Shown: positions 1 to 64,000 of the stretch, piece after piece
Position numbering within the stretch: position 1 is the stretch's first letter
Layout: the number at the start of each line of letters is the position of its first letter
From: Clostridiales bacterium
GTDB lineage: Bacteria; Bacillota; Clostridia; Lachnospirales; JAQSXR01
Length of the DNA stretch: 64,000 bases
Assembly: GCA_029256575.1 (NCBI GenBank)
Contig: JAQSXR010000030.1
Span: 1 to 64,000 of the forward strand
Reading direction: 5' to 3'
Notes under the pieces: model-generated
What the model saw: only the letters and a program-made list of their open reading frames with translations
What the model was told of the DNA's origin: nothing
Database searches by the model: none
Made by a program: the position numbers and the translations under genes

Positions 1-1
1 A

Positions 2-583
2 AGATTTTTTGAGCTTGTAAATAAGGCATTCTCAAAAGTATCTGGTGAGGAAAACGCGGAGATTCAGATTGAAGATATTTTCTATAAATTATTTAAAGAC
101 AAAGGAATTAAGACTAAGAACAGTTCGATTTGTTATGCTGCAAAATATTTTAGAAGCTTATCTACGGAAGAAATTTATGTGTATGATGGTGTATTTGATT
201 TTCTGAAAGAACTTAAGGCAAAGGATAAAAAAATATTTTTGCTAAGTAATGCGCAAAAAGAATTCACTATGCCAGAACTTGTAATGCTTGGTTTAGAAGA
301 TTATTTTGACGAAATTTTCATTTCATCAGAATATAAGTATATGAAACCAAGTACTGAATTCTTTAATGTACTGATTAAGAAGCATAACCTTAAAATTAAA
401 GAAAGCATTATGATTGGTAACGATCCAAGAAGTGATATTAAGGGAGCAAATAACTTGGGGATGAAATCTTTATACCTACATACAGAAAATTCACCGCAAG
501 AAAAAATGGAAATTAATGCAACATATAAAGTTATGGATGGCGATTTTACCAAAATTAAGCCGATGATATTAAAGGAACGATAG
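2..583 (+). CDS. HAD-superfamily hydrolase, 5'-truncated by the window edge
   Basis: The frame is open from base 2, so the start lies outside the window. The visible part carries HAD motif II (LLSNA, the conserved Ser), a motif III lysine in KYMKPS, and motif IV (MIGNDPRSDIKGA), an acidic Mg2+-binding loop. Motif I (DxDxT) with the nucleophile is not visible and must lie upstream. A GTG at 179 could be mistaken for a start but would discard the upstream helices of the cap region. The enzyme probably hydrolyses a phosphomonoester in the cytoplasm; the substrate cannot be told. No terminator follows before the next promoter at 605. Confidence 0.8.
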   Translation, partial: RFFELVNKAFSKVSGEENAEIQIEDIFYKLFKDKGIKTKNSSICYAAKYFRSLSTEEIYVYDGVFDFLKELKAKDKKIFLLSNAQKEFTMPELVMLGLEDYFDEIFISSEYKYMKPSTEFFNVLIKKHNLKIKESIMIGNDPRSDIKGANNLGMKSLYLHTENSPQEKMEINATYKVMDGDFTKIKPMILKER

Positions 584-604
584 GCTTTATATGTAGTATA
601 ACGG

Positions 605-633
605 TTGACAATTACTGTAAATAATACTATAAT
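605..633 (+). promoter_or_regulatory. Consensus sigma-A promoter
   Basis: TTGACA at 605-610 and TATAAT at 628-633 are separated by exactly 17 bases. It lies 50 bases upstream of the ATG at 686. The TTG inside the -35 box opens a longer in-frame reading that should not be taken as the gene start. Confidence 0.85.
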
Positions 634-685
634 CTATAATAATAATAAAAACTGCAGGGGTAGCAGTGACGAAGGAGAAAGCAAA

Positions 686-1345
686 ATGTTTAAAGAAACA
701 GATGAAGGCGCACAAATTGCAATTAAAAATGGTAAAACAAATAAAGACTGGGTTATTAATGCAATTGAACATGGAAAGCTTTCAATCCAAGGAATGCAAT
801 TATATTTAGATGCAGGTATTATCGATGCTAGTGATGTATATAAGGCATTAAAATCAACTAGAAATAAAAGTGTTATAAATAAAGTTGAAATTAATGGTGT
901 ATCATATAGAGTTTATGTTCCCGCAGCAAATGAAATTAAATTAGCAAATATTAAGAAAGATTTACAAGCTGGAAAAACAGCAAGCGCATATGGCTTTACA
1001 AAAACAGAAGCTAAATTATTAGCTAAGAAAACAAAGAATATAGATACATATTCTGGTGATAAAGAAGTTGCATCGGTAGCTTATCAAGTATTGATGGAAA
1101 ACAGTTTGTTTAAGACACAAAAAGAAGTAGATAAGTTGGTAGCGTATGTGAAAGCAAATTATCCACAAATAGAAGAAGTAGATAGAACAGTTCAATATGC
1201 AAAGAAATATGTAAGAGAAGTTGGCGTAGACAGTAGATTAGCAACAATAGTAGCTTCTTCACCAAAAGGATTTTTATTTGCAAGCCCTGCTCTAGTATTA
1301 TTAGGAATATTCATTTTATTAGGCGGATTTAAAAAAGAAAAATAA
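686..1345 (+). CDS. Uncharacterised protein with C-terminal membrane anchor (219 aa)
   Basis: The start is the ATG at 686, preceded by GAAGGAG at 671-677; longer in-frame starts would overlap the promoter. The body is Lys- and Ala-rich, soluble and largely helical, with no recognised domain. About the last 30 residues form one hydrophobic segment (residues about 195-213, FASPALVLLGIFILLGG) followed by KKEK, which looks like a C-terminal tail anchor or a sorting-type tail without a visible LPxTG. There is no N-terminal signal peptide, which favours a cytoplasm-facing tail-anchored protein. It has its own promoter and terminator, so it is monocistronic. Function unknown. Confidence 0.75.
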   Translation: MFKETDEGAQIAIKNGKTNKDWVINAIEHGKLSIQGMQLYLDAGIIDASDVYKALKSTRNKSVINKVEINGVSYRVYVPAANEIKLANIKKDLQAGKTASAYGFTKTEAKLLAKKTKNIDTYSGDKEVASVAYQVLMENSLFKTQKEVDKLVAYVKANYPQIEEVDRTVQYAKKYVREVGVDSRLATIVASSPKGFLFASPALVLLGIFILLGGFKKEK

Positions 1346-1362
1346 ATCTTAATATAAATACT

Positions 1363-1391
1363 AAAAGACGACTTTAATAGTCGTCTTTTTT
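1363..1391 (+). terminator. Rho-independent terminator
   Basis: An 11-bp stem (AAAAGACGACT / AGTCGTCTTTT) with a 5-base loop, followed by a T run, lies 17 bases after the stop codon of the preceding gene. Confidence 0.9.
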
Positions 1392-1398
1392 TATGTCT

Positions 1399-1432
1399 GA
1401 TTATGTAAAACTTAATTTTTGGAACTATAATC
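1399..1432. repeat. Degenerate copy of the 38.2-kb palindrome arm
   Basis: This stretch begins GATTATGTAA and ends ACTATAATC. It aligns with 38207-38239 at about 29 of 34 positions with one gap. The outer ends GATTAT/ATAATC are themselves inverted. It is likely a relic transposon end; see the 133-bp palindrome at 38114. Confidence 0.5.
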
Positions 1433-1514
1433 GTGAATGATTTCATAATTTATGAAAATATGTTAATTATATTAATATAGATAAAATAATGTAAGCATAT
1501 ATAGCGTTTCTAGC

Positions 1515-1542
1515 TTGACCTACTTTGAAAATAAGCTATAAT
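1515..1542 (+). promoter_or_regulatory. Sigma-A promoter
   Basis: TTGACC at 1515-1520 and TATAAT at 1537-1542 are spaced by 16 bases. The predicted start near 1549 leaves only about 20 bases of leader, which holds the AGGAG at 1558-1562. This limits where translation of the next gene can begin. Confidence 0.75.
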
Positions 1543-1569
1543 TAGTATACGAAGATTAGGAGTTGACTT

Positions 1570-2730
1570 ATTACGAAAAGAGATAAATTTTCATATGGAT
1601 TAAGATCAGGAATAAAATCGGGGTTATTGTTTAGTTTTATAGCAATTTCTTGTGGATTATTATTGAGTACTCTCGTTATTTTTAGCGGCAATTTAAATAT
1701 AGATAGTAGTATAAATATTATAAGGATAATATTTAATTTTATAATACAAAATGATATTGAAACAAAATCACTCGGGATACGGATACCTTCGAATATACTA
1801 ATCCTGTTTTTTATTGGATTCATATTATACAAAATTTGTAAACGAAAGTTACAAATAAATGAAAATATTAGCATACTAGGATTTATAGTCTCAACGGCAG
1901 CTATTATTTCACTGGGGGTAACAGTTTTTAATATATTATGTACCATTATTGAATCTTCAAATTCGGGGGCTCCCTTGGGCCTCGGAACGTCAATGTTGGA
2001 AACAATAAGTACTTTACTTAGAGTATTCATTAAGTATAGTATTATATTAAGTGTGTTATGGTTTTTCTCTCTAAATAAATCAAATATTGACAGTGGGTAT
2101 CTTGCAATATACACTTATATTAAATATCTTGTCGTTGCAATTTTTCTATTTGCAGTAATCGTAGAGGTTGATTTATTTCGATTAATCAGCGTTGAAGGCA
2201 ATGTATTAGGACTTGGAGAGGTAGTTGGAGGGATCAATTTTTCAGGAAAAACAGCGGCATTCGCAAATTTTGCACTAGTCTTTTCTGTTGGGAATATCGC
2301 TGCATATATATTAGCATTAAATTTTGGTGGGGTTGTTATTCAATCGGCTGAATTTGCGAAACAAAGTGAAATTTATAGAATAAGTTTATATAACATATTT
2401 AATGGAGAACTGGGAAATTATTCAATTATATTATTTGTTTCCGTTATCTTAATAATTCTATTTATAATTTTTATAGCTGTTTGGAAGTTAGAAAAAAAGA
2501 ATTTTATAAAGAGCGCATTTATTTTAATTGTGGGTGCAGTAGTTGTGAATATTTTAATTGTATCAATAAGTACATTCAGTTTTCAATTTACTAGAATTAT
2601 TCAATTAGGAATAAATATCAATTTATTACCGATTGCAATAATTACGATATTTGAATTATTATTAGTCATTGGAATTAAATTTATTAGTTTGAAATTATAC
2701 AAAAAAGATGAAAAGGGAGTGGCAGGTTGA
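1570..2730 (+). CDS. Polytopic membrane protein (about 386 aa), probable ATT start
   Basis: About nine hydrophobic segments span the protein, so it is integral to the membrane; no family was recognised. The frame is open from 1567, after a TGA at 1564. Its first canonical start codon is a TTG at 1627 that lacks a ribosome site and would cut into the first membrane helix. An AGGAG at 1558-1562 sits seven bases before an in-frame ATT at 1570, giving a basic N-terminus (TKRDKFSYGLRSGIKSG) that fits a cytoplasmic lead-in to helix 1. The ATT start is an inference. The stop overlaps the next gene's TTG start by four bases, implying translational coupling and a shared function with the exported partner. 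Confidence 0.6.
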   Translation: MTKRDKFSYGLRSGIKSGLLFSFIAISCGLLLSTLVIFSGNLNIDSSINIIRIIFNFIIQNDIETKSLGIRIPSNILILFFIGFILYKICKRKLQINENISILGFIVSTAAIISLGVTVFNILCTIIESSNSGAPLGLGTSMLETISTLLRVFIKYSIILSVLWFFSLNKSNIDSGYLAIYTYIKYLVVAIFLFAVIVEVDLFRLISVEGNVLGLGEVVGGINFSGKTAAFANFALVFSVGNIAAYILALNFGGVVIQSAEFAKQSEIYRISLYNIFNGELGNYSIILFVSVILIILFIIFIAVWKLEKKNFIKSAFILIVGAVVVNILIVSISTFSFQFTRIIQLGININLLPIAIITIFELLLVIGIKFISLKLYKKDEKGVAG

Positions 2731-5201
2731 AAGGGTATGTTATTAGAATTGTTGTAGTTATATTAGTATTTGCACTTGCCATCATCGGAATGGGAATTGC
2801 TTTTTCAAGTAAAAGTGAGACAGTTGTAAAGGAAAAAGTAGAGTCTTCTTTTCCAGTTATATTTGTTAGAAATGAAGGAGAAGATCTATATAATGTAATG
2901 CATGGCTACTCGGGTGAAATTAATACTGCAACAATATCAAAGGGGATATCTATTATTGTAGCAGATAAAACTATTAAATTAAACATTGAGGACAAGTTAG
3001 ATAGTATAACAAATCTAGAATATTCTTTATATGACCTTGTAATGGGAATTGAAGTTGGTGGAAAGAACATAACAAGTGATATAAAAAGAGGGAATAATGG
3101 AATAAAACAAATTGAGATAGTATTTGATGATAGTGTTCCTTTTAGTGAAGGGAAACAGTATGAGTTGCGTATCATAGCGAAAACTGGATCGAAGAGTGCA
3201 ACATATTATACAGACGTTCTATATTCAAGCAATAATAAAGCTGAAAGTCATATGAAGTTTGCGATGGATTTTAGTAATAAGAGTTTTGATAGTAGCTTTG
3301 CGGAGGAATTATCTTGGTATTTGGAAACGAAGAAAGGTTACACATGGGATAATGATTTTTCTAAAACTACTATTTACGATCCTATTGCAGCTGTAATGTG
3401 GGAGAATCTTAGTGTAGAAAAAATATATAGCCCATTGCCTGTAATTAAGCAAGTATCCGATAATATCACAGTGGTAGAATTAAAATATTTAGTAAAGATG
3501 CTAGATAAAAAATATCAATATTATAATGTAACGGAGAGTTATTATCTTAGTACTTATAATGATGTTATTTACATGAACGGGTATGAGAGAACGTTGGATC
3601 CACAGTTTACATTAGGTGATATAGAAGTCGATAACAATAGAATAAATTTAGGAATTGATGATGGTGAAGATTTCGAGGGAGTTTATTCAAATAATGGAAG
3701 GTTTTTTGCTTTCGCTGTATCAAGCCAAGCTTGGTTATATGACTTGGAAAAAGACACAATAGTATCCTTATATAATCAAGAATTTGATGAGGAAAATTAT
3801 TATAGAAGTGACTACAATAATTTTGGGACGACCATTATTCGAGTTAGTGACGAAGGGAAAGTATCCTATGCAATATATGGGCATATTAATAGTGGGTATT
3901 ACGAAGGAAATAATGGAATATTAGTGAAGGAATATACGTATGAAGCAAATGAGAATAATACGGTGATGTTTATTCCGATAACTGATTCTTATGAATGTAT
4001 TAAACTAAATGGTTTGAAAGAAAGATATATAACTAGTAAGGGACTTCTGTATTTAAGATATGCAGATGCTCTTTATTCAATCGACATAGATGGTAAAAAT
4101 TCAGCTGTTGTGGTAGATGGCATAACTGATAAATCAGCGTATTTTTCAAAAACAAGGAATCGATTTGCTTGGCAAGAAAATGTAGATACGAGAGAAAATA
4201 AACGAATATCTATATTGGATTTTGAGACAGGTATCGTTCAAGAAATTATATCAGCTGAGGATGAAAGAATAAATCTTGTTGGGTATATAAAAGATGATAT
4301 TGTTCTAGGATTTATTAAAGCTTCTGATATATTGATTAATTTGAATCAAACAATAAATTTGCCAATTCGACTACTTGAGATTCGTGATAGCAAGAATTTG
4401 AGCCTTCTAAAATACGAAAAAATGAATGAATGTATTTTAAATCCAGTTATCAGCGAAAACAGAATTTCATTTGAGAAAATCCAAGTACAATTTAAACAAG
4501 GAAGTGTAATTTCGTATAGTAGGAATTCAATAAATAAGATCGGTAGTGATTTTATTCTTCATAGTCAAGTTGATGAAAAACAAAATTTGATTTCTACTGA
4601 AAGAAACAACAAGGGTAGTTTAATATCGTACTATAGTATTAAATCCAAAGATGCCCTTTCATCATCGATTAAGAAATTAATCGCGAATGAGGGTGAAAGT
4701 ATTGAAGGAGTTATTAGTATAAATATAAAAAATAATAGAGATGAAGAGTATTACGTTTATAGTCTAGGCAAATTATTTTCGGTACAAGATAGTCTTGCTG
4801 AGGCAATCAAAGTTGCAAAAGAAAATAATGGATGGGTATTAACAAGACACGGGCTAATTGCATGGAAAAACAAAAAGATATCAGAAGCTGTCGATATTTT
4901 AAGTGGATATACTGCAATTAGTCAATATCCAGAGTTAACATTAGGATGCGAAGTTACTGCTTTATCAACAATCTTAAATTATGAGGGTTTTGATATTGAT
5001 AAAGTTAGATTAGCATCTGAATTATTCTATGAACCACAAAAGCTAGTTAGTTTAGCGGATAGAGAATTTTATGGGGATATGAATTGGACGATCGTTACAG
5101 TTACATATAATGCAGCGAGTGATGGCAATAAATTACAATGGATGACAAAAAGAGGAATGTTAGAATATAGCTTAGAAGAACATGCGGCTTATGTGAAGTA
5201 G
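2727..5201 (+). CDS. Exported propeller-like protein with truncated C39-like C-terminus (824 aa)
   Basis: The start is TTG at 2727, preceded by GGGAG and overlapping the upstream stop. Residues about 4-27 form a single signal-anchor helix, so the bulk lies outside the membrane. Residues about 300-600 show repeated blocks such as FFAFAVSSQAWLYDLEKD and ALYSIDIDG, suggesting a beta-propeller-like fold. Near residue 740 the text PELTLGCEVTALSTILNYEG matches the N-terminal half of the C39-like cysteine peptidase domain (catalytic Cys in GCEVT). The chain then stops about 75 residues later, shorter than that domain normally needs, and the usual His/Asp part is not evident. It may be a binding or pseudo-peptidase module working with the coupled membrane protein. 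No terminator is seen on this strand. Confidence 0.65.
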   Translation: MKGYVIRIVVVILVFALAIIGMGIAFSSKSETVVKEKVESSFPVIFVRNEGEDLYNVMHGYSGEINTATISKGISIIVADKTIKLNIEDKLDSITNLEYSLYDLVMGIEVGGKNITSDIKRGNNGIKQIEIVFDDSVPFSEGKQYELRIIAKTGSKSATYYTDVLYSSNNKAESHMKFAMDFSNKSFDSSFAEELSWYLETKKGYTWDNDFSKTTIYDPIAAVMWENLSVEKIYSPLPVIKQVSDNITVVELKYLVKMLDKKYQYYNVTESYYLSTYNDVIYMNGYERTLDPQFTLGDIEVDNNRINLGIDDGEDFEGVYSNNGRFFAFAVSSQAWLYDLEKDTIVSLYNQEFDEENYYRSDYNNFGTTIIRVSDEGKVSYAIYGHINSGYYEGNNGILVKEYTYEANENNTVMFIPITDSYECIKLNGLKERYITSKGLLYLRYADALYSIDIDGKNSAVVVDGITDKSAYFSKTRNRFAWQENVDTRENKRISILDFETGIVQEIISAEDERINLVGYIKDDIVLGFIKASDILINLNQTINLPIRLLEIRDSKNLSLLKYEKMNECILNPVISENRISFEKIQVQFKQGSVISYSRNSINKIGSDFILHSQVDEKQNLISTERNNKGSLISYYSIKSKDALSSSIKKLIANEGESIEGVISINIKNNRDEEYYVYSLGKLFSVQDSLAEAIKVAKENNGWVLTRHGLIAWKNKKISEAVDILSGYTAISQYPELTLGCEVTALSTILNYEGFDIDKVRLASELFYEPQKLVSLADREFYGDMNWTIVTVTYNAASDGNKLQWMTKRGMLEYSLEEHAAYVK

Positions 5202-5244
5202 AAGGAATATCACATTATTTAATAAAAAATCCTTTCATAATGTA

Positions 5245-5281
5245 TAGAAAAAAGGACTACCACTCATTGAGTGATAGTCCT
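5245..5281 (-). terminator. Terminator for queT (minus strand)
   Basis: A stem AGGACTAYCACTCA / TGAGTGRTAGTCCT at 5253-5281 is followed, reading the minus strand, by six T residues. It lies 44 bases past the queT stop and between convergent genes. Confidence 0.75.
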
Positions 5282-5324
5282 ATCTATTAAACATACGTAA
5301 TAATGATAATAGTTCTATATATTG

Positions 5325-5810
5325 TTAGATTTTGGTGCGAAATAACGTCTTTGATACTGGATTTAGAGCTGTAATAAGTAGGTTTCCTAAGATATAGCAT
5401 GCAACGAATTGTCCTGCTCCAACTAAGAGTACCATGAAAGGATACATATCAGGTGCTCCATATAGATATTTTAGAAAGATAGGAATAACGAGTGCATTTA
5501 ACACGATTGGTGGGATTGGTACTAACCAACGGTTTTTCATTAACTTATAGGACAAGAACGCTGCTACTAGTGTAGTCAAGCTACCAAAAATAATGTCAAT
5601 GATATGGGCACCACCTAAAATATTGGCGATTAAACAACCAAGTCCTAGACCAGGGATGGCAGCAGATGTGAACATTGGAAGTATTGTCAATGCCTCCGCA
5701 ACCCTGATTTGCCCAACACCGAAGGCAAGTGGTTGTAATGCTAAAACAAGTACAACATAAAGAGCAGCAATAATTGCCGCCTGTGCGATATAATTCACGC
5801 TTTTTCTCAT
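5325..5810 (-). CDS. queT: QueT-family queuosine-precursor transporter
   Basis: This 161-residue protein has about five hydrophobic segments and the family pattern GQIRVAEALTILP near residue 35, typical of the QueT family (formerly DUF988/COG4708). Such proteins act as substrate-binding S components of ECF-type importers and are thought to bring in preQ1 or a related queuosine precursor for tRNA modification. The shared ECF energy module is not in this window. The ATG at 5810 is preceded by AAAGGAG. The gene is monocistronic, with its own promoter, a structured leader of about 90 bases that may be a riboswitch, and a terminator. The mobile element to the right begins just upstream of its -35 box. 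Confidence 0.85.
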   Translation of the reverse strand: MRKSVNYIAQAAIIAALYVVLVLALQPLAFGVGQIRVAEALTILPMFTSAAIPGLGLGCLIANILGGAHIIDIIFGSLTTLVAAFLSYKLMKNRWLVPIPPIVLNALVIPIFLKYLYGAPDMYPFMVLLVGAGQFVACYILGNLLITALNPVSKTLFRTKI

Positions 5811-5902
5811 ATTAAATTCTCCTTTAGTTTTGTTTTACGTGTGGAAGGTCACGAACACACGATGGTTACATGCAGAAAGCCAGCGTTTACTGGGCTTGCA
5901 AT
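5811..5902 (-). promoter_or_regulatory. Structured queT leader, candidate preQ1-type riboswitch
   Basis: Reading the minus strand, the leader first forms a hairpin from 5900 to 5871: outer TGCA/TGCA, then AGCC(C)AG pairing with CTGGCT. Next comes a second hairpin from 5861 to 5838 with the 6-bp stem CGTGTG/CACACG. An A-rich stretch then leads into the AAAGGAG ribosome site. QueT genes are commonly controlled by preQ1 riboswitches. The short preQ1-I consensus was not seen, so the class is unassigned. Confidence 0.45.
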
Positions 5903-5908
5903 GTTCAT

Positions 5909-5937
5909 ACTATAACATAGAAGGAAGGAAAAATCAA
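5909..5937 (-). promoter_or_regulatory. queT promoter
   Basis: On the minus strand, TTGATT (5937-5932) and TATAGT (5914-5909) are spaced by 17 bases. The -35 box is only four bases from the left repeat of the integrated element, so integration may have replaced upstream control sequences. Confidence 0.65.
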
Positions 5938-5941
5938 TCTA

Positions 5942-5961
5942 TACAACAATTTTACAACAAT
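5942..5961. repeat. Left attachment-site repeat (attL candidate)
   Basis: The 20 bases tacaacaattttacaacaat are identical to 13623-13642. The bases on either side differ, so the identity ends here. The repeat contains two copies of TACAACAAT two bases apart. Confidence 0.7.
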
Positions 5962-6125
5962 TTGGTTTTCAAAACGCCTATATAGGAGAAAATTATATAT
6001 AAATTTTTGGAGCATCCTAGTCATAAGAAATAAAATTGAAATCTTAGTTTTGAACCGTAGGGGTCTTATACTAGGATAGTATCAAACAAAGCCATATACC
6101 AACTCTTTCCATGCTATCTATATTA

Positions 6126-7415
6126 TTAATAAAATTCATCATGAATACATGAATCGTCAAAATTCATATCAATAAATGTAGGAGATATAATATTGACTAA
6201 GAAGTTATCCATTTCAAGATTTTTATTTGTTAAGTCGATGGTATTATTTTCTGAATAACCTATAGTTCTATCAAAAGTAACATCTATATGTAATATTTCG
6301 CTAAATGTTATAGGCATCATCATATAATCATTATTTTTACCAGAACCAAGAATTTTAACAATGAATTCATATGAGTATTTTGCGATATTAGTTTCTGAAT
6401 TGTAATGTACAGTAGCATTATAGTAATCAATTGCGTCAATGTCAAAAAAACCTATATCTATAATTTCGCATGGCATTCTAAATTGTTTATAATCATACTC
6501 AGACAGTATTACTTCTAATTGATTGTCAATTAATTCAGTCCATTCATTCTCTTTAATTTCAAATAATTCTTGTGCACGAATACTTAACAAAAGATTATAT
6601 GAGTTATCTTTTTCGAGATGATATTTTTCAATTACATCACCTATAAAATTATTAAGCTTTTGAACTTTTATTCTCTGTCCGGTTTCCTCATTAAACTCTT
6701 TTATCAACTCTTTACATGGCTGATTTTCAGTATACCAGTCAGGTTTATTTTCGTTCGATATCAGAACTATATCTACATTACAATCAGATGCATGTTTAAT
6801 AATTTGTTTCCATAAGAATAAATCACCATATATATCGAGACCACTTTTTTTGCTTTTTTTATTGTTTTGTGGGTCATCCATGTAGCCGGGTGGTATATGA
6901 TATTTATATCTTAGTTCGCCCTCTTTTACAATATTAATTTGTTCTTGTGTTGTTAGTGGGTCACCAATACAGTTTCGACTTTTTAAATCTCCGATAAAAC
7001 TGCCAGCTAAGTCTTGCCTTAAAATTTCACGGCTTAATTCATCATTAATATTTTGCGTTGAAACGTAGTCTTTTATAATAAGGGATACTTCTTCAAATTT
7101 TTTAGTAATTTCACTTTTTAGAGGAGCAATTCCTTCAAAATCTAATTTTTCATAATTATGTAGTTCAGAATAAATGCTATTCTTTACATTATTAAGATGT
7201 TTTTGCAAGTTGGTTGGAATATCCTTGTATTTATTATACTGTTGTCTTCTTATGTCTTCTTTATTGTTTTCAAATTCAATGTATACTTGATACGGAATCC
7301 AAATTTTGAAAGGTATGTTATTAAATATATCGAGAATAAATTTTATCATATTAGGTGATTTCCTATATAAATCTAATAAAGCATTCGTATCAAAAACAAC
7401 TTCAAATTTATTCAT
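6126..7415 (-). CDS. PIN-like domain protein (DUF4935/PIN_8 type), 429 aa
   Basis: The start is the ATG at 7415, eight bases after AGGAGGG; a longer reading from 7448 lacks a ribosome site. The N-terminus FEVVFDTNALLDLYR carries the first PIN acidic residue (D9). Further on are YKYHIPPGYMDD, a second acidic block YGDLFLWKQII and then VLISNENKPDWY, the order typical of large PIN-like proteins of the DUF4935 group. PIN domains are metal-dependent ribonucleases. The remaining 150 or so residues are an unassigned domain. Proteins of this type often sit in defence or mobile islands, so an abortive-infection or RNA-cleaving role is inferred. No antitoxin partner is adjacent. Confidence 0.7.
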   Translation of the reverse strand: MNKFEVVFDTNALLDLYRKSPNMIKFILDIFNNIPFKIWIPYQVYIEFENNKEDIRRQQYNKYKDIPTNLQKHLNNVKNSIYSELHNYEKLDFEGIAPLKSEITKKFEEVSLIIKDYVSTQNINDELSREILRQDLAGSFIGDLKSRNCIGDPLTTQEQINIVKEGELRYKYHIPPGYMDDPQNNKKSKKSGLDIYGDLFLWKQIIKHASDCNVDIVLISNENKPDWYTENQPCKELIKEFNEETGQRIKVQKLNNFIGDVIEKYHLEKDNSYNLLLSIRAQELFEIKENEWTELIDNQLEVILSEYDYKQFRMPCEIIDIGFFDIDAIDYYNATVHYNSETNIAKYSYEFIVKILGSGKNNDYMMMPITFSEILHIDVTFDRTIGYSENNTIDLTNKNLEMDNFLVNIISPTFIDMNFDDSCIHDEFY

Positions 7416-7574
7416 TTTATCCCTCCTAGTATTTTTATATAATAGCATAAATAACCAGAAAATTCCATGAAATGATAAAAATTGAATATATTAATTTCCA
7501 TGACCTTGAACTGGTTATTAAACTGTTCTTTTATAATACCCATTTTTAAGCATATTTGAAAGGAGCTGTTGATT

Positions 7575-7952
7575 ATGAAGTGGTTTCACGTAGTAAAAAA
7601 TATGAATGAATTAAGGAAGCAGTATAAAAAACTGTTGCTGAAACATCACCCTGACAATGAAGGAAAAGTATCTGATATGCAAGAAATCAATGCGGAATAC
7701 GACCTCTTATTTGACCGTTTAAAGGCTGAAACGAAATCATATGGAGAAACTCGTACCTATAATGAAAATGAGGAAAACAAGGCATTTAAAGAGGTTCTTA
7801 ATGTGATTATAGGCTATAGAATGGAGATAGAAATAATAGGTAAGTGGATATGGTGCTTTCAATGCTTTTCATTTTATTTTGAACAAAAGAATTCAATATA
7901 TCGCTCTTGCCATAAATCAAATAATGGGTCAGTTGAAAACTCAAAATGGTAG
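7575..7952 (+). pseudogene. J-domain protein, 3' end lost
   Basis: The start is the ATG at 7575, nine bases after AAAGGAG. Residues 1-50 form a short J-like domain with the HPD tripeptide (KHHPDNEG), as in the DnaJ-like proteins carried by Gram-positive integrative elements. The family look continues to EIEIIGKWIW (about 7853), where a C-terminal domain would normally follow. Instead the frame runs into about 30 unrelated residues that lie antisense to the next gene. The breakpoint near 7853-7860 coincides with the 3' end of the minus-strand gene, so an insertion or recombination probably removed the original end. Confidence 0.6.
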
Positions 7953-8188
7953 AATAGCGGCTTTTCGGTTTCAATTTTGTATACCTCAAAATCTACAATA
8001 TATCCCTCATAAATTTTATGAAGTGAAATTTGTCCCATTGCATATTCAGAAGTGTGATGAACCGAAACAAATGGAAAATTTGGATTTTCAGTGTTATCTA
8101 TTTTGTCAATAATTTCTTCAATGAAAATGCCTTTATTTCTCCAATATTCACTTTGAGATAAAATCCAATTCAGAAAAATCTTATGCAA
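7874..8188 (-). CDS. Small acidic protein, possible TriTu-like immunity protein (104 aa)
   Basis: Translation begins at a TTG at 8188, six bases after AGGAGG. The sequence (HKIFLNWILSQSEYW at the N-terminus, YAMGQISLHKIYEGYIVDFEV in the centre, FHFEFSTDPLFDLWQERYIEF at the end) resembles small bacterial immunity proteins of the TriTu group: a beta-rich core with aromatic residues. That match is from memory and weak. No cognate polymorphic toxin gene is adjacent, so if the call is right it is an orphan immunity gene. Its 3' end overlaps the broken J-domain frame on the other strand. Confidence 0.4.
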   Translation of the reverse strand: MHKIFLNWILSQSEYWRNKGIFIEEIIDKIDNTENPNFPFVSVHHTSEYAMGQISLHKIYEGYIVDFEVYKIETEKPLFYHFEFSTDPLFDLWQERYIEFFCSK

Positions 8189-8229
8189 ATCAATCCTCCT
8201 AATATATTTTTATATACAATTGTAAAATA

Positions 8230-8556
8230 TTATGAACCAATTATCTTATCAAATTCATTATACCTTTCAACCCTAAACATATGTCTTGATAACCTTGGTT
8301 GACTCAATAGACCAATAAATATCCCCGTTACTTCAATGATGCTATCTACTTTTTCTATGTCTATACTTACTCTTTTATAATTGAGGTTTTCATTTGATAT
8401 TTTCGTAATAAGTTCTATAACCTGATACTCTTCAAGTCTATCTCGATGGGTATATATTTTATAGTTTAGTATTTTTACTCTATTCCCATTTACTGTTATA
8501 GCAAAATGTTTTTCTAATTTCCTATGTTTAGGCTTAATATACTTATCTTCATCCAT
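8230..8556 (-). CDS. Uncharacterised 108-aa protein
   Basis: The ATG at 8556 follows GAGGTG by seven bases, which sets the start at MDEDKYIKPK. The protein is basic, has no membrane segment or signal peptide, and shows no motif I recognise. It lies 41 bases upstream of the small gene at 8188 and is read in the same direction, so the two may be cotranscribed from a promoter in the AT-rich gap near 8590-8630. Cargo of the integrated element; function unknown. Confidence 0.55.
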   Translation of the reverse strand: MDEDKYIKPKHRKLEKHFAITVNGNRVKILNYKIYTHRDRLEEYQVIELITKISNENLNYKRVSIDIEKVDSIIEVTGIFIGLLSQPRLSRHMFRVERYNEFDKIIGS

Positions 8557-8632
8557 ATAAAAGCACCTCATTAAATTTCTTCCCAATTGTAAACGATTGT
8601 TTATTAAGTTTACTGTAGATTATGCTTATTAT

Positions 8633-9403
8633 CTATGTAAAATCATCTTGCATAGCTTTAATATTTGCTCCTACATCTTCAGGTTTATGAGCATCTGATG
8701 CATAACGTATGTCAACACCTTTACTCTTGCAAATATTTAACAACGTTTTATTCATGCCCATTTCGTGATGATTATAATTTAGGGCAAGACCACCACTTTG
8801 TTCTATGTACATATTGTGTAAGTTTAATTGATTAGCTAAATCAGAATATACATTTGATAAATTTTGTGGTGGTAAAAAATCAAAGCATTTTATGGAATCT
8901 GGGTGAGCAAGTCCAGTAAACAAGTCGCTCTTAACAAGATTTATCATACAGTCATAATATTGATTATACAGCGATTCAACATCAACGCCATTCCAAAATT
9001 CTATCTTATGGTCAAATCCAAAACCATTCACCCAATGAATAGAACCAGTCGCAAAGTCAAAGTTATATGATTTAAGTATTTCAGATATTAGTTGCTCATA
9101 TTCAGGAAAATAGCAGATTTCAAGCCCCCATCTTATTTTAATAGGGAACTGATGCAATCTCATTTCATCAATTAGATTCGTAAATTGTTTGATGGCAAGT
9201 CCTGTTCTTCTATTATACCAAGATTGCTGATATTCACTAAATTTACAAACGGACGAATACATAGGTGCAAATTCCTTAAAGCGATGTGAGTGCTCTAAAA
9301 GATAAATTTCCTCAAGACCCATAATCATTGCCTGTTCAACAAATTTATCTATCCATTCTTTGGTATAGTTACCTCTTTCAATGTGAATATGTACATCTCT
9401 CAT
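8633..9403 (-). CDS. PHP-domain phosphoesterase (HisK/histidinol-phosphatase-like), 256 aa
   Basis: The metal-binding motifs appear in order: VHIH (H5, H7), LLEHS near residue 37, GLEICYFPE near 95, GSIHW near 120, GLAHPD near 165 and YASDAHKPEDVG near the end. This is the complete PHP set. PHP proteins hydrolyse phosphate esters, the best known being histidinol phosphate; here the gene stands alone on a mobile element, so a different substrate, perhaps a nucleotide or a modified nucleic-acid end, is possible. The ATG at 9403 follows GAGGTGG. At 256 residues it is near the usual length for the family and looks intact. Confidence 0.75.
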   Translation of the reverse strand: MRDVHIHIERGNYTKEWIDKFVEQAMIMGLEEIYLLEHSHRFKEFAPMYSSVCKFSEYQQSWYNRRTGLAIKQFTNLIDEMRLHQFPIKIRWGLEICYFPEYEQLISEILKSYNFDFATGSIHWVNGFGFDHKIEFWNGVDVESLYNQYYDCMINLVKSDLFTGLAHPDSIKCFDFLPPQNLSNVYSDLANQLNLHNMYIEQSGGLALNYNHHEMGMNKTLLNICKSKGVDIRYASDAHKPEDVGANIKAMQDDFT

Positions 9404-10208
9404 ATAACCACCTCATCCTACACATTATATAAATTTTCTACTACTCAATTGCCACCAATAGCGAAGTACTGTTTACAAATCTAACATAATTTTACTATAG
9501 TATTTATAAATTGTCATTATATTTTAACTAATGTTGACCGGAGATTATTAATAAATAAATTATAATATCATTTTGAATGAAATATATAATTTACTGGGGA
9601 AGTACCTACTTTTCTAAAATAATTTAAAACTTACTTATGTGTGCTGGTAGGTTTTTTATTAATGTTACTCCTTAAAACTACATAAAATCATTATTAATAT
9701 GGTGGTGCAGTATAATATACCCTACCTATTTTATTATTGTCACTGGGGTATTAGAAAAAGTTTGCAAAGCAACAATAAGTTACTCGTTAATCTAAAGCTT
9801 ATTCGGAATTTCATGTAACAGATAAAGGTTGCGTTGTTATTAAATAACCCTTATAGACTTTCTGCGTTTTTCCTCTTCAAAAGTCCTGTATCTTTTATAA
9901 ATAAAGGTTTTCTCTTCTTGGTAAATCCTCTAACCCCCATCATCCACCTTAACCCATAAAATGAATTCTGTACTTTTGAAATAGGAACAGTTATCATAGA
10001 TATAGTCTCAAAAAAAATAGGCCTCACTTCGTTCGGCAAGTGGCTAATATTATAGTTCTTGATTTGTCTCTCCCATTCGGGAGGTTGGTAGATTAATTAC
10101 TTATCATTAAGCTTGTATCCCGTTCATGATACCCATAGGATAATATTTGTTTTAATCTATTGCCCTTTCGGGCTGATAATAATATTTAAAGAAAGGAGGT
10201 AAAGACCT
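9404..10208. other. Non-coding core region of the element: hairpins upstream of rep
   Basis: No convincing gene is present. A possible terminator-like pair ACCTAC (9606-9611) / GTAGGT (9648-9653) is followed by TTTTTT. Closer to rep there are four small hairpins: 10021-10043 (CACTT/AAGTG), 10070-10083 (CTCCC/GGGAG), 10115-10132 (GTATC/GATAC) and 10162-10173 (GCCC/GGGC). Such clustering just before a replication gene suits a replication or mobilisation origin or transcript-level control. A 62-codon frame on the minus strand (9851-10039) has no visible ribosome site and was not called. Confidence 0.5.
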
Positions 10209-11636
10209 ATGCATACTTTTGTATTATCTATGTTGTTGAGCGGTAAAGGCACTGACTATTATGCTATCATGCGTTCCCTTCCATTTAGCACTATTAAATT
10301 AAATGATTATGCTACCATGCACATATGTAAAACTTCCAAGATGAACATATCAGAAGATGAGAAAAAGAAGATACCTGTTATCAAGTTATATAAGTTTGAG
10401 GAAATAAAAACTACAGCTGATGGTGAAAAGAAACCTACAGGCAAAATTACATATTTTCTTGAGATTGTTGTTAACTATATTGCTCTACTGGGTGGAACAG
10501 GCTTCTACTCTACATCTGCATCCTTAATTAACGATATGTCATACTCTGCGTTAATAAACCATCTTATGGATATTCTTCCACAGCTTAATTGTGTGTGGTA
10601 TAAGGAAAATGAGTTTATCGAATCTGTACAGAACTATAACAGGCAAATTTTAAGGGGTGATGAAGTCCTTAATACATGGGAGATATTAGCCTTAATAGCA
10701 TCTTCTAATGATGAAACAGCAAATCAGTTTCTTGCAGAAAATAATCTAGACCGTGATGTACTGCTTAATCTGACTTCTAAGATACATCAGGAAAGTTACT
10801 TAAAACAGCTATATAATCCGCTATTCAAATTAAGACGGATTGATTATTCTTGCGATATCCATACTGATTTCAAGGATATCCTTTTAAGCCTTATTACAAA
10901 AGGCTTTGACCCAAAACAATTGAAGCTAGAAGAGAAAATTTATTATAAAGAAAACGAGGAAGAATATCAGATTGTTTCAGATTATTATAAAAGTAAATCG
11001 GTACATTTAAACATTTATGATAAGATTATTGAACTGTCAAATCATAATCAGCCAGTATATTTAGAAGACCAAGAAAGAGCAGATGATATTCTTCGGTTTG
11101 AGGTACAAGTATTCAAGAATAAGCTAAACGATTTGAGACAACGCAAATCTGATGAATTGGGTTATGAAGATATGAGCCGTGACCTTTTAACTTTTGCACA
11201 GGCAGATATTGAAAAGTATGTCTTAAGCTATTATCTGAAAAAGATAATCGGAATAGGACATTACTTTACGTTAAGCATTGCAAAATCCTTAGTTGATAGT
11301 AGTAATTATACCAATTCAAAAAAGGAAAAGTTAAAGAAGGTATTGCAGTATGTGGCTCAAAATCATGGAATACCAAAGTTTCTTGAAAAGATACAAGAAC
11401 AAAAAATCCCTGACTTACCAATAACAACAGCAACCGCCAAAATTTATTTTAAGGAATTAGAGAGCATAGGTATTAACCCTGTTTGCATATCTCAAAATAT
11501 GCAACAACGGATGAAAGAAAGAGTAATAAAGTATCCATTACCTGATGTAAACGGATACCAATATGGAAGAGATTTTCTATATAATCCAATTATTTATTTG
11601 GGAATGGATTATCAAATAGCCAATCAGTATGATTAA
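10209..11636 (+). CDS. Phage/plasmid replication initiator, gene II/X (CRI) type, 475 aa
   Basis: The ATG at 10209 follows AAAGGAGG. The region around residue 205 (FKLRRIDYSCDIHTD) and the later block YDKIIELSNHN...RADDILRFEVQVFKNKL are typical of replication proteins of the phage gene II/X and CRI families, which nick one strand and start rolling-circle replication. The catalytic tyrosine cannot be fixed by eye. Upstream hairpins and the downstream xis-like and integrase genes suggest replication after excision. A terminator at 11657 ends the transcript, separating it from the integration genes. Confidence 0.7.
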   Translation: MHTFVLSMLLSGKGTDYYAIMRSLPFSTIKLNDYATMHICKTSKMNISEDEKKKIPVIKLYKFEEIKTTADGEKKPTGKITYFLEIVVNYIALLGGTGFYSTSASLINDMSYSALINHLMDILPQLNCVWYKENEFIESVQNYNRQILRGDEVLNTWEILALIASSNDETANQFLAENNLDRDVLLNLTSKIHQESYLKQLYNPLFKLRRIDYSCDIHTDFKDILLSLITKGFDPKQLKLEEKIYYKENEEEYQIVSDYYKSKSVHLNIYDKIIELSNHNQPVYLEDQERADDILRFEVQVFKNKLNDLRQRKSDELGYEDMSRDLLTFAQADIEKYVLSYYLKKIIGIGHYFTLSIAKSLVDSSNYTNSKKEKLKKVLQYVAQNHGIPKFLEKIQEQKIPDLPITTATAKIYFKELESIGINPVCISQNMQQRMKERVIKYPLPDVNGYQYGRDFLYNPIIYLGMDYQIANQYD

Positions 11637-11656
11637 ATAGTTTATTATGATTACTT

Positions 11657-11687
11657 GCCATTATCGCTTTGATAGTGGCTTTTTTTA
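11657..11687 (+). terminator. Terminator after the replication gene
   Basis: The stem GCCATTATC / GATAGTGGC (one G-T pair) has a 5-base loop and a run of eight T residues. It lies 20 bases past the rep stop codon. Confidence 0.85.
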
Positions 11688-11763
11688 TGCCCTGTAGCAG
11701 AAATTATGTTGCAGAAAACCAATAACAGTTAGTCTACGAGGACGGAAAATAGGAGGATTTGTT

Positions 11764-12015
11764 ATGACAAATCAATACAGAAATCAAATTCAAGTAATGA
11801 GAAAAACAATAATTTATCAGGTTTTTGCAATGGATGGATGTTTGTTGGAAAAGCTGAATGAAGAGACGCAGGAAATGTTTTCAGAAAGCATTTTAGAAGT
11901 GCTAAAAGAGAACAGAGGTACAAAGAGCCAGTACATGAGATTATTGGCTGTTAATCTTATGATAGGTGGTGTCAATGCACACTTTGAACATTATTATAGT
12001 GGTGAAAAGGAATAA
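11764..12015 (+). CDS. Small uncharacterised element protein (83 aa)
   Basis: The ATG at 11764 follows AGGAGG by seven bases. The protein is helical, without cysteine motifs, membrane segments or a recognised domain. It lies 26 bases upstream of the excisionase-like gene and reads the same way, so it belongs to the integration/excision transcript. It may be an accessory regulator of excision; that is inference from position only. Confidence 0.6.
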   Translation: MTNQYRNQIQVMRKTIIYQVFAMDGCLLEKLNEETQEMFSESILEVLKENRGTKSQYMRLLAVNLMIGGVNAHFEHYYSGEKE

Positions 12016-12041
12016 TGAGGGTCTGACAGGAGGAATACAGA

Positions 12042-12227
12042 ATGAATAATATTAACTTAATTGATAAAAAAGCAGTGAATACAGAAACACTGATGAAAGT
12101 GTTGGACTGCGGAAGAAAAACTGCCACAGAAATAGGAAACAGTGCAAGTGCCAGAATATGCATTGGAAGAAGGATTTTATGGAATGTCAAACTCATTCAA
12201 CAGTATCTTGATACTATTGCTGAATAG
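12042..12227 (+). CDS. Excisionase-like small DNA-binding protein (61 aa)
   Basis: A strong AGGAGG precedes the ATG at 12042. The sequence TLMKVLDCGRKTATEIGNSA followed by ICIGRRILWN and a terminal helix resembles the short helix-turn-helix proteins (DUF6462-like) often found directly before integrases in Lachnospiraceae elements. The arginine-rich wing (GRRILWN) suits DNA contact. It probably bends the attachment-site DNA and favours excision by the integrase encoded 200 bases downstream. Confidence 0.65.
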   Translation: MNNINLIDKKAVNTETLMKVLDCGRKTATEIGNSASARICIGRRILWNVKLIQQYLDTIAE

Positions 12228-12253
12228 CATTAGTCATAAATCAATTATTCATG

Positions 12254-12395
12254 AAAGGAAGTGATAATAAGCTTCCTTTATGTAACCCATTAACAAGGGA
12301 TTAGGAACGCCGACCAAAGCTATCTCCTAATCCCAACATTACAGGAAAGGAATACTCCTGCATGCTTGATTATAGCACGCAGGAGTATTCCTTTC
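12254..12395 (+). promoter_or_regulatory. Three tandem perfect hairpins between xis-like gene and integrase
   Basis: Three inverted repeats follow one another. 12254-12261/12272-12279 is AAAGGAAG/CTTCCTTT. 12297-12306/12325-12334 is GGGATTAGGA/TCCTAATCCC. 12345-12361/12379-12395 has 17-bp perfect arms, extended by three more pairs after a mismatch. None is followed by a long T run. They could act as attenuators, mRNA processing sites or recombinase arm structures controlling the integrase. Confidence 0.6.
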
Positions 12396-12427
12396 TACTA
12401 ATTAATATTAGAGAGGAATGATTTATT

Positions 12428-13558
12428 ATGTCAAAGTGTACGAAATCACAGGAACTCCCCAAAGGTATTGTATTACGCCCTGATGGATTTTATATGGGGA
12501 GCTTTTATTATCATGGAGAAAGAAATTTTGTCTATGATAAAGACTTGAAAATTGCTATGCAAAAATTAGAAGATTTACGCTATGAAATGAAACATGGCAC
12601 TTATGCCAAGGTAAAGAATTTATCTCTTAATTCTTGGTTTGATACATGGATTGAGGATTATAAAAAGAACACGCTGAAAGTGGGTACATATACCATTTAT
12701 AAAAACCAATATAACTATTACATTCGTAAGAAATTGGGTAAAAAGATGATTGCTGATGTAAGAGCAGAGCATATTAATAAACTCTATAATGAACTTGTGG
12801 CAATGAATTTTGCTACTGGTAGCATAAAGCTGATTTCTGCTATGTTAAATGGCTGTTTCAAGCAAGCTGAAAGAAATGGTATCATCTCCAAAAATCCAGT
12901 GCCTCTTGTAAGCGTACCAAAAGGTAAAGCAAAGAAAGAACGTATAGTTTTTACCGTTGAACAGCAGGAACTGTTTTTAAAATATGCTGAAAAAAGCTAC
13001 CTTCATGATTTCTTTCTGCTAGCTCTTATGACTGGTATGAGAAACGGAGAATTACGGGGGCTTCAATGGAGCGATATTGATTTTAAGAAAAGAATTATTC
13101 ACATTAATCACACATTGATTTATACAGAAGATAGAGGACATTTCCTTGATGAGCCTAAAACTAAAACATCAAAAAGGGATATTCCTATGATAGAGAAATG
13201 CTATGACTTTTTAAAGCAGTTATATTCGAACTTTAAAGATGATAACATAATTAAATTCAATCAGAATGGCTTCGTATTTAAACTATATGACGAAAGCAAT
13301 ATCACAAGGGATAGAGTGACGTTGGAACTTAATAAAATCACTTCTGATATGAAAAAAGATGGTATTGAGGTGGGTCATATAACCTGCCATTGTTTCAGAC
13401 ATACTTTTGCTACCAGAGCTATTGAGCAGGGAATACCTCCACAAGTTTTAAAAACCATATTAGGACATAGTAGCTTGGCTATGACTATGGACTTGTATTC
13501 CCATGTGCTTCCAAACACCAAATTGGAGGAAATGGAGAAATTAGCAAATCTATTCTAA
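12428..13558 (+). CDS. int: Tyrosine site-specific integrase (376 aa)
   Basis: The start ATG follows GAGGAATG. Residues about 1-60 form an arm-site DNA-binding region, about 65-155 the SAM-like core-binding domain, and about 170-376 the catalytic domain. The catalytic set is complete: R205 (TGMRNGEL), a lysine in KTKTSKRD near 246, H321-x-x-R324 (HCFRH), H347 (LGHSS) and nucleophile Y357 (DLYSHV). The length and order match the Tn916/lambda-type family. The gene ends 64 bases before the right repeat, the usual place for an integrase. It should join the 20-bp repeat sites to integrate and excise the element. Confidence 0.93.
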   Translation: MSKCTKSQELPKGIVLRPDGFYMGSFYYHGERNFVYDKDLKIAMQKLEDLRYEMKHGTYAKVKNLSLNSWFDTWIEDYKKNTLKVGTYTIYKNQYNYYIRKKLGKKMIADVRAEHINKLYNELVAMNFATGSIKLISAMLNGCFKQAERNGIISKNPVPLVSVPKGKAKKERIVFTVEQQELFLKYAEKSYLHDFFLLALMTGMRNGELRGLQWSDIDFKKRIIHINHTLIYTEDRGHFLDEPKTKTSKRDIPMIEKCYDFLKQLYSNFKDDNIIKFNQNGFVFKLYDESNITRDRVTLELNKITSDMKKDGIEVGHITCHCFRHTFATRAIEQGIPPQVLKTILGHSSLAMTMDLYSHVLPNTKLEEMEKLANLF

Positions 13559-13564
13559 TGAATA

Positions 13565-13604
13565 AAGCCCTAAATATCTGTGCTGTTAAAGATAATTAGG
13601 GCTT
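13565..13604 (+). terminator. Terminator after integrase
   Basis: AAGCCCTAA pairs with TTAGGGCTT, and a second inner stem TATCT/AGATA extends the helix. It lies six bases after the integrase stop codon. No long T tract follows. Confidence 0.65.
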
Positions 13605-13622
13605 AAATATTTACATCAATAC

Positions 13623-13642
13623 TACAACAATTTTACAACAAT
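13623..13642. repeat. Right attachment-site repeat (attR candidate)
   Basis: The 20 bases are identical to 5942-5961 and lie 64 bases downstream of the integrase stop codon. Identity ends at both edges of the repeat. Confidence 0.7.
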
Positions 13643-13916
13643 CTCAATAATACTCTATGGTTCAATATGAAAGGAATGTATTGATTTTGCTAATGAAATA
13701 GCACTCTATGATATTCTATGATTTATAAAATCGAAAAGTTTTGTTTTAAGTCAGGAAGGTTTCGAACTGACCTAATTTGCTTTATTATTATACATTAAAA
13801 GGGACAGGGTTGCAATATAGTAAAAGAACATTAAAATTGGTAAAATATAATACGTTTTTATATCAAATAGTGGTATAATATATGTTATTAAATTTAAGAT
13901 AGAGGATGGTAATATT
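13643..13916. other. Intergenic DNA right of the element
   Basis: No gene is visible. An isolated hairpin GTCAG/CTGAC lies at about 13751-13772. TATAAT hexamers at 13846-13851 and 13874-13879 could serve the downstream aminopeptidase gene, but no good -35 box matches either. Confidence 0.4.
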
Positions 13917-15032
13917 ATGGATGAAAGAATAAAGGTATTAGCGAAAAATCTAGTTAACTACTCTTGTGCAGTAAAGCCAGGCGAAAAAGTATTAATTAAT
14001 GGTGTTGGATCCGCAGTTATGGATTTAGTAAGACAATTAGTGAAGGAAGTATATATTGCCGGAGGTCTTCCTTTTGTAAATATTCAGAATCCTGCTATAA
14101 CACGTGAAATTCTATTAAACGCAAGTGAAGAGCAATTAAAGCTTATGGCAGAAGTTGATTGTTTACAGATGTCAAATATGGACTGCTTTATCGGTGTACG
14201 TGGATCAGACAATGTTTCTGAACTTAGTGACGTTCCTGCCGATAAGAATAAATTATATGATAGTTTATATGGAACTCCAGTTCATCACGAAATACGAGTT
14301 CCAAAGACAAAGTGGGTTGTACTAAGATACCCTAATTCATCAATGGCGCAACTTGCAAATGTTAGTACAGAACAGTTTGAAGATTTTTATTTCGATGTAT
14401 GTAATCTTGATTATTCAAAAATGGACAAAGCTATGGATCCATTAAAAGAATTAATGGAAAAAACAGATAAAGTAAGAATCGTTGGTCCAGGAACAGACCT
14501 TTCATTCTCAATCAAAGATATACCTGTTATTAAGTGTTCTGGCCAAATGAATATTCCAGATGGAGAAATATATACGTCACCTGTTAAAACTTCTGTAAAT
14601 GGCAAATTAGCGTATAATACGCCAGCTGTATATCAAGGGTTTACGTATGAAAATATTTGTCTAGAATTTAAAGACGGTAAAATAATTGATGCAACGGCGA
14701 ATGATACAGAAAGAATTACAGATGTATTCAATACAGATGAAGGGGCTAGATACATTGGAGAATTTGCAATTGGAGTAAATCCTTATGTATTAAAACCAAT
14801 GAAAGACACATTATTTGATGAGAAGATAATGGGATCCTTCCACTTTACACCAGGTAATGCATATCAAGATGCATTTAATGGAAACCGTTCAGGAATACAT
14901 TGGGATTTGGTATGTATTCAAACTCCTGAATATGGTGGTGGAGAAATGTATTTTGACGACGTTTTAATTAGAAAAGATGGTAAGTTTGTAATTAAAGAAT
15001 TAGAATGTTTAAATCCAGAAAATTTAAAATAG
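13917..15032 (+). CDS. Aminopeptidase, M29 family (371 aa)
   Basis: The ATG at 13917 follows AGAGGATGG. The M29 metal ligands can be placed: E217 (IPDGEIYTSP), E282 (GEFAIGVN), H309 (GSFHFTPG), H328 and D330 (SGIHWDLV). Members are cytoplasmic dinuclear metal-dependent aminopeptidases that trim N-terminal residues from peptides (PepS/AmpS type). At 371 residues it is close to the family size of about 370-410. It lies 33 bases upstream of asnS and may share a transcript with it. Confidence 0.9.
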   Translation: MDERIKVLAKNLVNYSCAVKPGEKVLINGVGSAVMDLVRQLVKEVYIAGGLPFVNIQNPAITREILLNASEEQLKLMAEVDCLQMSNMDCFIGVRGSDNVSELSDVPADKNKLYDSLYGTPVHHEIRVPKTKWVVLRYPNSSMAQLANVSTEQFEDFYFDVCNLDYSKMDKAMDPLKELMEKTDKVRIVGPGTDLSFSIKDIPVIKCSGQMNIPDGEIYTSPVKTSVNGKLAYNTPAVYQGFTYENICLEFKDGKIIDATANDTERITDVFNTDEGARYIGEFAIGVNPYVLKPMKDTLFDEKIMGSFHFTPGNAYQDAFNGNRSGIHWDLVCIQTPEYGGGEMYFDDVLIRKDGKFVIKELECLNPENLK

Positions 15033-15065
15033 TATAAATATAGTGAAATGAAAAGGAGCAATATA

Positions 15066-16457
15066 ATGAGTTTGATGATGGTAAAGGAACTTTATCGTAA
15101 TAAGGAAAATTATCTAGGTAAGGAAGTAGAAGTTGGAGGTTGGATAAGAACAATCAGAGACTCTAAATCGTTTGGATTTATTGTTATGAATGATGGATCG
15201 TTTTTTGAAAATTTACAAATTGTATATCACGATACCCTTGAAAACTTTCAAGAAATATCGAAGTTAAATGTAGGAGCATCCGTAATTGTTAAGGGTAATT
15301 TAATTGAAACACCAAATTCAAAACAACCCTTTGAATTACAAGCAACTAATGTATGTATAGAAGGAGTATCATCTCCGGAATACCCATTGCAACCAAAAAG
15401 ACATACATTTGAATACCTAAGATCAATCTCTCATCTAAGACCAAGAACAAATACATTTGCAGCAGTTTTTAGAATACGATCTATGGTGTCCTTTGCAATT
15501 CATCAATTCTTTCAAGATAGAGGATTTGTATATGTTCATACTCCACTTATAACAGGAAGTGACTGTGAAGGGGCAGGAGAAATGTTTCGAGTTACGACAC
15601 TCGATATTAAGAACATCCCTACAGATGAAGATGGACAAATTGATTATAAACAAGATTTCTTTGGAAAAGAAACAAATCTTACCGTAAGTGGTCAATTAAA
15701 TGTTGAGACATATGCTATGGCATTTAGAAATGTATATACTTTTGGACCAACTTTTAGAGCTGAGAATTCGAATACAGCAAGACATGCAGCAGAATTCTGG
15801 ATGGTAGAACCTGAAATCGCATTTGCTGATTTATCAGACGATATGAGATTAGCGGAAGATATGCTTAAATACATTATTAAGTATGTTTTAGAAAATGCTC
15901 CAGAAGAAATGCGTTTCTTTAATGATTTCGTGGATAAAACTTTGTTGGATCGATTGAATAATATATTAAGTTCTGACTTTGGTCGATTAACGTATACAGA
16001 GGCAGTTGATATACTAGAAAAACACAAAGATAAATTTGAATACGAAGTGTTCTGGGGATGCGATTTACAAACAGAGCATGAGAGATTCTTAACAGAAGAA
16101 ATATTTAAAAAGCCAGTATTTGTAACAGACTATCCAAAAGAAATTAAAGCCTTCTACATGAAATTAAATGATGATAATAAAACAGTAGCGGCTATGGATT
16201 GTCTAGTTCCTGGAGTTGGTGAAATTATTGGTGGTAGTCAAAGAGAAGAAAATTATGATGTTCTTGTTAGAAGAATGGAAGAATGCGGATTAAAAATCGA
16301 AGATTATGAATGGTATTTAGATACTAGAAGATATGGAACGAATAAACACGCTGGATTTGGTCTTGGGTTAGAAAGAGCTATCATGTATTTAACGGGTATG
16401 TCTAACATTAGAGATGTAATACCATTTCCAAGAACGGTAAACAACTGCGAATTATAA
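15066..16457 (+). CDS. asnS: Asparagine-tRNA ligase
   Basis: AsnRS charges tRNA-Asn directly with asparagine. The 463-residue protein has an N-terminal OB-fold anticodon-binding domain ([21 protein letters not shown]), then the class II core with motif 2 ([26 protein letters not shown] would be the full block; key residues FRAE and RHxxEFWM) and motif 3 ([15 protein letters not shown]) ending [11 protein letters not shown]. The start is the ATG at 15066 after AAAGGAG at 15053-15059; an earlier ATG at 15048 would sit on that ribosome site. The organism also encodes GatCAB (30 kb), so both direct and indirect Asn-tRNA formation may be possible. Confidence 0.96.
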
Positions 16458-16470
16458 AAATTAAATAAAG

Positions 16471-16545
16471 CTGTCTTCGATATAGACTAAGAGTCCTACG
16501 ATTGCAAATCAATTGAAGTCTTTATACTATATAGAAGGCAGTTTT
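16471..16545 (+). terminator. Possible long-loop terminator
   Basis: CTGTCTTC (16471-16478) pairs with GAAGGCAG (16534-16541) through one G-T pair, followed by TTTT. The loop is long (55 bases) and contains ATAGACT and AAGTCTTTAT, which pair only partly. Weak support. Confidence 0.35.
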
Positions 16546-16562
16546 CCTTAGGAGGAAATGTA

Positions 16563-16979
16563 ATGGAACTATGGGAAAAGCTATTAAAGAAAAGAATTGT
16601 ATCAAATATGATGATGGCAGCGGTAGGTACACTTAATTATGTGTTGGTTACGTTTGTAATATTGCTATCCTTACAAGCAAAAATGCCAGCAGTTACATAT
16701 TTGTTTTTAGGGTTTTATGTAATTATATTACTTGCTGCTACTCTAAGGGTTTATAAGCTTATTAATGCATGTAGAATTGATATGAATAGAGGAACTACAA
16801 ATTCAGAGTTTTGCGAAATTATTAGCATTGTAAGAAGTAGATTAGTAGTTAAAGTAAAGAATGAGGAAATGGTTTTATATTTACCAAAGATGTTTCAAAA
16901 AGATGCAAAAATGGTACAAGGTAGAAAATTGCATATTACTTTTTTACAACGTTCGAAAACAGTTATTAAATTTAAATAA
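16563..16979 (+). CDS. Small two-helix membrane protein (138 aa)
   Basis: AGGAGG precedes the ATG at 16563. Two hydrophobic segments at residues about 20-40 and 45-65 are followed by a soluble domain of about 70 residues rich in beta-branched and basic residues (SRLVVKVKNEEMVLYLPKMF). No family recognised. It lies 12 bases upstream of the nuclease gene and is probably in one transcript with the YhaO/YhaN-like pair. Confidence 0.65.
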   Translation: MELWEKLLKKRIVSNMMMAAVGTLNYVLVTFVILLSLQAKMPAVTYLFLGFYVIILLAATLRVYKLINACRIDMNRGTTNSEFCEIISIVRSRLVVKVKNEEMVLYLPKMFQKDAKMVQGRKLHITFLQRSKTVIKFK

Positions 16980-16991
16980 AGAGGTGAGGTT

Positions 16992-18053
16992 ATGAAATTT
17001 TTACATGTCGGAGATATCCATCTTGGTGTTGAACCAGATAAAGACAGGGAGTGGAGCAAAGCACGGCAACAAGAAATATGGGATTCAGTTGCGAGAGTAG
17101 TTGACGTATGTAATGCTGAAGAAGTAGACTTACTACTTCTTGCAGGAGATATATTTCATAGCCAACCATTAGTTAGACAAATAAAAGATTTAGATTATCG
17201 GTTATCAAATTTAGAAAATACAAAAGTAGTCATGCTTGCTGGAAATCATGATTACATAAGAGAAAACTCGAAATATGGTAATTATGAATGGAGTTCAAAT
17301 GTAACAATGTTATCGGGAAAAGAAATGAACTCTGTTTATTTTGAGGAGTTGAATACGGAAATATATGGATTCAGCTATCATAGTAGAGAAATAACAGGAG
17401 CTAATATTGATCTTGTAAAGCCTGTGGATAAGAGTAAAATTAACATTTTACTAGCACATGGCGGGGATGAAAAGCATATGCCAATTAATTTTAAGAGCTT
17501 GCAATATGCAGGCTTTCATTATATTGCTTTAGGACATATTCATTTACCGCAAATAATTGTTCCTGATATGATAGCATATGCAGGGGTATTAGAACCAATT
17601 GATAAAACAGAAACAGGCGATAGAGGGTATATCTTAGGCGATATTATTAATGGTAAAACTAAGATTAACTTTAATAAGTCGAATATAAGGAGTTATCTTG
17701 AAAAAACAATCAAGGTAACACCGAATATGTCAAATGCAGAACTTCAAGATGAGGTTAAGAAGATTATTGAAAATGAAGGTAGGGAAAACATTTATATATT
17801 TAGATTAAAAGGATATAGTGATCCTGATATAGAAATAGAATCTGATATATTATATAAACTCGGTAATATTGTAGAGATTGATGATCAAACAGAACCAGAT
17901 TATGATTTTGAAAGATTATATGAAGTAAATAAAGATAATATGATTGGGATGTTTATCGGAGATTTATTACCAGAGGTAAAAGCAGGTAAATTACTAGAGA
18001 AGAAGGCACTCTATTATGGGCTCAAAGCCTTGCTAGCAGCAAAGGAGGTGTGA
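16992..18053 (+). CDS. Metallophosphoesterase, DNA repair exonuclease (SbcD/YhaO-like)
   Basis: All Mre11/SbcD-type motifs are present in order: GDIHLG (D8, H10), GDIFH, GNHD, HGGD and GHIH. The 353-residue size and the C-terminal extension fit the YhaO branch. The enzyme is expected to cut DNA ends with two Mn2+ ions as the nuclease half of a complex with the large ATPase encoded three bases downstream. The start ATG follows GAGGTGAGG. Confidence 0.88.
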   Translation: MKFLHVGDIHLGVEPDKDREWSKARQQEIWDSVARVVDVCNAEEVDLLLLAGDIFHSQPLVRQIKDLDYRLSNLENTKVVMLAGNHDYIRENSKYGNYEWSSNVTMLSGKEMNSVYFEELNTEIYGFSYHSREITGANIDLVKPVDKSKINILLAHGGDEKHMPINFKSLQYAGFHYIALGHIHLPQIIVPDMIAYAGVLEPIDKTETGDRGYILGDIINGKTKINFNKSNIRSYLEKTIKVTPNMSNAELQDEVKKIIENEGRENIYIFRLKGYSDPDIEIESDILYKLGNIVEIDDQTEPDYDFERLYEVNKDNMIGMFIGDLLPEVKAGKLLEKKALYYGLKALLAAKEV

Positions 18054-18056
18054 TTA

Positions 18057-20315
18057 GTGGTAATTAATGAATTGATAATTAAGAATTTTGGAAAGTTTAA
18101 AGATAAAACCATTGAATTTGAAGATGGAGTGAATATTATATATGGTAAAAATGAGTCAGGTAAATCTACTATTCACAGTTTCATTAATGGAATGCTTTAT
18201 GGTATTGAGAAATCAAGATTAAGAAAGACAATAGATACATATGATAAATATTTACCTTGGGATGACCAAGGGGTTTATGAAGGTGTTCTGAAACTTACTG
18301 TTGATAATAAGAAGTATAGAATACGAAGATGCTTTCTAAATAAAAAGGCCTTTTGTGAACTAAGAGAAGAAGATACTGGCTATATTATTGATCTTAATGG
18401 GAAAGAGCCAGGGGAATATTTACTGGGCATAGGTGAAAGTTCTTTTAAAGATACCGTGTTTGTTGGACAACTCTTAGCAAGGACATCAGATGCTTTAGCT
18501 GTTGATATTAAGAGCTATATAGCAAATTTATCAACAACGAAGAATACAGAGATAGACTTGTCAAAAGTATATGAACAAATTGATAAAGAGATAAAGAAAA
18601 ATGGAATTAAGTTTGATGAGAAACAGATAATAGAAGTAGAAAATGAACTTAAAGAAATAGAACAGCAAGAAAAATTAAGAGATTCCTTAAGTGGGATGCT
18701 CCGAGAGAAGTCATCTCGATTGAATGAAGTAGAAGAGAAAATTATAGAACTAAAGGAAATAGAAAACTATTTAGAACAAAAAAATATCCAAGAAAAATAT
18801 AACAAGTGTAAGCGAATACAAGATGAGATAGATAATAATATCGAACAAATTCAACCGCTGAAAGCATACTCAAAAATTAATGAGGAAGACTTAGATAATA
18901 TTACGAAAGAAATTACGAATAAGAAAATTGTTTTAGAAGAAATTAAGCAAACACAGAAAAAAGTAGATGAAATCAATAAACAAAGTGAGGAAATTCAATC
19001 AACACTTCTTCTAAAGAATGAAAATAATAGAGAATATTTTGATAATGAAAATAGATTAGAACTATGTATGATGAAAGAGGTAGAAGCACAAAACATTATT
19101 AATAGTGAAAATGAAAATAACTCAAAAAAACAGGTAAAGAGTAAAAATTATACAAAATTAGTATTTGCCATAATTTTATTTACAATTGTGATGAAATGGT
19201 TTCGAACAATAAGAAACGGCTCAGAAATCCTAGATGCAGTCTTTATTAGTATTGGAGTAGCTGTTGTGGGATTTGTAATCATTTGGATCTCAATAAATAT
19301 TAGTAATCATGAGACACAACAAAATAAAGCTAAGATGGTGAAAGTAGAGGAAGAACTCAAAGGAGCTTCCTATGCAAAACCAATATTAATTTCATTAAAT
19401 AATTTAGATTCACAACTAAAATCAGAAAAATTAATTTTACAAAGAAAAAGACTAGAACTTGAAAATATTGAAGACAGATTGCAAGATGTCTATCGTAAAC
19501 AGAGTATAAGCAGCGAGGAAGATATAGCCTTATACCGTAATAAATTAAACGAATATCGTAGATTAGCTAATAATATCGATAAAAACGAAAATATATTAAA
19601 TGCTTTATTGGCTGGAAAAGAGATTGAAGAACTGAAGCTCTTAGCAGAAAACACAAAAGTACTTGTACATAATAGTGAGCTTAGTAAAGAGGAAATACTT
19701 GAAAAAGGTAAGCATTTAAACCGAGAAAGAGATGAGCTCGTCAGAGAAACGTCAACGTATATGGGAAAGCTTGAAGAGTTAGAAGCAATTGATTCCAAAC
19801 GATACGAAGCAGAAGAAAAGAAAGCTGATTTAATTACGAAAAAGAGCAAGATAGTGATAGAGCAGCAGGCAATTAGATTAGCAAAAGATAAAATACACCA
19901 AATTTCTGAACAAATACAAAAGGGATTTGGAAAACAACTAGATAAAAAGGTATCTGCAGTTGTAGAAGCAATAACCAATGGAAAATATAATAATATTAAT
20001 ATAGGGACTGACTCTAAAATGACAATTGACGATGGATACAATAATATAGATATTGAAAGACTCAGCCTTGGAACAGTAGATCAAATGTTCTTAGCATTAC
20101 GGGTTGGGGTTGATGAGTTGCTACATAAAGATATTAAGTTACCGATAATTTTAGACGATTCATTTTCACTCTATGATGATGAAAGAATGAATAATATATT
20201 AAAGTGGTTTATTAAGCAAGAGAAACAATTACTCGTATTCACATGTCAAAAGAGAGAGATGCAGAATCTAGAAAGTAAAGAAGCTAATATTATTTTGCTA
20301 GTTACCATTATTTGA
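18057..20315 (+). CDS. SbcC/YhaN-like AAA ATPase with central membrane helices (752 aa)
   Basis: The start is GTG at 18057, eight bases after AAAGGAGG. Walker A is GKNESGKST (residues 30-38). Long coiled coils occupy about 180-330 and 440-620. Between them, around residues 360-430, are two membrane helices ([15 protein letters not shown] and [19 protein letters not shown]), a hallmark of YhaN rather than SbcC. The C-terminal half has the signature [14 protein letters not shown] and Walker [10 protein letters not shown]. With the preceding nuclease it should form a membrane-tethered Rad50/Mre11-like complex acting on DNA ends. Confidence 0.85.
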
Positions 20316-20346
20316 GAAAATAATGGGGAAAATAGGAGGAATTGAG

Positions 20347-22077
20347 ATGCGAAAAATAGGAATTAAAACGAGAATAGTAGTCAGCATAATATTTGCAGTT
20401 ATCATAGTGGCAACGACAACAACATATACAAGTGTTAAAAAATCCGGAAATAGTATGGAACAACTACAAGATGATTTGCTAAAAGAAAAATTAAATATAG
20501 GACTAACCGTTATACCAAGATATATTAAGGAACAAGGATATGATATTAATGAGATAATTGCTTTGAAACCAGGACAAGATTTTAGTAAGTATAATGAATT
20601 ATTAGATATCATAAAATCAGAATTTGGTATAGATGTGACTTTCTTTGTAAGGAACAAGAACGATAAATTTATGAGAATGCTTACAACTATATTAGACAAG
20701 GATTTGAATAGAGCAGCAGGGACTACTTTGAATGAAAGTGACCCGCAGGCAATTTCACTCTTAGAAGGAAATACTTACATAGGTAATGCAAAAGTTCTTG
20801 GAGAAAGTTACATGACTGCATACCAACCAATAGAAGTTGATGGGAAAGTAGTAGCAGCTTTCTTTACTGGTGTATCTAAACTTCGTACCAATAAGGAAAT
20901 AAATACATATTTAAATGAACTTATGTTTTCAGGTGTTAGCACTATGGGGCTCTTTATCGCTTTGTTTGTAGTAATATCTTTCTTATTAGCGAATAGTGTT
21001 GTAAAACCGATTAAAAAAATAGCAAATATATCGAGGAAAATAGCTGACTTAGATTTGACGGAAGAAATACCTGCTGATTTTATTAATAGGAGAGATGAAG
21101 TAGGAATATTAGGCAATGCATTTAGCGATATGAAGATTGCATTGGGTGGATTTTTACAAACAACAATGGATTCATCCGTTAAATTAGAGACATCTGCGAA
21201 AGAGTTGTCAAAAGTAAGCAAAGAAATCTCCACAAGTGCAAGTGAAGTATCTAGAGCAATTGATGAAATTGCAACGGGAGCTACTGATCAGGCTGGAGAT
21301 ACGGAAAGAGGAGCTGCGCACTCAGATGAGTTAGGTAAGCTGATGATTGAAGAGCAGGCGAACCTACAAGAATTAAATAGAACTACAAATCGAGTGGGAG
21401 TTCTTAAGGATGAAGGTACTATTATTATTAAAGAACTACAAGCAAAATTTGAACAAAGTGAAAAGGCTGCTAGAGACGTTACATTTATTATTTCAGAGAC
21501 AAATGAAAGTGCGAATAGAATATCAAAGGCTAGCCACATGATAAAGGATATTGCAAGACAGACTAACTTATTAGCTTTAAATGCAGCGATAGAAGCTGCT
21601 AGGGCAGGTGAAGCTGGGCGAGGATTTGCAGTTGTTGCTGATGAAATTAGAAATCTTGCAGAAGAATCAAATAGATTTACGAAAGAAATAGAGAACATAG
21701 TGAAAGAGCTACTTGGAAAAAGTGAAAAAGCTGTTGTTACAATGAATGAAGTTGGAGTAATAATGGCTGATCAAGGAGCAAGTGTTGTAAATACAATCGA
21801 AAAATTTGAAGGTATAGCAGAATCAATTGAAACAGTAAAGATAGTTATTCATACACTAAACGAATCATCAATAGCAATGGATAGTAAAAAGAATGAAATT
21901 ATCTCAATCATGCAAAGCTTATCGGCTATTTCTGAAGAGAATGCAGCTGGTTCTGAAGAAGCATTTGCATCTGTAGAACAACAAACGGAAGCAATGAGTG
22001 AAATAGCTTTATCTTGTGAACAATTACTTGAATTAGCAGAAGAACTAAATACTGGATTAAGCAAATTTAAATTCTAA
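20347..22077 (+). CDS. Methyl-accepting chemotaxis protein (576 aa)
   Basis: The ATG at 20347 follows AGGAGG. TM1 lies at about 9-28 and TM2 at about 200-220, enclosing an extracytoplasmic Cache-type sensor (contains [20 protein letters not shown]). A HAMP segment ([19 protein letters not shown]) follows, then a signalling domain with the conserved hairpin tip ([20 protein letters not shown]). It should relay a small-molecule signal to CheA/CheW, implying a motile organism. The ligand is unknown. A strong terminator follows at 22087. Confidence 0.93.
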
Positions 22078-22086
22078 TAGACTAAG

Positions 22087-22130
22087 AAAAAAAGCGATAA
22101 TTAGTGGTTATTCACTAATTATCGCTTTTT
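22087..22130. terminator. Bidirectional terminator
   Basis: AAAAAGCGATAATTAGTG pairs perfectly with CACTAATTATCGCTTTTT around a 6-base loop. The A and T flanks let it end both the chemotaxis gene and the convergent P-ATPase gene. Confidence 0.92.
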
Positions 22131-22177
22131 GATTTTATATGAAAATAAACATGAATGGGTAGTTTATATTTAATAAA

Positions 22178-24778
22178 TTAATCTTTTTTAAAAAAGTGTA
22201 AAATATATTTTGCAGTCTGTATAACAAGTAATGGAACTAAAGATAAACCATAAATTGTAAGTAAAAGATTCGTGTTCAATTTACTTACTTCAAATATACC
22301 ATGAAGTCCAGGGATAATTAATACTGCATTTAAGAATATAAAACCTAGTAAGAAAGCACCCCATAAATATAAATTGTTAAACATTTTTTTAGTTAATAAA
22401 ACAGGTTTTTTCGATTTGCAGTTAAATCCATGAACTAGTCTTGACATACATAATGTCGCAAAGGCCATTGTACTTGCGAGCTCTGGCGTAGTATTAGGAT
22501 CACCGATATGGAAAGCGAATGCAGTTACGATAGCAATCGTTAATCCTTCTAATAGAATCTCAAACATAAAATCTTTTGTTAGAATGGATTCGTTTAGTGG
22601 TCTTGGTTTTGCTTTCATTACGGATTTACTATGAGGTTCAAGTCCTAATGCGATTGCCGGTAAACTATCAGTTAGTAAGTTGATAAATAATAAATGAACT
22701 GCGGCAAACGGTACAGGAAGTGCTAATAAAGAGGCATACAATACAACTATTATAGCGGCAGTATTTCCTGAAAGTAAGAATTTGATTGAATTCTTAATGT
22801 TAAGGTAAAGATTACGGCCATTTTCTACAGCTTTTACGATTGTAGCAAAATTATCATCAGTAAGAACCATAGAAGCAGCATCCTTTGCAACTTCAGATCC
22901 GGTAATTCCCATTGCAACACCGACATCTGCTTGTTTTAATGCTGGTGCATCATTTACTCCATCACCAGTCATTGCTACTATGTTACCTCTTTTTTGCCAA
23001 GCATTTACGATTCTAATCTTGTGTTCAGGTGAAACTCTGGCATATACTGATATCTGTGGAACATATTCTTGGAGTTCTTCATCCGACATTGCATCGATTT
23101 GTGAACCATCAATTGCTTCTGAGATATCATTTAATATTCCAATCTCTTTCGCAATAGCAGCTGCAGTTACTTTATGATCACCTGTTATCATGACAGGGCG
23201 TATGCCAGCTTGTTTACATTCTAGTACAGCAGCTTTTGATTCTTCACGAGGAGGATCCATCATGGCGATTAAACCAATGAAAGTTAAATCATCTTCAGTT
23301 GGTTGATCACCAGCATTTAATTCCTTATAGGCAAAAGCAAGAACTCTAAGCCCACTTTTTGAAAATTCTTGATTAATCGATTCGAGTTCAATGGCATCTG
23401 ATTCGGAAATTTGGTGGATACCATCTTCTTTTTCGATATTAATCAAGTTATTAAATAATACATCAACAGCACCTTTTGTAATCATTATTTGCTTTCCATT
23501 AATGCTGTTTACAGTAGTCATTAATTTTCTATCAGAATCAAAAGGGATTTCTTGTAATCGTGTATATTTTGCTCGTATTTCTAATTCATCTTTACCAAAC
23601 TTATCTGAAAAGTTAATAAGTGCAACTTCTGTAGGATCTCCAATTTCACTTCCATTTTCGTTTGTAGAGTCATTGCACAAAACACTCATTTTAAGTAGTT
23701 TATCTTGAAGTTTGTTTGTAAGATCAACATCTTTACCTTCAATTATAGTGTTATTTACACAATATTTCTTTACTGTCATTTTATTTTGTGTAAGTGTTCC
23801 TGTTTTATCAGAACAAATAATAGATACGCTACCTAGTCCTTCTACTGCATGCAATTTTCGAATAATTGCATTTTCCGTTGCCATTTTCTGAGTACCAAAG
23901 GATAAGACAATCGTAACGATAGAACTCAAGGCTTCTGGGATAGCAGCTACAGCTAATGCTACTGCAAACATAAATGCATCTCCAGCATTATCACCACGAT
24001 ATAAACTTAATGCAAATAATACCGCACATAGTCCAATGATAACGATTGATAACTTCTTACCGAAATTATCTAGATTTACTTGAAGAGGAGTCTTTTTAGC
24101 TTGCGTATTCTTAAGTAACTGTGCAACTTTTCCTATTTCAGTATTCATTCCAATTCCAGTTACTAATATTGTTGCTCTACCATAAGTTACAAAACTACCA
24201 GAGAAAACCATGTTTTTTCGATCGCCAATAGGTACTTCATTTATAATAGTTGAATCTTCTTTGTCTACATTTAAAGATTCTCCAGTTAACATACTTTCAT
24301 TAACTTTCAAACTAAAATTTTCAAGAATTCGACCATCAGCAGCGATATAATCTCCAGCTTCTAAGAACACGATATCACCCATCGTAACTTCATTAGAAGG
24401 TATGGTGATTTTAGTATTACTTCGAAGGACTTTCGCTATAGGGGACGAAAGTGCCTTTAAGCTTTGTAGTGATTGTTCTGCTTTTAGGTTTTGTACGGTA
24501 CCGAGGATTGCATTTATTGTTATAACAATAAGTATTACGAGTGCGCTTTCGATATCACCTAAGAACATAGAAACAATAGCAGCAATAATAAGTATAATAA
24601 CTAAAAAGTCTTTGAATTGTTCTAAGAAAAGCATAAAAGTACTTTTCTTTTTTGTGTCTAACAATTCATTTAGGCCATATTTTACTTGCCTATTTGTAGC
24701 TTCAGATACGCTAATACCTTGAACAGAAGAATTTAATTCTTGCAGTAGAGCATCCTTAGATTTGTTATAAGTATCCAT
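22178..24778 (-). CDS. Cation-translocating P-type ATPase, Ca2+ type (866 aa)
   Basis: All P-type hallmarks are present: TGES actuator loop, phosphorylation motif CSDKTGTLT, TGDGVNDAPALKQADVG hinge, and the M6 segment NLLTDSLPA. The order and length match P2-type (SERCA/PMCA-like) bacterial calcium pumps. In M4 the usual PEGL is PEAL, as in many bacterial members. It likely exports Ca2+ using ATP. The start is set at 24778 (MDTYNK) because a ribosome site AAAGGA lies upstream; an ATG at 24790 is too close to it. A second, divergent family member is at 50 kb. Confidence 0.88.
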   Translation of the reverse strand: MDTYNKSKDALLQELNSSVQGISVSEATNRQVKYGLNELLDTKKKSTFMLFLEQFKDFLVIILIIAAIVSMFLGDIESALVILIVITINAILGTVQNLKAEQSLQSLKALSSPIAKVLRSNTKITIPSNEVTMGDIVFLEAGDYIAADGRILENFSLKVNESMLTGESLNVDKEDSTIINEVPIGDRKNMVFSGSFVTYGRATILVTGIGMNTEIGKVAQLLKNTQAKKTPLQVNLDNFGKKLSIVIIGLCAVLFALSLYRGDNAGDAFMFAVALAVAAIPEALSSIVTIVLSFGTQKMATENAIIRKLHAVEGLGSVSIICSDKTGTLTQNKMTVKKYCVNNTIIEGKDVDLTNKLQDKLLKMSVLCNDSTNENGSEIGDPTEVALINFSDKFGKDELEIRAKYTRLQEIPFDSDRKLMTTVNSINGKQIMITKGAVDVLFNNLINIEKEDGIHQISESDAIELESINQEFSKSGLRVLAFAYKELNAGDQPTEDDLTFIGLIAMMDPPREESKAAVLECKQAGIRPVMITGDHKVTAAAIAKEIGILNDISEAIDGSQIDAMSDEELQEYVPQISVYARVSPEHKIRIVNAWQKRGNIVAMTGDGVNDAPALKQADVGVAMGITGSEVAKDAASMVLTDDNFATIVKAVENGRNLYLNIKNSIKFLLSGNTAAIIVVLYASLLALPVPFAAVHLLFINLLTDSLPAIALGLEPHSKSVMKAKPRPLNESILTKDFMFEILLEGLTIAIVTAFAFHIGDPNTTPELASTMAFATLCMSRLVHGFNCKSKKPVLLTKKMFNNLYLWGAFLLGFIFLNAVLIIPGLHGIFEVSKLNTNLLLTIYGLSLVPLLVIQTAKYILHFFKKD

Positions 24779-24834
24779 TATTTTTAACATCCTTTCTTAC
24801 TATAGTATTAGACTTAGTTGCGAATTTTATAAAA

Positions 24835-24902
24835 AAGACTTTTAATATAACTTATAGTATACATAATAAAATAATGTATTCTAAAGTTATATTAAAAGTC
24901 TT
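24835..24902. repeat. 68-bp palindrome with 19-bp perfect arms
   Basis: AAGACTTTTAATATAACTT (24835-24853) is the exact reverse complement of 24884-24902. Inside the loop, ATACAT and ATGTAT form a further stem. It is A/T-rich, lies upstream of the P-ATPase gene on its 5' side, and lacks a T-tract that would make it an ordinary terminator. Confidence 0.7.
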
Positions 24903-25177
24903 GTAACCAATAATAATTGGTATATAATACCAGACGAAATCGTCGGGATTGTTGATATTATATTTGCAACTACTCCCTTTTAATAAGTAATAATAGTCTA
25001 ACAGTTGATTTTTAATATGTCAATATATAAAAATATTGATATATAAAAATTATGATTCATTTATGATAATGTCCACTTATACCACAAATGTGATTATGTC
25101 CCAAATAAAAACTATAGTATACTGAAACCTCATACTAGAGAAATGAGGTGGTTACAATTAGAAAGGTAATACTTACA

Positions 25178-25279
25178 ATGAATGAAAATCAAAAATACGA
25201 GATTATTTTACATTATCAAAACAATATTTTTCATTCAGAGTATTATATTACAAAAATGACTATAATATTAGTTGTATAG
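25178..25279 (+). pseudogene. Possible IstA (IS21-type) N-terminal remnant
   Basis: A 33-codon frame begins MNENQKYEIILHYQNNI, which looks like the first helix of IS21-family transposases, and then degenerates and stops. The GATAATGTCC/GATTATGTCC repeats 80-110 bases upstream would fit the multiple sub-terminal repeats of such elements. Support is from similarity by eye only. Confidence 0.3.
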
Positions 25280-25287
25280 TCTTTGAA

Positions 25288-25316
25288 TTGACATGATTAA
25301 ACATTCTTGGTAAAAT
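25288..25316 (+). promoter_or_regulatory. Promoter of the purine permease gene
   Basis: TTGACA at 25288-25293 and TAAAAT at 25311-25316 are spaced by 17 bases. The start codon is 47 bases downstream of the -10 box. Confidence 0.75.
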
Positions 25317-25362
25317 GAAATGTAAAAAACTGAAATATATAATCTAAGGGAGGCATTTTACA

Positions 25363-26847
25363 ATGTTTGAAAAGTTTTTTAAATTGAAAGAGAATAAGAC
25401 AAATGTTAAAACAGAAATAATTGCTGGTATTACAACATTTATGACAATGGCGTATATATTAGCAGTAAATCCTGGTATTCTAGCAGCAGCCGGAATGGAT
25501 CAGGGAGCAGTGTTTACTGCAACAGCTTTAGCCGCTGTAGTAGGAACTTTGTGTATGGCACTTTTTGCAAATTATCCATTTGCACTTGCACCAGGAATGG
25601 GATTAAATGCATTTTTTGCTTATACGATTGTAATTGGTTCGAATGGTAAGATTACATGGGAAGTAGCACTTACAGCAGTATTAGTAGAAGGATTAATATT
25701 CTTAGTTATGTCATTATTTAGCGTTCGTGAAGCTATATTTAATGCAATTCCTATGAATATTAAGCATGCAGTTAGTGTCGGAATAGGTTTATTTATAGCA
25801 TTTATTGGATTACAAAATGCAAAGATTGTAATTAATAACAATTCTACACTCGTAAATATTTTTGATATGGATATTTTCAGAGGAGTAGATCCAACAGCTT
25901 CCAACTACAATGCATCATTTAATGATGTAGGGATTACAGTTATTCTAGCATTAATTGGTATTGTTATCACAGCTATCTTTGTTGCTAAAAAAGTAAAAGG
26001 TGGAATACTCTGGGGAATATTATCTACTTATTTGTTAGGTATTCTTTGTGAAGTAACGGGCATTTATGTACCTAATGTAGAACTTGGAATGTATTCATTA
26101 ATACCAAGCTTCACAAATGGGTTACTTCCAGCTAGTATGTCAAAAACATTTTTTAAATTTGATTTTACACAAGTATTTACAGGGGAATTCTTTATAATTG
26201 TATTCGCATTCTTGTTTGTAGATGTTTTTGATACATTAGGAACGTTGGTAGGGGTTTCGTCAAAAGCAAATATGCTTGATAAAAATGGTAAGTTACCTAA
26301 TATAAAAGGAGCTTTACTTGCGGATGCAGTTGCTACTGTAGCAGGTGCTTGTTTTGGAACATCAACAACAACTACTTTTGTAGAAAGTGCATCTGGTGTT
26401 GCTGAAGGTGGTAGAACCGGACTAACAGCAGTTGTAACTGCAGTTCTTTTTGGTATAGCATTATTTTTTGCTCCGGTATTCTTAGCTATTCCTGCATTTG
26501 CAACAGCTCCAGCTATTATTGTAGTTGGTTTTTATATGATGGGTTCGGTTGTTAAGATAGATTTCAACGATGCAAGTGAAGGGATACCAGCATTCCTTAC
26601 AATTATTGCTATGCCATTCACATATAGTATTGCAGATGGAATTGTATTTGGTATTGTATCGTATGTAATCGTTAATATCGTATGCGGTAAATTGAAGAAG
26701 ATAAACCTTATGATGTTTGTCCTTGCAATTTTATTCTTAGGAAAATTCTTCGCTGGAGCATACTTTGTTCAATTTTCTTTAGTTGTAATAGTAGGAGCGA
26801 TTCTCCTATATTTATTAATGAAAGTAGTAAAAAAGAATAAAAAATAA
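25363..26847 (+). CDS. NCS2-family purine permease (guanine/hypoxanthine/adenine type), 494 aa
   Basis: About 12-14 hydrophobic segments and the family text TEIIAGITTFMTMAYILAVNP and FALAPGMGLNAFFAYT mark the AzgA/PbuG branch of proton-coupled purine importers. The DVFDTLGTLVGVSSKA and TTTTFVESASGVAEGGRTG blocks form the substrate site. The ATG at 25363 follows GGGAGGC. The gene has its own promoter and terminator. Guanine/hypoxanthine versus adenine preference cannot be decided from sequence by eye. Confidence 0.9.
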   Translation: MFEKFFKLKENKTNVKTEIIAGITTFMTMAYILAVNPGILAAAGMDQGAVFTATALAAVVGTLCMALFANYPFALAPGMGLNAFFAYTIVIGSNGKITWEVALTAVLVEGLIFLVMSLFSVREAIFNAIPMNIKHAVSVGIGLFIAFIGLQNAKIVINNNSTLVNIFDMDIFRGVDPTASNYNASFNDVGITVILALIGIVITAIFVAKKVKGGILWGILSTYLLGILCEVTGIYVPNVELGMYSLIPSFTNGLLPASMSKTFFKFDFTQVFTGEFFIIVFAFLFVDVFDTLGTLVGVSSKANMLDKNGKLPNIKGALLADAVATVAGACFGTSTTTTFVESASGVAEGGRTGLTAVVTAVLFGIALFFAPVFLAIPAFATAPAIIVVGFYMMGSVVKIDFNDASEGIPAFLTIIAMPFTYSIADGIVFGIVSYVIVNIVCGKLKKINLMMFVLAILFLGKFFAGAYFVQFSLVVIVGAILLYLLMKVVKKNKK

Positions 26848-26876
26848 ATATTTAGTATAATTACGGAACATAGGTA

Positions 26877-26915
26877 CAAAAAGCACCAGAACTCAACTGT
26901 TTCTGGTGCTTTTTT
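26877..26915 (+). terminator. Terminator after permease
   Basis: AAAAAGCACCAGAA pairs with TTTCTGGTGCTTTTTT (12 bp or more) and is followed by further T residues, 30 bases past the stop codon. Confidence 0.9.
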
Positions 26916-26929
26916 GCATGAATGCTTGC

Positions 26930-26958
26930 TTGACAAATGTTTTCATAAAGGCTAAAAT
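26930..26958 (+). promoter_or_regulatory. Promoter of the Fur-family gene
   Basis: TTGACA at 26930-26935 and TAAAAT at 26953-26958 have an exact 17-base spacer, 59 bases before the start codon. Confidence 0.75.
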
Positions 26959-27017
26959 TTATATGATATATTTAGGATGAGCGAACAAGGTGAATGTTCA
27001 ATATTGGAGGAGTATAT

Positions 27018-27440
27018 ATGGCAATTGAGATTACCTATAAAACGAAGCAAAAAGAATATATATTATCATACCTAGAGCAAAATCGTGAAAAGCATTTAAC
27101 AGTTGATAATATGATTGACTTTTTAAAACAAAATGATACTCCTGTTGGAAAGTCTACCGTTTACAGATATTTAGATGTACTGGTGAATAAAGGAATTGTT
27201 AGAAAATATATAGTTGAAGAGGGAAAAAGTTCTTGTTATCAATACATAAATGATGGTCATGCTTGTAAAGAACATTTTCATCTAAAATGTAATGATTGCG
27301 GAAAACTATTTCATGTAGAATGTGAACGTCTTGAAGGGATTAATAATCATATATTAGAACATCATAAATTTGAGATTGATAATAGTAAGACGGTATATTA
27401 TGGTACATGTGAAAAATGTCATAAAAGTAATATAAAATAA
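27018..27440 (+). CDS. Fur-family metalloregulator (140 aa)
   Basis: The start ATG at 27018 follows GGAGGAG. The N-terminal winged helix contains TVDNMIDFLKQNDTPVGKSTVYRYLDVLVNKG. The C-terminal dimerisation domain has two CxxC pairs (KCNDCGK and TCEKCHK) for a structural zinc, plus His-rich sites (HFHLKC, ILEHHKFEI). Whether it is Fur, PerR or Zur cannot be told. A candidate target is the perfect 7-1-7 box in front of the rubrerythrin gene at 33142. Confidence 0.85.
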   Translation: MAIEITYKTKQKEYILSYLEQNREKHLTVDNMIDFLKQNDTPVGKSTVYRYLDVLVNKGIVRKYIVEEGKSSCYQYINDGHACKEHFHLKCNDCGKLFHVECERLEGINNHILEHHKFEIDNSKTVYYGTCEKCHKSNIK

Positions 27441-27473
27441 ATTTTGTGCACATACTATTACCGAGGTGATAAT

Positions 27474-27677
27474 ATGAAAAACTATGCGAACGGACCTGAA
27501 ATACCAATTGGGTTTGGAATGGAATTAGTACAAAATGCGTATGCTATGGATTACTTTACTTCACTTAGTGAAGAAAAAAAACAACAGGTTTTAAGTCAAG
27601 CACGAAATGTACAATCTAAAAGAGAAATGGAAATATATGTACAATCACTTGCCAACAATAATAATACATTTTCGTAA
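27474..27677 (+). CDS. Conserved small protein of Clostridia (67 aa)
   Basis: The start ATG at 27474 follows GAGGTG. The N-terminus MKNYANGPEIPIGFGMELVQN and a helical Gln/Asn-rich tail are features I associate with a widespread, uncharacterised short protein of Lachnospiraceae. There is no membrane segment or cysteine. It lies 33 bases after the Fur-family gene and probably shares its transcript. Confidence 0.65.
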   Translation: MKNYANGPEIPIGFGMELVQNAYAMDYFTSLSEEKKQQVLSQARNVQSKREMEIYVQSLANNNNTFS

Positions 27678-27684
27678 AAATATA

Positions 27685-27713
27685 TTGACAAAATGAATTA
27701 AATGAAATACAAT
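27685..27713 (+). promoter_or_regulatory. Promoter of the aspS-gatC T-box operon
   Basis: TTGACA at 27685-27690 and TACAAT at 27708-27713 are spaced by 17 bases, giving a transcript start near 27720 at the 5' edge of the T-box leader. Confidence 0.75.
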
Positions 27714-27719
27714 AAGAAA

Positions 27720-28010
27720 AATTATATATGACACAACTTAAAGACAATGATGGAAAGAGTAAATCAAAAGGGTAGTCACAGAGAGCCGAGAAGGGTGCGA
27801 ATCGGTACGTATTTTTGAAAGAAGAACATTCCGGAGTCACTAATCGAAAGGTATACGAGTAGACTTAGTCGTGACGGCACGTTATAGCCGAAAAGCATAG
27901 ATGTGCTGAAAAGAGTGGATTATTTTTATAATCTAGTTGGGTGGTACCGCGGAAGATATAAGCTTTCGTCCCATAATTATTTGGGATGAGGAGCTTTTTT
28001 TATACTTAAA
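27720..28010 (+). promoter_or_regulatory. T-box riboswitch with overlapping Glu/Asn specifier codons
   Basis: Stem I elements are visible: GGAAAGAGTA near 27753, AGAGAG near 27780 and GGGTGCGAA near 27793. The specifier region reads GAAGAACATTCCGGAG (27821-27836). Counting back from GGAG the codon is AAC (Asn, 27825-27827); a one-base shift gives GAA (Glu, 27824-27826). The T-box proper, TGGGTGGTACCGCGG, is at 27938-27952. The terminator stem spans about 27961-27995, with CGTCCC opposite GGGATG and then a T run. Uncharged tRNA should allow read-through into aspS-gatC, gatA and gatB. Confidence 0.9.
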
Positions 28011-28052
28011 AATCCTCATCTAATAAAACTAATTTATTAAATGGAGGTTTCT

Positions 28053-30137
28053 ATGAGAAGAACAATTTATTGTGGAGAGTTAAGAAAAGAACATATTGAC
28101 CAGTCTGTTACTGTAATGGGGTGGGTGCAAAGCAAAAGAGACATGGGTGGGATTATCTTTATTGATCTTAGAGATAAAGCTGGAATACTTCAAATAGTAT
28201 TTGATGCTAGTAATTTATCAGAAGATGAATTCAAGAGTGCAGAATCACTTAGAAATGAAACAGTAGTAGCAGTAGAGGGATTAATAAGACACAGAGACGA
28301 AGAGACGTATAATCCAAAGCTATCAACAGGAGTAGTTGAACTAAAGGCTACTAGGCTTGAGATATTATCTGAAGCACAAACACTTCCTTTTGCGATAGAG
28401 GATGATACAAATGTTCGAGAAGACTTGAGATTAAAGTATAGATTTTTAGATATAAGGAGACCATCCTTAGCGAATAACCTTAGATTTAGACATGCAGTTC
28501 TCAAATCAGCTCGTGATTATTTGGATTGTGATGGATTTACCGAAGTAGAAACTCCAATGCTTACAAAGAGCACACCAGAAGGAGCTAGAGATTATTTAGT
28601 ACCTAGCAGAGTTCATCCAGGAACTTTTTATGCGCTTCCACAATCACCACAAATATTTAAACAATTATTAATGGTTGGTGGTATGGATAAATATTATCAA
28701 GTAGCTAGATGCTTTCGAGATGAAGATTTAAGAGCGGATCGTCAACCAGAATTTACACAGGTTGATATGGAGTTATCTTTTGTAGAACAAGAAGATATCT
28801 TAATTCATCTTGAGAAATTATTTAAACATATTTTTAAAGAAACAATGGGAATCGCCATAGAAAAACCATTTCCAAGACTCACGTGGCAACAATCAATGGA
28901 TATGTACGGTTGTGATAAACCAGACTTAAGATTTGATTTTCCAATTATAGAATTAAGCGAGATTGCTAAGACATGTAGTTTTGAAGTATTTCGAAAAGTT
29001 GTTGATGCTGGAGGTGCTGTTCGAGCACTCAATATTAAGGGTTGTGCTGATTTTACACGAAGCACGATTGAAGATCTTACAAAAAAAGCGTTTGAATATG
29101 GTGCAAAAGGTATGGCTTGGATAGCAATTAGAGAAGATGGCGAATTGTATTCAGTTCTTACTAAATTTTTTAAACCAGAGGAGCTTGATGCAATAATTAA
29201 GAAGGTAGATGGAAAACCAGGAGATTTTATAATCTTTTGTGCAGATAAGATACCTGTCATTTGTAAAACGTTAGGTGGGTTAAGGACGGACATAGCCGAT
29301 ATGCTTAACTTACGAGATAAGACAGACTATAAATTTGTAATAGTAACTGATTTTCCAGAGTTTGAATATTCGGAAGAAGAAGGCCGTTTTATGGCAATGC
29401 ATCACCCGTTTACTATGCCATATGAAGAAGATGTTCCTTATCTTATTTCAGACCCAGGTAGAGTTCGGGCACAAGCCTATGACTTTGTATTAAATGGAAT
29501 TGAACTAGGGAGTGGAAGTATTCGTATCCATAAGAAAGAGATGCAGGAAATGATGTTTGAAGCACTTGGATTTTCTAAAGATGTGGTTGAGAATCGCTTT
29601 GGTTTTATGGTAAATGCATTTAGTTACGGTACACCACCACATGGGGGATTTGCATTTGGACTTGATAGACTTGTAATGCTTATGGTTGGAGCTGAGAGTT
29701 TAAGAGAGGTTGTTGCTTTTCCGAAGGTTAGAGATGCGTCATGTTTAATGACAAATGCACCGGATGTAGTTGAATACGAACAATTAGATATTCTAAATAT
29801 CAGTATAAAAGGCAGTTCAGAGGAAACGGCACCAAAAGCTATTAAGAAAAAAATAGCTCCTAAAATAGATGTAGATAATGTCGCAAATCTAGCGAGATTA
29901 ATTTTATCAGACGAGGAAAAGCTTCAGATGCAAGAAGACTTGGGAGCAATTATAACGTTTGCAGATCAGTTAAACAGTATTGATACCGGTGATATAGGAG
30001 TAACGGCTCACATTGTTCCTATAAACAACGTATTTCGTGAAGATAAGATAATCCCTTCTTTCGGAAGAGAAGAGTTACTATTAAATACACCAACTTGGGA
30101 AGACGGATTTATATATGTTCCCAAGGTTGTAGAGTAA
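28053..30137 (+). CDS. aspS-gatC: Aspartate-tRNA ligase fused to GatC (694 aa)
   Basis: The start ATG at 28053 follows TGGAGG. Residues 1-590 are a bacterial-type AspRS: OB-fold anticodon domain (MGWVQSKRDMGGIIFIDLRD), class II core (RCFRDEDLRADRQPEFTQ), the GAD insertion domain (residues about 285-420) and motif 3 (GFAFGLDRLVMLMVG). Residues about 606-694 (VDNVANLARLILSDEEK...GVTAHIVPINNVFREDK) are a complete GatC, the linker subunit of the tRNA amidotransferase. The fusion ties the enzyme that makes Asp-tRNA to the one that amidates it. Position 31 is Met, where non-discriminating AspRS often has His and discriminating ones Leu, so tRNA specificity is not settled. gatA follows at 15 bases. 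Confidence 0.93.
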   Translation: MRRTIYCGELRKEHIDQSVTVMGWVQSKRDMGGIIFIDLRDKAGILQIVFDASNLSEDEFKSAESLRNETVVAVEGLIRHRDEETYNPKLSTGVVELKATRLEILSEAQTLPFAIEDDTNVREDLRLKYRFLDIRRPSLANNLRFRHAVLKSARDYLDCDGFTEVETPMLTKSTPEGARDYLVPSRVHPGTFYALPQSPQIFKQLLMVGGMDKYYQVARCFRDEDLRADRQPEFTQVDMELSFVEQEDILIHLEKLFKHIFKETMGIAIEKPFPRLTWQQSMDMYGCDKPDLRFDFPIIELSEIAKTCSFEVFRKVVDAGGAVRALNIKGCADFTRSTIEDLTKKAFEYGAKGMAWIAIREDGELYSVLTKFFKPEELDAIIKKVDGKPGDFIIFCADKIPVICKTLGGLRTDIADMLNLRDKTDYKFVIVTDFPEFEYSEEEGRFMAMHHPFTMPYEEDVPYLISDPGRVRAQAYDFVLNGIELGSGSIRIHKKEMQEMMFEALGFSKDVVENRFGFMVNAFSYGTPPHGGFAFGLDRLVMLMVGAESLREVVAFPKVRDASCLMTNAPDVVEYEQLDILNISIKGSSEETAPKAIKKKIAPKIDVDNVANLARLILSDEEKLQMQEDLGAIITFADQLNSIDTGDIGVTAHIVPINNVFREDKIIPSFGREELLLNTPTWEDGFIYVPKVVE

Positions 30138-30152
30138 GGAGGAGAATGTGCT

Positions 30153-31610
30153 ATGTCAAAACAATTAACTAGTATGTATGTTAGTGAATTAATTGAGGGT
30201 TTAGAAACAAAACAATTTTCCTCTGTAGAAATAACAAAAGAATATTTATCAAAAATAGATGAAAAAGAAAAAAGTGTGAATGCATATATAACGATATCCG
30301 CAGACAAAGCTTTGGAAAAGGCAAAAGAAGTTGATGAGAAACGTCAAGCAGGAGTAAAACTTGCACCAATAGCAGGGATTCCAGTAGGGATTAAAGACAA
30401 TATTTGCACAAATGGAATAAGAACGACTTGTGCTTCTAAAATATTATCAAATTTTATTCCAGTTTATGATGCAACTGTTATGGAAAAATTAAATAAAGAT
30501 GATATTGTAATGCTTGGAAAACTCAATATGGATGAATTTGCAATGGGATCTACTACTGAAAATTCAGCATTTAAGAAGACCTCTAATCCTGTGAATTTAG
30601 AATATGTTCCAGGGGGTAGTTCTGGAGGATCAGCAGCAGCAGTCGCAGCTGAGGAAGCAGCTTTTACGCTGGGGTCAGATACAGGCGGATCAATTAGGCA
30701 ACCAGCTGCCTTTTGTGGGGTTGTAGGTATGAAGCCAACCTATGGAACCGTATCAAGATATGGGCTAATTGCCTTTGCATCTTCCCTTGATCAAATAGGG
30801 CCAGTAACGAAGAATGTAAGAGACTCAGCCATCGTGCTTAATGCGATTACAGGGCATGATGCTAAAGATTCTACCTCAGTGAATAGAGCATATTCTGATT
30901 ATACAAAGGGTATAGAAAATGGAGTAAAGGGACTCAAAATTGCGTTACCGAAAGAGTACTTTGCAGAAGGAATTAATGAAGAAGTTAAGACAATCGTACT
31001 AAATGCAGCAAAACAATACGAAAAACTTGGTGCCCAAATCGTAGAAGTATCAATGAGTACAATCGATTATTCTCTTCCAGCTTACTATGTTATCTCAAGC
31101 GCAGAAGCATCATCGAACCTTGCTCGATTTGATGGAGTTAAATATGGATTAAGATCTGAGAATTATAGCAATATTGATGAGTTATACAAAATGAGTAGAA
31201 GCGAAGGTTTTGGTGATGAGGTAAAGCGTAGAATAATGCTTGGATCCTTTGCATTAAGTTCTGGATATTATGATGCATACTATAAAAAAGCACTTCAAGT
31301 TAGAACATTGGTAGTAAATGATTTTAATAATATATTCTCAACTTGTGATGTAATTCTATCTCCGGTAGCACCTACAGTAGCTTTTAAACTAGGGGAAAAG
31401 ACGACAAATCCACTTGAAATGTATATGGGAGATATCTATACAGTTCCAGTTAATATCGCGGGTTTACCAGCAATATCTTTGCCTTGTGGAAAAGATAGTA
31501 AAGGACTACCTGTAGGAATGCAACTAATTGGAAAACCATTTCGTGAAGCAGATCTTCTTAGGACAGCATATGCTTATGAACAAGATATTTATATGGGAGG
31601 TGCAAAATAA
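30153..31610 (+). CDS. gatA: Asp/Glu-tRNA amidotransferase subunit A
   Basis: This 485-residue amidase-signature protein releases ammonia from glutamine or asparagine. The Lys-cisSer-Ser triad is visible: K in GIKDN, Ser in [10 protein letters not shown], and the nucleophile Ser in [17 protein letters not shown] spans the upstream stop codon, and the ATG at 30153 follows. The gene overlaps gatB by one base. Together with the GatC domain fused to AspRS it completes the GatCAB set, which converts Glu-tRNA-Gln and/or Asp-tRNA-Asn to the cognate amide. Confidence 0.96.
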
Positions 31611-33034
31611 TGGGTATAAAAGACTATGAAATGGTCATTGGACTTGAAGTTCACGTTGAATTAAAGACGAAATCAAAAATATTTTGTGGATGTTCAACGG
31701 AGTTTGGAGGGGACCCGAATACTCAATGTTGTCCAATTTGCATGGGGATGCCTGGTACACTTCCTGTTTTAAATGGTAAAGTAGTAGATTATGCAATAAA
31801 AGCAGGACTCGCAACAAATTGCACAATTGCATCATTTTCAAAGCAGGATAGGAAGAATTATTTCTATCCAGACTTACCAAAAGCATATCAAATCTCTCAA
31901 TACGACCTACCTCTTTGCGAACATGGCTTCTTAGATATAGAAAGTGAAAGTGGTTCAAAGAGAATAGGGATTACGCGTATTCATATTGAAGAAGACGCAG
32001 GTAAATTAGTTCATAAAGAGAATGGTGGAACTTTAATTGATTATAATCGATGTGGCGTTCCATTAATCGAGATTGTATCGGAACCAGATATTCGATCTGC
32101 AGAAGAAGCAAAAGCTTATTTGCAAAAGTTAAGAGCCATAATGTTATATGTGGATGTATCAGATTGTAAAATGAATGAAGGTTCTTTCCGATGTGATGTT
32201 AACCTATCAGTACGAAAAATAGGAGAAGAAAAACTCGGCACAAGAACAGAGATGAAAAATCTTAACTCCTTCCAGTTCATTTCTAACGCTATAGAATTTG
32301 AGTTTCAAAGACAGGTTCAGGCAGTTGAGAATGGGGAAGAAATCGTTCAAGAAACAAGAAGATACGATCAAACAACTAAAAAAACATTCTCAATGCGTAA
32401 AAAAGAAGATGCCCATGACTACAGATATTTTCCTGATCCAGATTTAATGCCAATAATAATTAATGCTGATAAGCTACAAGAGATAAAGATTAGTATACCT
32501 CAACTTCCGGATGAACGAAAAACTATATATATGTCGGAATATGGATTAACGCCATATGATGCAGAGCAATTAGTAAATATAAAAGAAATTGCTGATTATT
32601 TTGAAAGCGCAGCTAAAATAACAAGTCACCACAAAATACTTGCTAATTTAATATTGTCTGAGATTTTTAGATTACTTCCTCAAGATAGCTTTGATATTCC
32701 TATTTCACCTGCCAATTTAGCTAACCTTACAAATTTAATTGGTGATGAAATAGTAAACTCAAGTACAGCAAAGAAAGTAATTCAAGAAATGTGGATTAAG
32801 GATCAAGATCCTCAAGGAATTGTTAATGAACAAGGGCTAGAACAAATTAATGATGAAACTATTCTTGAAGAATACGTTACAGAAGTATTAAATAAAAATA
32901 AAAAATCAGTTGATGATTATCTTAGTGGAAAAGGGAAAGCTTTACAAGCTATGATAGGCCAAACAATGGCTATCACAAAAGGTAAAGGAAATCCAACTAA
33001 GATTCAAAAAATATTAATGGAACGGTTAAAGTAA
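31610..33034 (+). CDS. gatB: Asp/Glu-tRNA amidotransferase subunit B
   Basis: The TAATG junction overlaps gatA by one base, so translation is coupled. The 474-residue protein has the conserved start YEMVIGLEVHVELKT, the zinc-binding cysteines (CGCSTEF and CCPICMGMPG), the kinase-like ATP site, and the C-terminal YqeY-like tail (IVNEQGL...MAITKGKGNP) that contacts the tRNA D-loop. GatB phosphorylates the misacylated tRNA and accepts the ammonia channelled from GatA. It is the last gene of the T-box operon. Confidence 0.96.
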   Translation: MGIKDYEMVIGLEVHVELKTKSKIFCGCSTEFGGDPNTQCCPICMGMPGTLPVLNGKVVDYAIKAGLATNCTIASFSKQDRKNYFYPDLPKAYQISQYDLPLCEHGFLDIESESGSKRIGITRIHIEEDAGKLVHKENGGTLIDYNRCGVPLIEIVSEPDIRSAEEAKAYLQKLRAIMLYVDVSDCKMNEGSFRCDVNLSVRKIGEEKLGTRTEMKNLNSFQFISNAIEFEFQRQVQAVENGEEIVQETRRYDQTTKKTFSMRKKEDAHDYRYFPDPDLMPIIINADKLQEIKISIPQLPDERKTIYMSEYGLTPYDAEQLVNIKEIADYFESAAKITSHHKILANLILSEIFRLLPQDSFDIPISPANLANLTNLIGDEIVNSSTAKKVIQEMWIKDQDPQGIVNEQGLEQINDETILEEYVTEVLNKNKKSVDDYLSGKGKALQAMIGQTMAITKGKGNPTKIQKILMERLK

Positions 33035-33100
33035 ATGTTTTAACTTCACTAAGTAGCAGCTTTCTAGGAGTATAGCATAGTGTTATATGTCATTTTGTGG

Positions 33101-33129
33101 TTGACATGTAATTGTTTGGGTGATATAAT
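33101..33129 (+). promoter_or_regulatory. Consensus promoter of rubrerythrin gene
   Basis: TTGACA at 33101-33106 and TATAAT at 33124-33129 are spaced by exactly 17 bases. The predicted start is near 33136, directly before the Fur-type box. Confidence 0.85.
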
Positions 33130-33141
33130 TATTGGAATAAA

Positions 33142-33156
33142 TGATAATAATTATCA
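33142..33156. promoter_or_regulatory. Fur-type 7-1-7 operator
   Basis: TGATAATAATTATCA is a perfect 7-1-7 inverted repeat, the classic Bacillus Fur box; the PerR box differs by T instead of G at the second position. It sits just downstream of the predicted transcript start, so binding would block initiation or early elongation. Confidence 0.8.
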
Positions 33157-33194
33157 ACAAATAAATTATATAACAAAGAAAGAGGGACATAATT

Positions 33195-33734
33195 ATGGAA
33201 TTAAAGGGAAGTAAAACAGAGGCAAATTTATTAGCTGCATTTGCAGGTGAATCACAAGCAAGAAATAAGTATTCGTACTATGCGTCTAAAGCGAAAAAAG
33301 AAGGATTTGAACAAATAGCCTCTTTATTTTTAGAAACAGCTAATAATGAAAAAGAGCATGCTAAGATTTGGTTTAAACTTCTTCATGGTGGAGCGATAGG
33401 TAGTACAGAAGAAAACTTAAAAGATGCTGCAGCGGGTGAGAACTATGAATGGACCGATATGTATGCAAACTTTGCTAAGACTGCAAAAGAAGAAGGATTT
33501 ACAAAGATAGCTTATTTATTTGATGCAGTTGCTAAGATTGAGAAAGAACATGAAGAGAGATATTTAGCACTGCTTAAAAACATTGAAGATGAAACAGTAT
33601 TCAAAAAAGAAGATAAAGTTGTATGGCAATGTGCTAACTGTGGATATATTCATGAGGGAGTTAATGCTCCAAGTGTATGCCCAGTTTGTGACCATCCACA
33701 AGCTCATTTTCAAATGTTAGCTAAGAATTACTAA
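33195..33734 (+). CDS. rbr: Rubrerythrin (179 aa)
   Basis: The N-terminal ferritin-like domain carries the diiron ligands in [12 protein letters not shown] and [10 protein letters not shown], with a second pair in AKTAKEEGF and IEKEHEERY. The C-terminal rubredoxin domain has the two Cys pairs (CANCGY and CPVCDH). The enzyme reduces hydrogen peroxide to water using electrons from NAD(P)H-rubredoxin systems, the main peroxide defence of anaerobes. Length is typical. It is monocistronic with a consensus promoter, a Fur-type operator and a terminator. AGAGGG lies nine bases before the ATG. Confidence 0.95.
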
Positions 33735-33826
33735 GAACTACTGAGAATAAGAACATATCTAGTCTATAAAATATAAATCTAGATTTTGTTAGAATAAATA
33801 TATCGAAAATACTAATAACTACAAAG

Positions 33827-33868
33827 AAGGCTGAAAGGAAAATCTTATGATTATCGTTCAGCCTTTTT
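33827..33868. terminator. Terminator between rubrerythrin and a convergent gene
   Basis: AAGGCTGAA (33827-33835) pairs with TTCAGCCTT (33857-33865), followed by TTT. The loop is 21 bases. It can serve both converging genes. Confidence 0.75.
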
Positions 33869-33906
33869 ATATGTTATTTATATTATTATTTTTATTATTC
33901 TATAGT

Positions 33907-34665
33907 TTACGTAAGGTTTTTAAAATTAGTAATTGATTTCAATTTATATCCGTAAGGACTTTCTTCGTCTTTCTTAACGGTTACATCACATTCATATAAA
34001 CTTCTCATATTATCCTTAGCTGTTGTATCATACATATAAGTAATTGTATGTAATTCAACATACTCTTCATTATCGATAACGATCGGAGTAGCCTTTGTTA
34101 TCTTAGTTCTCTCAGTGTTAAAGGTTAGTCTTCTAAGATAGATATCATCCCCTTCATAATAAATAAAGGTAGATAAAGAATCAGGGATAGTCGTAGTATC
34201 AAAATCTAAAGTAATAAACAGTTCCTCTAAAAAAGTCTTTGCTATTGTTTTATCAAGAAAGAAATATAAATTATTAGTTGCGTCAAGTCCATCACTTTCA
34301 CGTATTTCATGATTATTTGCTTTTAATAATAATATCATAAGTTGTGTGTGAATCGGTGGAGAACCATCAAAATCCTCTTTTGTAAAACCTATAACGGTTT
34401 GTAATAATTTTGATAAGTTATCATCTTGTATATAATCAGCAGCAGCTGCTAAATCCAATTTGTTTAGAGCTTCCTCTTCAGGGGTTATCGTAACTTCAAC
34501 TACTTTTTTTGGAGGTAGGTTACTCACGATTCCAGTAGTAATTTTATTTTCATCAGAGACATATTTAGGTTCTTTTAAAAATATAACAATAACAGCACAT
34601 AATAGAACGAATCCCATTGCTATTATAAGTTCTATTTGAAAATTTGTAAGCTTACGTTTTTCCAT
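33907..34665 (-). CDS. Uncharacterised membrane-anchored protein (252 aa)
   Basis: The start is the ATG at 34665, eight bases after GAGGAGA. A single helix at about residues 13-33 (IELIIAMGFVLLCAVIVIFL) follows a basic KRK, giving an N-in, C-out anchor. The external part, about 215 residues, starts with a Pro/Val-rich linker, is acidic, and has mixed alpha/beta character with many Thr residues. No motif identifies a family. It lies downstream of the ABC exporter genes on the same strand, but a terminator at 34745-34770 separates them. Confidence 0.65.
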   Translation of the reverse strand: MEKRKLTNFQIELIIAMGFVLLCAVIVIFLKEPKYVSDENKITTGIVSNLPPKKVVEVTITPEEEALNKLDLAAAADYIQDDNLSKLLQTVIGFTKEDFDGSPPIHTQLMILLLKANNHEIRESDGLDATNNLYFFLDKTIAKTFLEELFITLDFDTTTIPDSLSTFIYYEGDDIYLRRLTFNTERTKITKATPIVIDNEEYVELHTITYMYDTTAKDNMRSLYECDVTVKKDEESPYGYKLKSITNFKNLT

Positions 34666-34744
34666 TTGTTCACTCTCCTCATAAAGCAATTTTAAGATAT
34701 GAGCTTAAATATGTCAAGGAAAGATTGTTAATATATGTAATGTT

Positions 34745-34770
34745 AAAGCCACTCACAAAGGAGTGGCTTT
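34745..34770 (-). terminator. Terminator of the ABC exporter operon
   Basis: AAAGCCACTC pairs perfectly with GAGTGGCTTT around a 6-base loop, 13 bases past the last permease stop codon on the minus strand. Confidence 0.8.
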
Positions 34771-34782
34771 GACATAGTAGAA

Positions 34783-35949
34783 TTAGTTTTCTGCTTGTCT
34801 TTTTTGCTTTACGACTACGAGTGCTACTGCAAACAGAGCAGCTGCAAAAGCAAGGAGGACAAACATATTTTTGAATATTGGAGTTAAAGAAGAAAAAGTG
34901 ATTTCATTTAATAATCCTATTCTAGTATTAGAGCTAACAAACCAGTAGGTTGGAAGAAATTTAGAAATCTTTACTACTGAATCACCTAAAAATTCGATAG
35001 GGATAAAGCATCCACCTATGAAACTTGTTCCAAGGGAAACTACAGTTGCGATTGGATCAAGTGCATCTGATTTACTAAAGATTTGTCCTAAAAGGAATGC
35101 AAAACTCATACCCACTATCATAAATATAAATGTATTTAGAGCAAATATAGCCCCTTTTCCACTTGACATAGTTGATGGGAATAATACGAATGCAATTATG
35201 AAAACAAATACCAACGATACTACACCGAATGTTAATATTCCTAAGAATAATTGAACATTTATTTTTGTGAGATTTATTGGAGAGCAAATATTTCGTCTTT
35301 TTAAATCAAACTTATTAAAAACTAATAGTATAGAAGCAATACATACAGTGAAACCGGATAAGATTGCATAGTTTAAATAATTGAAAAAGTAAGAAGCATT
35401 TTGACCACCACTGCCTTGTTGTTCAACATTCAATATATTTGCGGCAACTGTTGAATTTAGATCTTTACTAATATTTATAACAATTTCTTCTTCTGATAAG
35501 TTGGTAGTGTCCATATAAAGTTTATATAGATTTAAATATTTATCTATAGAAAGATCTACATCAACAGAGTCAAAGGAATCTTCTATCGTTGCTTTTTCTA
35601 AAGAAATAGCTGTACCATTTATATAAGAAGCGGAGAAATCTTCTGGGATGGTAAGAACATAAGTGATTGTTCTAAAGTAAAGTGCATCCTGTATCGATTC
35701 TTCGTCTTGCTTAATATCAACAATATTATTTTTTTCACCTAGAAAGTCAACTAAGCCTTTTGATAATATTGAATTCGAATCATTATTTATTACCGCTATA
35801 TCAACCTTTGATTCAGTAAAACTTGGTTTACTGGTGCTGTTATAGTTAGCAGACATTACAGTTGAAAAAAAGATAACAATAACTAAAGCAACAATTATCT
35901 GTGTAAGGTGACGTTTCATAACCTTAAATATTGTATTATAAACTAGCAT
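34783..35949 (-). CDS. ABC-2 type permease (LnrN-like), 388 aa
   Basis: One N-terminal membrane helix (residues about 14-33), a large external loop to about 185, then five more helices give the type-5 ABC-2 exporter layout. The ATG at 35949 follows AGGAGG and overlaps the upstream permease gene by 14 bases, so the two are coupled. With its sister permease and the ATPase it should form a heterodimeric exporter of lipophilic compounds or antibiotics, like LnrLMN for linearmycin. Substrate is inferred only from family. Confidence 0.82.
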   Translation of the reverse strand: MLVYNTIFKVMKRHLTQIIVALVIVIFFSTVMSANYNSTSKPSFTESKVDIAVINNDSNSILSKGLVDFLGEKNNIVDIKQDEESIQDALYFRTITYVLTIPEDFSASYINGTAISLEKATIEDSFDSVDVDLSIDKYLNLYKLYMDTTNLSEEEIVINISKDLNSTVAANILNVEQQGSGGQNASYFFNYLNYAILSGFTVCIASILLVFNKFDLKRRNICSPINLTKINVQLFLGILTFGVVSLVFVFIIAFVLFPSTMSSGKGAIFALNTFIFMIVGMSFAFLLGQIFSKSDALDPIATVVSLGTSFIGGCFIPIEFLGDSVVKISKFLPTYWFVSSNTRIGLLNEITFSSLTPIFKNMFVLLAFAAALFAVALVVVKQKRQAEN

Positions 35950-37072
35950 ATTTTTGCCTCCTTAATTTTAGATAACTTATAAGGACAAAAATGAAAATGA
36001 ATCCTGTAAGTATTCCTATAGTAGTAAAATAAGCATTAAATGTAGAATAATTATATAAATAATAGAATGCATCTGTAAGTAAGTTAGCAGGGTTTATATA
36101 TGAAAGGATTGGAACTGTAGTCTTGATATAATACTTTATTTGAACGATCATCATACCCGCTAAAAAACATTGCAACATAGTGAGACTCATTATTAAAGAT
36201 GTTTTACCTTCTTTTGAAGCGTTTGAGAGTGAACTGATTAATGCTCCAAAGGTAATTCCAACGATGCATCCAATAAAGGCAGTTAATATTACGAATCCAA
36301 TTTTATCGCCAAAATCAATCTTAATTACAAAGGTAAGATATGCAATAACAATTAATATTTCTGCAAAAGCAATGCAAAAAGATGCACATATATTGGTTAA
36401 GAATATCTTAAGTTTGTGGATAGGGACCATATTAAGTCTTGCTGCTGTGGGTGAAATGTTTGCTTGTATGTCACAAACTTCTTTTGAGCCCCAGTTAGCG
36501 GCATAGAGACAAGCCATGGCGATCAAGGTATAAAAGTAATGAAGTAAAATATTGGTTGAAGTATTTTCTTTTGCTTTTGTATGTGTAGTAGACATTGATA
36601 ATGAATTCATAATTTCATTTTGACTATCTGGATTGCTTGAAATTATATTAATTACAGCTGAATTCGTTTGAGAGTAAGTATCCAAAAATGATTTAACAAT
36701 CGTTTGATTCATTCCAGAATTCTTAACTGTCAAGTTAATCCCATTATTGAGTAAAATATAAGCGTCAATTTTATCATCTTCTAATAGGGTTACAGCTTCT
36801 TCTGTAGAGGTTAATGTTACATTAAACATTCTATCCTCTGATGATTCATCAGAAACAGAAGCTAGCGAATTTTTAAAAGCTAAGTCATTATTATATTCGT
36901 CATTATTCACTACTGCGATATTTATTACTTTGAAAAATTCGGATTCCGTTATGCCAGATAACGCCAATTGAAATAAAGTTCCTAAAATAATTGGAAATAA
37001 AAGTGTCCAAAAAAGCAGAGCCTTATTATTAAAAAGGATTTTTATTCTATATTTAAAAGCATGTATAAACAT
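35936..37072 (-). CDS. ABC-2 type permease (LnrM-like), 378 aa
   Basis: It has the same architecture as its downstream neighbour: a helix at about 15-35, an external domain to about 170, then five membrane helices including AFIGCIVGITFGALISSLSN, the amphipathic gate region. The ATG at 37072 follows GGGGTGAT, and the gene starts 11 bases after the ATPase stop codon. It forms the second half of the exporter pore. Confidence 0.82.
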   Translation of the reverse strand: MFIHAFKYRIKILFNNKALLFWTLLFPIILGTLFQLALSGITESEFFKVINIAVVNNDEYNNDLAFKNSLASVSDESSEDRMFNVTLTSTEEAVTLLEDDKIDAYILLNNGINLTVKNSGMNQTIVKSFLDTYSQTNSAVINIISSNPDSQNEIMNSLSMSTTHTKAKENTSTNILLHYFYTLIAMACLYAANWGSKEVCDIQANISPTAARLNMVPIHKLKIFLTNICASFCIAFAEILIVIAYLTFVIKIDFGDKIGFVILTAFIGCIVGITFGALISSLSNASKEGKTSLIMSLTMLQCFLAGMMIVQIKYYIKTTVPILSYINPANLLTDAFYYLYNYSTFNAYFTTIGILTGFIFIFVLISYLKLRRQKYASL

Positions 37073-37083
37073 TTAGATCACCC

Positions 37084-38016
37084 CTAATCTCTAAGTTCTT
37101 TACCAGTAATCTCTAAAAATACGTCATTTAGAGTTGGTAATTCAGAATATAATTTACCGAAATTAATCTTATTTGAATTCAAGAATTCCAATATAGTAAC
37201 AAGACCTTCTTTGCCTTTTTCAAATTTCACTACAAGTAAATTATTGTCATATTCTGCTGAAATGACACTTGGAACCGCTTGTAACTTCTTAAGTAGATCA
37301 ACTGGAAAATTAAATATTTCAGCTGTAATTCTTTCACCAGCTTTTATCATTGATTTCAATTCTTCTTTTGTACCAGCTGCAATTTGTTTCCCTTTATCAA
37401 TAATAACGATACGACTACAGATTTGTTCAACTTCTTCCATATAGTGAGAAGTATAGATTATAGTAGCACCATTTGCATTTAGTCGTTGTATTCCTTCAAG
37501 AATATTATTTCTACTTTGTGGATCTACCGCAACGGTAGGTTCATCTAAGATAACTAATTTTGGCTTATGTGCAATACCGCAAGCAATATTTAATCTTCTT
37601 AATAATCCACCACTTAATTTCTTAGGATAGAACTTTACAAAGTCCTTTAATCCAACAAATTCGATTGCTTCATCAACATATTGTTTTCTCAATGCTTTAT
37701 CATTTATGTATAATCCGCAAAAGTAATTAATGTTATCATAAACAGTTAACTCATCAAATACAGCTACATTTTGCATAACAATACCTATATCTTTTTTTAT
37801 ATCATAAGCACTTGGAGACATCGGCTTATCAAATATTTCAATCGTACCTTTATCGTATTTAAGAAGAGATAAGATACAATTTATTGCAGTAGATTTTCCT
37901 GAACCATTTGGACCTAGAAGTCCGAGAACCTCCCCTTCTTGTACTTCTAAATTAAAGTGATCAAGAGCAACTAAATCACCGTATCGTTTTACTAAATTAT
38001 TTACACTAATAACCAT
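37084..38016 (-). CDS. ABC transporter ATPase (LnrL-like), 310 aa
   Basis: Walker A is GPNGSGKST, the Q-loop is in MQNVAVFDELTVYDN, the signature is SGGLLRR and Walker B is LVILDEPTVAVDP followed by the H-loop in YTSHYMEE. Residues about 215-310 are the C-terminal DUF4162-like extension of antibiotic-export ATPases. AGGAGG precedes the ATG at 38016. First gene of a three-gene operon on the minus strand; the 133-bp palindrome lies just upstream. Confidence 0.9.
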   Translation of the reverse strand: MVISVNNLVKRYGDLVALDHFNLEVQEGEVLGLLGPNGSGKSTAINCILSLLKYDKGTIEIFDKPMSPSAYDIKKDIGIVMQNVAVFDELTVYDNINYFCGLYINDKALRKQYVDEAIEFVGLKDFVKFYPKKLSGGLLRRLNIACGIAHKPKLVILDEPTVAVDPQSRNNILEGIQRLNANGATIIYTSHYMEEVEQICSRIVIIDKGKQIAAGTKEELKSMIKAGERITAEIFNFPVDLLKKLQAVPSVISAEYDNNLLVVKFEKGKEGLVTILEFLNSNKINFGKLYSELPTLNDVFLEITGKELRD

Positions 38017-38113
38017 TACATTGTCCTCCTAAATTCTTTTTGATATGTTACTATCATACATTTATTTTTCAGTAAAATTAAGTGAGTATAGTCAATAATT
38101 TACATGACAAATG

Positions 38114-38246
38114 TAATATTGATTATAGTGTCAAAAGTATATAGTTTTACTTTCACACACTGCAAATAGTGTCTCGACGTTTCAACGAACACTATTTGTA
38201 GTGTGTGATTATGTAATACTTACTTTTGACACTATAATCAATATTA
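38114..38246. repeat. 133-bp palindromic element, MITE-like
   Basis: Outer arms 38114-38139 and 38221-38246 are perfect 26-bp inverted repeats that begin and end with TA. Inner arms 38154-38172 and 38189-38207 match at 18 of 19 positions. The part 38207-38239 is closely related to 1399-1432. The structure suits a non-autonomous transposable element with TA target duplication, or a long hairpin RNA between divergent transcripts. Confidence 0.65.
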
Positions 38247-38252
38247 TAGGAA

Positions 38253-38294
38253 AAAAACAGAACGACCAATAGTTAAATGGTTGTTCTGTTTTTG
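38253..38294 (-). terminator. Terminator of the HD-GYP gene
   Basis: AAAACAGAAC and GTTCTGTTTTT form the main stem, with an inner ACCA/TGGT. Reading the minus strand it follows the stop codon at 38295 and ends in a T run. Confidence 0.85.
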
Positions 38295-39691
38295 TTATTT
38301 ATAATATAGGAGATTTAACTGCTTAATTAATTTACCATCAAGTTTTCCATCGACTACCATTTCATTCAAGATATCAAAAGCTTCTTGAACAGGAATTGGG
38401 TCTTTATACGGGCGATCTTTTGAAGTTAAAGATTCAAAAATATCCATTATAACAAGTATTCTTACATCAGTAGGTAAGTCTTTAGCTTCTAATTTGTCAG
38501 GGTATCCAGAACCGTCCAAATACTCATGATGACTTCTGGCCCAGGTAGGGACATTAACGTAGGATTTATTAAAATGAATTTCTTCTAATAGTTTTGAGGT
38601 TACAACAACATGGTTTTCCATAATTTTTCGTTCTGAAATCGTAAGTGTGCCTTTCTGAATTAGCAGGCAATCCTTTTCTTCCTCTTCAAGATATTTAATA
38701 CAAGTTCCATCTTTCTTCCTATATGATTTAGTAGAAAGTGATTCAACTACATGGATATGTGAATCTTCTAAAATTGAGATAGTATTTATTTCAATTATTT
38801 CTTTAATTGAATGATCCAAGTATTGTATGCTTTCTTCGTACTGCTTTTTTGATAAATTTCCTTCAAGAAAATCAATCTTAATGTATGCACGTAGTAATTC
38901 GAATCTTGAAGCAATAACTTCATACTTAGATCCTAACCGAGTTGACTTGTTCATTATTTTGAGAGGGATTACTATTTTACCAATATCATGCAGTTGGGCG
39001 GCTAAGATTAGCTGTTCCTTACGATTATCATCAAAATACTCTTCAAATTCGCCATTATTATATTGTTTATTTAGAAAGGTTAAGAACTCATCTATATTTT
39101 TTGATACATTTCGAGTGTGATTTGCATTATAAGGAGTCTTCTCGTCAATAGCAGTTGCCATTACGGAGACGATAGAATATAGTAATTCTTTGGTTTCTTG
39201 TAAATATTTTATATTTGATATTGATACAGTAGCTTGAGAAGCAATGGAAAAGGCTATGTATTCCGTATCAGCTGAAAAACACCCATTATTCCCCCTTCAT
39301 GAAGTTCAAGAGGTATAACTAACATGGACTTTGTGTGATAACCATTTACTAAATCCATCTTACGAGTATCTGTAAAATCAAATAAGGAATTACTATATAC
39401 GTCTGGTATATTTACAATCTTTTTATTTAATGCAGAATATACACATACGTTATTACTGTCCATATCCAAAGGGGTATGTTTAACTAATTCGCCATTATTA
39501 CCGTTGATAATTTTCAAGGAATTATTACGCGTTAATTTATATTTTAGAGAATTATCCTCATATAAATATAGAGTTCCTGCATCACTATTGGTAATTTTCA
39601 TAACTTCACTAAAAAATAGTTCGAGAAGTTTATTATAGTCTTTCTGAGCTGCAAGTGAGATTCCTATTTCGAGGATTTTTGATAAATGCAT
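38295..39691 (-). pseudogene. GAF-HD-GYP c-di-GMP phosphodiesterase gene split by a frameshift
   Basis: The upstream frame (39691-39254, start after AGGAGG) encodes a GAF domain that stops right after MGVFQLI. The downstream frame (open past the ATG at 39161) reads upstream as DTEYIAFSIASQATVSIS, the expected continuation of a GAF domain, and then a full HD-GYP domain with HDIGK and HHEYLDGSGYP. Joining the frames near 39256-39285 restores one protein of about 465 residues. HD-GYP enzymes hydrolyse cyclic di-GMP. Either a real mutation has split it, or one base is missing from the assembly; the isolated HD-GYP part could still be translated from internal starts. Confidence 0.75.
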
Positions 39692-39759
39692 AATAGCCTC
39701 CTAGTGTTTGCTGTCAAAATATATTATTTATTATATGCTATTATTTAGAGAATAGAAAG

Positions 39760-39816
39760 AACAAACTTATTCTAATTCCCAAAATGAATAAGTGGAGAAA
39801 TTAGAATAAGTTTGTT
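39760..39816 (-). terminator. Hairpin after the LysM-GH18 gene
   Basis: Arms 39760-39777 and 39799-39816 (AACAAACTTATTCTAATT and its reverse complement) are perfect over 18 bp. It begins 11 bases past the gene's stop codon. No long T run follows on the minus strand. Confidence 0.6.
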
Positions 39817-39827
39817 ATAAATTACTA

Positions 39828-40961
39828 CTATACTTTCTTAATATTGTAATAAGCACTTGTAATTACCCATAATTGAGGGAATGCCCTCATAATATTCCAG
39901 ATGCCAATACCATTTAAATTGAATCCGTTTGCTAATTTTAATTTAGCTTCTATACTTCTAGCATCTTCAAACCATACCACATGATTATTGCCCTCGCTAA
40001 AGTAGTTAAAGAATGGAGCTTGAGCTACGGAATCGAACTCAATCACTGCAGTATTTTCTCTTGCTATATCGATTGCTTCAACATTACCAATAGATTGTGC
40101 GGCAACTCCCTTTGTATATGGCAAAGTCCAGTCATATCCATAATTCGGTACACCCATAGAGATTTTAGCTGGTGCTATCTGAGAGGTAGCAAAAAGTAAT
40201 ACTTCATTTACTTTGTTAAGAGGAGCGACTGCCATTGGTGGGCCATAAGTGTATCCCCATTCATACGTCATAATAAGAACTTCATCCGCAGCATTACCTA
40301 AAGCCGCATAATCATGCGCCTCATAAAGTAATCCAGTTTGCATAGCAGAAGTTTTAGGAGCAAGTGCAACTGATACTAGGTATCCAAGTGGAGTTAAGGC
40401 AGCGTTAAGTTTTGTTACAAAATCAATGTATGCTTGTCGATCGGTACTCGGAACGAATTCGAAATCGATATCTAGACCTCGGTAGTTCTTTGCCTGCATT
40501 ACCTCAATAAGATTATCAACTAAATTATTCTGAGCTTCTACATTATTTAATAGAAGACCTGCATTTTCACTACTAAAAGACCCATCTTCCGTAATAGTTG
40601 TCAAAACTAATAAAGGAGCAACATTATTTTCAGCAGCAATTTGAAGTAATTCAGTATCTTCAGCAGGTAAAAGATCTCCTTCAGGAGTAATACCATAACT
40701 AAATATTGACAGATAAGTCAAATAAGGCAGGGCGCTTGTTAATACTGCTCTATCAATATTAGGATAAGCATAACCGTTTACTTGAAGGGTACCAAGTTTA
40801 GTAGTTGGAAAATTCGGAGAAATTATTATTATTGCTTGACCAACAACTAAAGTATCGGTAGCGGTTAGTCCGTTATTCTCCACGAGACTGTCGGTAGTTA
40901 CATCATAGGTTCTAGCAATTGAAGTTAAATTATCACCTGGTGTTACAACATGGATTAACAT
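39828..40961 (-). CDS. LysM and GH18 domain glycosidase, SleL/YaaH-like (377 aa)
   Basis: Residues 2-47 are one LysM peptidoglycan-binding repeat (IHVVTPGDNLTSIARTYDV). Residues about 58-377 are a GH18 barrel with DIDFEF (D164, D166, E168), E168 being the likely acid/base. There is no signal peptide. That pattern, with LysM first, matches spore-cortex N-acetylglucosaminidases such as SleL/YaaH that are packed into the spore and act in germination. The ATG at 40961 follows AGGTGATT. The gene supports a spore-forming lifestyle. Confidence 0.85.
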   Translation of the reverse strand: MLIHVVTPGDNLTSIARTYDVTTDSLVENNGLTATDTLVVGQAIIIISPNFPTTKLGTLQVNGYAYPNIDRAVLTSALPYLTYLSIFSYGITPEGDLLPAEDTELLQIAAENNVAPLLVLTTITEDGSFSSENAGLLLNNVEAQNNLVDNLIEVMQAKNYRGLDIDFEFVPSTDRQAYIDFVTKLNAALTPLGYLVSVALAPKTSAMQTGLLYEAHDYAALGNAADEVLIMTYEWGYTYGPPMAVAPLNKVNEVLLFATSQIAPAKISMGVPNYGYDWTLPYTKGVAAQSIGNVEAIDIARENTAVIEFDSVAQAPFFNYFSEGNNHVVWFEDARSIEAKLKLANGFNLNGIGIWNIMRAFPQLWVITSAYYNIKKV

Positions 40962-41128
40962 TAAATCACCTATAGGATATATTGGTATTATTATATGCAG
41001 TCAGACATGCAATTGTGTTGTATATATATAAATAAAGAAAAATAGTAGGAGAAAGAGAAACAAATAAATAGACTTGAAAATTATTATTAAGTATAATAAT
41101 AATTATGAAGGTAAGAAAGGGTGATTAT

Positions 41129-42184
41129 GTGGACAAGATAGTCGAGAAAGTTATATTATTTGTATGCGGGTTGATTTTGCTTGCGTTAGACATAAATGAT
41201 ATAACTACCATCGTATTACCTGTTGTTATTACAATTGCAATATCTGCAATAAATTCCTATTTTGAAAATGATATTTTTCATCTAATTTTATTCTTTACTT
41301 ATTGCATAATTTGTATATCATTTCCAATCATGACTTTCTTTTTACCGTTAATTATATATGATGTTATAGGTGAAAAATTTAGCTCTATTTGTGTATTGAG
41401 CTTAAGTATGATATTTATTAATAATACTTCTCTAGGTTTAGTTCCACTTGTTGGCGTATCCATCTGGTTTAAGATTAGAGCATTAAAAATGGATGAACTA
41501 AAGCAGCAGTATAAAACATATAGAGACACTTCCATTGAACTTGCCATATCTTTGGAGGAAAGGAATAAAGACCTAATTCAGAGACAAGATTATGAAGTTC
41601 AAGTAGCAATCTTAAATGAAAGAAATAGAATTGCAAGAGAAATACATGATAATGTTGGACACCTTCTTTCTAGCTCTCTTCTGCAAATTGGTGCACTTCT
41701 AGCTATTAATAAGGATGCAAATATGGCAGAGAGTATTCATCAGGTTAGGAGTACATTGTCAACAGGAATGGAAAGTATAAGGAGTAGTGTACATAACTTG
41801 CATGATGATGCAATTGATTTAAAGACCCAGGTTGAGACAATTGTCAATAATTTTAAGGGCTATAATATTAAGTTAGACTTTGATATAAGTGATAGTGTTG
41901 ATAAAAAGATTAAATACTGTTTTATAGCAATCATAAAAGAATCTTTATCCAACATTATTAAACATTCTAATGCGACTTTAGTCACGATCAAGTTAAGAGA
42001 ACATCCTGCAATCATTCAATTAGTAATTTGGGATAATGGAGTGGTTAAGCACTATAATCCGGAGAATGGGATTGGACTTAGTAATATACGTGATCGAATT
42101 GCAGCACTAAATGGAATAGTGAATATAAGTATAGATAAGGGATTTAGAGTATTTATCTCAGTACCAAAGGAGGGAAATGAATGA
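41129..42184 (+). CDS. NarL-type sensor histidine kinase (351 aa)
   Basis: GTG at 41129 is preferred because AAAGGGTGA precedes it; an ATG at 41105 in frame lacks a site. About four membrane helices occupy residues 8-115. A short coiled coil leads to the HisKA_3 dimerisation domain with the phosphoacceptor in REIHDNVGH (about H173). The HATPase domain ends with GIGLSNIRDRIAALNG. The stop overlaps the regulator's ATG (ATGA), as is usual for such pairs. The membrane-embedded sensor suggests detection of a membrane-active signal. Confidence 0.87.
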   Translation: MDKIVEKVILFVCGLILLALDINDITTIVLPVVITIAISAINSYFENDIFHLILFFTYCIICISFPIMTFFLPLIIYDVIGEKFSSICVLSLSMIFINNTSLGLVPLVGVSIWFKIRALKMDELKQQYKTYRDTSIELAISLEERNKDLIQRQDYEVQVAILNERNRIAREIHDNVGHLLSSSLLQIGALLAINKDANMAESIHQVRSTLSTGMESIRSSVHNLHDDAIDLKTQVETIVNNFKGYNIKLDFDISDSVDKKIKYCFIAIIKESLSNIIKHSNATLVTIKLREHPAIIQLVIWDNGVVKHYNPENGIGLSNIRDRIAALNGIVNISIDKGFRVFISVPKEGNE

Positions 42185-42801
42185 GAGTATTAATAATTGA
42201 TGATGATAAATTAGTTTCAATGTCTTTGAGAACAATATTGGAAGCAAGTGGTGAAATAGACGTAGTTGCAGTTGGTAGTAGTGGAACAGAAGCAATAAAA
42301 TTATACGAAAAGTTCCTCCCAGATGTATTGCTATCCGATATAAGAATGGAAGGAATGTCAGGAATCGAGGCAAGTGAACAGATTCTTAATGTATACAAGG
42401 ATGCTAGAATTTTATTACTTACTACTTTTTCGGATGACGAATATATTGTTAAGGCATTAAAATTAGGGGTAAAGGGATATATACTAAAACAAAACTTTGA
42501 AAGTATAGTTCCAGCGATTAGAGCAGTTTATATGGGGCAGAGTGTTTTTGGCGACGATATCATTACAAAGATACCTTTATTCATGCAATCAAATAATAAG
42601 GCAAAAATAGAAGAATACGGATTAAGTGAAAAAGAATATGAAATAATAGAATTAGTTGCAGAGGGTTTAAGTAATAAAGAAATGGCACTTAAATTATATT
42701 TGAGTGAAGGGACAGTAAGGAATTATATAAGTATAGTATTGGACAAGCTAGCACTTAGAGATAGAACTCAATTAGCTATTTTTTACTATAAGAGGCACTA
42801 A
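42181..42801 (+). CDS. NarL/LuxR-type response regulator (206 aa)
   Basis: The receiver domain has the acidic pocket DDD (residues 7-9) and phosphorylation site D53 (LLSDIRMEG). The C-terminal LuxR helix-turn-helix is at about 145-206 (LSEKEYEIIELVAEGLSNKEMALKLYLSEGTVRNYIS; key residues EKEYEII and GTVRNYIS). Partner of the preceding kinase, to which it is fused by a four-base overlap. Targets unknown. Confidence 0.93.
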   Translation: MRVLIIDDDKLVSMSLRTILEASGEIDVVAVGSSGTEAIKLYEKFLPDVLLSDIRMEGMSGIEASEQILNVYKDARILLLTTFSDDEYIVKALKLGVKGYILKQNFESIVPAIRAVYMGQSVFGDDIITKIPLFMQSNNKAKIEEYGLSEKEYEIIELVAEGLSNKEMALKLYLSEGTVRNYISIVLDKLALRDRTQLAIFYYKRH

Positions 42802-42855
42802 CAGAAGAATTATATATTTTAACGAAAAGAAGGTTATTTTTTCTATAATTTAATA

Positions 42856-42904
42856 AAAATCCTCCTTTTACATATAATAGCCATATATGTAAAAGGAGGA
42901 TTTT
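42856..42904 (+). promoter_or_regulatory. 21-bp perfect hairpin covering the SOD ribosome site
   Basis: Arms 42856-42876 and 42884-42904 are exact inverted repeats with a 7-base loop. The right arm contains AAAGGAGGA, the ribosome site of the SOD gene whose ATG is at 42908. A TATAAT at 42844-42849 would start transcripts at about the first base of the hairpin. It may also end transcription from the response regulator gene. Confidence 0.8.
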
Positions 42905-42907
42905 GTT

Positions 42908-43537
42908 ATGTCAGAAAATAAATATGTTTTTGCAATGAATGACTTACCATATGAGTATAATGCTTTAGAACCGTATATTGATACCGATACTATGAAGTAT
43001 CATCACGATAAGCACTTAAACACATATATAACTAATCTTAACAAAGCACTTGAACCGTATCCTCAGATACAGGCAATGGATCTTGAGCAAATATTAAAGC
43101 AACCCCTAGCCTTACCGAATGTTGGTAGTGTCGCAATAATGAGAAATGCAGGTGGGGTATATAACCACAATTTCTTTTTTAATATACTAAGAGCGGGACG
43201 AGAAGAGAATGCAGCAGTAGGAAATTTATCATTTCGTATTGAAAAACAATTTGGTAACTTTGAGAAATTTAAAAATTTATTTACAGAAGAGGCTCTTAAG
43301 GTTTTTGGATCAGGATATTTATGGCTTGCTATGGATTCTAAATGTATATTGTCAATAGTACCAACAACAAACCAAGAAACACCATTAAGTATGGGGTTTC
43401 AACCAATAATAACAATTGATTTATGGGAGCATGCTTATTATTTAAAAAACCAAAACAGAAGAAATGAATACATTGATGCTTGGTGGCATGTAGTGAATTG
43501 GGATATAGCAAATAGAAATTATGCTGCTTGTATGTAA
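42908..43537 (+). CDS. sod: Superoxide dismutase, Fe/Mn type (209 aa)
   Basis: The metal ligands fit H32 (MKYHHDKH), H87 (GVYNHNFFF), D171 and H175 (IDLWEHAYYL), the Fe/Mn-SOD set. The C-terminal domain has GSGYLWL. Iron or manganese preference cannot be decided. The cytoplasmic enzyme converts superoxide to oxygen and peroxide. A second rubrerythrin follows 74 bases downstream and can remove the peroxide made, so the two form an oxidative-stress pair ended by one terminator. Confidence 0.93.
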   Translation: MSENKYVFAMNDLPYEYNALEPYIDTDTMKYHHDKHLNTYITNLNKALEPYPQIQAMDLEQILKQPLALPNVGSVAIMRNAGGVYNHNFFFNILRAGREENAAVGNLSFRIEKQFGNFEKFKNLFTEEALKVFGSGYLWLAMDSKCILSIVPTTNQETPLSMGFQPIITIDLWEHAYYLKNQNRRNEYIDAWWHVVNWDIANRNYAACM

Positions 43538-43611
43538 AATCATTAATTAATTGGATATTCAACCATTTATTGGGGAAACTTAACTTACAAATTTAATTGT
43601 AGGAGGATACC

Positions 43612-44208
43612 ATGAGCATTTCGTTTGAAGAAAGTAGAACAAAAGTTAATTTGCTGAGGGCATTTGCTGGTGAAAGTCAAGCTAGAAATAGATATACCTT
43701 TGCATCAGAAGAGGCTCATAAACAGGACCAAAGAATAATACAAAATGTTTTTCGATTTACAGCAGATCAAGAAAAAGAACATGCAAAAGTTTTTTATAAT
43801 TATCTTAAAGAATTTAATGGGGATAATATTCAGATTGATGGAACGTTCCCTATAAATATTAGTAATAAACTTGAAGAATTGTTAAGGGCAGCTCAGCACA
43901 ATGAATATCAAGAGTTTAATCATGATTACAAACAATTTTCTAGTATCGCAAAAGAGGAAGGCTTTATAAAGGTTGCAAATTCATTTGATATGATAGCTGA
44001 GATTGAGAAGATACATGGTGATCGGTTTGGAAAATATGCAGATAAACTAGAGCAAGAAAGAATGTTTAAAGAGGATACAGAAATAGAATGGATGTGTCTA
44101 GCTTGTGGACATATTCACAAAGGAAATGAAGCACCTAAAGTTTGCCCTGTATGTTTTAAAAAACAGGGATGGTTTATGGATTTTAGAGATGTTCAATTTG
44201 CAAAATAA
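43612..44208 (+). CDS. Rubrerythrin, second copy (198 aa)
   Basis: It has the ferritin-like diiron motifs ([12 protein letters not shown] and ADQEKEHAKVF; SIAKEEGF and IEKIHGDRF) and a C-terminal rubredoxin domain with CLACGH and CPVCFK. It is slightly longer than the copy at 33 kb and differs considerably from it. AGGAGG precedes the ATG. The gene pairs with SOD upstream, consistent with superoxide and peroxide being removed together. Confidence 0.94.
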   Translation: MSISFEESRTKVNLLRAFAGESQARNRYTFASEEAHKQDQRIIQNVFRFTADQEKEHAKVFYNYLKEFNGDNIQIDGTFPINISNKLEELLRAAQHNEYQEFNHDYKQFSSIAKEEGFIKVANSFDMIAEIEKIHGDRFGKYADKLEQERMFKEDTEIEWMCLACGHIHKGNEAPKVCPVCFKKQGWFMDFRDVQFAK

Positions 44209-44223
44209 ATAGGAAGTAACATA

Positions 44224-44263
44224 AATAATGGCTTGACAATTTTTATATTGTCAAGCCATTATT
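44224..44263. terminator. Terminator after SOD-rubrerythrin genes
   Basis: AATAATGGCTTGACAA pairs perfectly with TTGTCAAGCCATTATT (16 bp), with an 8-base loop. It can serve both the upstream operon and the convergent small gene. Confidence 0.85.
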
Positions 44264-44280
44264 ATGACAGATGTAATCAA

Positions 44281-44463
44281 TTATTCTAAATTTCTTGCAT
44301 CAAATGACATACAGTCAGTAGATTGTTCCATTTTAGGATTTGAATCATGTGTTCCAACTAATATAGATGGGAGAGAACAATAGTCTACTTCATCACAATG
44401 ATGGATACATTGGTCAACAGTACATTTTATACATTCATTTACTTCACATTGACGATTTTCCAT
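44281..44463 (-). CDS. DUF1540 cysteine-rich small protein (60 aa)
   Basis: The start is the ATG at 44463, after GGAGGTGA. The protein has seven cysteines, five of them close together in CEVNECIKCTVDQCIHHC, the DUF1540 pattern of short probable metal-binding proteins of Clostridia, often linked to spores or stress. Function is unknown. It is read alone on the minus strand. Confidence 0.75.
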   Translation of the reverse strand: MENRQCEVNECIKCTVDQCIHHCDEVDYCSLPSILVGTHDSNPKMEQSTDCMSFDARNLE

Positions 44464-44553
44464 AAAATCACCTCCATAAGTTAGTGATATTAGTATGCGT
44501 TTTTTAAAAATTATCATACTGGGGAATGCTTGGATTTATTTTGTTTTATAAAC

Positions 44554-45891
44554 TTAAAACAATGTTGTTATAAAAATTATTAAAATTAAAGCTGGTGCAA
44601 TATATTTTATTAAAATTGAGAATACTGGTTCTAATCGAAAGCTAAGCTTTCCATTATTAGTAATTTCATTTGAAATATTCTTAATACCCCAAACATATCC
44701 TACGAATAAGCACATAAACAACCCACCAAGAGGCATTAATATTTTATCACTTAAGAAAGTTGCGATATCAAACACATTCATATTTAACAGCGTTGTATTT
44801 TTTAATGGACCAAAGGATAATGAAGCAAATGTTCCAATTAGAAACATAATGAAAGCTGGTAGAAATGTTGATTTTCTACGAGACCATTTAAAAGTATCAA
44901 TACAAAAAGATGCGACTACTTCTAGAAGAGAAATTGAAGAAGTAATGGCTGCAAAAAATACAACTAAAAAAAACATAAAACCAAAAATAATACCAAAATT
45001 CATGCTATTAAAGACTGCTGGTAGAACTTGAAAGATTAAACCAGGACCACTTTGTGGTTTATACCCAAATGCGAATACAGCAGGTAAAATTGCTAAACCT
45101 GCAAGAATAGCAAATAAGGTGTCAAGTAGTGGGATAATAATAGCACTTTTTTTCAAATTCGTATCTTTACTTAGATAACTGCCATAGGTAATGAGTGCGC
45201 CCATACCGAGACTAAGGCTAAAGAATACTTGACCCATAGCATGAAGACATATATTTAAAAAATCATTAAAGCTATTAATTCCTTTAAAATTCGGTACAAT
45301 AAAAAATTTTAGTCCTTCATTTGAATTTGGTAAAGATAAGGATTTAATTGCTACGATAAGTATAAGAAATAATAATGCTGGAAGAAAGATTTTACTAATC
45401 CTTTCAATACCTTTTGATATACCAAACGTTACAATTGATACAGTTATTATCATAAATAATAAATGCCATAATATTGGCTCTAATGGTTGTGAAACAAAAT
45501 TCTCAAAATAAGTAAAGGAATCCTTAATTTTTGAACCGGATATAAAACTCACAATATACTTAATTACCCAACCACCTATTACACTATAATAGGATAAAAT
45601 AATAAAACTACACAAAATTCCGATAGCACCAACAAAACTCCATTTTTTATTTATCTTTTTATAAGCTCCTAAAGGATTAAGTTGTGTATTCCGTCCAATC
45701 GCCATTTCACTTAGTAATATTGGAATACCCAGTAATATAATAAAAACTAGATAAATTATTAAGAATATAGCTCCTCCATTCATACCAGTCATATATGGGA
45801 ATTTCCATAAATTACCTAAACCAATAGCTGAGCTTGCGGCAGCCATTATAAAACCAAAATTCGATGACCAATTCTCTCGTTTATGAGTCAA
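44554..45891 (-). CDS. Neurotransmitter:sodium symporter family transporter (445 aa)
   Basis: The start is TTG at 45891 after AAAGGAG. The N-terminus NWSSNFGFIMAAASSAIGLGNLWKFPYMTG is the diagnostic first helix of the NSS/SNF family, containing the unwound Na+/substrate site. About eleven or twelve helices follow, with FSLSLGMGALITYGSYL in the TM6-7 region. Family members import amino acids or related amines with Na+. The substrate is not predictable here. It is single on the minus strand. Confidence 0.9.
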   Translation of the reverse strand: MTHKRENWSSNFGFIMAAASSAIGLGNLWKFPYMTGMNGGAIFLIIYLVFIILLGIPILLSEMAIGRNTQLNPLGAYKKINKKWSFVGAIGILCSFIILSYYSVIGGWVIKYIVSFISGSKIKDSFTYFENFVSQPLEPILWHLLFMIITVSIVTFGISKGIERISKIFLPALLFLILIVAIKSLSLPNSNEGLKFFIVPNFKGINSFNDFLNICLHAMGQVFFSLSLGMGALITYGSYLSKDTNLKKSAIIIPLLDTLFAILAGLAILPAVFAFGYKPQSGPGLIFQVLPAVFNSMNFGIIFGFMFFLVVFFAAITSSISLLEVVASFCIDTFKWSRRKSTFLPAFIMFLIGTFASLSFGPLKNTTLLNMNVFDIATFLSDKILMPLGGLFMCLFVGYVWGIKNISNEITNNGKLSFRLEPVFSILIKYIAPALILIIFITTLF

Positions 45892-45968
45892 AATTAAAAC
45901 TCCTTTCAATATTTTGATTGCTTAGACCATTAGTATTACGAATGGAATAAGAATTATACGTAAATATA

Positions 45969-46007
45969 AAAATAGCAGTTGCGATAGAAAAACGCAACTG
46001 CTATTTT
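45969..46007. terminator. Terminator after sortase gene
   Basis: AAAATAGCAGTTGCG pairs perfectly with CGCAACTGCTATTTT around a 9-base loop, 11 bases past the sortase stop codon on the minus strand. Confidence 0.88.
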
Positions 46008-46017
46008 TAAATTATTT

Positions 46018-46698
46018 TTAATTTGCATATGCCACAACGATACATCGCTCATCTGCAGGGCCAGAAAGGATAAATGGGTAACAGGTGACGAGAGTAAGCA
46101 TTTTTTTGTCAGAAGTTTGAAAAATATTTTCGTCAGAAGGATCTGTAACATATATACTATCTACTGTGTAGACAGTTAATCCATCAAGAGTGAGAATCTC
46201 GATAATATCGCCTTCCTCTAAATACTTAATTGCTTTAAAAGAAGAATCTCGATGTCCATATATTATACAATTGCCAACTTTACCAGGTTTAGCACTGCTT
46301 TCTAAACGAGCGGAACCATTCTTTAAATTATCTGTTGTTACACCAGTGAATACAGCGGTTTTATAGTCAGATTTTAATTTAAAGGTTAGTAATGTATCAT
46401 CAATATATGAATAAGAATCCTCATTTTGTTGATTAAGGTTTGAATCTTCATCATTCTGAATAGGAGTTAAGCCACTATTTGGAATATTAGAACCATTGTT
46501 CTTACTATCATCATTATTGGAATCATGATCTAGTGCTGCCTCGAGTCTAGCTTCCACCGCAGAGTATCCATCTTTAATGTGCTTATCAGCATAATAAATT
46601 TTACAGATTCCGATTACTATCACTACCAATGATGTAATTGCAAGGAGGAAAAATATTATTGGGAAAACTCTTTGTACAATTTTTGATAGTTTTTTCAT
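46018..46698 (-). CDS. srtD: Class D sortase (226 aa)
   Basis: One membrane helix at about residues 11-33 anchors the enzyme with its catalytic domain outside. The triad is H149 (IIYGHRDS), C206 (TLVTCYPF) and R218 (ADERCIV). TLVTCYPF is typical of class D. A low-complexity Asn/Asp/Ser stretch at about 58-95 acts as a stalk. Sortases cleave a sorting signal on a surface protein and attach it to peptidoglycan or to another pilin. The SpaA-type protein encoded five bases upstream is the obvious substrate. Confidence 0.9.
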   Translation of the reverse strand: MKKLSKIVQRVFPIIFFLLAITSLVVIVIGICKIYYADKHIKDGYSAVEARLEAALDHDSNNDDSKNNGSNIPNSGLTPIQNDEDSNLNQQNEDSYSYIDDTLLTFKLKSDYKTAVFTGVTTDNLKNGSARLESSAKPGKVGNCIIYGHRDSSFKAIKYLEEGDIIEILTLDGLTVYTVDSIYVTDPSDENIFQTSDKKMLTLVTCYPFILSGPADERCIVVAYAN

Positions 46699-46703
46699 AG
46701 AAA

Positions 46704-47846
46704 CTATCTATTTACACGTTTTTTAGTGAATTTAAAGCAAGCATAAGAGAGCGCTGTAAATGCTGCTAAAAATAAACCAATTAATAATGTACTAGCATAG
46801 TTACCAGCAGTTGGAGGTGTTATTTCATTTTCCATTTCATAAGATGTAGTTAGTCCAGCAGTTATGCCAACGGTAGCAATTCTTTGATCTAAAGTATAAC
46901 CTGCAGGAGCTACTAATTCTTTAATATAATAAGTTCCAGGAATTAATGTTAAGGTACTAGTTTTACCGTCAATACCTGTAGTAAATGGGCTACCTTCAAC
47001 CGCATTTAAGCATGCAAGATCTGTATATACACCAAATTCAGCACCTTGAAGTGTAATTGTCTTACCTACGTTATACTTAGTAATAACTAAGAAACCGTAA
47101 ACTGGTGGGGTTGGAGTGTTAATAAAAGTAAGTTCGAAAATAGTTCCTTCTTTTGTATATGGCTCAATAGTTATAAATTGTGGAGTAGGATCTAAGTCAT
47201 ATCCAGATGGAGCTTCTGTTTCAACTACTTTGTATCTACCTGGGATTAATTGATTAAATGTAATTTCTCCATTTACAACGAAGTTTTCTTCTATTATTGT
47301 ATCTGGTTCACCTTCGTTGCCTAATAATGTTAGTGTAAACTTTGCACCATTGAGTGGTGATTCATTTTGATCTAATTTTACTATTCTTAGTTTACCATAG
47401 GATGTGTTTTTAAAAACTTTTAGCTGTCTACTCGTAGAGGTAGTTGTAACAACTTGTATGGATGAGTCAACAATATAACCATCTGCCTCAATTTCAGCAT
47501 AGTACCAAGTACCAGGATTAAGCCAACAAGATATTTTTCCACTTGTATTAGTAATCTTTTCAGTTACTTTATCATCGCCTTTCCAGCTAGGCTTATTTGT
47601 TCCTGTCGTTAGGTATTCTTCCAAATTAGTTTGGTTTTTTGAAAATGCAAAAGTTACTCCTGATATTGGGTTGTCTGTTAAAGAATCAAGTTTTGTTAAT
47701 TCAAAATTCTTGTATGTAGTAGTTGTTTCTTCAATACATGTTACCTCAAGTGTTTCCTCTGCTTTGACGCCTACGTCAATTACCAATAACCCAAATATCA
47801 TTAGTAGTGCTAAGAAAACGTTTGTAATCTTTCTAAATTTTTTCAT
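46704..47846 (-). CDS. SpaA/Cna-B domain surface protein with PPTAG sorting signal (380 aa)
   Basis: A signal peptide spans residues 1-29 (cut after VKA). Three SpaA/Cna-B-type prealbumin-like domains follow, at about 47-150, 153-237 and 250-335. Domains 2 and 3 show isopeptide-forming Lys and Glu signatures such as YKVVETEAPSGYDL and YIKELVAPAGYTL. The C-terminus is TPPTAGN, a hydrophobic helix (about 352-372) and the basic tail KKRVNR, i.e. a wall-sorting signal with PPTAG instead of LPxTG. AGGT follows GG before the ATG. It is probably a minor or simple pilin-like adhesin anchored by the adjacent sortase. Confidence 0.85.
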   Translation of the reverse strand: MKKFRKITNVFLALLMIFGLLVIDVGVKAEETLEVTCIEETTTTYKNFELTKLDSLTDNPISGVTFAFSKNQTNLEEYLTTGTNKPSWKGDDKVTEKITNTSGKISCWLNPGTWYYAEIEADGYIVDSSIQVVTTTSTSRQLKVFKNTSYGKLRIVKLDQNESPLNGAKFTLTLLGNEGEPDTIIEENFVVNGEITFNQLIPGRYKVVETEAPSGYDLDPTPQFITIEPYTKEGTIFELTFINTPTPPVYGFLVITKYNVGKTITLQGAEFGVYTDLACLNAVEGSPFTTGIDGKTSTLTLIPGTYYIKELVAPAGYTLDQRIATVGITAGLTTSYEMENEITPPTAGNYASTLLIGLFLAAFTALSYACFKFTKKRVNR

Positions 47847-47950
47847 TTTTTACCTCCATTATTATTATTTTTTTTGCCTACATTAAAATGTCTCTTATAC
47901 AAAAACATATTCGAATCGTGGAGGTTTTATACATGTTCGAAAATTATAAT

Positions 47951-48063
47951 GTAAAAAAATAGCAAAATGTTACAAGCAACTTTTTACCGGAAATTCATAT
48001 ACTAATATTGACAAGGCCGTCACATTATGTGACGGTATTTTTTTTATTGGAGGACAAACAAAT
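47951..48063 (+). promoter_or_regulatory. asnB leader with terminator-like hairpin (candidate attenuator)
   Basis: The hairpin CCGTCACAT/ATGTGACGG (48017-48035) followed by TA and eight T residues lies directly before the GGAGG (48049-48053) of asnB. No gene on this strand lies upstream, so this terminator can only act on the asnB transcript. GTAAAAA/TTTTTAC (47951-47957, 47981-47987) forms an earlier stem, and TACCG (47985-47989) could pair with CGGTA (48033-48037) as an alternative. A TATAAT is at 47945-47950. Confidence 0.5.
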
Positions 48064-49902
48064 ATGTGTTCAATCGCTGGTTGGGTAGACTATAGAAATG
48101 ATTTGTATAATAATGACAGAACATTAGAAAAGATGCTTGAAACTATGTCGAATAGAGGGCCAGATGCTCAGGGAATCTATAAGTCAAGAGAAGCATGTTT
48201 ATTACACAAAAGACTTATTGTGGTAGATCCAGAAAATGGGAAGCAACCTATGGAGTATAGACAAGGTGATATAAATTATATTTTGTCATATAATGGTGAG
48301 TTATATAATACGGAAGAAATAAGAAATGAACTAATAGGATTAGGGTATTGTTTTAGAGGTCACTCTGATACAGAGGTTTTATTGTGTTCGTTTGTAGAAT
48401 GGAAAGAGAAATGTTTAGAAAAATTAAATGGTATATTTGCTTTTGCTGTATGGAATGATAGGGATAAAAGATTGTTTTTCGCTCGAGACAGAATAGGAGT
48501 TAAACCTCTGTTCTACTACAAGTATAATGAAGCAATTATTTTTGCATCAGAAATTAAAACTCTACTAGCGAATAGCATTGTAAAGCCTATTTTAGATAGA
48601 AATGGATTAAATGAAATCTTTCTTTTGGGGCCAAGTAGGACACAAGGAAATGGAATATATAAGAATATTGAAGAAGTAAAACCTGGTGAATATAGATGGT
48701 TTGATAAAGATGGTATAACAAAAGGGACATACTGGAGTTTGGTAGCGAAGCCTCATACAGATAATATGGAACAATCAATTGAAAATGTTAGGCAATTAGT
48801 CTGCGATTCGATCGAACGCCAATTAGTGTCAGATGTTCCTCTTTGCTGTTTTTTATCTGGAGGATTGGATTCTAGTATAATTTCTATGGTAGCAGCAAAA
48901 CGCTATAAGGCATTAGGAAAAGAACCTTTAACAACTTATTCAGTTGACTATGAGGGAAATGAAAAATTTTTTAAAAAAAATAGTTTCCAACCAGATTCTG
49001 ATAATGAATATATAAATATAATGAGCGAATTTATAGGTTCGAAACATAAGAAGTATATTGTACAGAACAAAGATCTGGCAGAAGCCCTTTATAATGCAGT
49101 ATGTGCAAGAGATGTACCGGGTATGGTAGATATTGACTCATCACTTCTGCTCTTTTGTCGCGAAATAAAAAAAGACTTTACGGTAGCGTTATCTGGTGAA
49201 TGTGCAGATGAGATATTTGGAGGGTATCCATGGTACCATAATGAGGAAATACTTTTTGAAGATACTTTTCCATGGTCTAAATCACTTGATTTAAGAAAAA
49301 GCATCTTGAAAGACGGAGTATTGGCTCCTGATGCAGATGAATATGTAAGGAATAGATATGAAAGTACTTGCAATGAGACAAGTAAACTAGAGGGTGAAAG
49401 TAAGCTTGAATCAAGAATGAGAGAAATGTTTAATTTGAATTTTTATTGGTTTATGCAAACTTTACTCGATAGAAAAGATAGGATGAGTATGTATAGTGGA
49501 CTAGAAGTTAGAGTACCATTTTGCGACTATAGGTTAGTTGAGTATGCATATAACCTTCCATGGCAGATTAAATCTGGTGGCGGGCGTGAGAAATGGATTT
49601 TAAGAGAAGCTATGAAAGATTTATTACCAGAAAAAGTAGTTTGGAGAAAGAAAAGCCCGTATCCAAAGACCTTTGACCCTGAATATTTTAATATTGTAAA
49701 GAATGAAGTGAATAGAATGATAAAGGATAAGGATTCTTTTATAGGAAATATATTGAACAAAGATATGATTAAAAAACTTGAAGATAATCCAGAAATTATT
49801 GCAACACCGTGGTATGGGCAACTAATGAGAACTCCTCAAGTATTTGCATATTTATGGCAAATTGATATGTGGATGAAGAAATATAATGTGGTTGTTGAGT
49901 AG
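48064..49902 (+). CDS. asnB: Asparagine synthetase B, glutamine-hydrolysing (612 aa)
   Basis: Cys2 of MCSIAGW is the N-terminal nucleophile of the class II glutaminase domain (residues 2-200, with NRGPDAQG and SYNGELYN). The synthetase domain has the ATP pyrophosphatase loop LSGGLDSS near residue 265 and the conserved block ALSGECADEIFGGYPWY. It makes asparagine from aspartate, glutamine and ATP in the cytoplasm. It supplies free asparagine for the AsnRS encoded at 15 kb. GGAGG precedes the ATG directly after the leader terminator. Length is usual for the bacterial AsnB group. Confidence 0.94.
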   Translation: MCSIAGWVDYRNDLYNNDRTLEKMLETMSNRGPDAQGIYKSREACLLHKRLIVVDPENGKQPMEYRQGDINYILSYNGELYNTEEIRNELIGLGYCFRGHSDTEVLLCSFVEWKEKCLEKLNGIFAFAVWNDRDKRLFFARDRIGVKPLFYYKYNEAIIFASEIKTLLANSIVKPILDRNGLNEIFLLGPSRTQGNGIYKNIEEVKPGEYRWFDKDGITKGTYWSLVAKPHTDNMEQSIENVRQLVCDSIERQLVSDVPLCCFLSGGLDSSIISMVAAKRYKALGKEPLTTYSVDYEGNEKFFKKNSFQPDSDNEYINIMSEFIGSKHKKYIVQNKDLAEALYNAVCARDVPGMVDIDSSLLLFCREIKKDFTVALSGECADEIFGGYPWYHNEEILFEDTFPWSKSLDLRKSILKDGVLAPDADEYVRNRYESTCNETSKLEGESKLESRMREMFNLNFYWFMQTLLDRKDRMSMYSGLEVRVPFCDYRLVEYAYNLPWQIKSGGGREKWILREAMKDLLPEKVVWRKKSPYPKTFDPEYFNIVKNEVNRMIKDKDSFIGNILNKDMIKKLEDNPEIIATPWYGQLMRTPQVFAYLWQIDMWMKKYNVVVE

Positions 49903-50044
49903 AATATAGAAATTTATTATTAACTACGTTTTGTCCATGATTTCAACCGCTTTTGTAATTATTATTGGTTTGGGTGAATACAATTAATAAGAACAGCATG
50001 TTTGCAAAAACCAAAATTTTGATGATTACAAAAGGGGTGATTTA

Positions 50045-52732
50045 ATGGCGAGTGTTAAGAAAGATTTTATTGGGTTATTAGAGAAAGATGTCACCGCCTC
50101 TAGATTAAAGTACGGGACAAACTGTATAACAAAGAAAGAGGGAAAAACATTTTTACAACAATATTTTGAAAGCTTTTCAGATCCTACAATTAAAATATTA
50201 TTAGTCGCATTTGCTCTAAACACTATATTTTTCTTGAAAAATTTTAATTGGTATGAATCAATTGGAATGGCAGTAGCAATTATATTAGCCACATTTGTTT
50301 CAAGTATTTCTGAATATGGAAGTCAACTTGCATTTGAAAGATTGATGGAGGATGCAGGAAAGATTATAAGTAGAGTTTATAGATCAGGTGAGTTATGCGA
50401 AATACCGATAGGTGAAATCGTTGTCGGTGACTATGTAAATTTACAGCCGGGAGATATGATACCAGCAGATGGTATTTTGATTCAAGGGTATTTATCAGTT
50501 GACCAGTCGACTTTAAATGGAGAAGCGAAAGAAGCAAATAAAAGACCTGCCTTTGCTCCGAATTCCATTAGTCGTGAGGAGATGGATTTATTACATCCTA
50601 ATTTCATATTTAGTGGAAGTGTAGTATGTGATGGGGAAGGAGTTATGCTTGTAAAGAAAGTAGGAGATAACACTTTTTATGGAAATCTTGCGAAGGAATT
50701 ACAAGTAGATCCTGAGGACAGCCCACTAAAGCTTAGATTAAAAGATTTAGCGAGGACCATTAGTAGATTTGGATATTTAGGAGCTTCACTTGTAGGACTT
50801 TCCTCTCTATTTAATTCTATCGTAATTGATAATGGATTTGTTAAATCTGCTATTCTTAATGACTTAGGAAATACACATGAAATGTTAGGTTATTTACTCA
50901 AAGCAATAACGCTTGCAATTACAGTAATAGTCGTTGCAGTTCCAGAAGGATTACCGGTAATGATAACAGTAGTATTGTCATCTAATATGAAAAGAATGAT
51001 TAAGGACAATGTCTTGGTTCGTAAACTGGTAGGTATTGAAACTGCGGGAAGTTTAAATATACTATTTACGGATAAAACAGGAACATTAACGAATGGAAAA
51101 TTAGAAGTAACATCTTTAGTAACGGGGTCAAATAACTGTTACTTAGGAATAGAGGATTTAAAAAATGATAAACCTTTTTGGGATTTAGTACATACCTCTC
51201 TAGTCTATAATAATTCTTCACAAGTAACGCATGATGGAGGAAAAAAAGTTGCAATTGGAGGAAATGCTACAGACAGAGCATTGCTTGAATTTTCTATGAA
51301 GTGTGATTCATCAAAAAATAAATTGCTACGGGTATCCTCAATACCTTTTCGAAGTGACAACAAATATTCAGCAGCTCAAGTTGAAGGAGACTATAACCTT
51401 ACATTAATAAAGGGTGCTCCGGAGAAAATATTACCGAAATGTACCAAGTATTATAATCAAAAAGCAGTTGAAATGCCAATTGTGGATATGCCAGGATTAA
51501 ATGAAAGAATCAAACAAATGGCTGAGAAGGGAATTAGACTTATTGCAGTAGCTACATCGAAAGAGGTAGTAAGGGATGGTGATAAATTTCCAAAACTGAC
51601 ACTTGTGGGAATTATTGGAATAAGAGATGATATTCGATCAACGGCAAGAGAGAGTGTAAGGCAGGTTATTGACGCCGGAGTGCAAGTTGTAATGATAACA
51701 GGTGATGCAAGAGATACTGCATCAGCTATAGCAGAAGAAGTAGGTTTACTAGAGGATCTTGAGAAAGACCTTGTAATGACCTCCGATGATTTAAAACAAA
51801 TGGATGATAATCAAGTTAAAAAGATATTGCCACATATTCGTGTTGTTGCTCGTGCATTACCTTCAGACAAAAGTAGGCTAGTTAGATTAGCTCAATCACT
51901 GGGATTGGTAGTTGGTATGACTGGAGATGGGGTAAATGATGCTCCAGCACTTAAGAAATCCGATGTAGGGTTTGTTATGGGAAGTGGAACTGAAGTTTCT
52001 AAGGAAGCGGGAGACATTGTCATATTAGATGATAATTTTATGTCAATTGGTAAGGCAATATTATATGGAAGAACGATATTTAAAAGTATTCGAAAATTTA
52101 TTATTTTTCAGCTTACTGTAAATGTTTGTGCTGTTTGTGTATCAATGATAGGGCCTTTTATAGGAATAGATTCAGCAATTACGGTAGTCCAGATGTTATG
52201 GATTAATATGGTTATGGATACATTAGCCGGGTTAGCCTTCGCAGGTGAAGCGCCACTTCCAGAGTATATGGAAGAAACTCCAAAGAAGAAGGGCGAAAAA
52301 ATCATAAACAAATATATGGTGAATCAAATATTCTTCACAGGAATATATACAAGTATTTTAAGTTTAATATTCTTAAAGTCACCTTGGATAAAGGGACACT
52401 TTAGAATGGAAAGTGGCGGAAAGTATTTAATGACTGGGTTTTTTGCATTTTTTATGTTAGCAGCGATATTTAATAGTTTGAATGCTCGAACGCACAGAAT
52501 TCATTTACTTTCACATATTTTGAAGAACAAAGCATTTGTAGGTATTATGATTATGGTAACAATCATTCAAATGTTTTTGATCTTTAAGGGTGGAGAGTCT
52601 TTTCGATGTTTCGGGTTGAATCTGAATGAACTAAAAACTGCACTTATCCTAGCGGCATCCGTTATTCCGGTAGATATATTGAGGAAATTATACATAAGAG
52701 CTAATTGGGATAAAGAAGACATTGGAACTTAA
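50045..52732 (+). CDS. Ca2+-type P-type ATPase, second copy (895 aa)
   Basis: It carries FTDKTGTLTNGK (phosphorylation site), the hinge TGDGVNDAPALKKSDVG, and M4 with VAVPEGLPVMI, giving the PMCA-like P2 pattern. M6 contains MLWINMVMDTLAGLA. In the actuator loop, however, the canonical TGES is NGEA (STLNGEAKEA); the catalytic Glu is kept while Thr and Ser are replaced. The gene follows asnB by 142 bases and starts after GGGGTGA. Probable calcium extruder, unlike the closer SERCA-type gene at 22 kb. Confidence 0.87.
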   Translation: MASVKKDFIGLLEKDVTASRLKYGTNCITKKEGKTFLQQYFESFSDPTIKILLVAFALNTIFFLKNFNWYESIGMAVAIILATFVSSISEYGSQLAFERLMEDAGKIISRVYRSGELCEIPIGEIVVGDYVNLQPGDMIPADGILIQGYLSVDQSTLNGEAKEANKRPAFAPNSISREEMDLLHPNFIFSGSVVCDGEGVMLVKKVGDNTFYGNLAKELQVDPEDSPLKLRLKDLARTISRFGYLGASLVGLSSLFNSIVIDNGFVKSAILNDLGNTHEMLGYLLKAITLAITVIVVAVPEGLPVMITVVLSSNMKRMIKDNVLVRKLVGIETAGSLNILFTDKTGTLTNGKLEVTSLVTGSNNCYLGIEDLKNDKPFWDLVHTSLVYNNSSQVTHDGGKKVAIGGNATDRALLEFSMKCDSSKNKLLRVSSIPFRSDNKYSAAQVEGDYNLTLIKGAPEKILPKCTKYYNQKAVEMPIVDMPGLNERIKQMAEKGIRLIAVATSKEVVRDGDKFPKLTLVGIIGIRDDIRSTARESVRQVIDAGVQVVMITGDARDTASAIAEEVGLLEDLEKDLVMTSDDLKQMDDNQVKKILPHIRVVARALPSDKSRLVRLAQSLGLVVGMTGDGVNDAPALKKSDVGFVMGSGTEVSKEAGDIVILDDNFMSIGKAILYGRTIFKSIRKFIIFQLTVNVCAVCVSMIGPFIGIDSAITVVQMLWINMVMDTLAGLAFAGEAPLPEYMEETPKKKGEKIINKYMVNQIFFTGIYTSILSLIFLKSPWIKGHFRMESGGKYLMTGFFAFFMLAAIFNSLNARTHRIHLLSHILKNKAFVGIMIMVTIIQMFLIFKGGESFRCFGLNLNELKTALILAASVIPVDILRKLYIRANWDKEDIGT

Positions 52733-53101
52733 AATATTAAAACATAGTGGGGGGGTAAAAGTCCCTGCGGATGATGGAAATAGTACCACGTATATATTAA
52801 TTTTGGTAGCCTTACCTTCAAACGGTATATTTTTTATAAGCCTCTGAACGTATGAAAAATCTCACTTTGTTCGATTTTTCATAGAGTCTTGTAAAAAATA
52901 TGGGCACCGTTTTCAGACGGTCAACCAAAATTTATATATGCGTGGTACTATTTTTAAAACGCTTGGACTATTTGCTACGTTAACTGTGTAGATGTTAATA
53001 ACAGTAATATATAAAAGAGTCAACGCTTATTACTAATTAATCTATGAATATTTAAATGTAAACTGACAACCAGTTATTACTTTACCTGTATGATTGGTGA
53101 G
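52733..53101. other. Intergenic DNA dominated by a long palindrome
   Basis: No gene is visible. It contains a GGGGGGG tract with TAAAAGTCCC (52749-52765), which can pair with the G tract, the 176-bp palindrome, and AT-rich DNA up to the convergent S1-domain gene. Confidence 0.5.
52778..52953. repeat. 176-bp palindromic element with 30-bp terminal inverted repeats
   Basis: Arms 52778-52807 and 52924-52953 (starting AAATAGTACCACG) match at 28 of 30 positions. Inside, AACGGTatATTTTTTATAAG is mirrored by CTTGTAAAAAATAT...ACCGTT, and ATGAAAAATC by GATTTTTCAT, so almost the whole length folds back. This is far longer than a terminator. It could be a MITE or a long-hairpin RNA. Confidence 0.7.
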
Positions 53102-54130
53102 TTAAAATTTGAATTTTGATAATAGGTCGGATAGGCCGGTGGTAACTTCTTCTGGGGAGGTATATTCTGAAAGTGAGGAGGAAGCTTCTTCTAGGACATC
53201 TTCATTTTCGGATACGGCTTTTATACTTAGGGATACTTTGCCGTCTTTTACGTCAATGATCTTTACGTTGACTTCATCGCCTTCTTTTACTACTTCCTTT
53301 GGAGAAGCAATTCTACGGTTGCATATTTCGGAAATGTGTACGAGTCCGGAAATGCCATCACCGATATTTACGAACACGCCATAAGGCATTAAAGATTCTA
53401 TTACTCCGGTCGTTACAATACCTTTTTGTAATTTGGATATTTTACTTGTTCGATCTACGGAAGCTTTATCTCTTGCTACTTCTTTTGCAGAAAGAACAAG
53501 TTTATTTGCTTTTTCATCTACTGTAATAGCGATTGCTTCTACTTCTTTACCAATCCAAGAATTTAAATCTGAAACAAAGGATAACGATAATTGTGAAGCA
53601 GGAATAAATGCACGGATTCCTTCTAAATAAGTAACTACACCTGCGTTTACTACACCTACAATCTTTACTGATACGATTGTACGGTTTTTTAAGTATTCTT
53701 TTAATTTATCCCAAGCAAGTACATCGTCTGCTTTTTTCTTTGAAAGAAGTAGATTTCCGTTGCGATCATCAAGCTTTATTACCATAGCATTGATTATTTC
53801 TCCAATACTAACGTCTGCAATAATTGAAAAGCTAGGATTATTACTATATTCGTCAATTGGTATATTACCTTCTGCATATAATGCAAGATCAACGGTAACA
53901 CCTGTATCAGATACACCAATTACCGTACATTTTAAGATATCTCCTTCTTCAATTCTTTTAAAGGAATTATTGATATCATCCTCATATTCTTGCATCGATG
54001 GAATAACTTCAACAGGGACTTCTAGCACTTCCGTATTTTCTTGTTCGGCCTCTTGAATTCTAGATTCATTATTAATGTAATTCTCTAACTCTAACTGCTC
54101 ATTTTTTACTACATTTACGTCATTATTCAT
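53102..54130 (-). CDS. S1-domain RNA-binding protein (ribosomal protein S1-like), 342 aa
   Basis: The start is the ATG at 54130, after GAGGTGATAA. An acidic N-terminal tail of about 50 residues precedes three S1 OB-folds: about 55-125 (GDILKCTVIGVSDTGVTVDL), 138-205 (degenerate, NRTIVSVKIVGVVNAGV) and 222-295 (GIVTTGVIESLMPYGVFVNIGD with GLVHISEI). Fewer repeats than proteobacterial S1, as in many Firmicutes. It probably binds mRNA or assists translation. The tail SDLLSKFKF is conserved-looking. No operon partners. Confidence 0.85.
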   Translation of the reverse strand: MNNDVNVVKNEQLELENYINNESRIQEAEQENTEVLEVPVEVIPSMQEYEDDINNSFKRIEEGDILKCTVIGVSDTGVTVDLALYAEGNIPIDEYSNNPSFSIIADVSIGEIINAMVIKLDDRNGNLLLSKKKADDVLAWDKLKEYLKNRTIVSVKIVGVVNAGVVTYLEGIRAFIPASQLSLSFVSDLNSWIGKEVEAIAITVDEKANKLVLSAKEVARDKASVDRTSKISKLQKGIVTTGVIESLMPYGVFVNIGDGISGLVHISEICNRRIASPKEVVKEGDEVNVKIIDVKDGKVSLSIKAVSENEDVLEEASSSLSEYTSPEEVTTGLSDLLSKFKF

Positions 54131-54521
54131 TCTTATCACCTCATGATTTATTTTATATATTATATCATTTTTTTCTAAGCCTAGTCCAATTTTAAATTAT
54201 CATAAGCAATGTTATTTTTTAGAATGGCGCTACATTTAGTTAGCAATTTTAATTTAATGTAAAAAAATAAAAAAAAAATTATTGTGAAAAATATTTTGGA
54301 TTTACGAAATGATATAAAAGGTTTATTGTGTAAATTGTCATAATTAGTTTGTCAAAGGTTAATAATATCATAGGTAATGCACAAACTATTAAAAGAATGA
54401 ACACAAATGCTACTATATATATAAGGATAAGAAGTTTTGTCGGTTTCAATAAAAAATTGACATTTGAAAAAATTGTGTTATAGTCTTAAGAGGATAAATC
54501 CATATAAGGAGACGAAAAGTC
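54131..54521. other. Intergenic promoter region between S1 and typA genes
   Basis: The stretch is very A/T-rich and contains no gene. Divergent promoters are expected; the typA promoter at 54457-54484 is clear. No conserved RNA structure was recognised. Confidence 0.5.
54457..54484 (+). promoter_or_regulatory. typA promoter
   Basis: TTGACA at 54457-54462 and TATAGT at 54479-54484 are spaced by 16 bases, 38 bases upstream of the start codon. Confidence 0.75.
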
Positions 54522-56342
54522 ATGATAAGAAATGATTTAAGAAACGTTGCAATAATAGCACATGTTGACCACGGTAAAACAACATTAGTTGATGAGCTAT
54601 TAAAGCAAGGCGGAGTTTACAGAGAACACCAAGTTGTTGAAGAAAGAGTAATGGATAATAATGCACTTGAAAAAGAACGTGGTATTACAATTCTTGCAAA
54701 GAATACAGCCGCACACTATAAGGGTGTTAAAATTAATATAATAGATACACCAGGACATGCAGACTTTGGTGGAGAAGTAGAACGTGTATTAAAGATGGTA
54801 AATGGAGTTGTATTACTTGTTGATGCAGCAGAAGGCCCAATGCCTCAAACACGTTTCGTTTTAGAAAAAGCTTTAGCATTAGGACATAAAATAATAATAG
54901 TAATAAATAAAGTTGACCGACCTGACGCACGTTTAAATGATGTTGGAGATGAAGTACTTGAACTTCTACTTGAACTTGATGCAACAGATGAACAGCTTGA
55001 TAGCCCAATCGTATATTGCTCAGGTAGAGCAGGAACTGCTTCCCTACATCCAAATCAAGAAGGTACTGATTTATCTGTATTATTTGAAAAGATAATAGAG
55101 CATATACCAGCTCCAGAAGGTGATGAAGATGGAGAAATGCAATTCTTAGTTTCATCCATTGACTATAATGAATTTATCGGTAGAGTTGGTATCGGTAGAG
55201 TTGAACGTGGTTCCATTCGTAAAAATCAAGAAGTTATGATATGTGATTATCATAATATAAGAACACCTAAAAAAGGTAAATTAGTTAACTTATATCAAAT
55301 TGATGGTTTACAAAGAGTTGCTTGTGAAACAGCGGGTGTTGGTGATATTATCTGTTTTTCAGGTATTGAAGATATTACAATAGGAGATACCGTTACTTCA
55401 GTAACGAATCCAGAACCACTTCCATTTGTAAAGATCGGTGAACCAACAGTTGAAATGACATTTGCAGTAAATGATAGTCCATTTGCCGGAAGAGAAGGAA
55501 AATTTGTTACTTCACGTCAATTGAAGGATCGTTTATATAAAGAATTATTAAAGGACGTTTCATTAAGAGTTAATGAAGGTGATACAACGGATAGCTTTAG
55601 AGTATCAGGACGTGGAGAAATGCATCTTTCAATATTAATTGAAACAATGAGAAGAGAAGGTTTTGAGCTTAGTGCAAGTACACCAAAAGTTCTTATGAAG
55701 GTTATTGATGGTAAGAATTGTGAACCAATTGAAAAAATCTTAATTGATGTTCCAGAAGAAAGTGTTGGAGCAGTTGTAGAGAAATTAGGAGCTAGAAAAG
55801 GTGAACTAATTCATATGTCCCCATCAGGACTTAGAATGAGAATCGTATATTTAATACCATCAAGAGGACTCTTTGGATATAGAAATGAATTCTTAACAGA
55901 TACTCGTGGTGAAGGTATTTTAAATACAATATTTGATAGTTATCAACCATATAAAGGTGATATAACAATTAGACGTACAGGATCTCTTGTAGCATTTGAA
56001 ACTGGAGAAGCGGTATCTTACGGATTATATAATGCTCAAGAAAGAGGAAACCTCTTTATTGGACCAGGAACACCAGTTTACGAAGGTATGGTAGTTGGAG
56101 TTTCACCTAAACTTGAAGATATTAATGTTAATGTATGTAAGAGAAAACAAGCAACAAATATGCGTGCATCAGGTAGTGATGATTCATTAAGATTAGTTCC
56201 ATTTAACAAGATGAGTCTTGAAGAATCATTAGAATTCTTAAGTGAAGATGAATTACTTGAAGTTACACCAAAGAGCTTACGTATAAGAAAAAGAATACTA
56301 GACAATGGTTCTAGAGGTAAATCAAATAAAGGTAAAAAATAA
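54522..56342 (+). CDS. typA: Ribosome-associated GTPase TypA/BipA (606 aa)
   Basis: The G-domain has G1 AHVDHGKTT (residues 13-21), ERGITI in switch [13 protein letters not shown] (G3) and NKVD (G4). EF-G-like domains II, III and V follow, then the TypA-specific C-terminal domain (residues about 480-595). TypA binds the 70S ribosome and helps subunit assembly and stress adaptation. AAGGAG lies ten bases before the ATG. Monocistronic with its own promoter and terminator. Confidence 0.96.
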
Positions 56343-56367
56343 AACTTTATAATATATATAAATGAGG

Positions 56368-56395
56368 GAGCTTGATTTCTTATCAAGCTCTTTTG
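56368..56395 (+). terminator. typA terminator
   Basis: GAGCTTGAT pairs with ATCAAGCTC around a 5-base loop and is followed by TTTT, 25 bases past the stop codon. Confidence 0.9.
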
Positions 56396-56476
56396 TCATG
56401 AAAAAATAAATTCGTATTGTCTATTTTGTATAGGGGTTAATGTGTGATATTTTTTTCTTAAAATTTAAAAAAGGTA

Positions 56477-56525
56477 TTGACAGGTGTGTATGTGGAGCAT
56501 ATACTGTATATAGACACGATACACA
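56477..56525 (+). promoter_or_regulatory. Promoter and candidate YtrA-type operator
   Basis: TTGACA at 56477-56482 and TATACT at 56500-56505 have a 17-base spacer. The arms TGTGTAT (56485-56491) and ATACACA (56519-56525) flank the -10 box as an inverted repeat, and ATACTGTAT sits at the centre. Such GTGTA/TACAC dyads are typical operators for YtrA-type GntR repressors, one of which is encoded in this operon. Confidence 0.65.
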
Positions 56526-56547
56526 GTCAAGAAAAGGAGTTTAATTT

Positions 56548-57177
56548 ATGAAGTATTTATTGAATGTAAATGGATTGAGTAAGCAATATGATAATTTTAA
56601 ACTTGATAATGTAAGTTTTGATTTACAACCCGGTTATATTATGGGGCTAATTGGAGCAAATGGCGCTGGTAAATCCACAATTATTAATTCCATTCTAAAT
56701 ATTGTGGTTAAGTCATCAGGCATTGTTAGAGTTTGTGGATATGATCTCGACGTAGATGAAGATATGGCAAAAGATCAAATCGGATATGTAATTGATAATG
56801 GGTTCTTTACAGGAATGAGAAAAGCAAAATACTATGTAAATCTCTATAGGAAGACTTATTCGAACTGGGATGAAGTAAAATTCTTGAAATATATAGATGA
56901 ATTTAAGTTAGATATTAAGAAAACAATGAGAACTTTATCAACAGGTGAAAAGATAAAATTACAATTAGCGGTTGCGTTATCACACAATGCTAAATTATTA
57001 ATACTAGACGAACCATCAGCTAGTCTTGACCCTGTTTTTAGAAAAGAGTTACTAGATATACTAGCAAACGTAATTAAAGATGGAGATAAAAGTGTTCTTA
57101 TTTCAACCCATGTAACAAGTGATTTAGACACAATTGCAGATTACATTACTTATGTTGAAGATGGGAGAAAATCTTGA
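56548..57177 (+). CDS. ABC transporter ATPase, C-terminally truncated (209 aa)
   Basis: Walker A is GANGAGKST, the signature LSTGEKIKLQ and Walker B LLILDEPSASLDP, all intact. The frame ends after ITYVEDGRKS, about 80 residues earlier than the related ATPase at 58350. Between 57165 and 57258 another frame reads ENLDKLSNKELF...IPTIEDIMYHLY, the expected ATPase C-terminus (compare IPKLEDIM in the sister gene). An out-of-frame deletion is therefore likely. The nucleotide-binding core may still fold; the regulatory tail is lost. First gene of a GntR-regulated ABC operon. GGAG precedes the ATG. Confidence 0.75.
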   Translation: MKYLLNVNGLSKQYDNFKLDNVSFDLQPGYIMGLIGANGAGKSTIINSILNIVVKSSGIVRVCGYDLDVDEDMAKDQIGYVIDNGFFTGMRKAKYYVNLYRKTYSNWDEVKFLKYIDEFKLDIKKTMRTLSTGEKIKLQLAVALSHNAKLLILDEPSASLDPVFRKELLDILANVIKDGDKSVLISTHVTSDLDTIADYITYVEDGRKS

Positions 57178-57268
57178 TAAACTTAGTAATAAAGAATTGT
57201 TTGCTACAGAAATCCCAACGATAGAAGATATTATGTATCATTTATACCTTGAAAAGGAGGCTATCTAA

Positions 57269-57967
57269 ATGAAGAAAAAGTTGCGTGTAATAGACTTTGT
57301 TAATAAAGTATTTTTTGTAATTGCATTAGTGATATTTGTCTTTTTTGCAGTAACATTTATAGTGGACGATGAGCAGATACCCTATTATATTGGTAGTCTA
57401 TTTTCTTTCTTTACTTTAATGATATATCCCTTTGGAAGAGACATTTCTCTTTTGCCCGTTAAGCGAGAGGAAGCTTATAAGAAATCATTAAAAGCAGTTA
57501 AGATAGTATTATCAATTTTCTTACTTGTTTTTTTAATAGTTATGTTAATAACAAAATTAATAGTTAAGATAGACACAAGTTATTTTAATTTAATTTTTTC
57601 AGTAGAAGTAATCTTCTTTATGATGATGTTTGGTATGTATACTTCACATTTATTTAGAAAAAAATTATCGGATAATAAAGTGATATCTTTTTTTATATGG
57701 TTAATAGTAACCATTGTATATTTAGCTATATTCGCTGGGTTCCTATTATTAACAGGAGCATGTTTTAAAAATTATATTAAAATAAACCTTTTAGTTGCAA
57801 CATTGGGTACTATTTGCTCTGTTTTACTTTTCATTTTTGTAGATAAATTTCGTTATAAGGTTAATATTAAAATAATTAAAAGTTATGATTTCGTGGCAGG
57901 AGATGCTGCAACAGCTATAGATTTTGCGAAACAGCATAAAAAATTAAATACGACGAAGGGAGAATAG
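57269..57967 (+). CDS. Membrane protein, probable ABC-2-type permease (232 aa)
   Basis: AAAGGAGG precedes the ATG at 57269. Six hydrophobic segments (residues about 12-32, 38-52, 70-92, 100-122, 135-160, 165-185) follow a basic start, and the C-terminus is soluble. No ATP-binding or catalytic motif. Position between the ATPase and the GntR gene suggests it is the membrane partner of the truncated ATPase. Family not recognised with certainty. Confidence 0.65.
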   Translation: MKKKLRVIDFVNKVFFVIALVIFVFFAVTFIVDDEQIPYYIGSLFSFFTLMIYPFGRDISLLPVKREEAYKKSLKAVKIVLSIFLLVFLIVMLITKLIVKIDTSYFNLIFSVEVIFFMMMFGMYTSHLFRKKLSDNKVISFFIWLIVTIVYLAIFAGFLLLTGACFKNYIKINLLVATLGTICSVLLFIFVDKFRYKVNIKIIKSYDFVAGDAATAIDFAKQHKKLNTTKGE

Positions 57968-57969
57968 CA

Positions 57970-58350
57970 ATGGATGTAGTTATAATAAACAATAGCCAAG
58001 TTCCAATATATGAGCAGATCATTAATCAAATAAAACTTCAAATTATAGAGGGGAAAATGCATGTAAATTCTCAATTACCTTCCATTAGACAATTGGCGAA
58101 AGATTTGCAAATTAGTGTTATCACGACGAAAAGGGCTTATGAAGAGCTTGAACGTGAAGGAATGATATATTCAATGATAGGAAAAGGATTTTATGTGTCA
58201 GACCAAAATGTTGAGATTTTAAAAGAAAGACAAATTCAATTAATCGAAAAAGCAATGATAGATATAATAAGAGAATGTAAGAAAGCTGGATTAACGGTTG
58301 ACAAAGCAGTTGATATGTTAGAGATTCTCTATGAGGGGGAGAACGTATAA
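57970..58350 (+). CDS. GntR-family repressor, YtrA subfamily (126 aa)
   Basis: The winged helix is at residues about 10-75 (PIYEQIINQIKLQIIEGKMH, LPSIRQLAKDLQISVITTKRAYEELEREGMIYS as key blocks). Only about 45 residues follow, with no large effector domain, which defines the short YtrA type. These regulators usually control the ABC genes they are encoded with, often in response to cell-wall antibiotics. The gene lies two bases after the upstream one and overlaps the downstream ATPase by one base (TAATG). Confidence 0.9.
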   Translation: MDVVIINNSQVPIYEQIINQIKLQIIEGKMHVNSQLPSIRQLAKDLQISVITTKRAYEELEREGMIYSMIGKGFYVSDQNVEILKERQIQLIEKAMIDIIRECKKAGLTVDKAVDMLEILYEGENV

Positions 58351-59231
58351 TGAAGATGCTTGAGGTTAATAATCTTTGTAAAAAATATAAAAAATTTGCA
58401 TTGAAAGATATAAATTTCTCGATAGAAGAAGGATATGTTATGGGCCTTATAGGGAAAAATGGAGCAGGAAAAACCACATTAATTAAAACAATCATGAATC
58501 AAATTCTTAAAACTTCTGGCGAAGTAATTGTTAATGGTTGGGACAATGTAACATATGAAAAAAAAGTAAAAGATATGATAGGGTTTGTATTGGTAGACTT
58601 TCCTTACCTTTCTGGAACGACTTTACTTAATAATGGACTATTATTAGGAAGTTATTATTCAGAGTGGAATCAAGAAGTTTTCATTGAATACCTTCAAAGA
58701 TTCAAATTAAACCCAGAAAAGAATTATGCAGAGTTGTCAAAGGGTATGAAAACTAAATTTCAACTTGCTTTTGCCTTGGCCCATAATCCCAAACTTTTAG
58801 TTCTAGATGAACCGACAGCAGGACTTGACCCTATATTTAGAAGAGAATTTATAGACATTTTATGCGACCTAATTAGAGATGAAAAAAAGAGTATATTGTT
58901 CTCTACACATATAACAAGTGATTTAGACAAAATAGCTGACTATATTACATTTATTGATAAAGGAGAAATTATTTTTTCAGACTCAAAAGAAAATATTCAA
59001 GATAAATATCATATTGTGAAAGGACCAATTTCTTCATTTCATCAGATTAGTAACATGAATTATGTAGGACTCAAAAAGAATGAAACTTATTTTGAAGCTC
59101 TTATTTTAGATGCAAATACGCTAAAGGAAGATGATATACTTGGACTAAATATGATTATTCCAAAATTAGAAGATATAATGTTGTTTATGTGTAATGATAA
59201 TATAAATGGGGGAGTGTCAAACAATGCTTAG
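58350..59231 (+). CDS. ABC transporter ATPase, YtrB-like (293 aa)
   Basis: Walker A is GKNGAGKTT, the signature LSKGMKTKFQ, Walker B LLVLDEPTAGLDP, and the switch His in FSTHITSD. The C-terminal extension (residues about 210-293) is complete, unlike in the ATPase at 56548. The start overlaps the repressor stop by one base and the stop overlaps the permease start by eight bases. Exporter or bacitracin/vancomycin-type resistance ATPase inferred from the YtrA context. Confidence 0.9.
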   Translation: MKMLEVNNLCKKYKKFALKDINFSIEEGYVMGLIGKNGAGKTTLIKTIMNQILKTSGEVIVNGWDNVTYEKKVKDMIGFVLVDFPYLSGTTLLNNGLLLGSYYSEWNQEVFIEYLQRFKLNPEKNYAELSKGMKTKFQLAFALAHNPKLLVLDEPTAGLDPIFRREFIDILCDLIRDEKKSILFSTHITSDLDKIADYITFIDKGEIIFSDSKENIQDKYHIVKGPISSFHQISNMNYVGLKKNETYFEALILDANTLKEDDILGLNMIIPKLEDIMLFMCNDNINGGVSNNA

Positions 59232-59862
59232 ACTATTGAAATTTGAGATTAATGAACTTTCACAAAGGAAAGGTATATTAAGAATATGTTTATCAAGTCA
59301 GATAATGCTAATAATTCTTATACTAACACTTCCAAAAGAGGTATTATTAACTGTTACCATGGCATTTAGTTCTATCACGAGTATGTTTATTATGTATGCG
59401 CTTGATGTAACGAAATCCTTTAGTAACACTCCAGGAACAGATAAAAGAAAATTACTAATATCCTTCCCAGTTACAAGAAGAGAATATGCGTTTCGATCGA
59501 TAGTTCTATATACTGCCTATATAGGAGCACAAGTAGTAGTTGTTGTAATACCAGCATTAATTGCAGCCATAAAAACACCAGGCATATTAGTCGTAATTCC
59601 TGTATTAGCATTAGGTATTATAATATCTTTAGGTGCAATTGTCGGTGCTATGTTTATATTTTCTTTTGTTACAGGGACGAGTGTTAAGTCTGCCGTATTG
59701 TCAATAATTGCAATCATGCCACTGTTCATATATGTAGGGTATTTAATTGGTTATTCTTCAGTTGATGGGAAATTACCAAGCATTTGGATCTGTTTAATTG
59801 CATTGTTAGTATATGTGCTAGGAGTTTTTGTTGAGTTGGTTGTGACTCCAAGAATCGATTAA
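59224..59862 (+). CDS. ABC-2-type permease (212 aa)
   Basis: GGGGGAG lies nine bases before the ATG at 59224. Six membrane helices fill residues about 20-210. The segment TDKRKLLISFPVTRREYAFRS is the cytoplasmic coupling region common to small ABC-2 permeases of this class. Overlap with the ATPase stop codon indicates coupling. The operon ends here; no strong terminator is visible. Confidence 0.8.
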   Translation: MLRLLKFEINELSQRKGILRICLSSQIMLIILILTLPKEVLLTVTMAFSSITSMFIMYALDVTKSFSNTPGTDKRKLLISFPVTRREYAFRSIVLYTAYIGAQVVVVVIPALIAAIKTPGILVVIPVLALGIIISLGAIVGAMFIFSFVTGTSVKSAVLSIIAIMPLFIYVGYLIGYSSVDGKLPSIWICLIALLVYVLGVFVELVVTPRID

Positions 59863-59923
59863 TAGGAGTAATGAAATGAATAGAGTACAATATTATAGGT
59901 TTGGTGAAAATATTGGAATGGTG

Positions 59924-59951
59924 TTGAAAAAGATTACTATAATGGTATAAT
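59924..59951 (+). promoter_or_regulatory. Promoter of the LTA-synthase-like gene
   Basis: TTGAAA at 59924-59929 and TATAAT at 59946-59951 are spaced by 16 bases. Confidence 0.6.
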
Positions 59952-60019
59952 TGTTAGGTATATGTTTCGTATATATATAAATAACGGTTACTCATCATAC
60001 AATAAAAAGGAGCAAGGCA

Positions 60020-62086
60020 ATGATCGACACTAAAACCTATGATTTTAAAAGATATGCCTTTATTTTATTTTTTCCTATATCAATCTTGTATATGGAAATA
60101 ATTTTTAAAGTTGCAATATATAAAACAATATTTAACATAGGATTGTTATATATGATTGCATTTACAATTCCATTAAGTTTAATTTTATATGTTTTTGCAA
60201 CCGCTTATAGTTTGAAAGTAAATAAAAATATAGCAATTTTATTATCATCCCTTGTGACGATAATTTACATATCGCAATTAGTATACCAACGAATTTTCTA
60301 TACCTATTACTCATTATATTCAGTTGGTGGGGCTGGGCAAGTATTTCAATTTTGGAGAGAGGTACTTTTAACAATTAAGAACAATGTATTTATGATTTTG
60401 TTATTTCTAATACCACTAATGATACTTATTATTTGTGGGAATAGATTTGTACCAGTAAATAAAACCAAATTAGAATATAAAGTTGTTTTTGCAGGGATTG
60501 CGGTAATGTTACAATTTATTGTAGTAGGAGTTGTACATATAGATAATACAGGTGATTTGAGTAGCAACTACTTATATAATGAGACTTTTATGCCAGACGT
60601 TGCAGTCAATAGATTTGGATTAGTAACCTCTATGAAATTGGATCTTAAAAATTTGTTGTTTGGAATAGATACCCCTGCTTTTTCTGAAGATTTTTTGGAT
60701 GATTTTGATGATAATGATTCTTATATTAGAGAATATCCAAGGTATTTCTCAAAAGAAGAATTAGGATTTCCAGTTTATTTGGATAAAACAATTCTTAATC
60801 TACCTGCATATTTTCCACCAAATATAGATGTAACTGGTAGAGAAAATGTTGTAAGCTATAATGCAATGGACATTGACTTTGAAAGTTTGTCAACGAGTGA
60901 AAAAGATGAGAATGTCTCAATCATGCACAAGTATTTCAATAGTATAGAACCTACAAATAAGAATAAATATACAGGAAGATTTAAAGGAAAGAATTTAATA
61001 ATGATCACAGCAGAGGGCTTTTCGACATGGGCAATTGATCCCGTGCTAACGCCAACGTTATATAAAATGGTTCAAGAAGGATTTAACTTTACTAATTTTT
61101 ACACACCTATTTGGGGGGTAAGTACTTCTGATGGTGAATACGTAACTTGTACAGGGCTTATACCCAAGTCTGGAGTGTGGAGTTTTTATCGCTCGGGATC
61201 AAATTTAATGCCATTCACAATGGGAAATCAGTTTTCTAAACTTGGATATGGAACACGAGCATATCATAACCATTCCTATACATATTATAGTAGAGATGTT
61301 TCCCACCCGAATATGGGGTATACGTATAAGGGTGTTGGTAATGGATTAGAGATTAAAGAATCTTGGCCGGAATCAGATTTAGAGATGATAAATGTAACAA
61401 TGCCAGAGTTTATAAATGAACAACCATTTCATACCTATTACATGACAGTAAGTGGGCATCTACAATATAACTTTGGTGGGAACGCAATGGCTGCGAAGAA
61501 TAAAGAATTGGTTAAAGATTTACCTTATTCAGAAGCGGTTAAAGCATATATTGCATGTAATATAGAATTAGATAAAGCAATGGAAGCCTTACTGGCAGAG
61601 CTCGAGGCAGAAGGAATTGCCGAAAATACAGTAATATCTATAAGTCCAGACCACTATCCATATGGTTTAACAGTAGAAGAAATGTCAGAAAGAGCAGGCA
61701 GTGATGTAGAGACGAATTTTGAAATGTTTCATACGACATTTATTCTTTGGAATAAGGGAATGAAGCCAACTACAGTGGATAGACCATGTTCTAGTTTAGA
61801 TATTATGCCTACATTATCAAATCTATTTGGACTAGAATTTGATTCAAGATTATTTATGGGAAGAGATATATTCTCTGATTCAGATCCATTAGTAATTTTC
61901 TCAAACAGAAGCTGGATTACTGACAAGGGGAGATATAATTCAATTAAGAAAGAATTTACTCCGAATGATGGTGTAGTAGTTGATGAAGAGTATAGAAAAA
62001 AGATATCTAAGATTGTAAATGATAAATTCACATTTTCAACTATGATTTTAGACTATGATTATTATGAGAAAGTAATAGTAAAATAA
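60020..62086 (+). CDS. LTA synthase-family phosphoglycerol transferase (688 aa)
   Basis: Five N-terminal membrane helices (residues about 10-30, 38-62, 72-92, 120-142, 152-172) are followed by an extracellular sulfatase-fold domain from about 320. The Mn2+ site is partly visible: ITAEGF at the position of the usual xxEsh motif, the Thr nucleophile in GVSTSDGEY, VSGHLQY (His) and SPDHYPYG (Asp-His). Family enzymes transfer glycerol phosphate from phosphatidylglycerol to build lipoteichoic acid or related polymers. The ATG follows AAGGAGC. Exact polymer unknown. Confidence 0.87.
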   Translation: MIDTKTYDFKRYAFILFFPISILYMEIIFKVAIYKTIFNIGLLYMIAFTIPLSLILYVFATAYSLKVNKNIAILLSSLVTIIYISQLVYQRIFYTYYSLYSVGGAGQVFQFWREVLLTIKNNVFMILLFLIPLMILIICGNRFVPVNKTKLEYKVVFAGIAVMLQFIVVGVVHIDNTGDLSSNYLYNETFMPDVAVNRFGLVTSMKLDLKNLLFGIDTPAFSEDFLDDFDDNDSYIREYPRYFSKEELGFPVYLDKTILNLPAYFPPNIDVTGRENVVSYNAMDIDFESLSTSEKDENVSIMHKYFNSIEPTNKNKYTGRFKGKNLIMITAEGFSTWAIDPVLTPTLYKMVQEGFNFTNFYTPIWGVSTSDGEYVTCTGLIPKSGVWSFYRSGSNLMPFTMGNQFSKLGYGTRAYHNHSYTYYSRDVSHPNMGYTYKGVGNGLEIKESWPESDLEMINVTMPEFINEQPFHTYYMTVSGHLQYNFGGNAMAAKNKELVKDLPYSEAVKAYIACNIELDKAMEALLAELEAEGIAENTVISISPDHYPYGLTVEEMSERAGSDVETNFEMFHTTFILWNKGMKPTTVDRPCSSLDIMPTLSNLFGLEFDSRLFMGRDIFSDSDPLVIFSNRSWITDKGRYNSIKKEFTPNDGVVVDEEYRKKISKIVNDKFTFSTMILDYDYYEKVIVK

Positions 62087-62092
62087 ATTGCT

Positions 62093-62143
62093 GGAGTTAT
62101 GTGTACATCTTTAAATACTAAGATGTACGGATAACTCCTTTAT
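62093..62143 (+). terminator. Terminator of the LTA-synthase-like gene
   Basis: GGAGTTAT and ATAACTCC form an outer stem and GTACATCTT / AAGATGTAC an inner one, followed by TTTATTATTT. It lies seven bases after the stop codon. Confidence 0.75.
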
Positions 62144-62254
62144 TATTTGAGATAGATATTAATGTCAAATTAGTTCGTAATAAGGTATAATAAGGATATA
62201 ATAGTTCTGATCAAAAAGGCATTTGAGAAATTTATAACAGGAAGGTATGATAGT

Positions 62255-63304
62255 ATGAGAACATTAAAAATTAGTGAATTAAAGCAGGGGATGGTTTTAG
62301 CAGCACCAATCTTTGTAAAAGAAAAGTTGATGCTTAAAATTGGTACTAGATTGACTAAGGGTATGATACAAAATCTTATTGCAACAGGGTTAACGGAAGC
62401 TGATATAGCGGATCGATATACATTGTTAGTAAATCCCAAGGAGACACTGACACCTATACTTGATCGATATATGCAAATGGGGATTTTGAAAATGGCACCA
62501 GATGATATTGAAGCGAATAAATGTGATAAAATGGTTGAAGTTTCAAAGCGGGCAAGAAAAATTGCAAGTGAGATAGTAAGGATGGATGATGTACTAGACT
62601 TATGCGTTCAAATGCAGATAACGGATAATAAAAATATACTTTGCCATGGTATTAATACTTCTATTTTAGCAATGCTTGTAGCAGGGGCAATGGATTTATC
62701 GGAGAAAGAGATACGAGATATAGGGGTTGCTGGGTTGTTGCAAAATCTTGGGGTTTGCGAAATGCCTTTTTTAATTAATAAAAAAGATTTGAATAAGCAA
62801 GAAGAACTGCTTTGGAAAGAGCATAGTACATATGGCTATTATTTTGCACTTCAGAACAATATATCTCATGATATTGCAAATCTGATTTTATATCATCATG
62901 AACGCTATGATGGAACCGGATATCCAAAGCAGCTAAAAGCAAATGAAATACCATTAGGAGCAAGAATATTGAATTTATGTTGTGATTATGATAAGTTGGT
63001 AACAATAAAAGGTAGTGAGCCTTATTATGCAATTGAATATATATATGGCGGTAGCGGAAGTTATTATGATAAAGATGTTGTAAATGCATTTACTCAGAAT
63101 ATATCGGTATATCCATTAGGATCTTTAGTTAGACTTACAACAAAAGAAATTGGAGTTGTAGTTAATGTTCGAAAGAATCAAGGGCCAAGACCAATGGTTC
63201 AAGTTTATTATAATAGAGTAAATAAGCCACTTTCAGTACCGAAAGTAGTTGACTTAGCAGTAGAAAAGACTATATTTATCGAGGAAATAATCACATTAGT
63301 TTGA
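62255..63304 (+). CDS. HD-GYP-related protein with degenerate HD motif (349 aa)
   Basis: The N-terminal 60 residues (LKISELKQGMVLAAPIFVKE) match the DUF3391-type domain that precedes many HD-GYP domains. The HD-GYP part runs about 100-290. The GYP block is intact (HHERYDGTGYP, residues 214-224), but the HD pair expected in HDIGK is Gln163-Asn164 (LLQNLGV). Without those metal ligands the enzyme probably cannot hydrolyse c-di-GMP and may act as a receptor. AGGAAGG precedes the ATG. The fold looks complete and full length, so this is not a decayed gene. Confidence 0.85.
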   Translation: MRTLKISELKQGMVLAAPIFVKEKLMLKIGTRLTKGMIQNLIATGLTEADIADRYTLLVNPKETLTPILDRYMQMGILKMAPDDIEANKCDKMVEVSKRARKIASEIVRMDDVLDLCVQMQITDNKNILCHGINTSILAMLVAGAMDLSEKEIRDIGVAGLLQNLGVCEMPFLINKKDLNKQEELLWKEHSTYGYYFALQNNISHDIANLILYHHERYDGTGYPKQLKANEIPLGARILNLCCDYDKLVTIKGSEPYYAIEYIYGGSGSYYDKDVVNAFTQNISVYPLGSLVRLTTKEIGVVVNVRKNQGPRPMVQVYYNRVNKPLSVPKVVDLAVEKTIFIEEIITLV

Positions 63305-63358
63305 TAATAATAGTGGAATAAGAATATGATAAAAATATGTGGCAGGGGACTTATACGC

Positions 63359-64000
63359 ATGGCAAGACTAATTAAGTATTTAAGTAAATTTAATAAGCAA
63401 TTGTTTATTGGTTCAATATTTAAATTGATTGAGGCTGTCTTTGAACTTATTGTCCCACTCGTAATGGCGAAGATAATTGATGTTGGGGTTAAAAATAAAG
63501 ACATTGGTTACGTTATTAAGATGGGTGGAGTTATGATAGCTCTTGGAATTTTAGGATTTTTGTGTGCATTGATTTGCCAATACTATGCAGCCAAAGCTTC
63601 ACAAGGATTTGGGACGATAATTAGAAATGAACTATTTAGGCATATTAATAAACTTTCCCATTCTGATATTGATAAATTTGGGACTCCAACATTAATAACC
63701 AGATTGACAAATGATGTTAACCAATTACAACTAGCTGTTGCAATGCTTGTGAGGCTTGTTACGAGAGCACCTTTTTTAGCGATAGGTGCTCTTGTTATGG
63801 CAATAATTCTAGATATAAAATTAGCGCTTATTTTTCTAACGGTAATACCTATTATTGTTCTGATTTTATACTTTGTTATGTCTAAATCTGTACCTTTTTA
63901 CCGTGTTATACAGAAGAAACTAGATAGAGTATCTTTAATTACAAGGGAGAATCTTGATGGTGCAAGAGTAATACGATCCTTGTCAAAAGAAGAAGCAGAG
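63359..64000 (+). CDS. ABC exporter, membrane-fused type, 3'-truncated by window edge
   Basis: The frame is open from the ATG at 63359 to the end of the window, 214 codons. Four to five membrane helices and the text MARLIKYLSKFNKQLFIG, GFGTIIRNELFRHINKLS and TRLTNDVNQLQ are the classic type-I exporter transmembrane domain with its coupling helices. The ATPase domain lies beyond the window. GGCAGGGGAC precedes the ATG; an in-frame ATG at 63326 has a poorer site. Such proteins usually come in heterodimeric pairs exporting drugs or peptides; here only one is visible. Confidence 0.85.
   Translation, partial: MARLIKYLSKFNKQLFIGSIFKLIEAVFELIVPLVMAKIIDVGVKNKDIGYVIKMGGVMIALGILGFLCALICQYYAAKASQGFGTIIRNELFRHINKLSHSDIDKFGTPTLITRLTNDVNQLQLAVAMLVRLVTRAPFLAIGALVMAIILDIKLALIFLTVIPIIVLILYFVMSKSVPFYRVIQKKLDRVSLITRENLDGARVIRSLSKEEAE

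Follow-up and report, generated by a model that had tools for sequence, protein, structure and literature searches.

The two-codon T-box that precedes the tRNA-dependent transamidation operon of Clostridium acetobutylicum (Saad 2013, PNAS), as described in PMC4052509, contains Asn and Glu codons that overlap and are one base apart. According to the same source and to PMC4206432, where a study of transamidation in this species (Saad 2012, JBC) is cited, its host encodes three AspRS-type enzymes and AsnRS, and has the Asn-tRNA amidation route. A similar arrangement in a similarly equipped host is found in a Clostridiales bacterium, in the 64,000-nucleotide stretch of contig JAQSXR010000030.1 that was analysed here as a whole (the window). 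The codon-shifting Glu/Asn precedent invoked in the first-pass annotation of this locus is real and published. The locus differs from that of C. acetobutylicum by the fusion of AspRS to GatC, and the genome of the window encodes GlnRS, whereas PMC2494555 counts C. acetobutylicum among genomes reported to be without this enzyme. Additionally, the dual reading published for C. acetobutylicum is a putative one here.

The identity of the leader as a T-box, described as clear in the first-pass annotation, is far beyond chance. A covariance search of Rfam matched it to RF00230 over the full length of the model (1-219, not truncated) with an E value of 2.5e-25 and a score well above the gathering score of 93 bits, and this was the sole Rfam match in the window (Table 1). 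The UGGN bulge, the antiterminator and a competing terminator are all present, and the specifier codon agrees with the regulated pathway, as AAC (Asn) stands ahead of the genes of Asp-tRNA-Asn amidation. The four-base strands of the helix that closes the specifier loop covary in relatives (GAAG/CTTC, GGAG/CTCC, CGGG/CCCG, CAGA/TCTG, and others). Minimum free energy folding confined to Stem I missed the T-box fold, with a score no better than that of shuffled sequences, and was left out of account.

Table 1. Features of the leader and of the downstream operon in the window.
Feature	Position	Strand	Evidence or remark
Promoter-like TTGACA-17-TACAAT	27685..27713	+	Consensus scan, 11/12; chance also expected to yield such sites
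T-box leader	27738..27976	+	RF00230, 117.4 bits
GGAA, specifier-loop closing helix, 5' strand	27752..27755	+	Pairs with 27829-27832
AGUA motif, 3' of GGAA	27758-27761	+	
GAA (Glu), -1 frame, possible second codon	27824..27826	+	Sequence; G27824 kept in 29/36 gatCAB T-boxes
AAC specifier (Asn), canonical frame	27825..27827	+	Rfam alignment; positional rule; 36/36 relatives
TTCC, specifier-loop closing helix, 3' strand	27829..27832	+	Rfam alignment, relatives
UGGU, antiterminator bulge, variable base U	27942..27945	+	Sequence and Rfam alignment
Intrinsic terminator hairpin with T run	about 27960..28002	+	Fragment -19.1 kcal/mol, fold z -3.9
aspS-gatC fusion, 698 aa	28041..30137	+	NF001750, 829 bits, residues 5-590; TIGR00135 (gatC), 82 bits, residues 609-698
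gatA	30153..31610	+	TIGR00132, 658 bits
gatB	31610..33034	+	NF004014, 662 bits

The specifier loop reads TTGAAAGAAG-AAC-A-TTCC-GGAG, and its positions 27824-27827 are GAAC, so that GAA and AAC, shifted by one base, are both present as had been noted. The first-pass annotation left the choice of the specifier to a covariance alignment. In the Rfam alignment, the specifier columns are occupied by AAC, with G27824 directly 5' and A27828 directly 3' of it, and not by GAC or CAT. The frame is fixed, since the closing helix GGAA/TTCC begins one base past AAC. A positional rule (codon-1-4-1-GAG) also gives AAC as the codon of this leader and GAA as the -1 frame. When applied to ten other T-boxes of the host genome, the rule yielded a codon that fits the downstream gene in all ten: TTC for pheS and aroF (DAHP synthase), GCA for alaS, GTA for acetolactate synthase and valS, TGG for trpE and trpB, TAC for tyrS, GGC for glyS, and AAA for lysS. 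The last of these genes is a second class II lysS (T-box at L013:1281-1557, host contig C23); T-box control of LysRS has been described as very rare (PMC2916919). In T-boxes, a purine that follows the specifier stacks (PMC7583486); AAC is followed here by the purine A27828, and GAA by C.

The genes aspS-gatC, gatA, and gatB all match curated family profiles with scores that exceed the respective cut-offs, which corroborates the assignment of the downstream genes as an Asp-tRNA amidation operon. Translation of the fusion gene probably starts at ATG 28053, upstream of which GGAGG is located (28042-28046). The same domain fusion is found in the bifunctional AspRS/GatC of family NF009460 (PRK12820); however, with 643 bits, the fusion protein of the window stays below the cut-off of that curated family (1379) and lies outside it. 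Its AspRS part has the motif RDMGG; the corresponding residues are RNLGA in the stand-alone AspRS of the host and RDHGG in most other bacterial AspRSs linked to gatC. A His at this position marks a non-discriminating AspRS. Charging of tRNA-Asn by the fused AspRS is plausible in the light of these motifs. Two close fused relatives (L055 and L056, 67% identity) have no T-box upstream.

Results of our analysis make it highly probable that the leader is a canonical transcription-attenuating T-box with uncharged tRNA-Asn as its main effector, while tRNA-Glu may be a second, weaker one. The GUU anticodon of uncharged tRNA-Asn would pair with AAC, and the 3' end of the tRNA with UGGU, which would stabilise the antiterminator and permit RNA polymerase to continue past the leader into aspS-gatC, gatA, and gatB. 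The products of these genes would form Asp-tRNA-Asn and amidate it to Asn-tRNA-Asn; with charged tRNA-Asn, the terminator would form. Any response to tRNA-Glu would be weaker and would involve GAA in the -1 frame. We count in favour of the Asn T-box, which we regard as very likely, the purine after AAC, the agreement of the frame rule in ten of ten cases, the presence of a tRNA-Asn GUU gene in the host genome, and the invariance of AAC in relatives. Against it we count that UGGU can only wobble with G73 of tRNA-Asn, although a U-G pair at the variable bulge base is known from Trp T-boxes (PMC7778990), and that the host encodes AsnRS, so that amidation is not its sole source of Asn-tRNA.

The significance of G27824 was assessed with a comparative set. 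Matches to GatC in 295 genomes of the order yielded 80 upstream regions, to which named relatives were added; 36 distinct T-boxes of gatCAB operons had a readable loop, 34 of them read by script and two (L239 and L244) by eye. All 36, from about 20 genera, have AAC in frame 0, and the AspRS encoded behind them is of bacterial type, with or without fusion to GatC, or of archaeal type. At -1, 29 leaders have G, three A, two T, and two C; the variable base of UGGN is U in 28 leaders and C in the other eight. The control consisted of 27 AAC T-boxes located before hisS, asnS or aspS, found in a phylum-wide pattern scan that left the -1 base unconstrained. Among these, G is at -1 in 14 and U is the UGGN base in 11. 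In T-boxes with other codons, 11 of the 36 readable ones have G at -1 (hand count). The upstream regions of asnA, also examined as a control, contained no convincing T-box in 30 loci.

The excess of G at -1 in gatCAB T-boxes over the other AAC T-boxes (Fisher p 0.027) and over those with other codons (p 4e-5), as well as the excess of U in UGGN over the other AAC T-boxes (p 0.004), was calculated with related genomes treated as independent, and since shared ancestry is ignored, these p values are too small. G at -1 is enriched in gatCAB T-boxes yet far from being their signature, and strict constraint concerns AAC alone. The overlapping pair proposed for this leader stands as to the presence of both triplets but not as to their equality, as the base completing GAA is less conserved than AAC. 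The hosts of T-boxes without G at -1 encode AsnRS in four of five cases, too few to link the two traits.

Several leaders deserve separate mention. L239 (genome G228) and L244 (G137, minus strand) precede aspS-gatC regions in two other, more distant families and have an atypical Stem I; their loops, as read by eye, appear to be CAAC, with Gln CAA in the -1 frame and Asn AAC in frame 0, and their bulges are UGGC. One may see in this combination an exchange of the second codon. In the gatCAB T-boxes of family f5 (L180, L187, L192, L195, and relatives) and in L240, GGAGACTC replaces AGTA opposite the specifier; these leaders have a divergent Stem I and Rfam scores of only about 65-70 bits. The AAC T-boxes before hisS (of the hisS-aspS type) and asnS of other Bacillota (L305-L334) share the specifier and the architecture with the T-box of the window but control other genes, and G at -1 and U in UGGN are rarer in them than in the gatCAB set. 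In hisS T-boxes of distant Bacillota from this group (e.g., L310, L319, L320, L326, and L330), the loop reads AACAC, i.e., Asn AAC and, two bases on, His CAC, where His or Asp would be expected.

The reading that we find slightly easier to accept than to doubt is that the leader senses Asn only, and that G27824 is simply the base that such T-boxes often have in the linker joining the S-turn GAA to the codon. Since about half of the unrelated AAC T-boxes (14/27) have this base, its occurrence before AAC does not stand far above chance, and GAAC by itself is weak evidence for two codons. G also stands at -1 in the host T-boxes of aroF (TTC) and valS (GTA), where it would give GTT and GGT, respectively, neither of them a sensible codon for the gene, and the T-box database lists thousands of T-boxes with alternative frames (PMC7778990). 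What speaks against this reading is that G at -1 and U as the UGGN base are more frequent in gatCAB T-boxes than in the remaining AAC T-boxes.

A true two-codon switch, in which the operon is induced by binding of tRNA-Asn (AAC) as well as of tRNA-Glu (GAA), is conceivable, though we lean against it. GAAC itself, the published precedent, and the enrichment of G at -1 are in line with it, and the strongest evidence for a contact with tRNA-Glu comes from the bulge. Wherever the discriminators could be read, the host genome included, tRNA-Asn has G73 and tRNA-Glu has A73; they were taken manually from the sequences of the acceptor stems (Asn ...GGGGA-G, Glu ...GTC-A), as the ends given by ARAGORN are one base off for some tRNAs. 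The U of UGGU forms a Watson-Crick pair with A73 of tRNA-Glu and a wobble pair with G73 of tRNA-Asn, which mildly favours a Glu contact. This evidence is weakened by five leaders that combine GAAC with UGGC, the C of which does not pair with A73. Seven gatCAB leaders lack G at -1 altogether, and the base after GAA is C rather than a purine.

The metabolic context also speaks against two codons. The host encodes GlnRS (TIGR00440, 698 bits) in addition to GltX, a stand-alone bacterial AspRS, an archaeal-type AspRS, AsnA, and an AsnRS (TIGR00457), the gene of which lies in the same window (about 15033-16454, +) without a T-box. Among the 33 genomes with a gatCAB T-box, GlnRS is encoded in all and AsnRS in 22; in the remaining 11, amidation is probably the only source of Asn-tRNA. 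As GlnRS is available in the host and in all 33 genomes, GatCAB is not needed to supply Gln-tRNA, and the argument from a pathway that produces Gln-tRNA as well as Asn-tRNA, by which the two codons would fit exactly, fails. Sensing of Asn makes sense across the set, while the argument for an additional Gln-tRNA service does not. On balance, Glu seems somewhat improbable as a second effector. It is unlikely that a dual Asn/Glu T-box has been kept in bacteria with GlnRS and senses tRNA-Glu for a reason other than Gln-tRNA supply; should this be so, tRNA-Glu may, for example, report on the glutamate/glutamine state, which limits the amide donor of GatCAB. Control by tRNA-Asp, suggested by AspRS being the first enzyme of the operon, or by tRNA-Glu alone, to whose A73 UGGU fits best, is highly improbable and largely refuted by the alignment, as the loop contains no Asp codon in any frame, in keeping with the earlier remark that neither codon is Asp, and AAC, unlike GAA, is present in 36 of 36 leaders.

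The two-codon idea and its C. acetobutylicum precedent have already been published; our results add the invariance of AAC, which GAA does not share, a lean of the UGGN base towards tRNA-Glu, and the presence of GlnRS in the hosts. The comparative set provides natural single-base variants of the specifier region (GAAC, AAAC, TAAC, and CAAC) and of the bulge (UGGU and UGGC). Should tRNA-Glu work here, the explanation given for two codons, a balance between the Asn-tRNA and the Gln-tRNA from a single amidase, would prove too narrow, as the hosts in question produce their Gln-tRNA directly. Otherwise, the leader would be a warning that overlapping codons arise easily in T-box loops, because G is common before the specifier.
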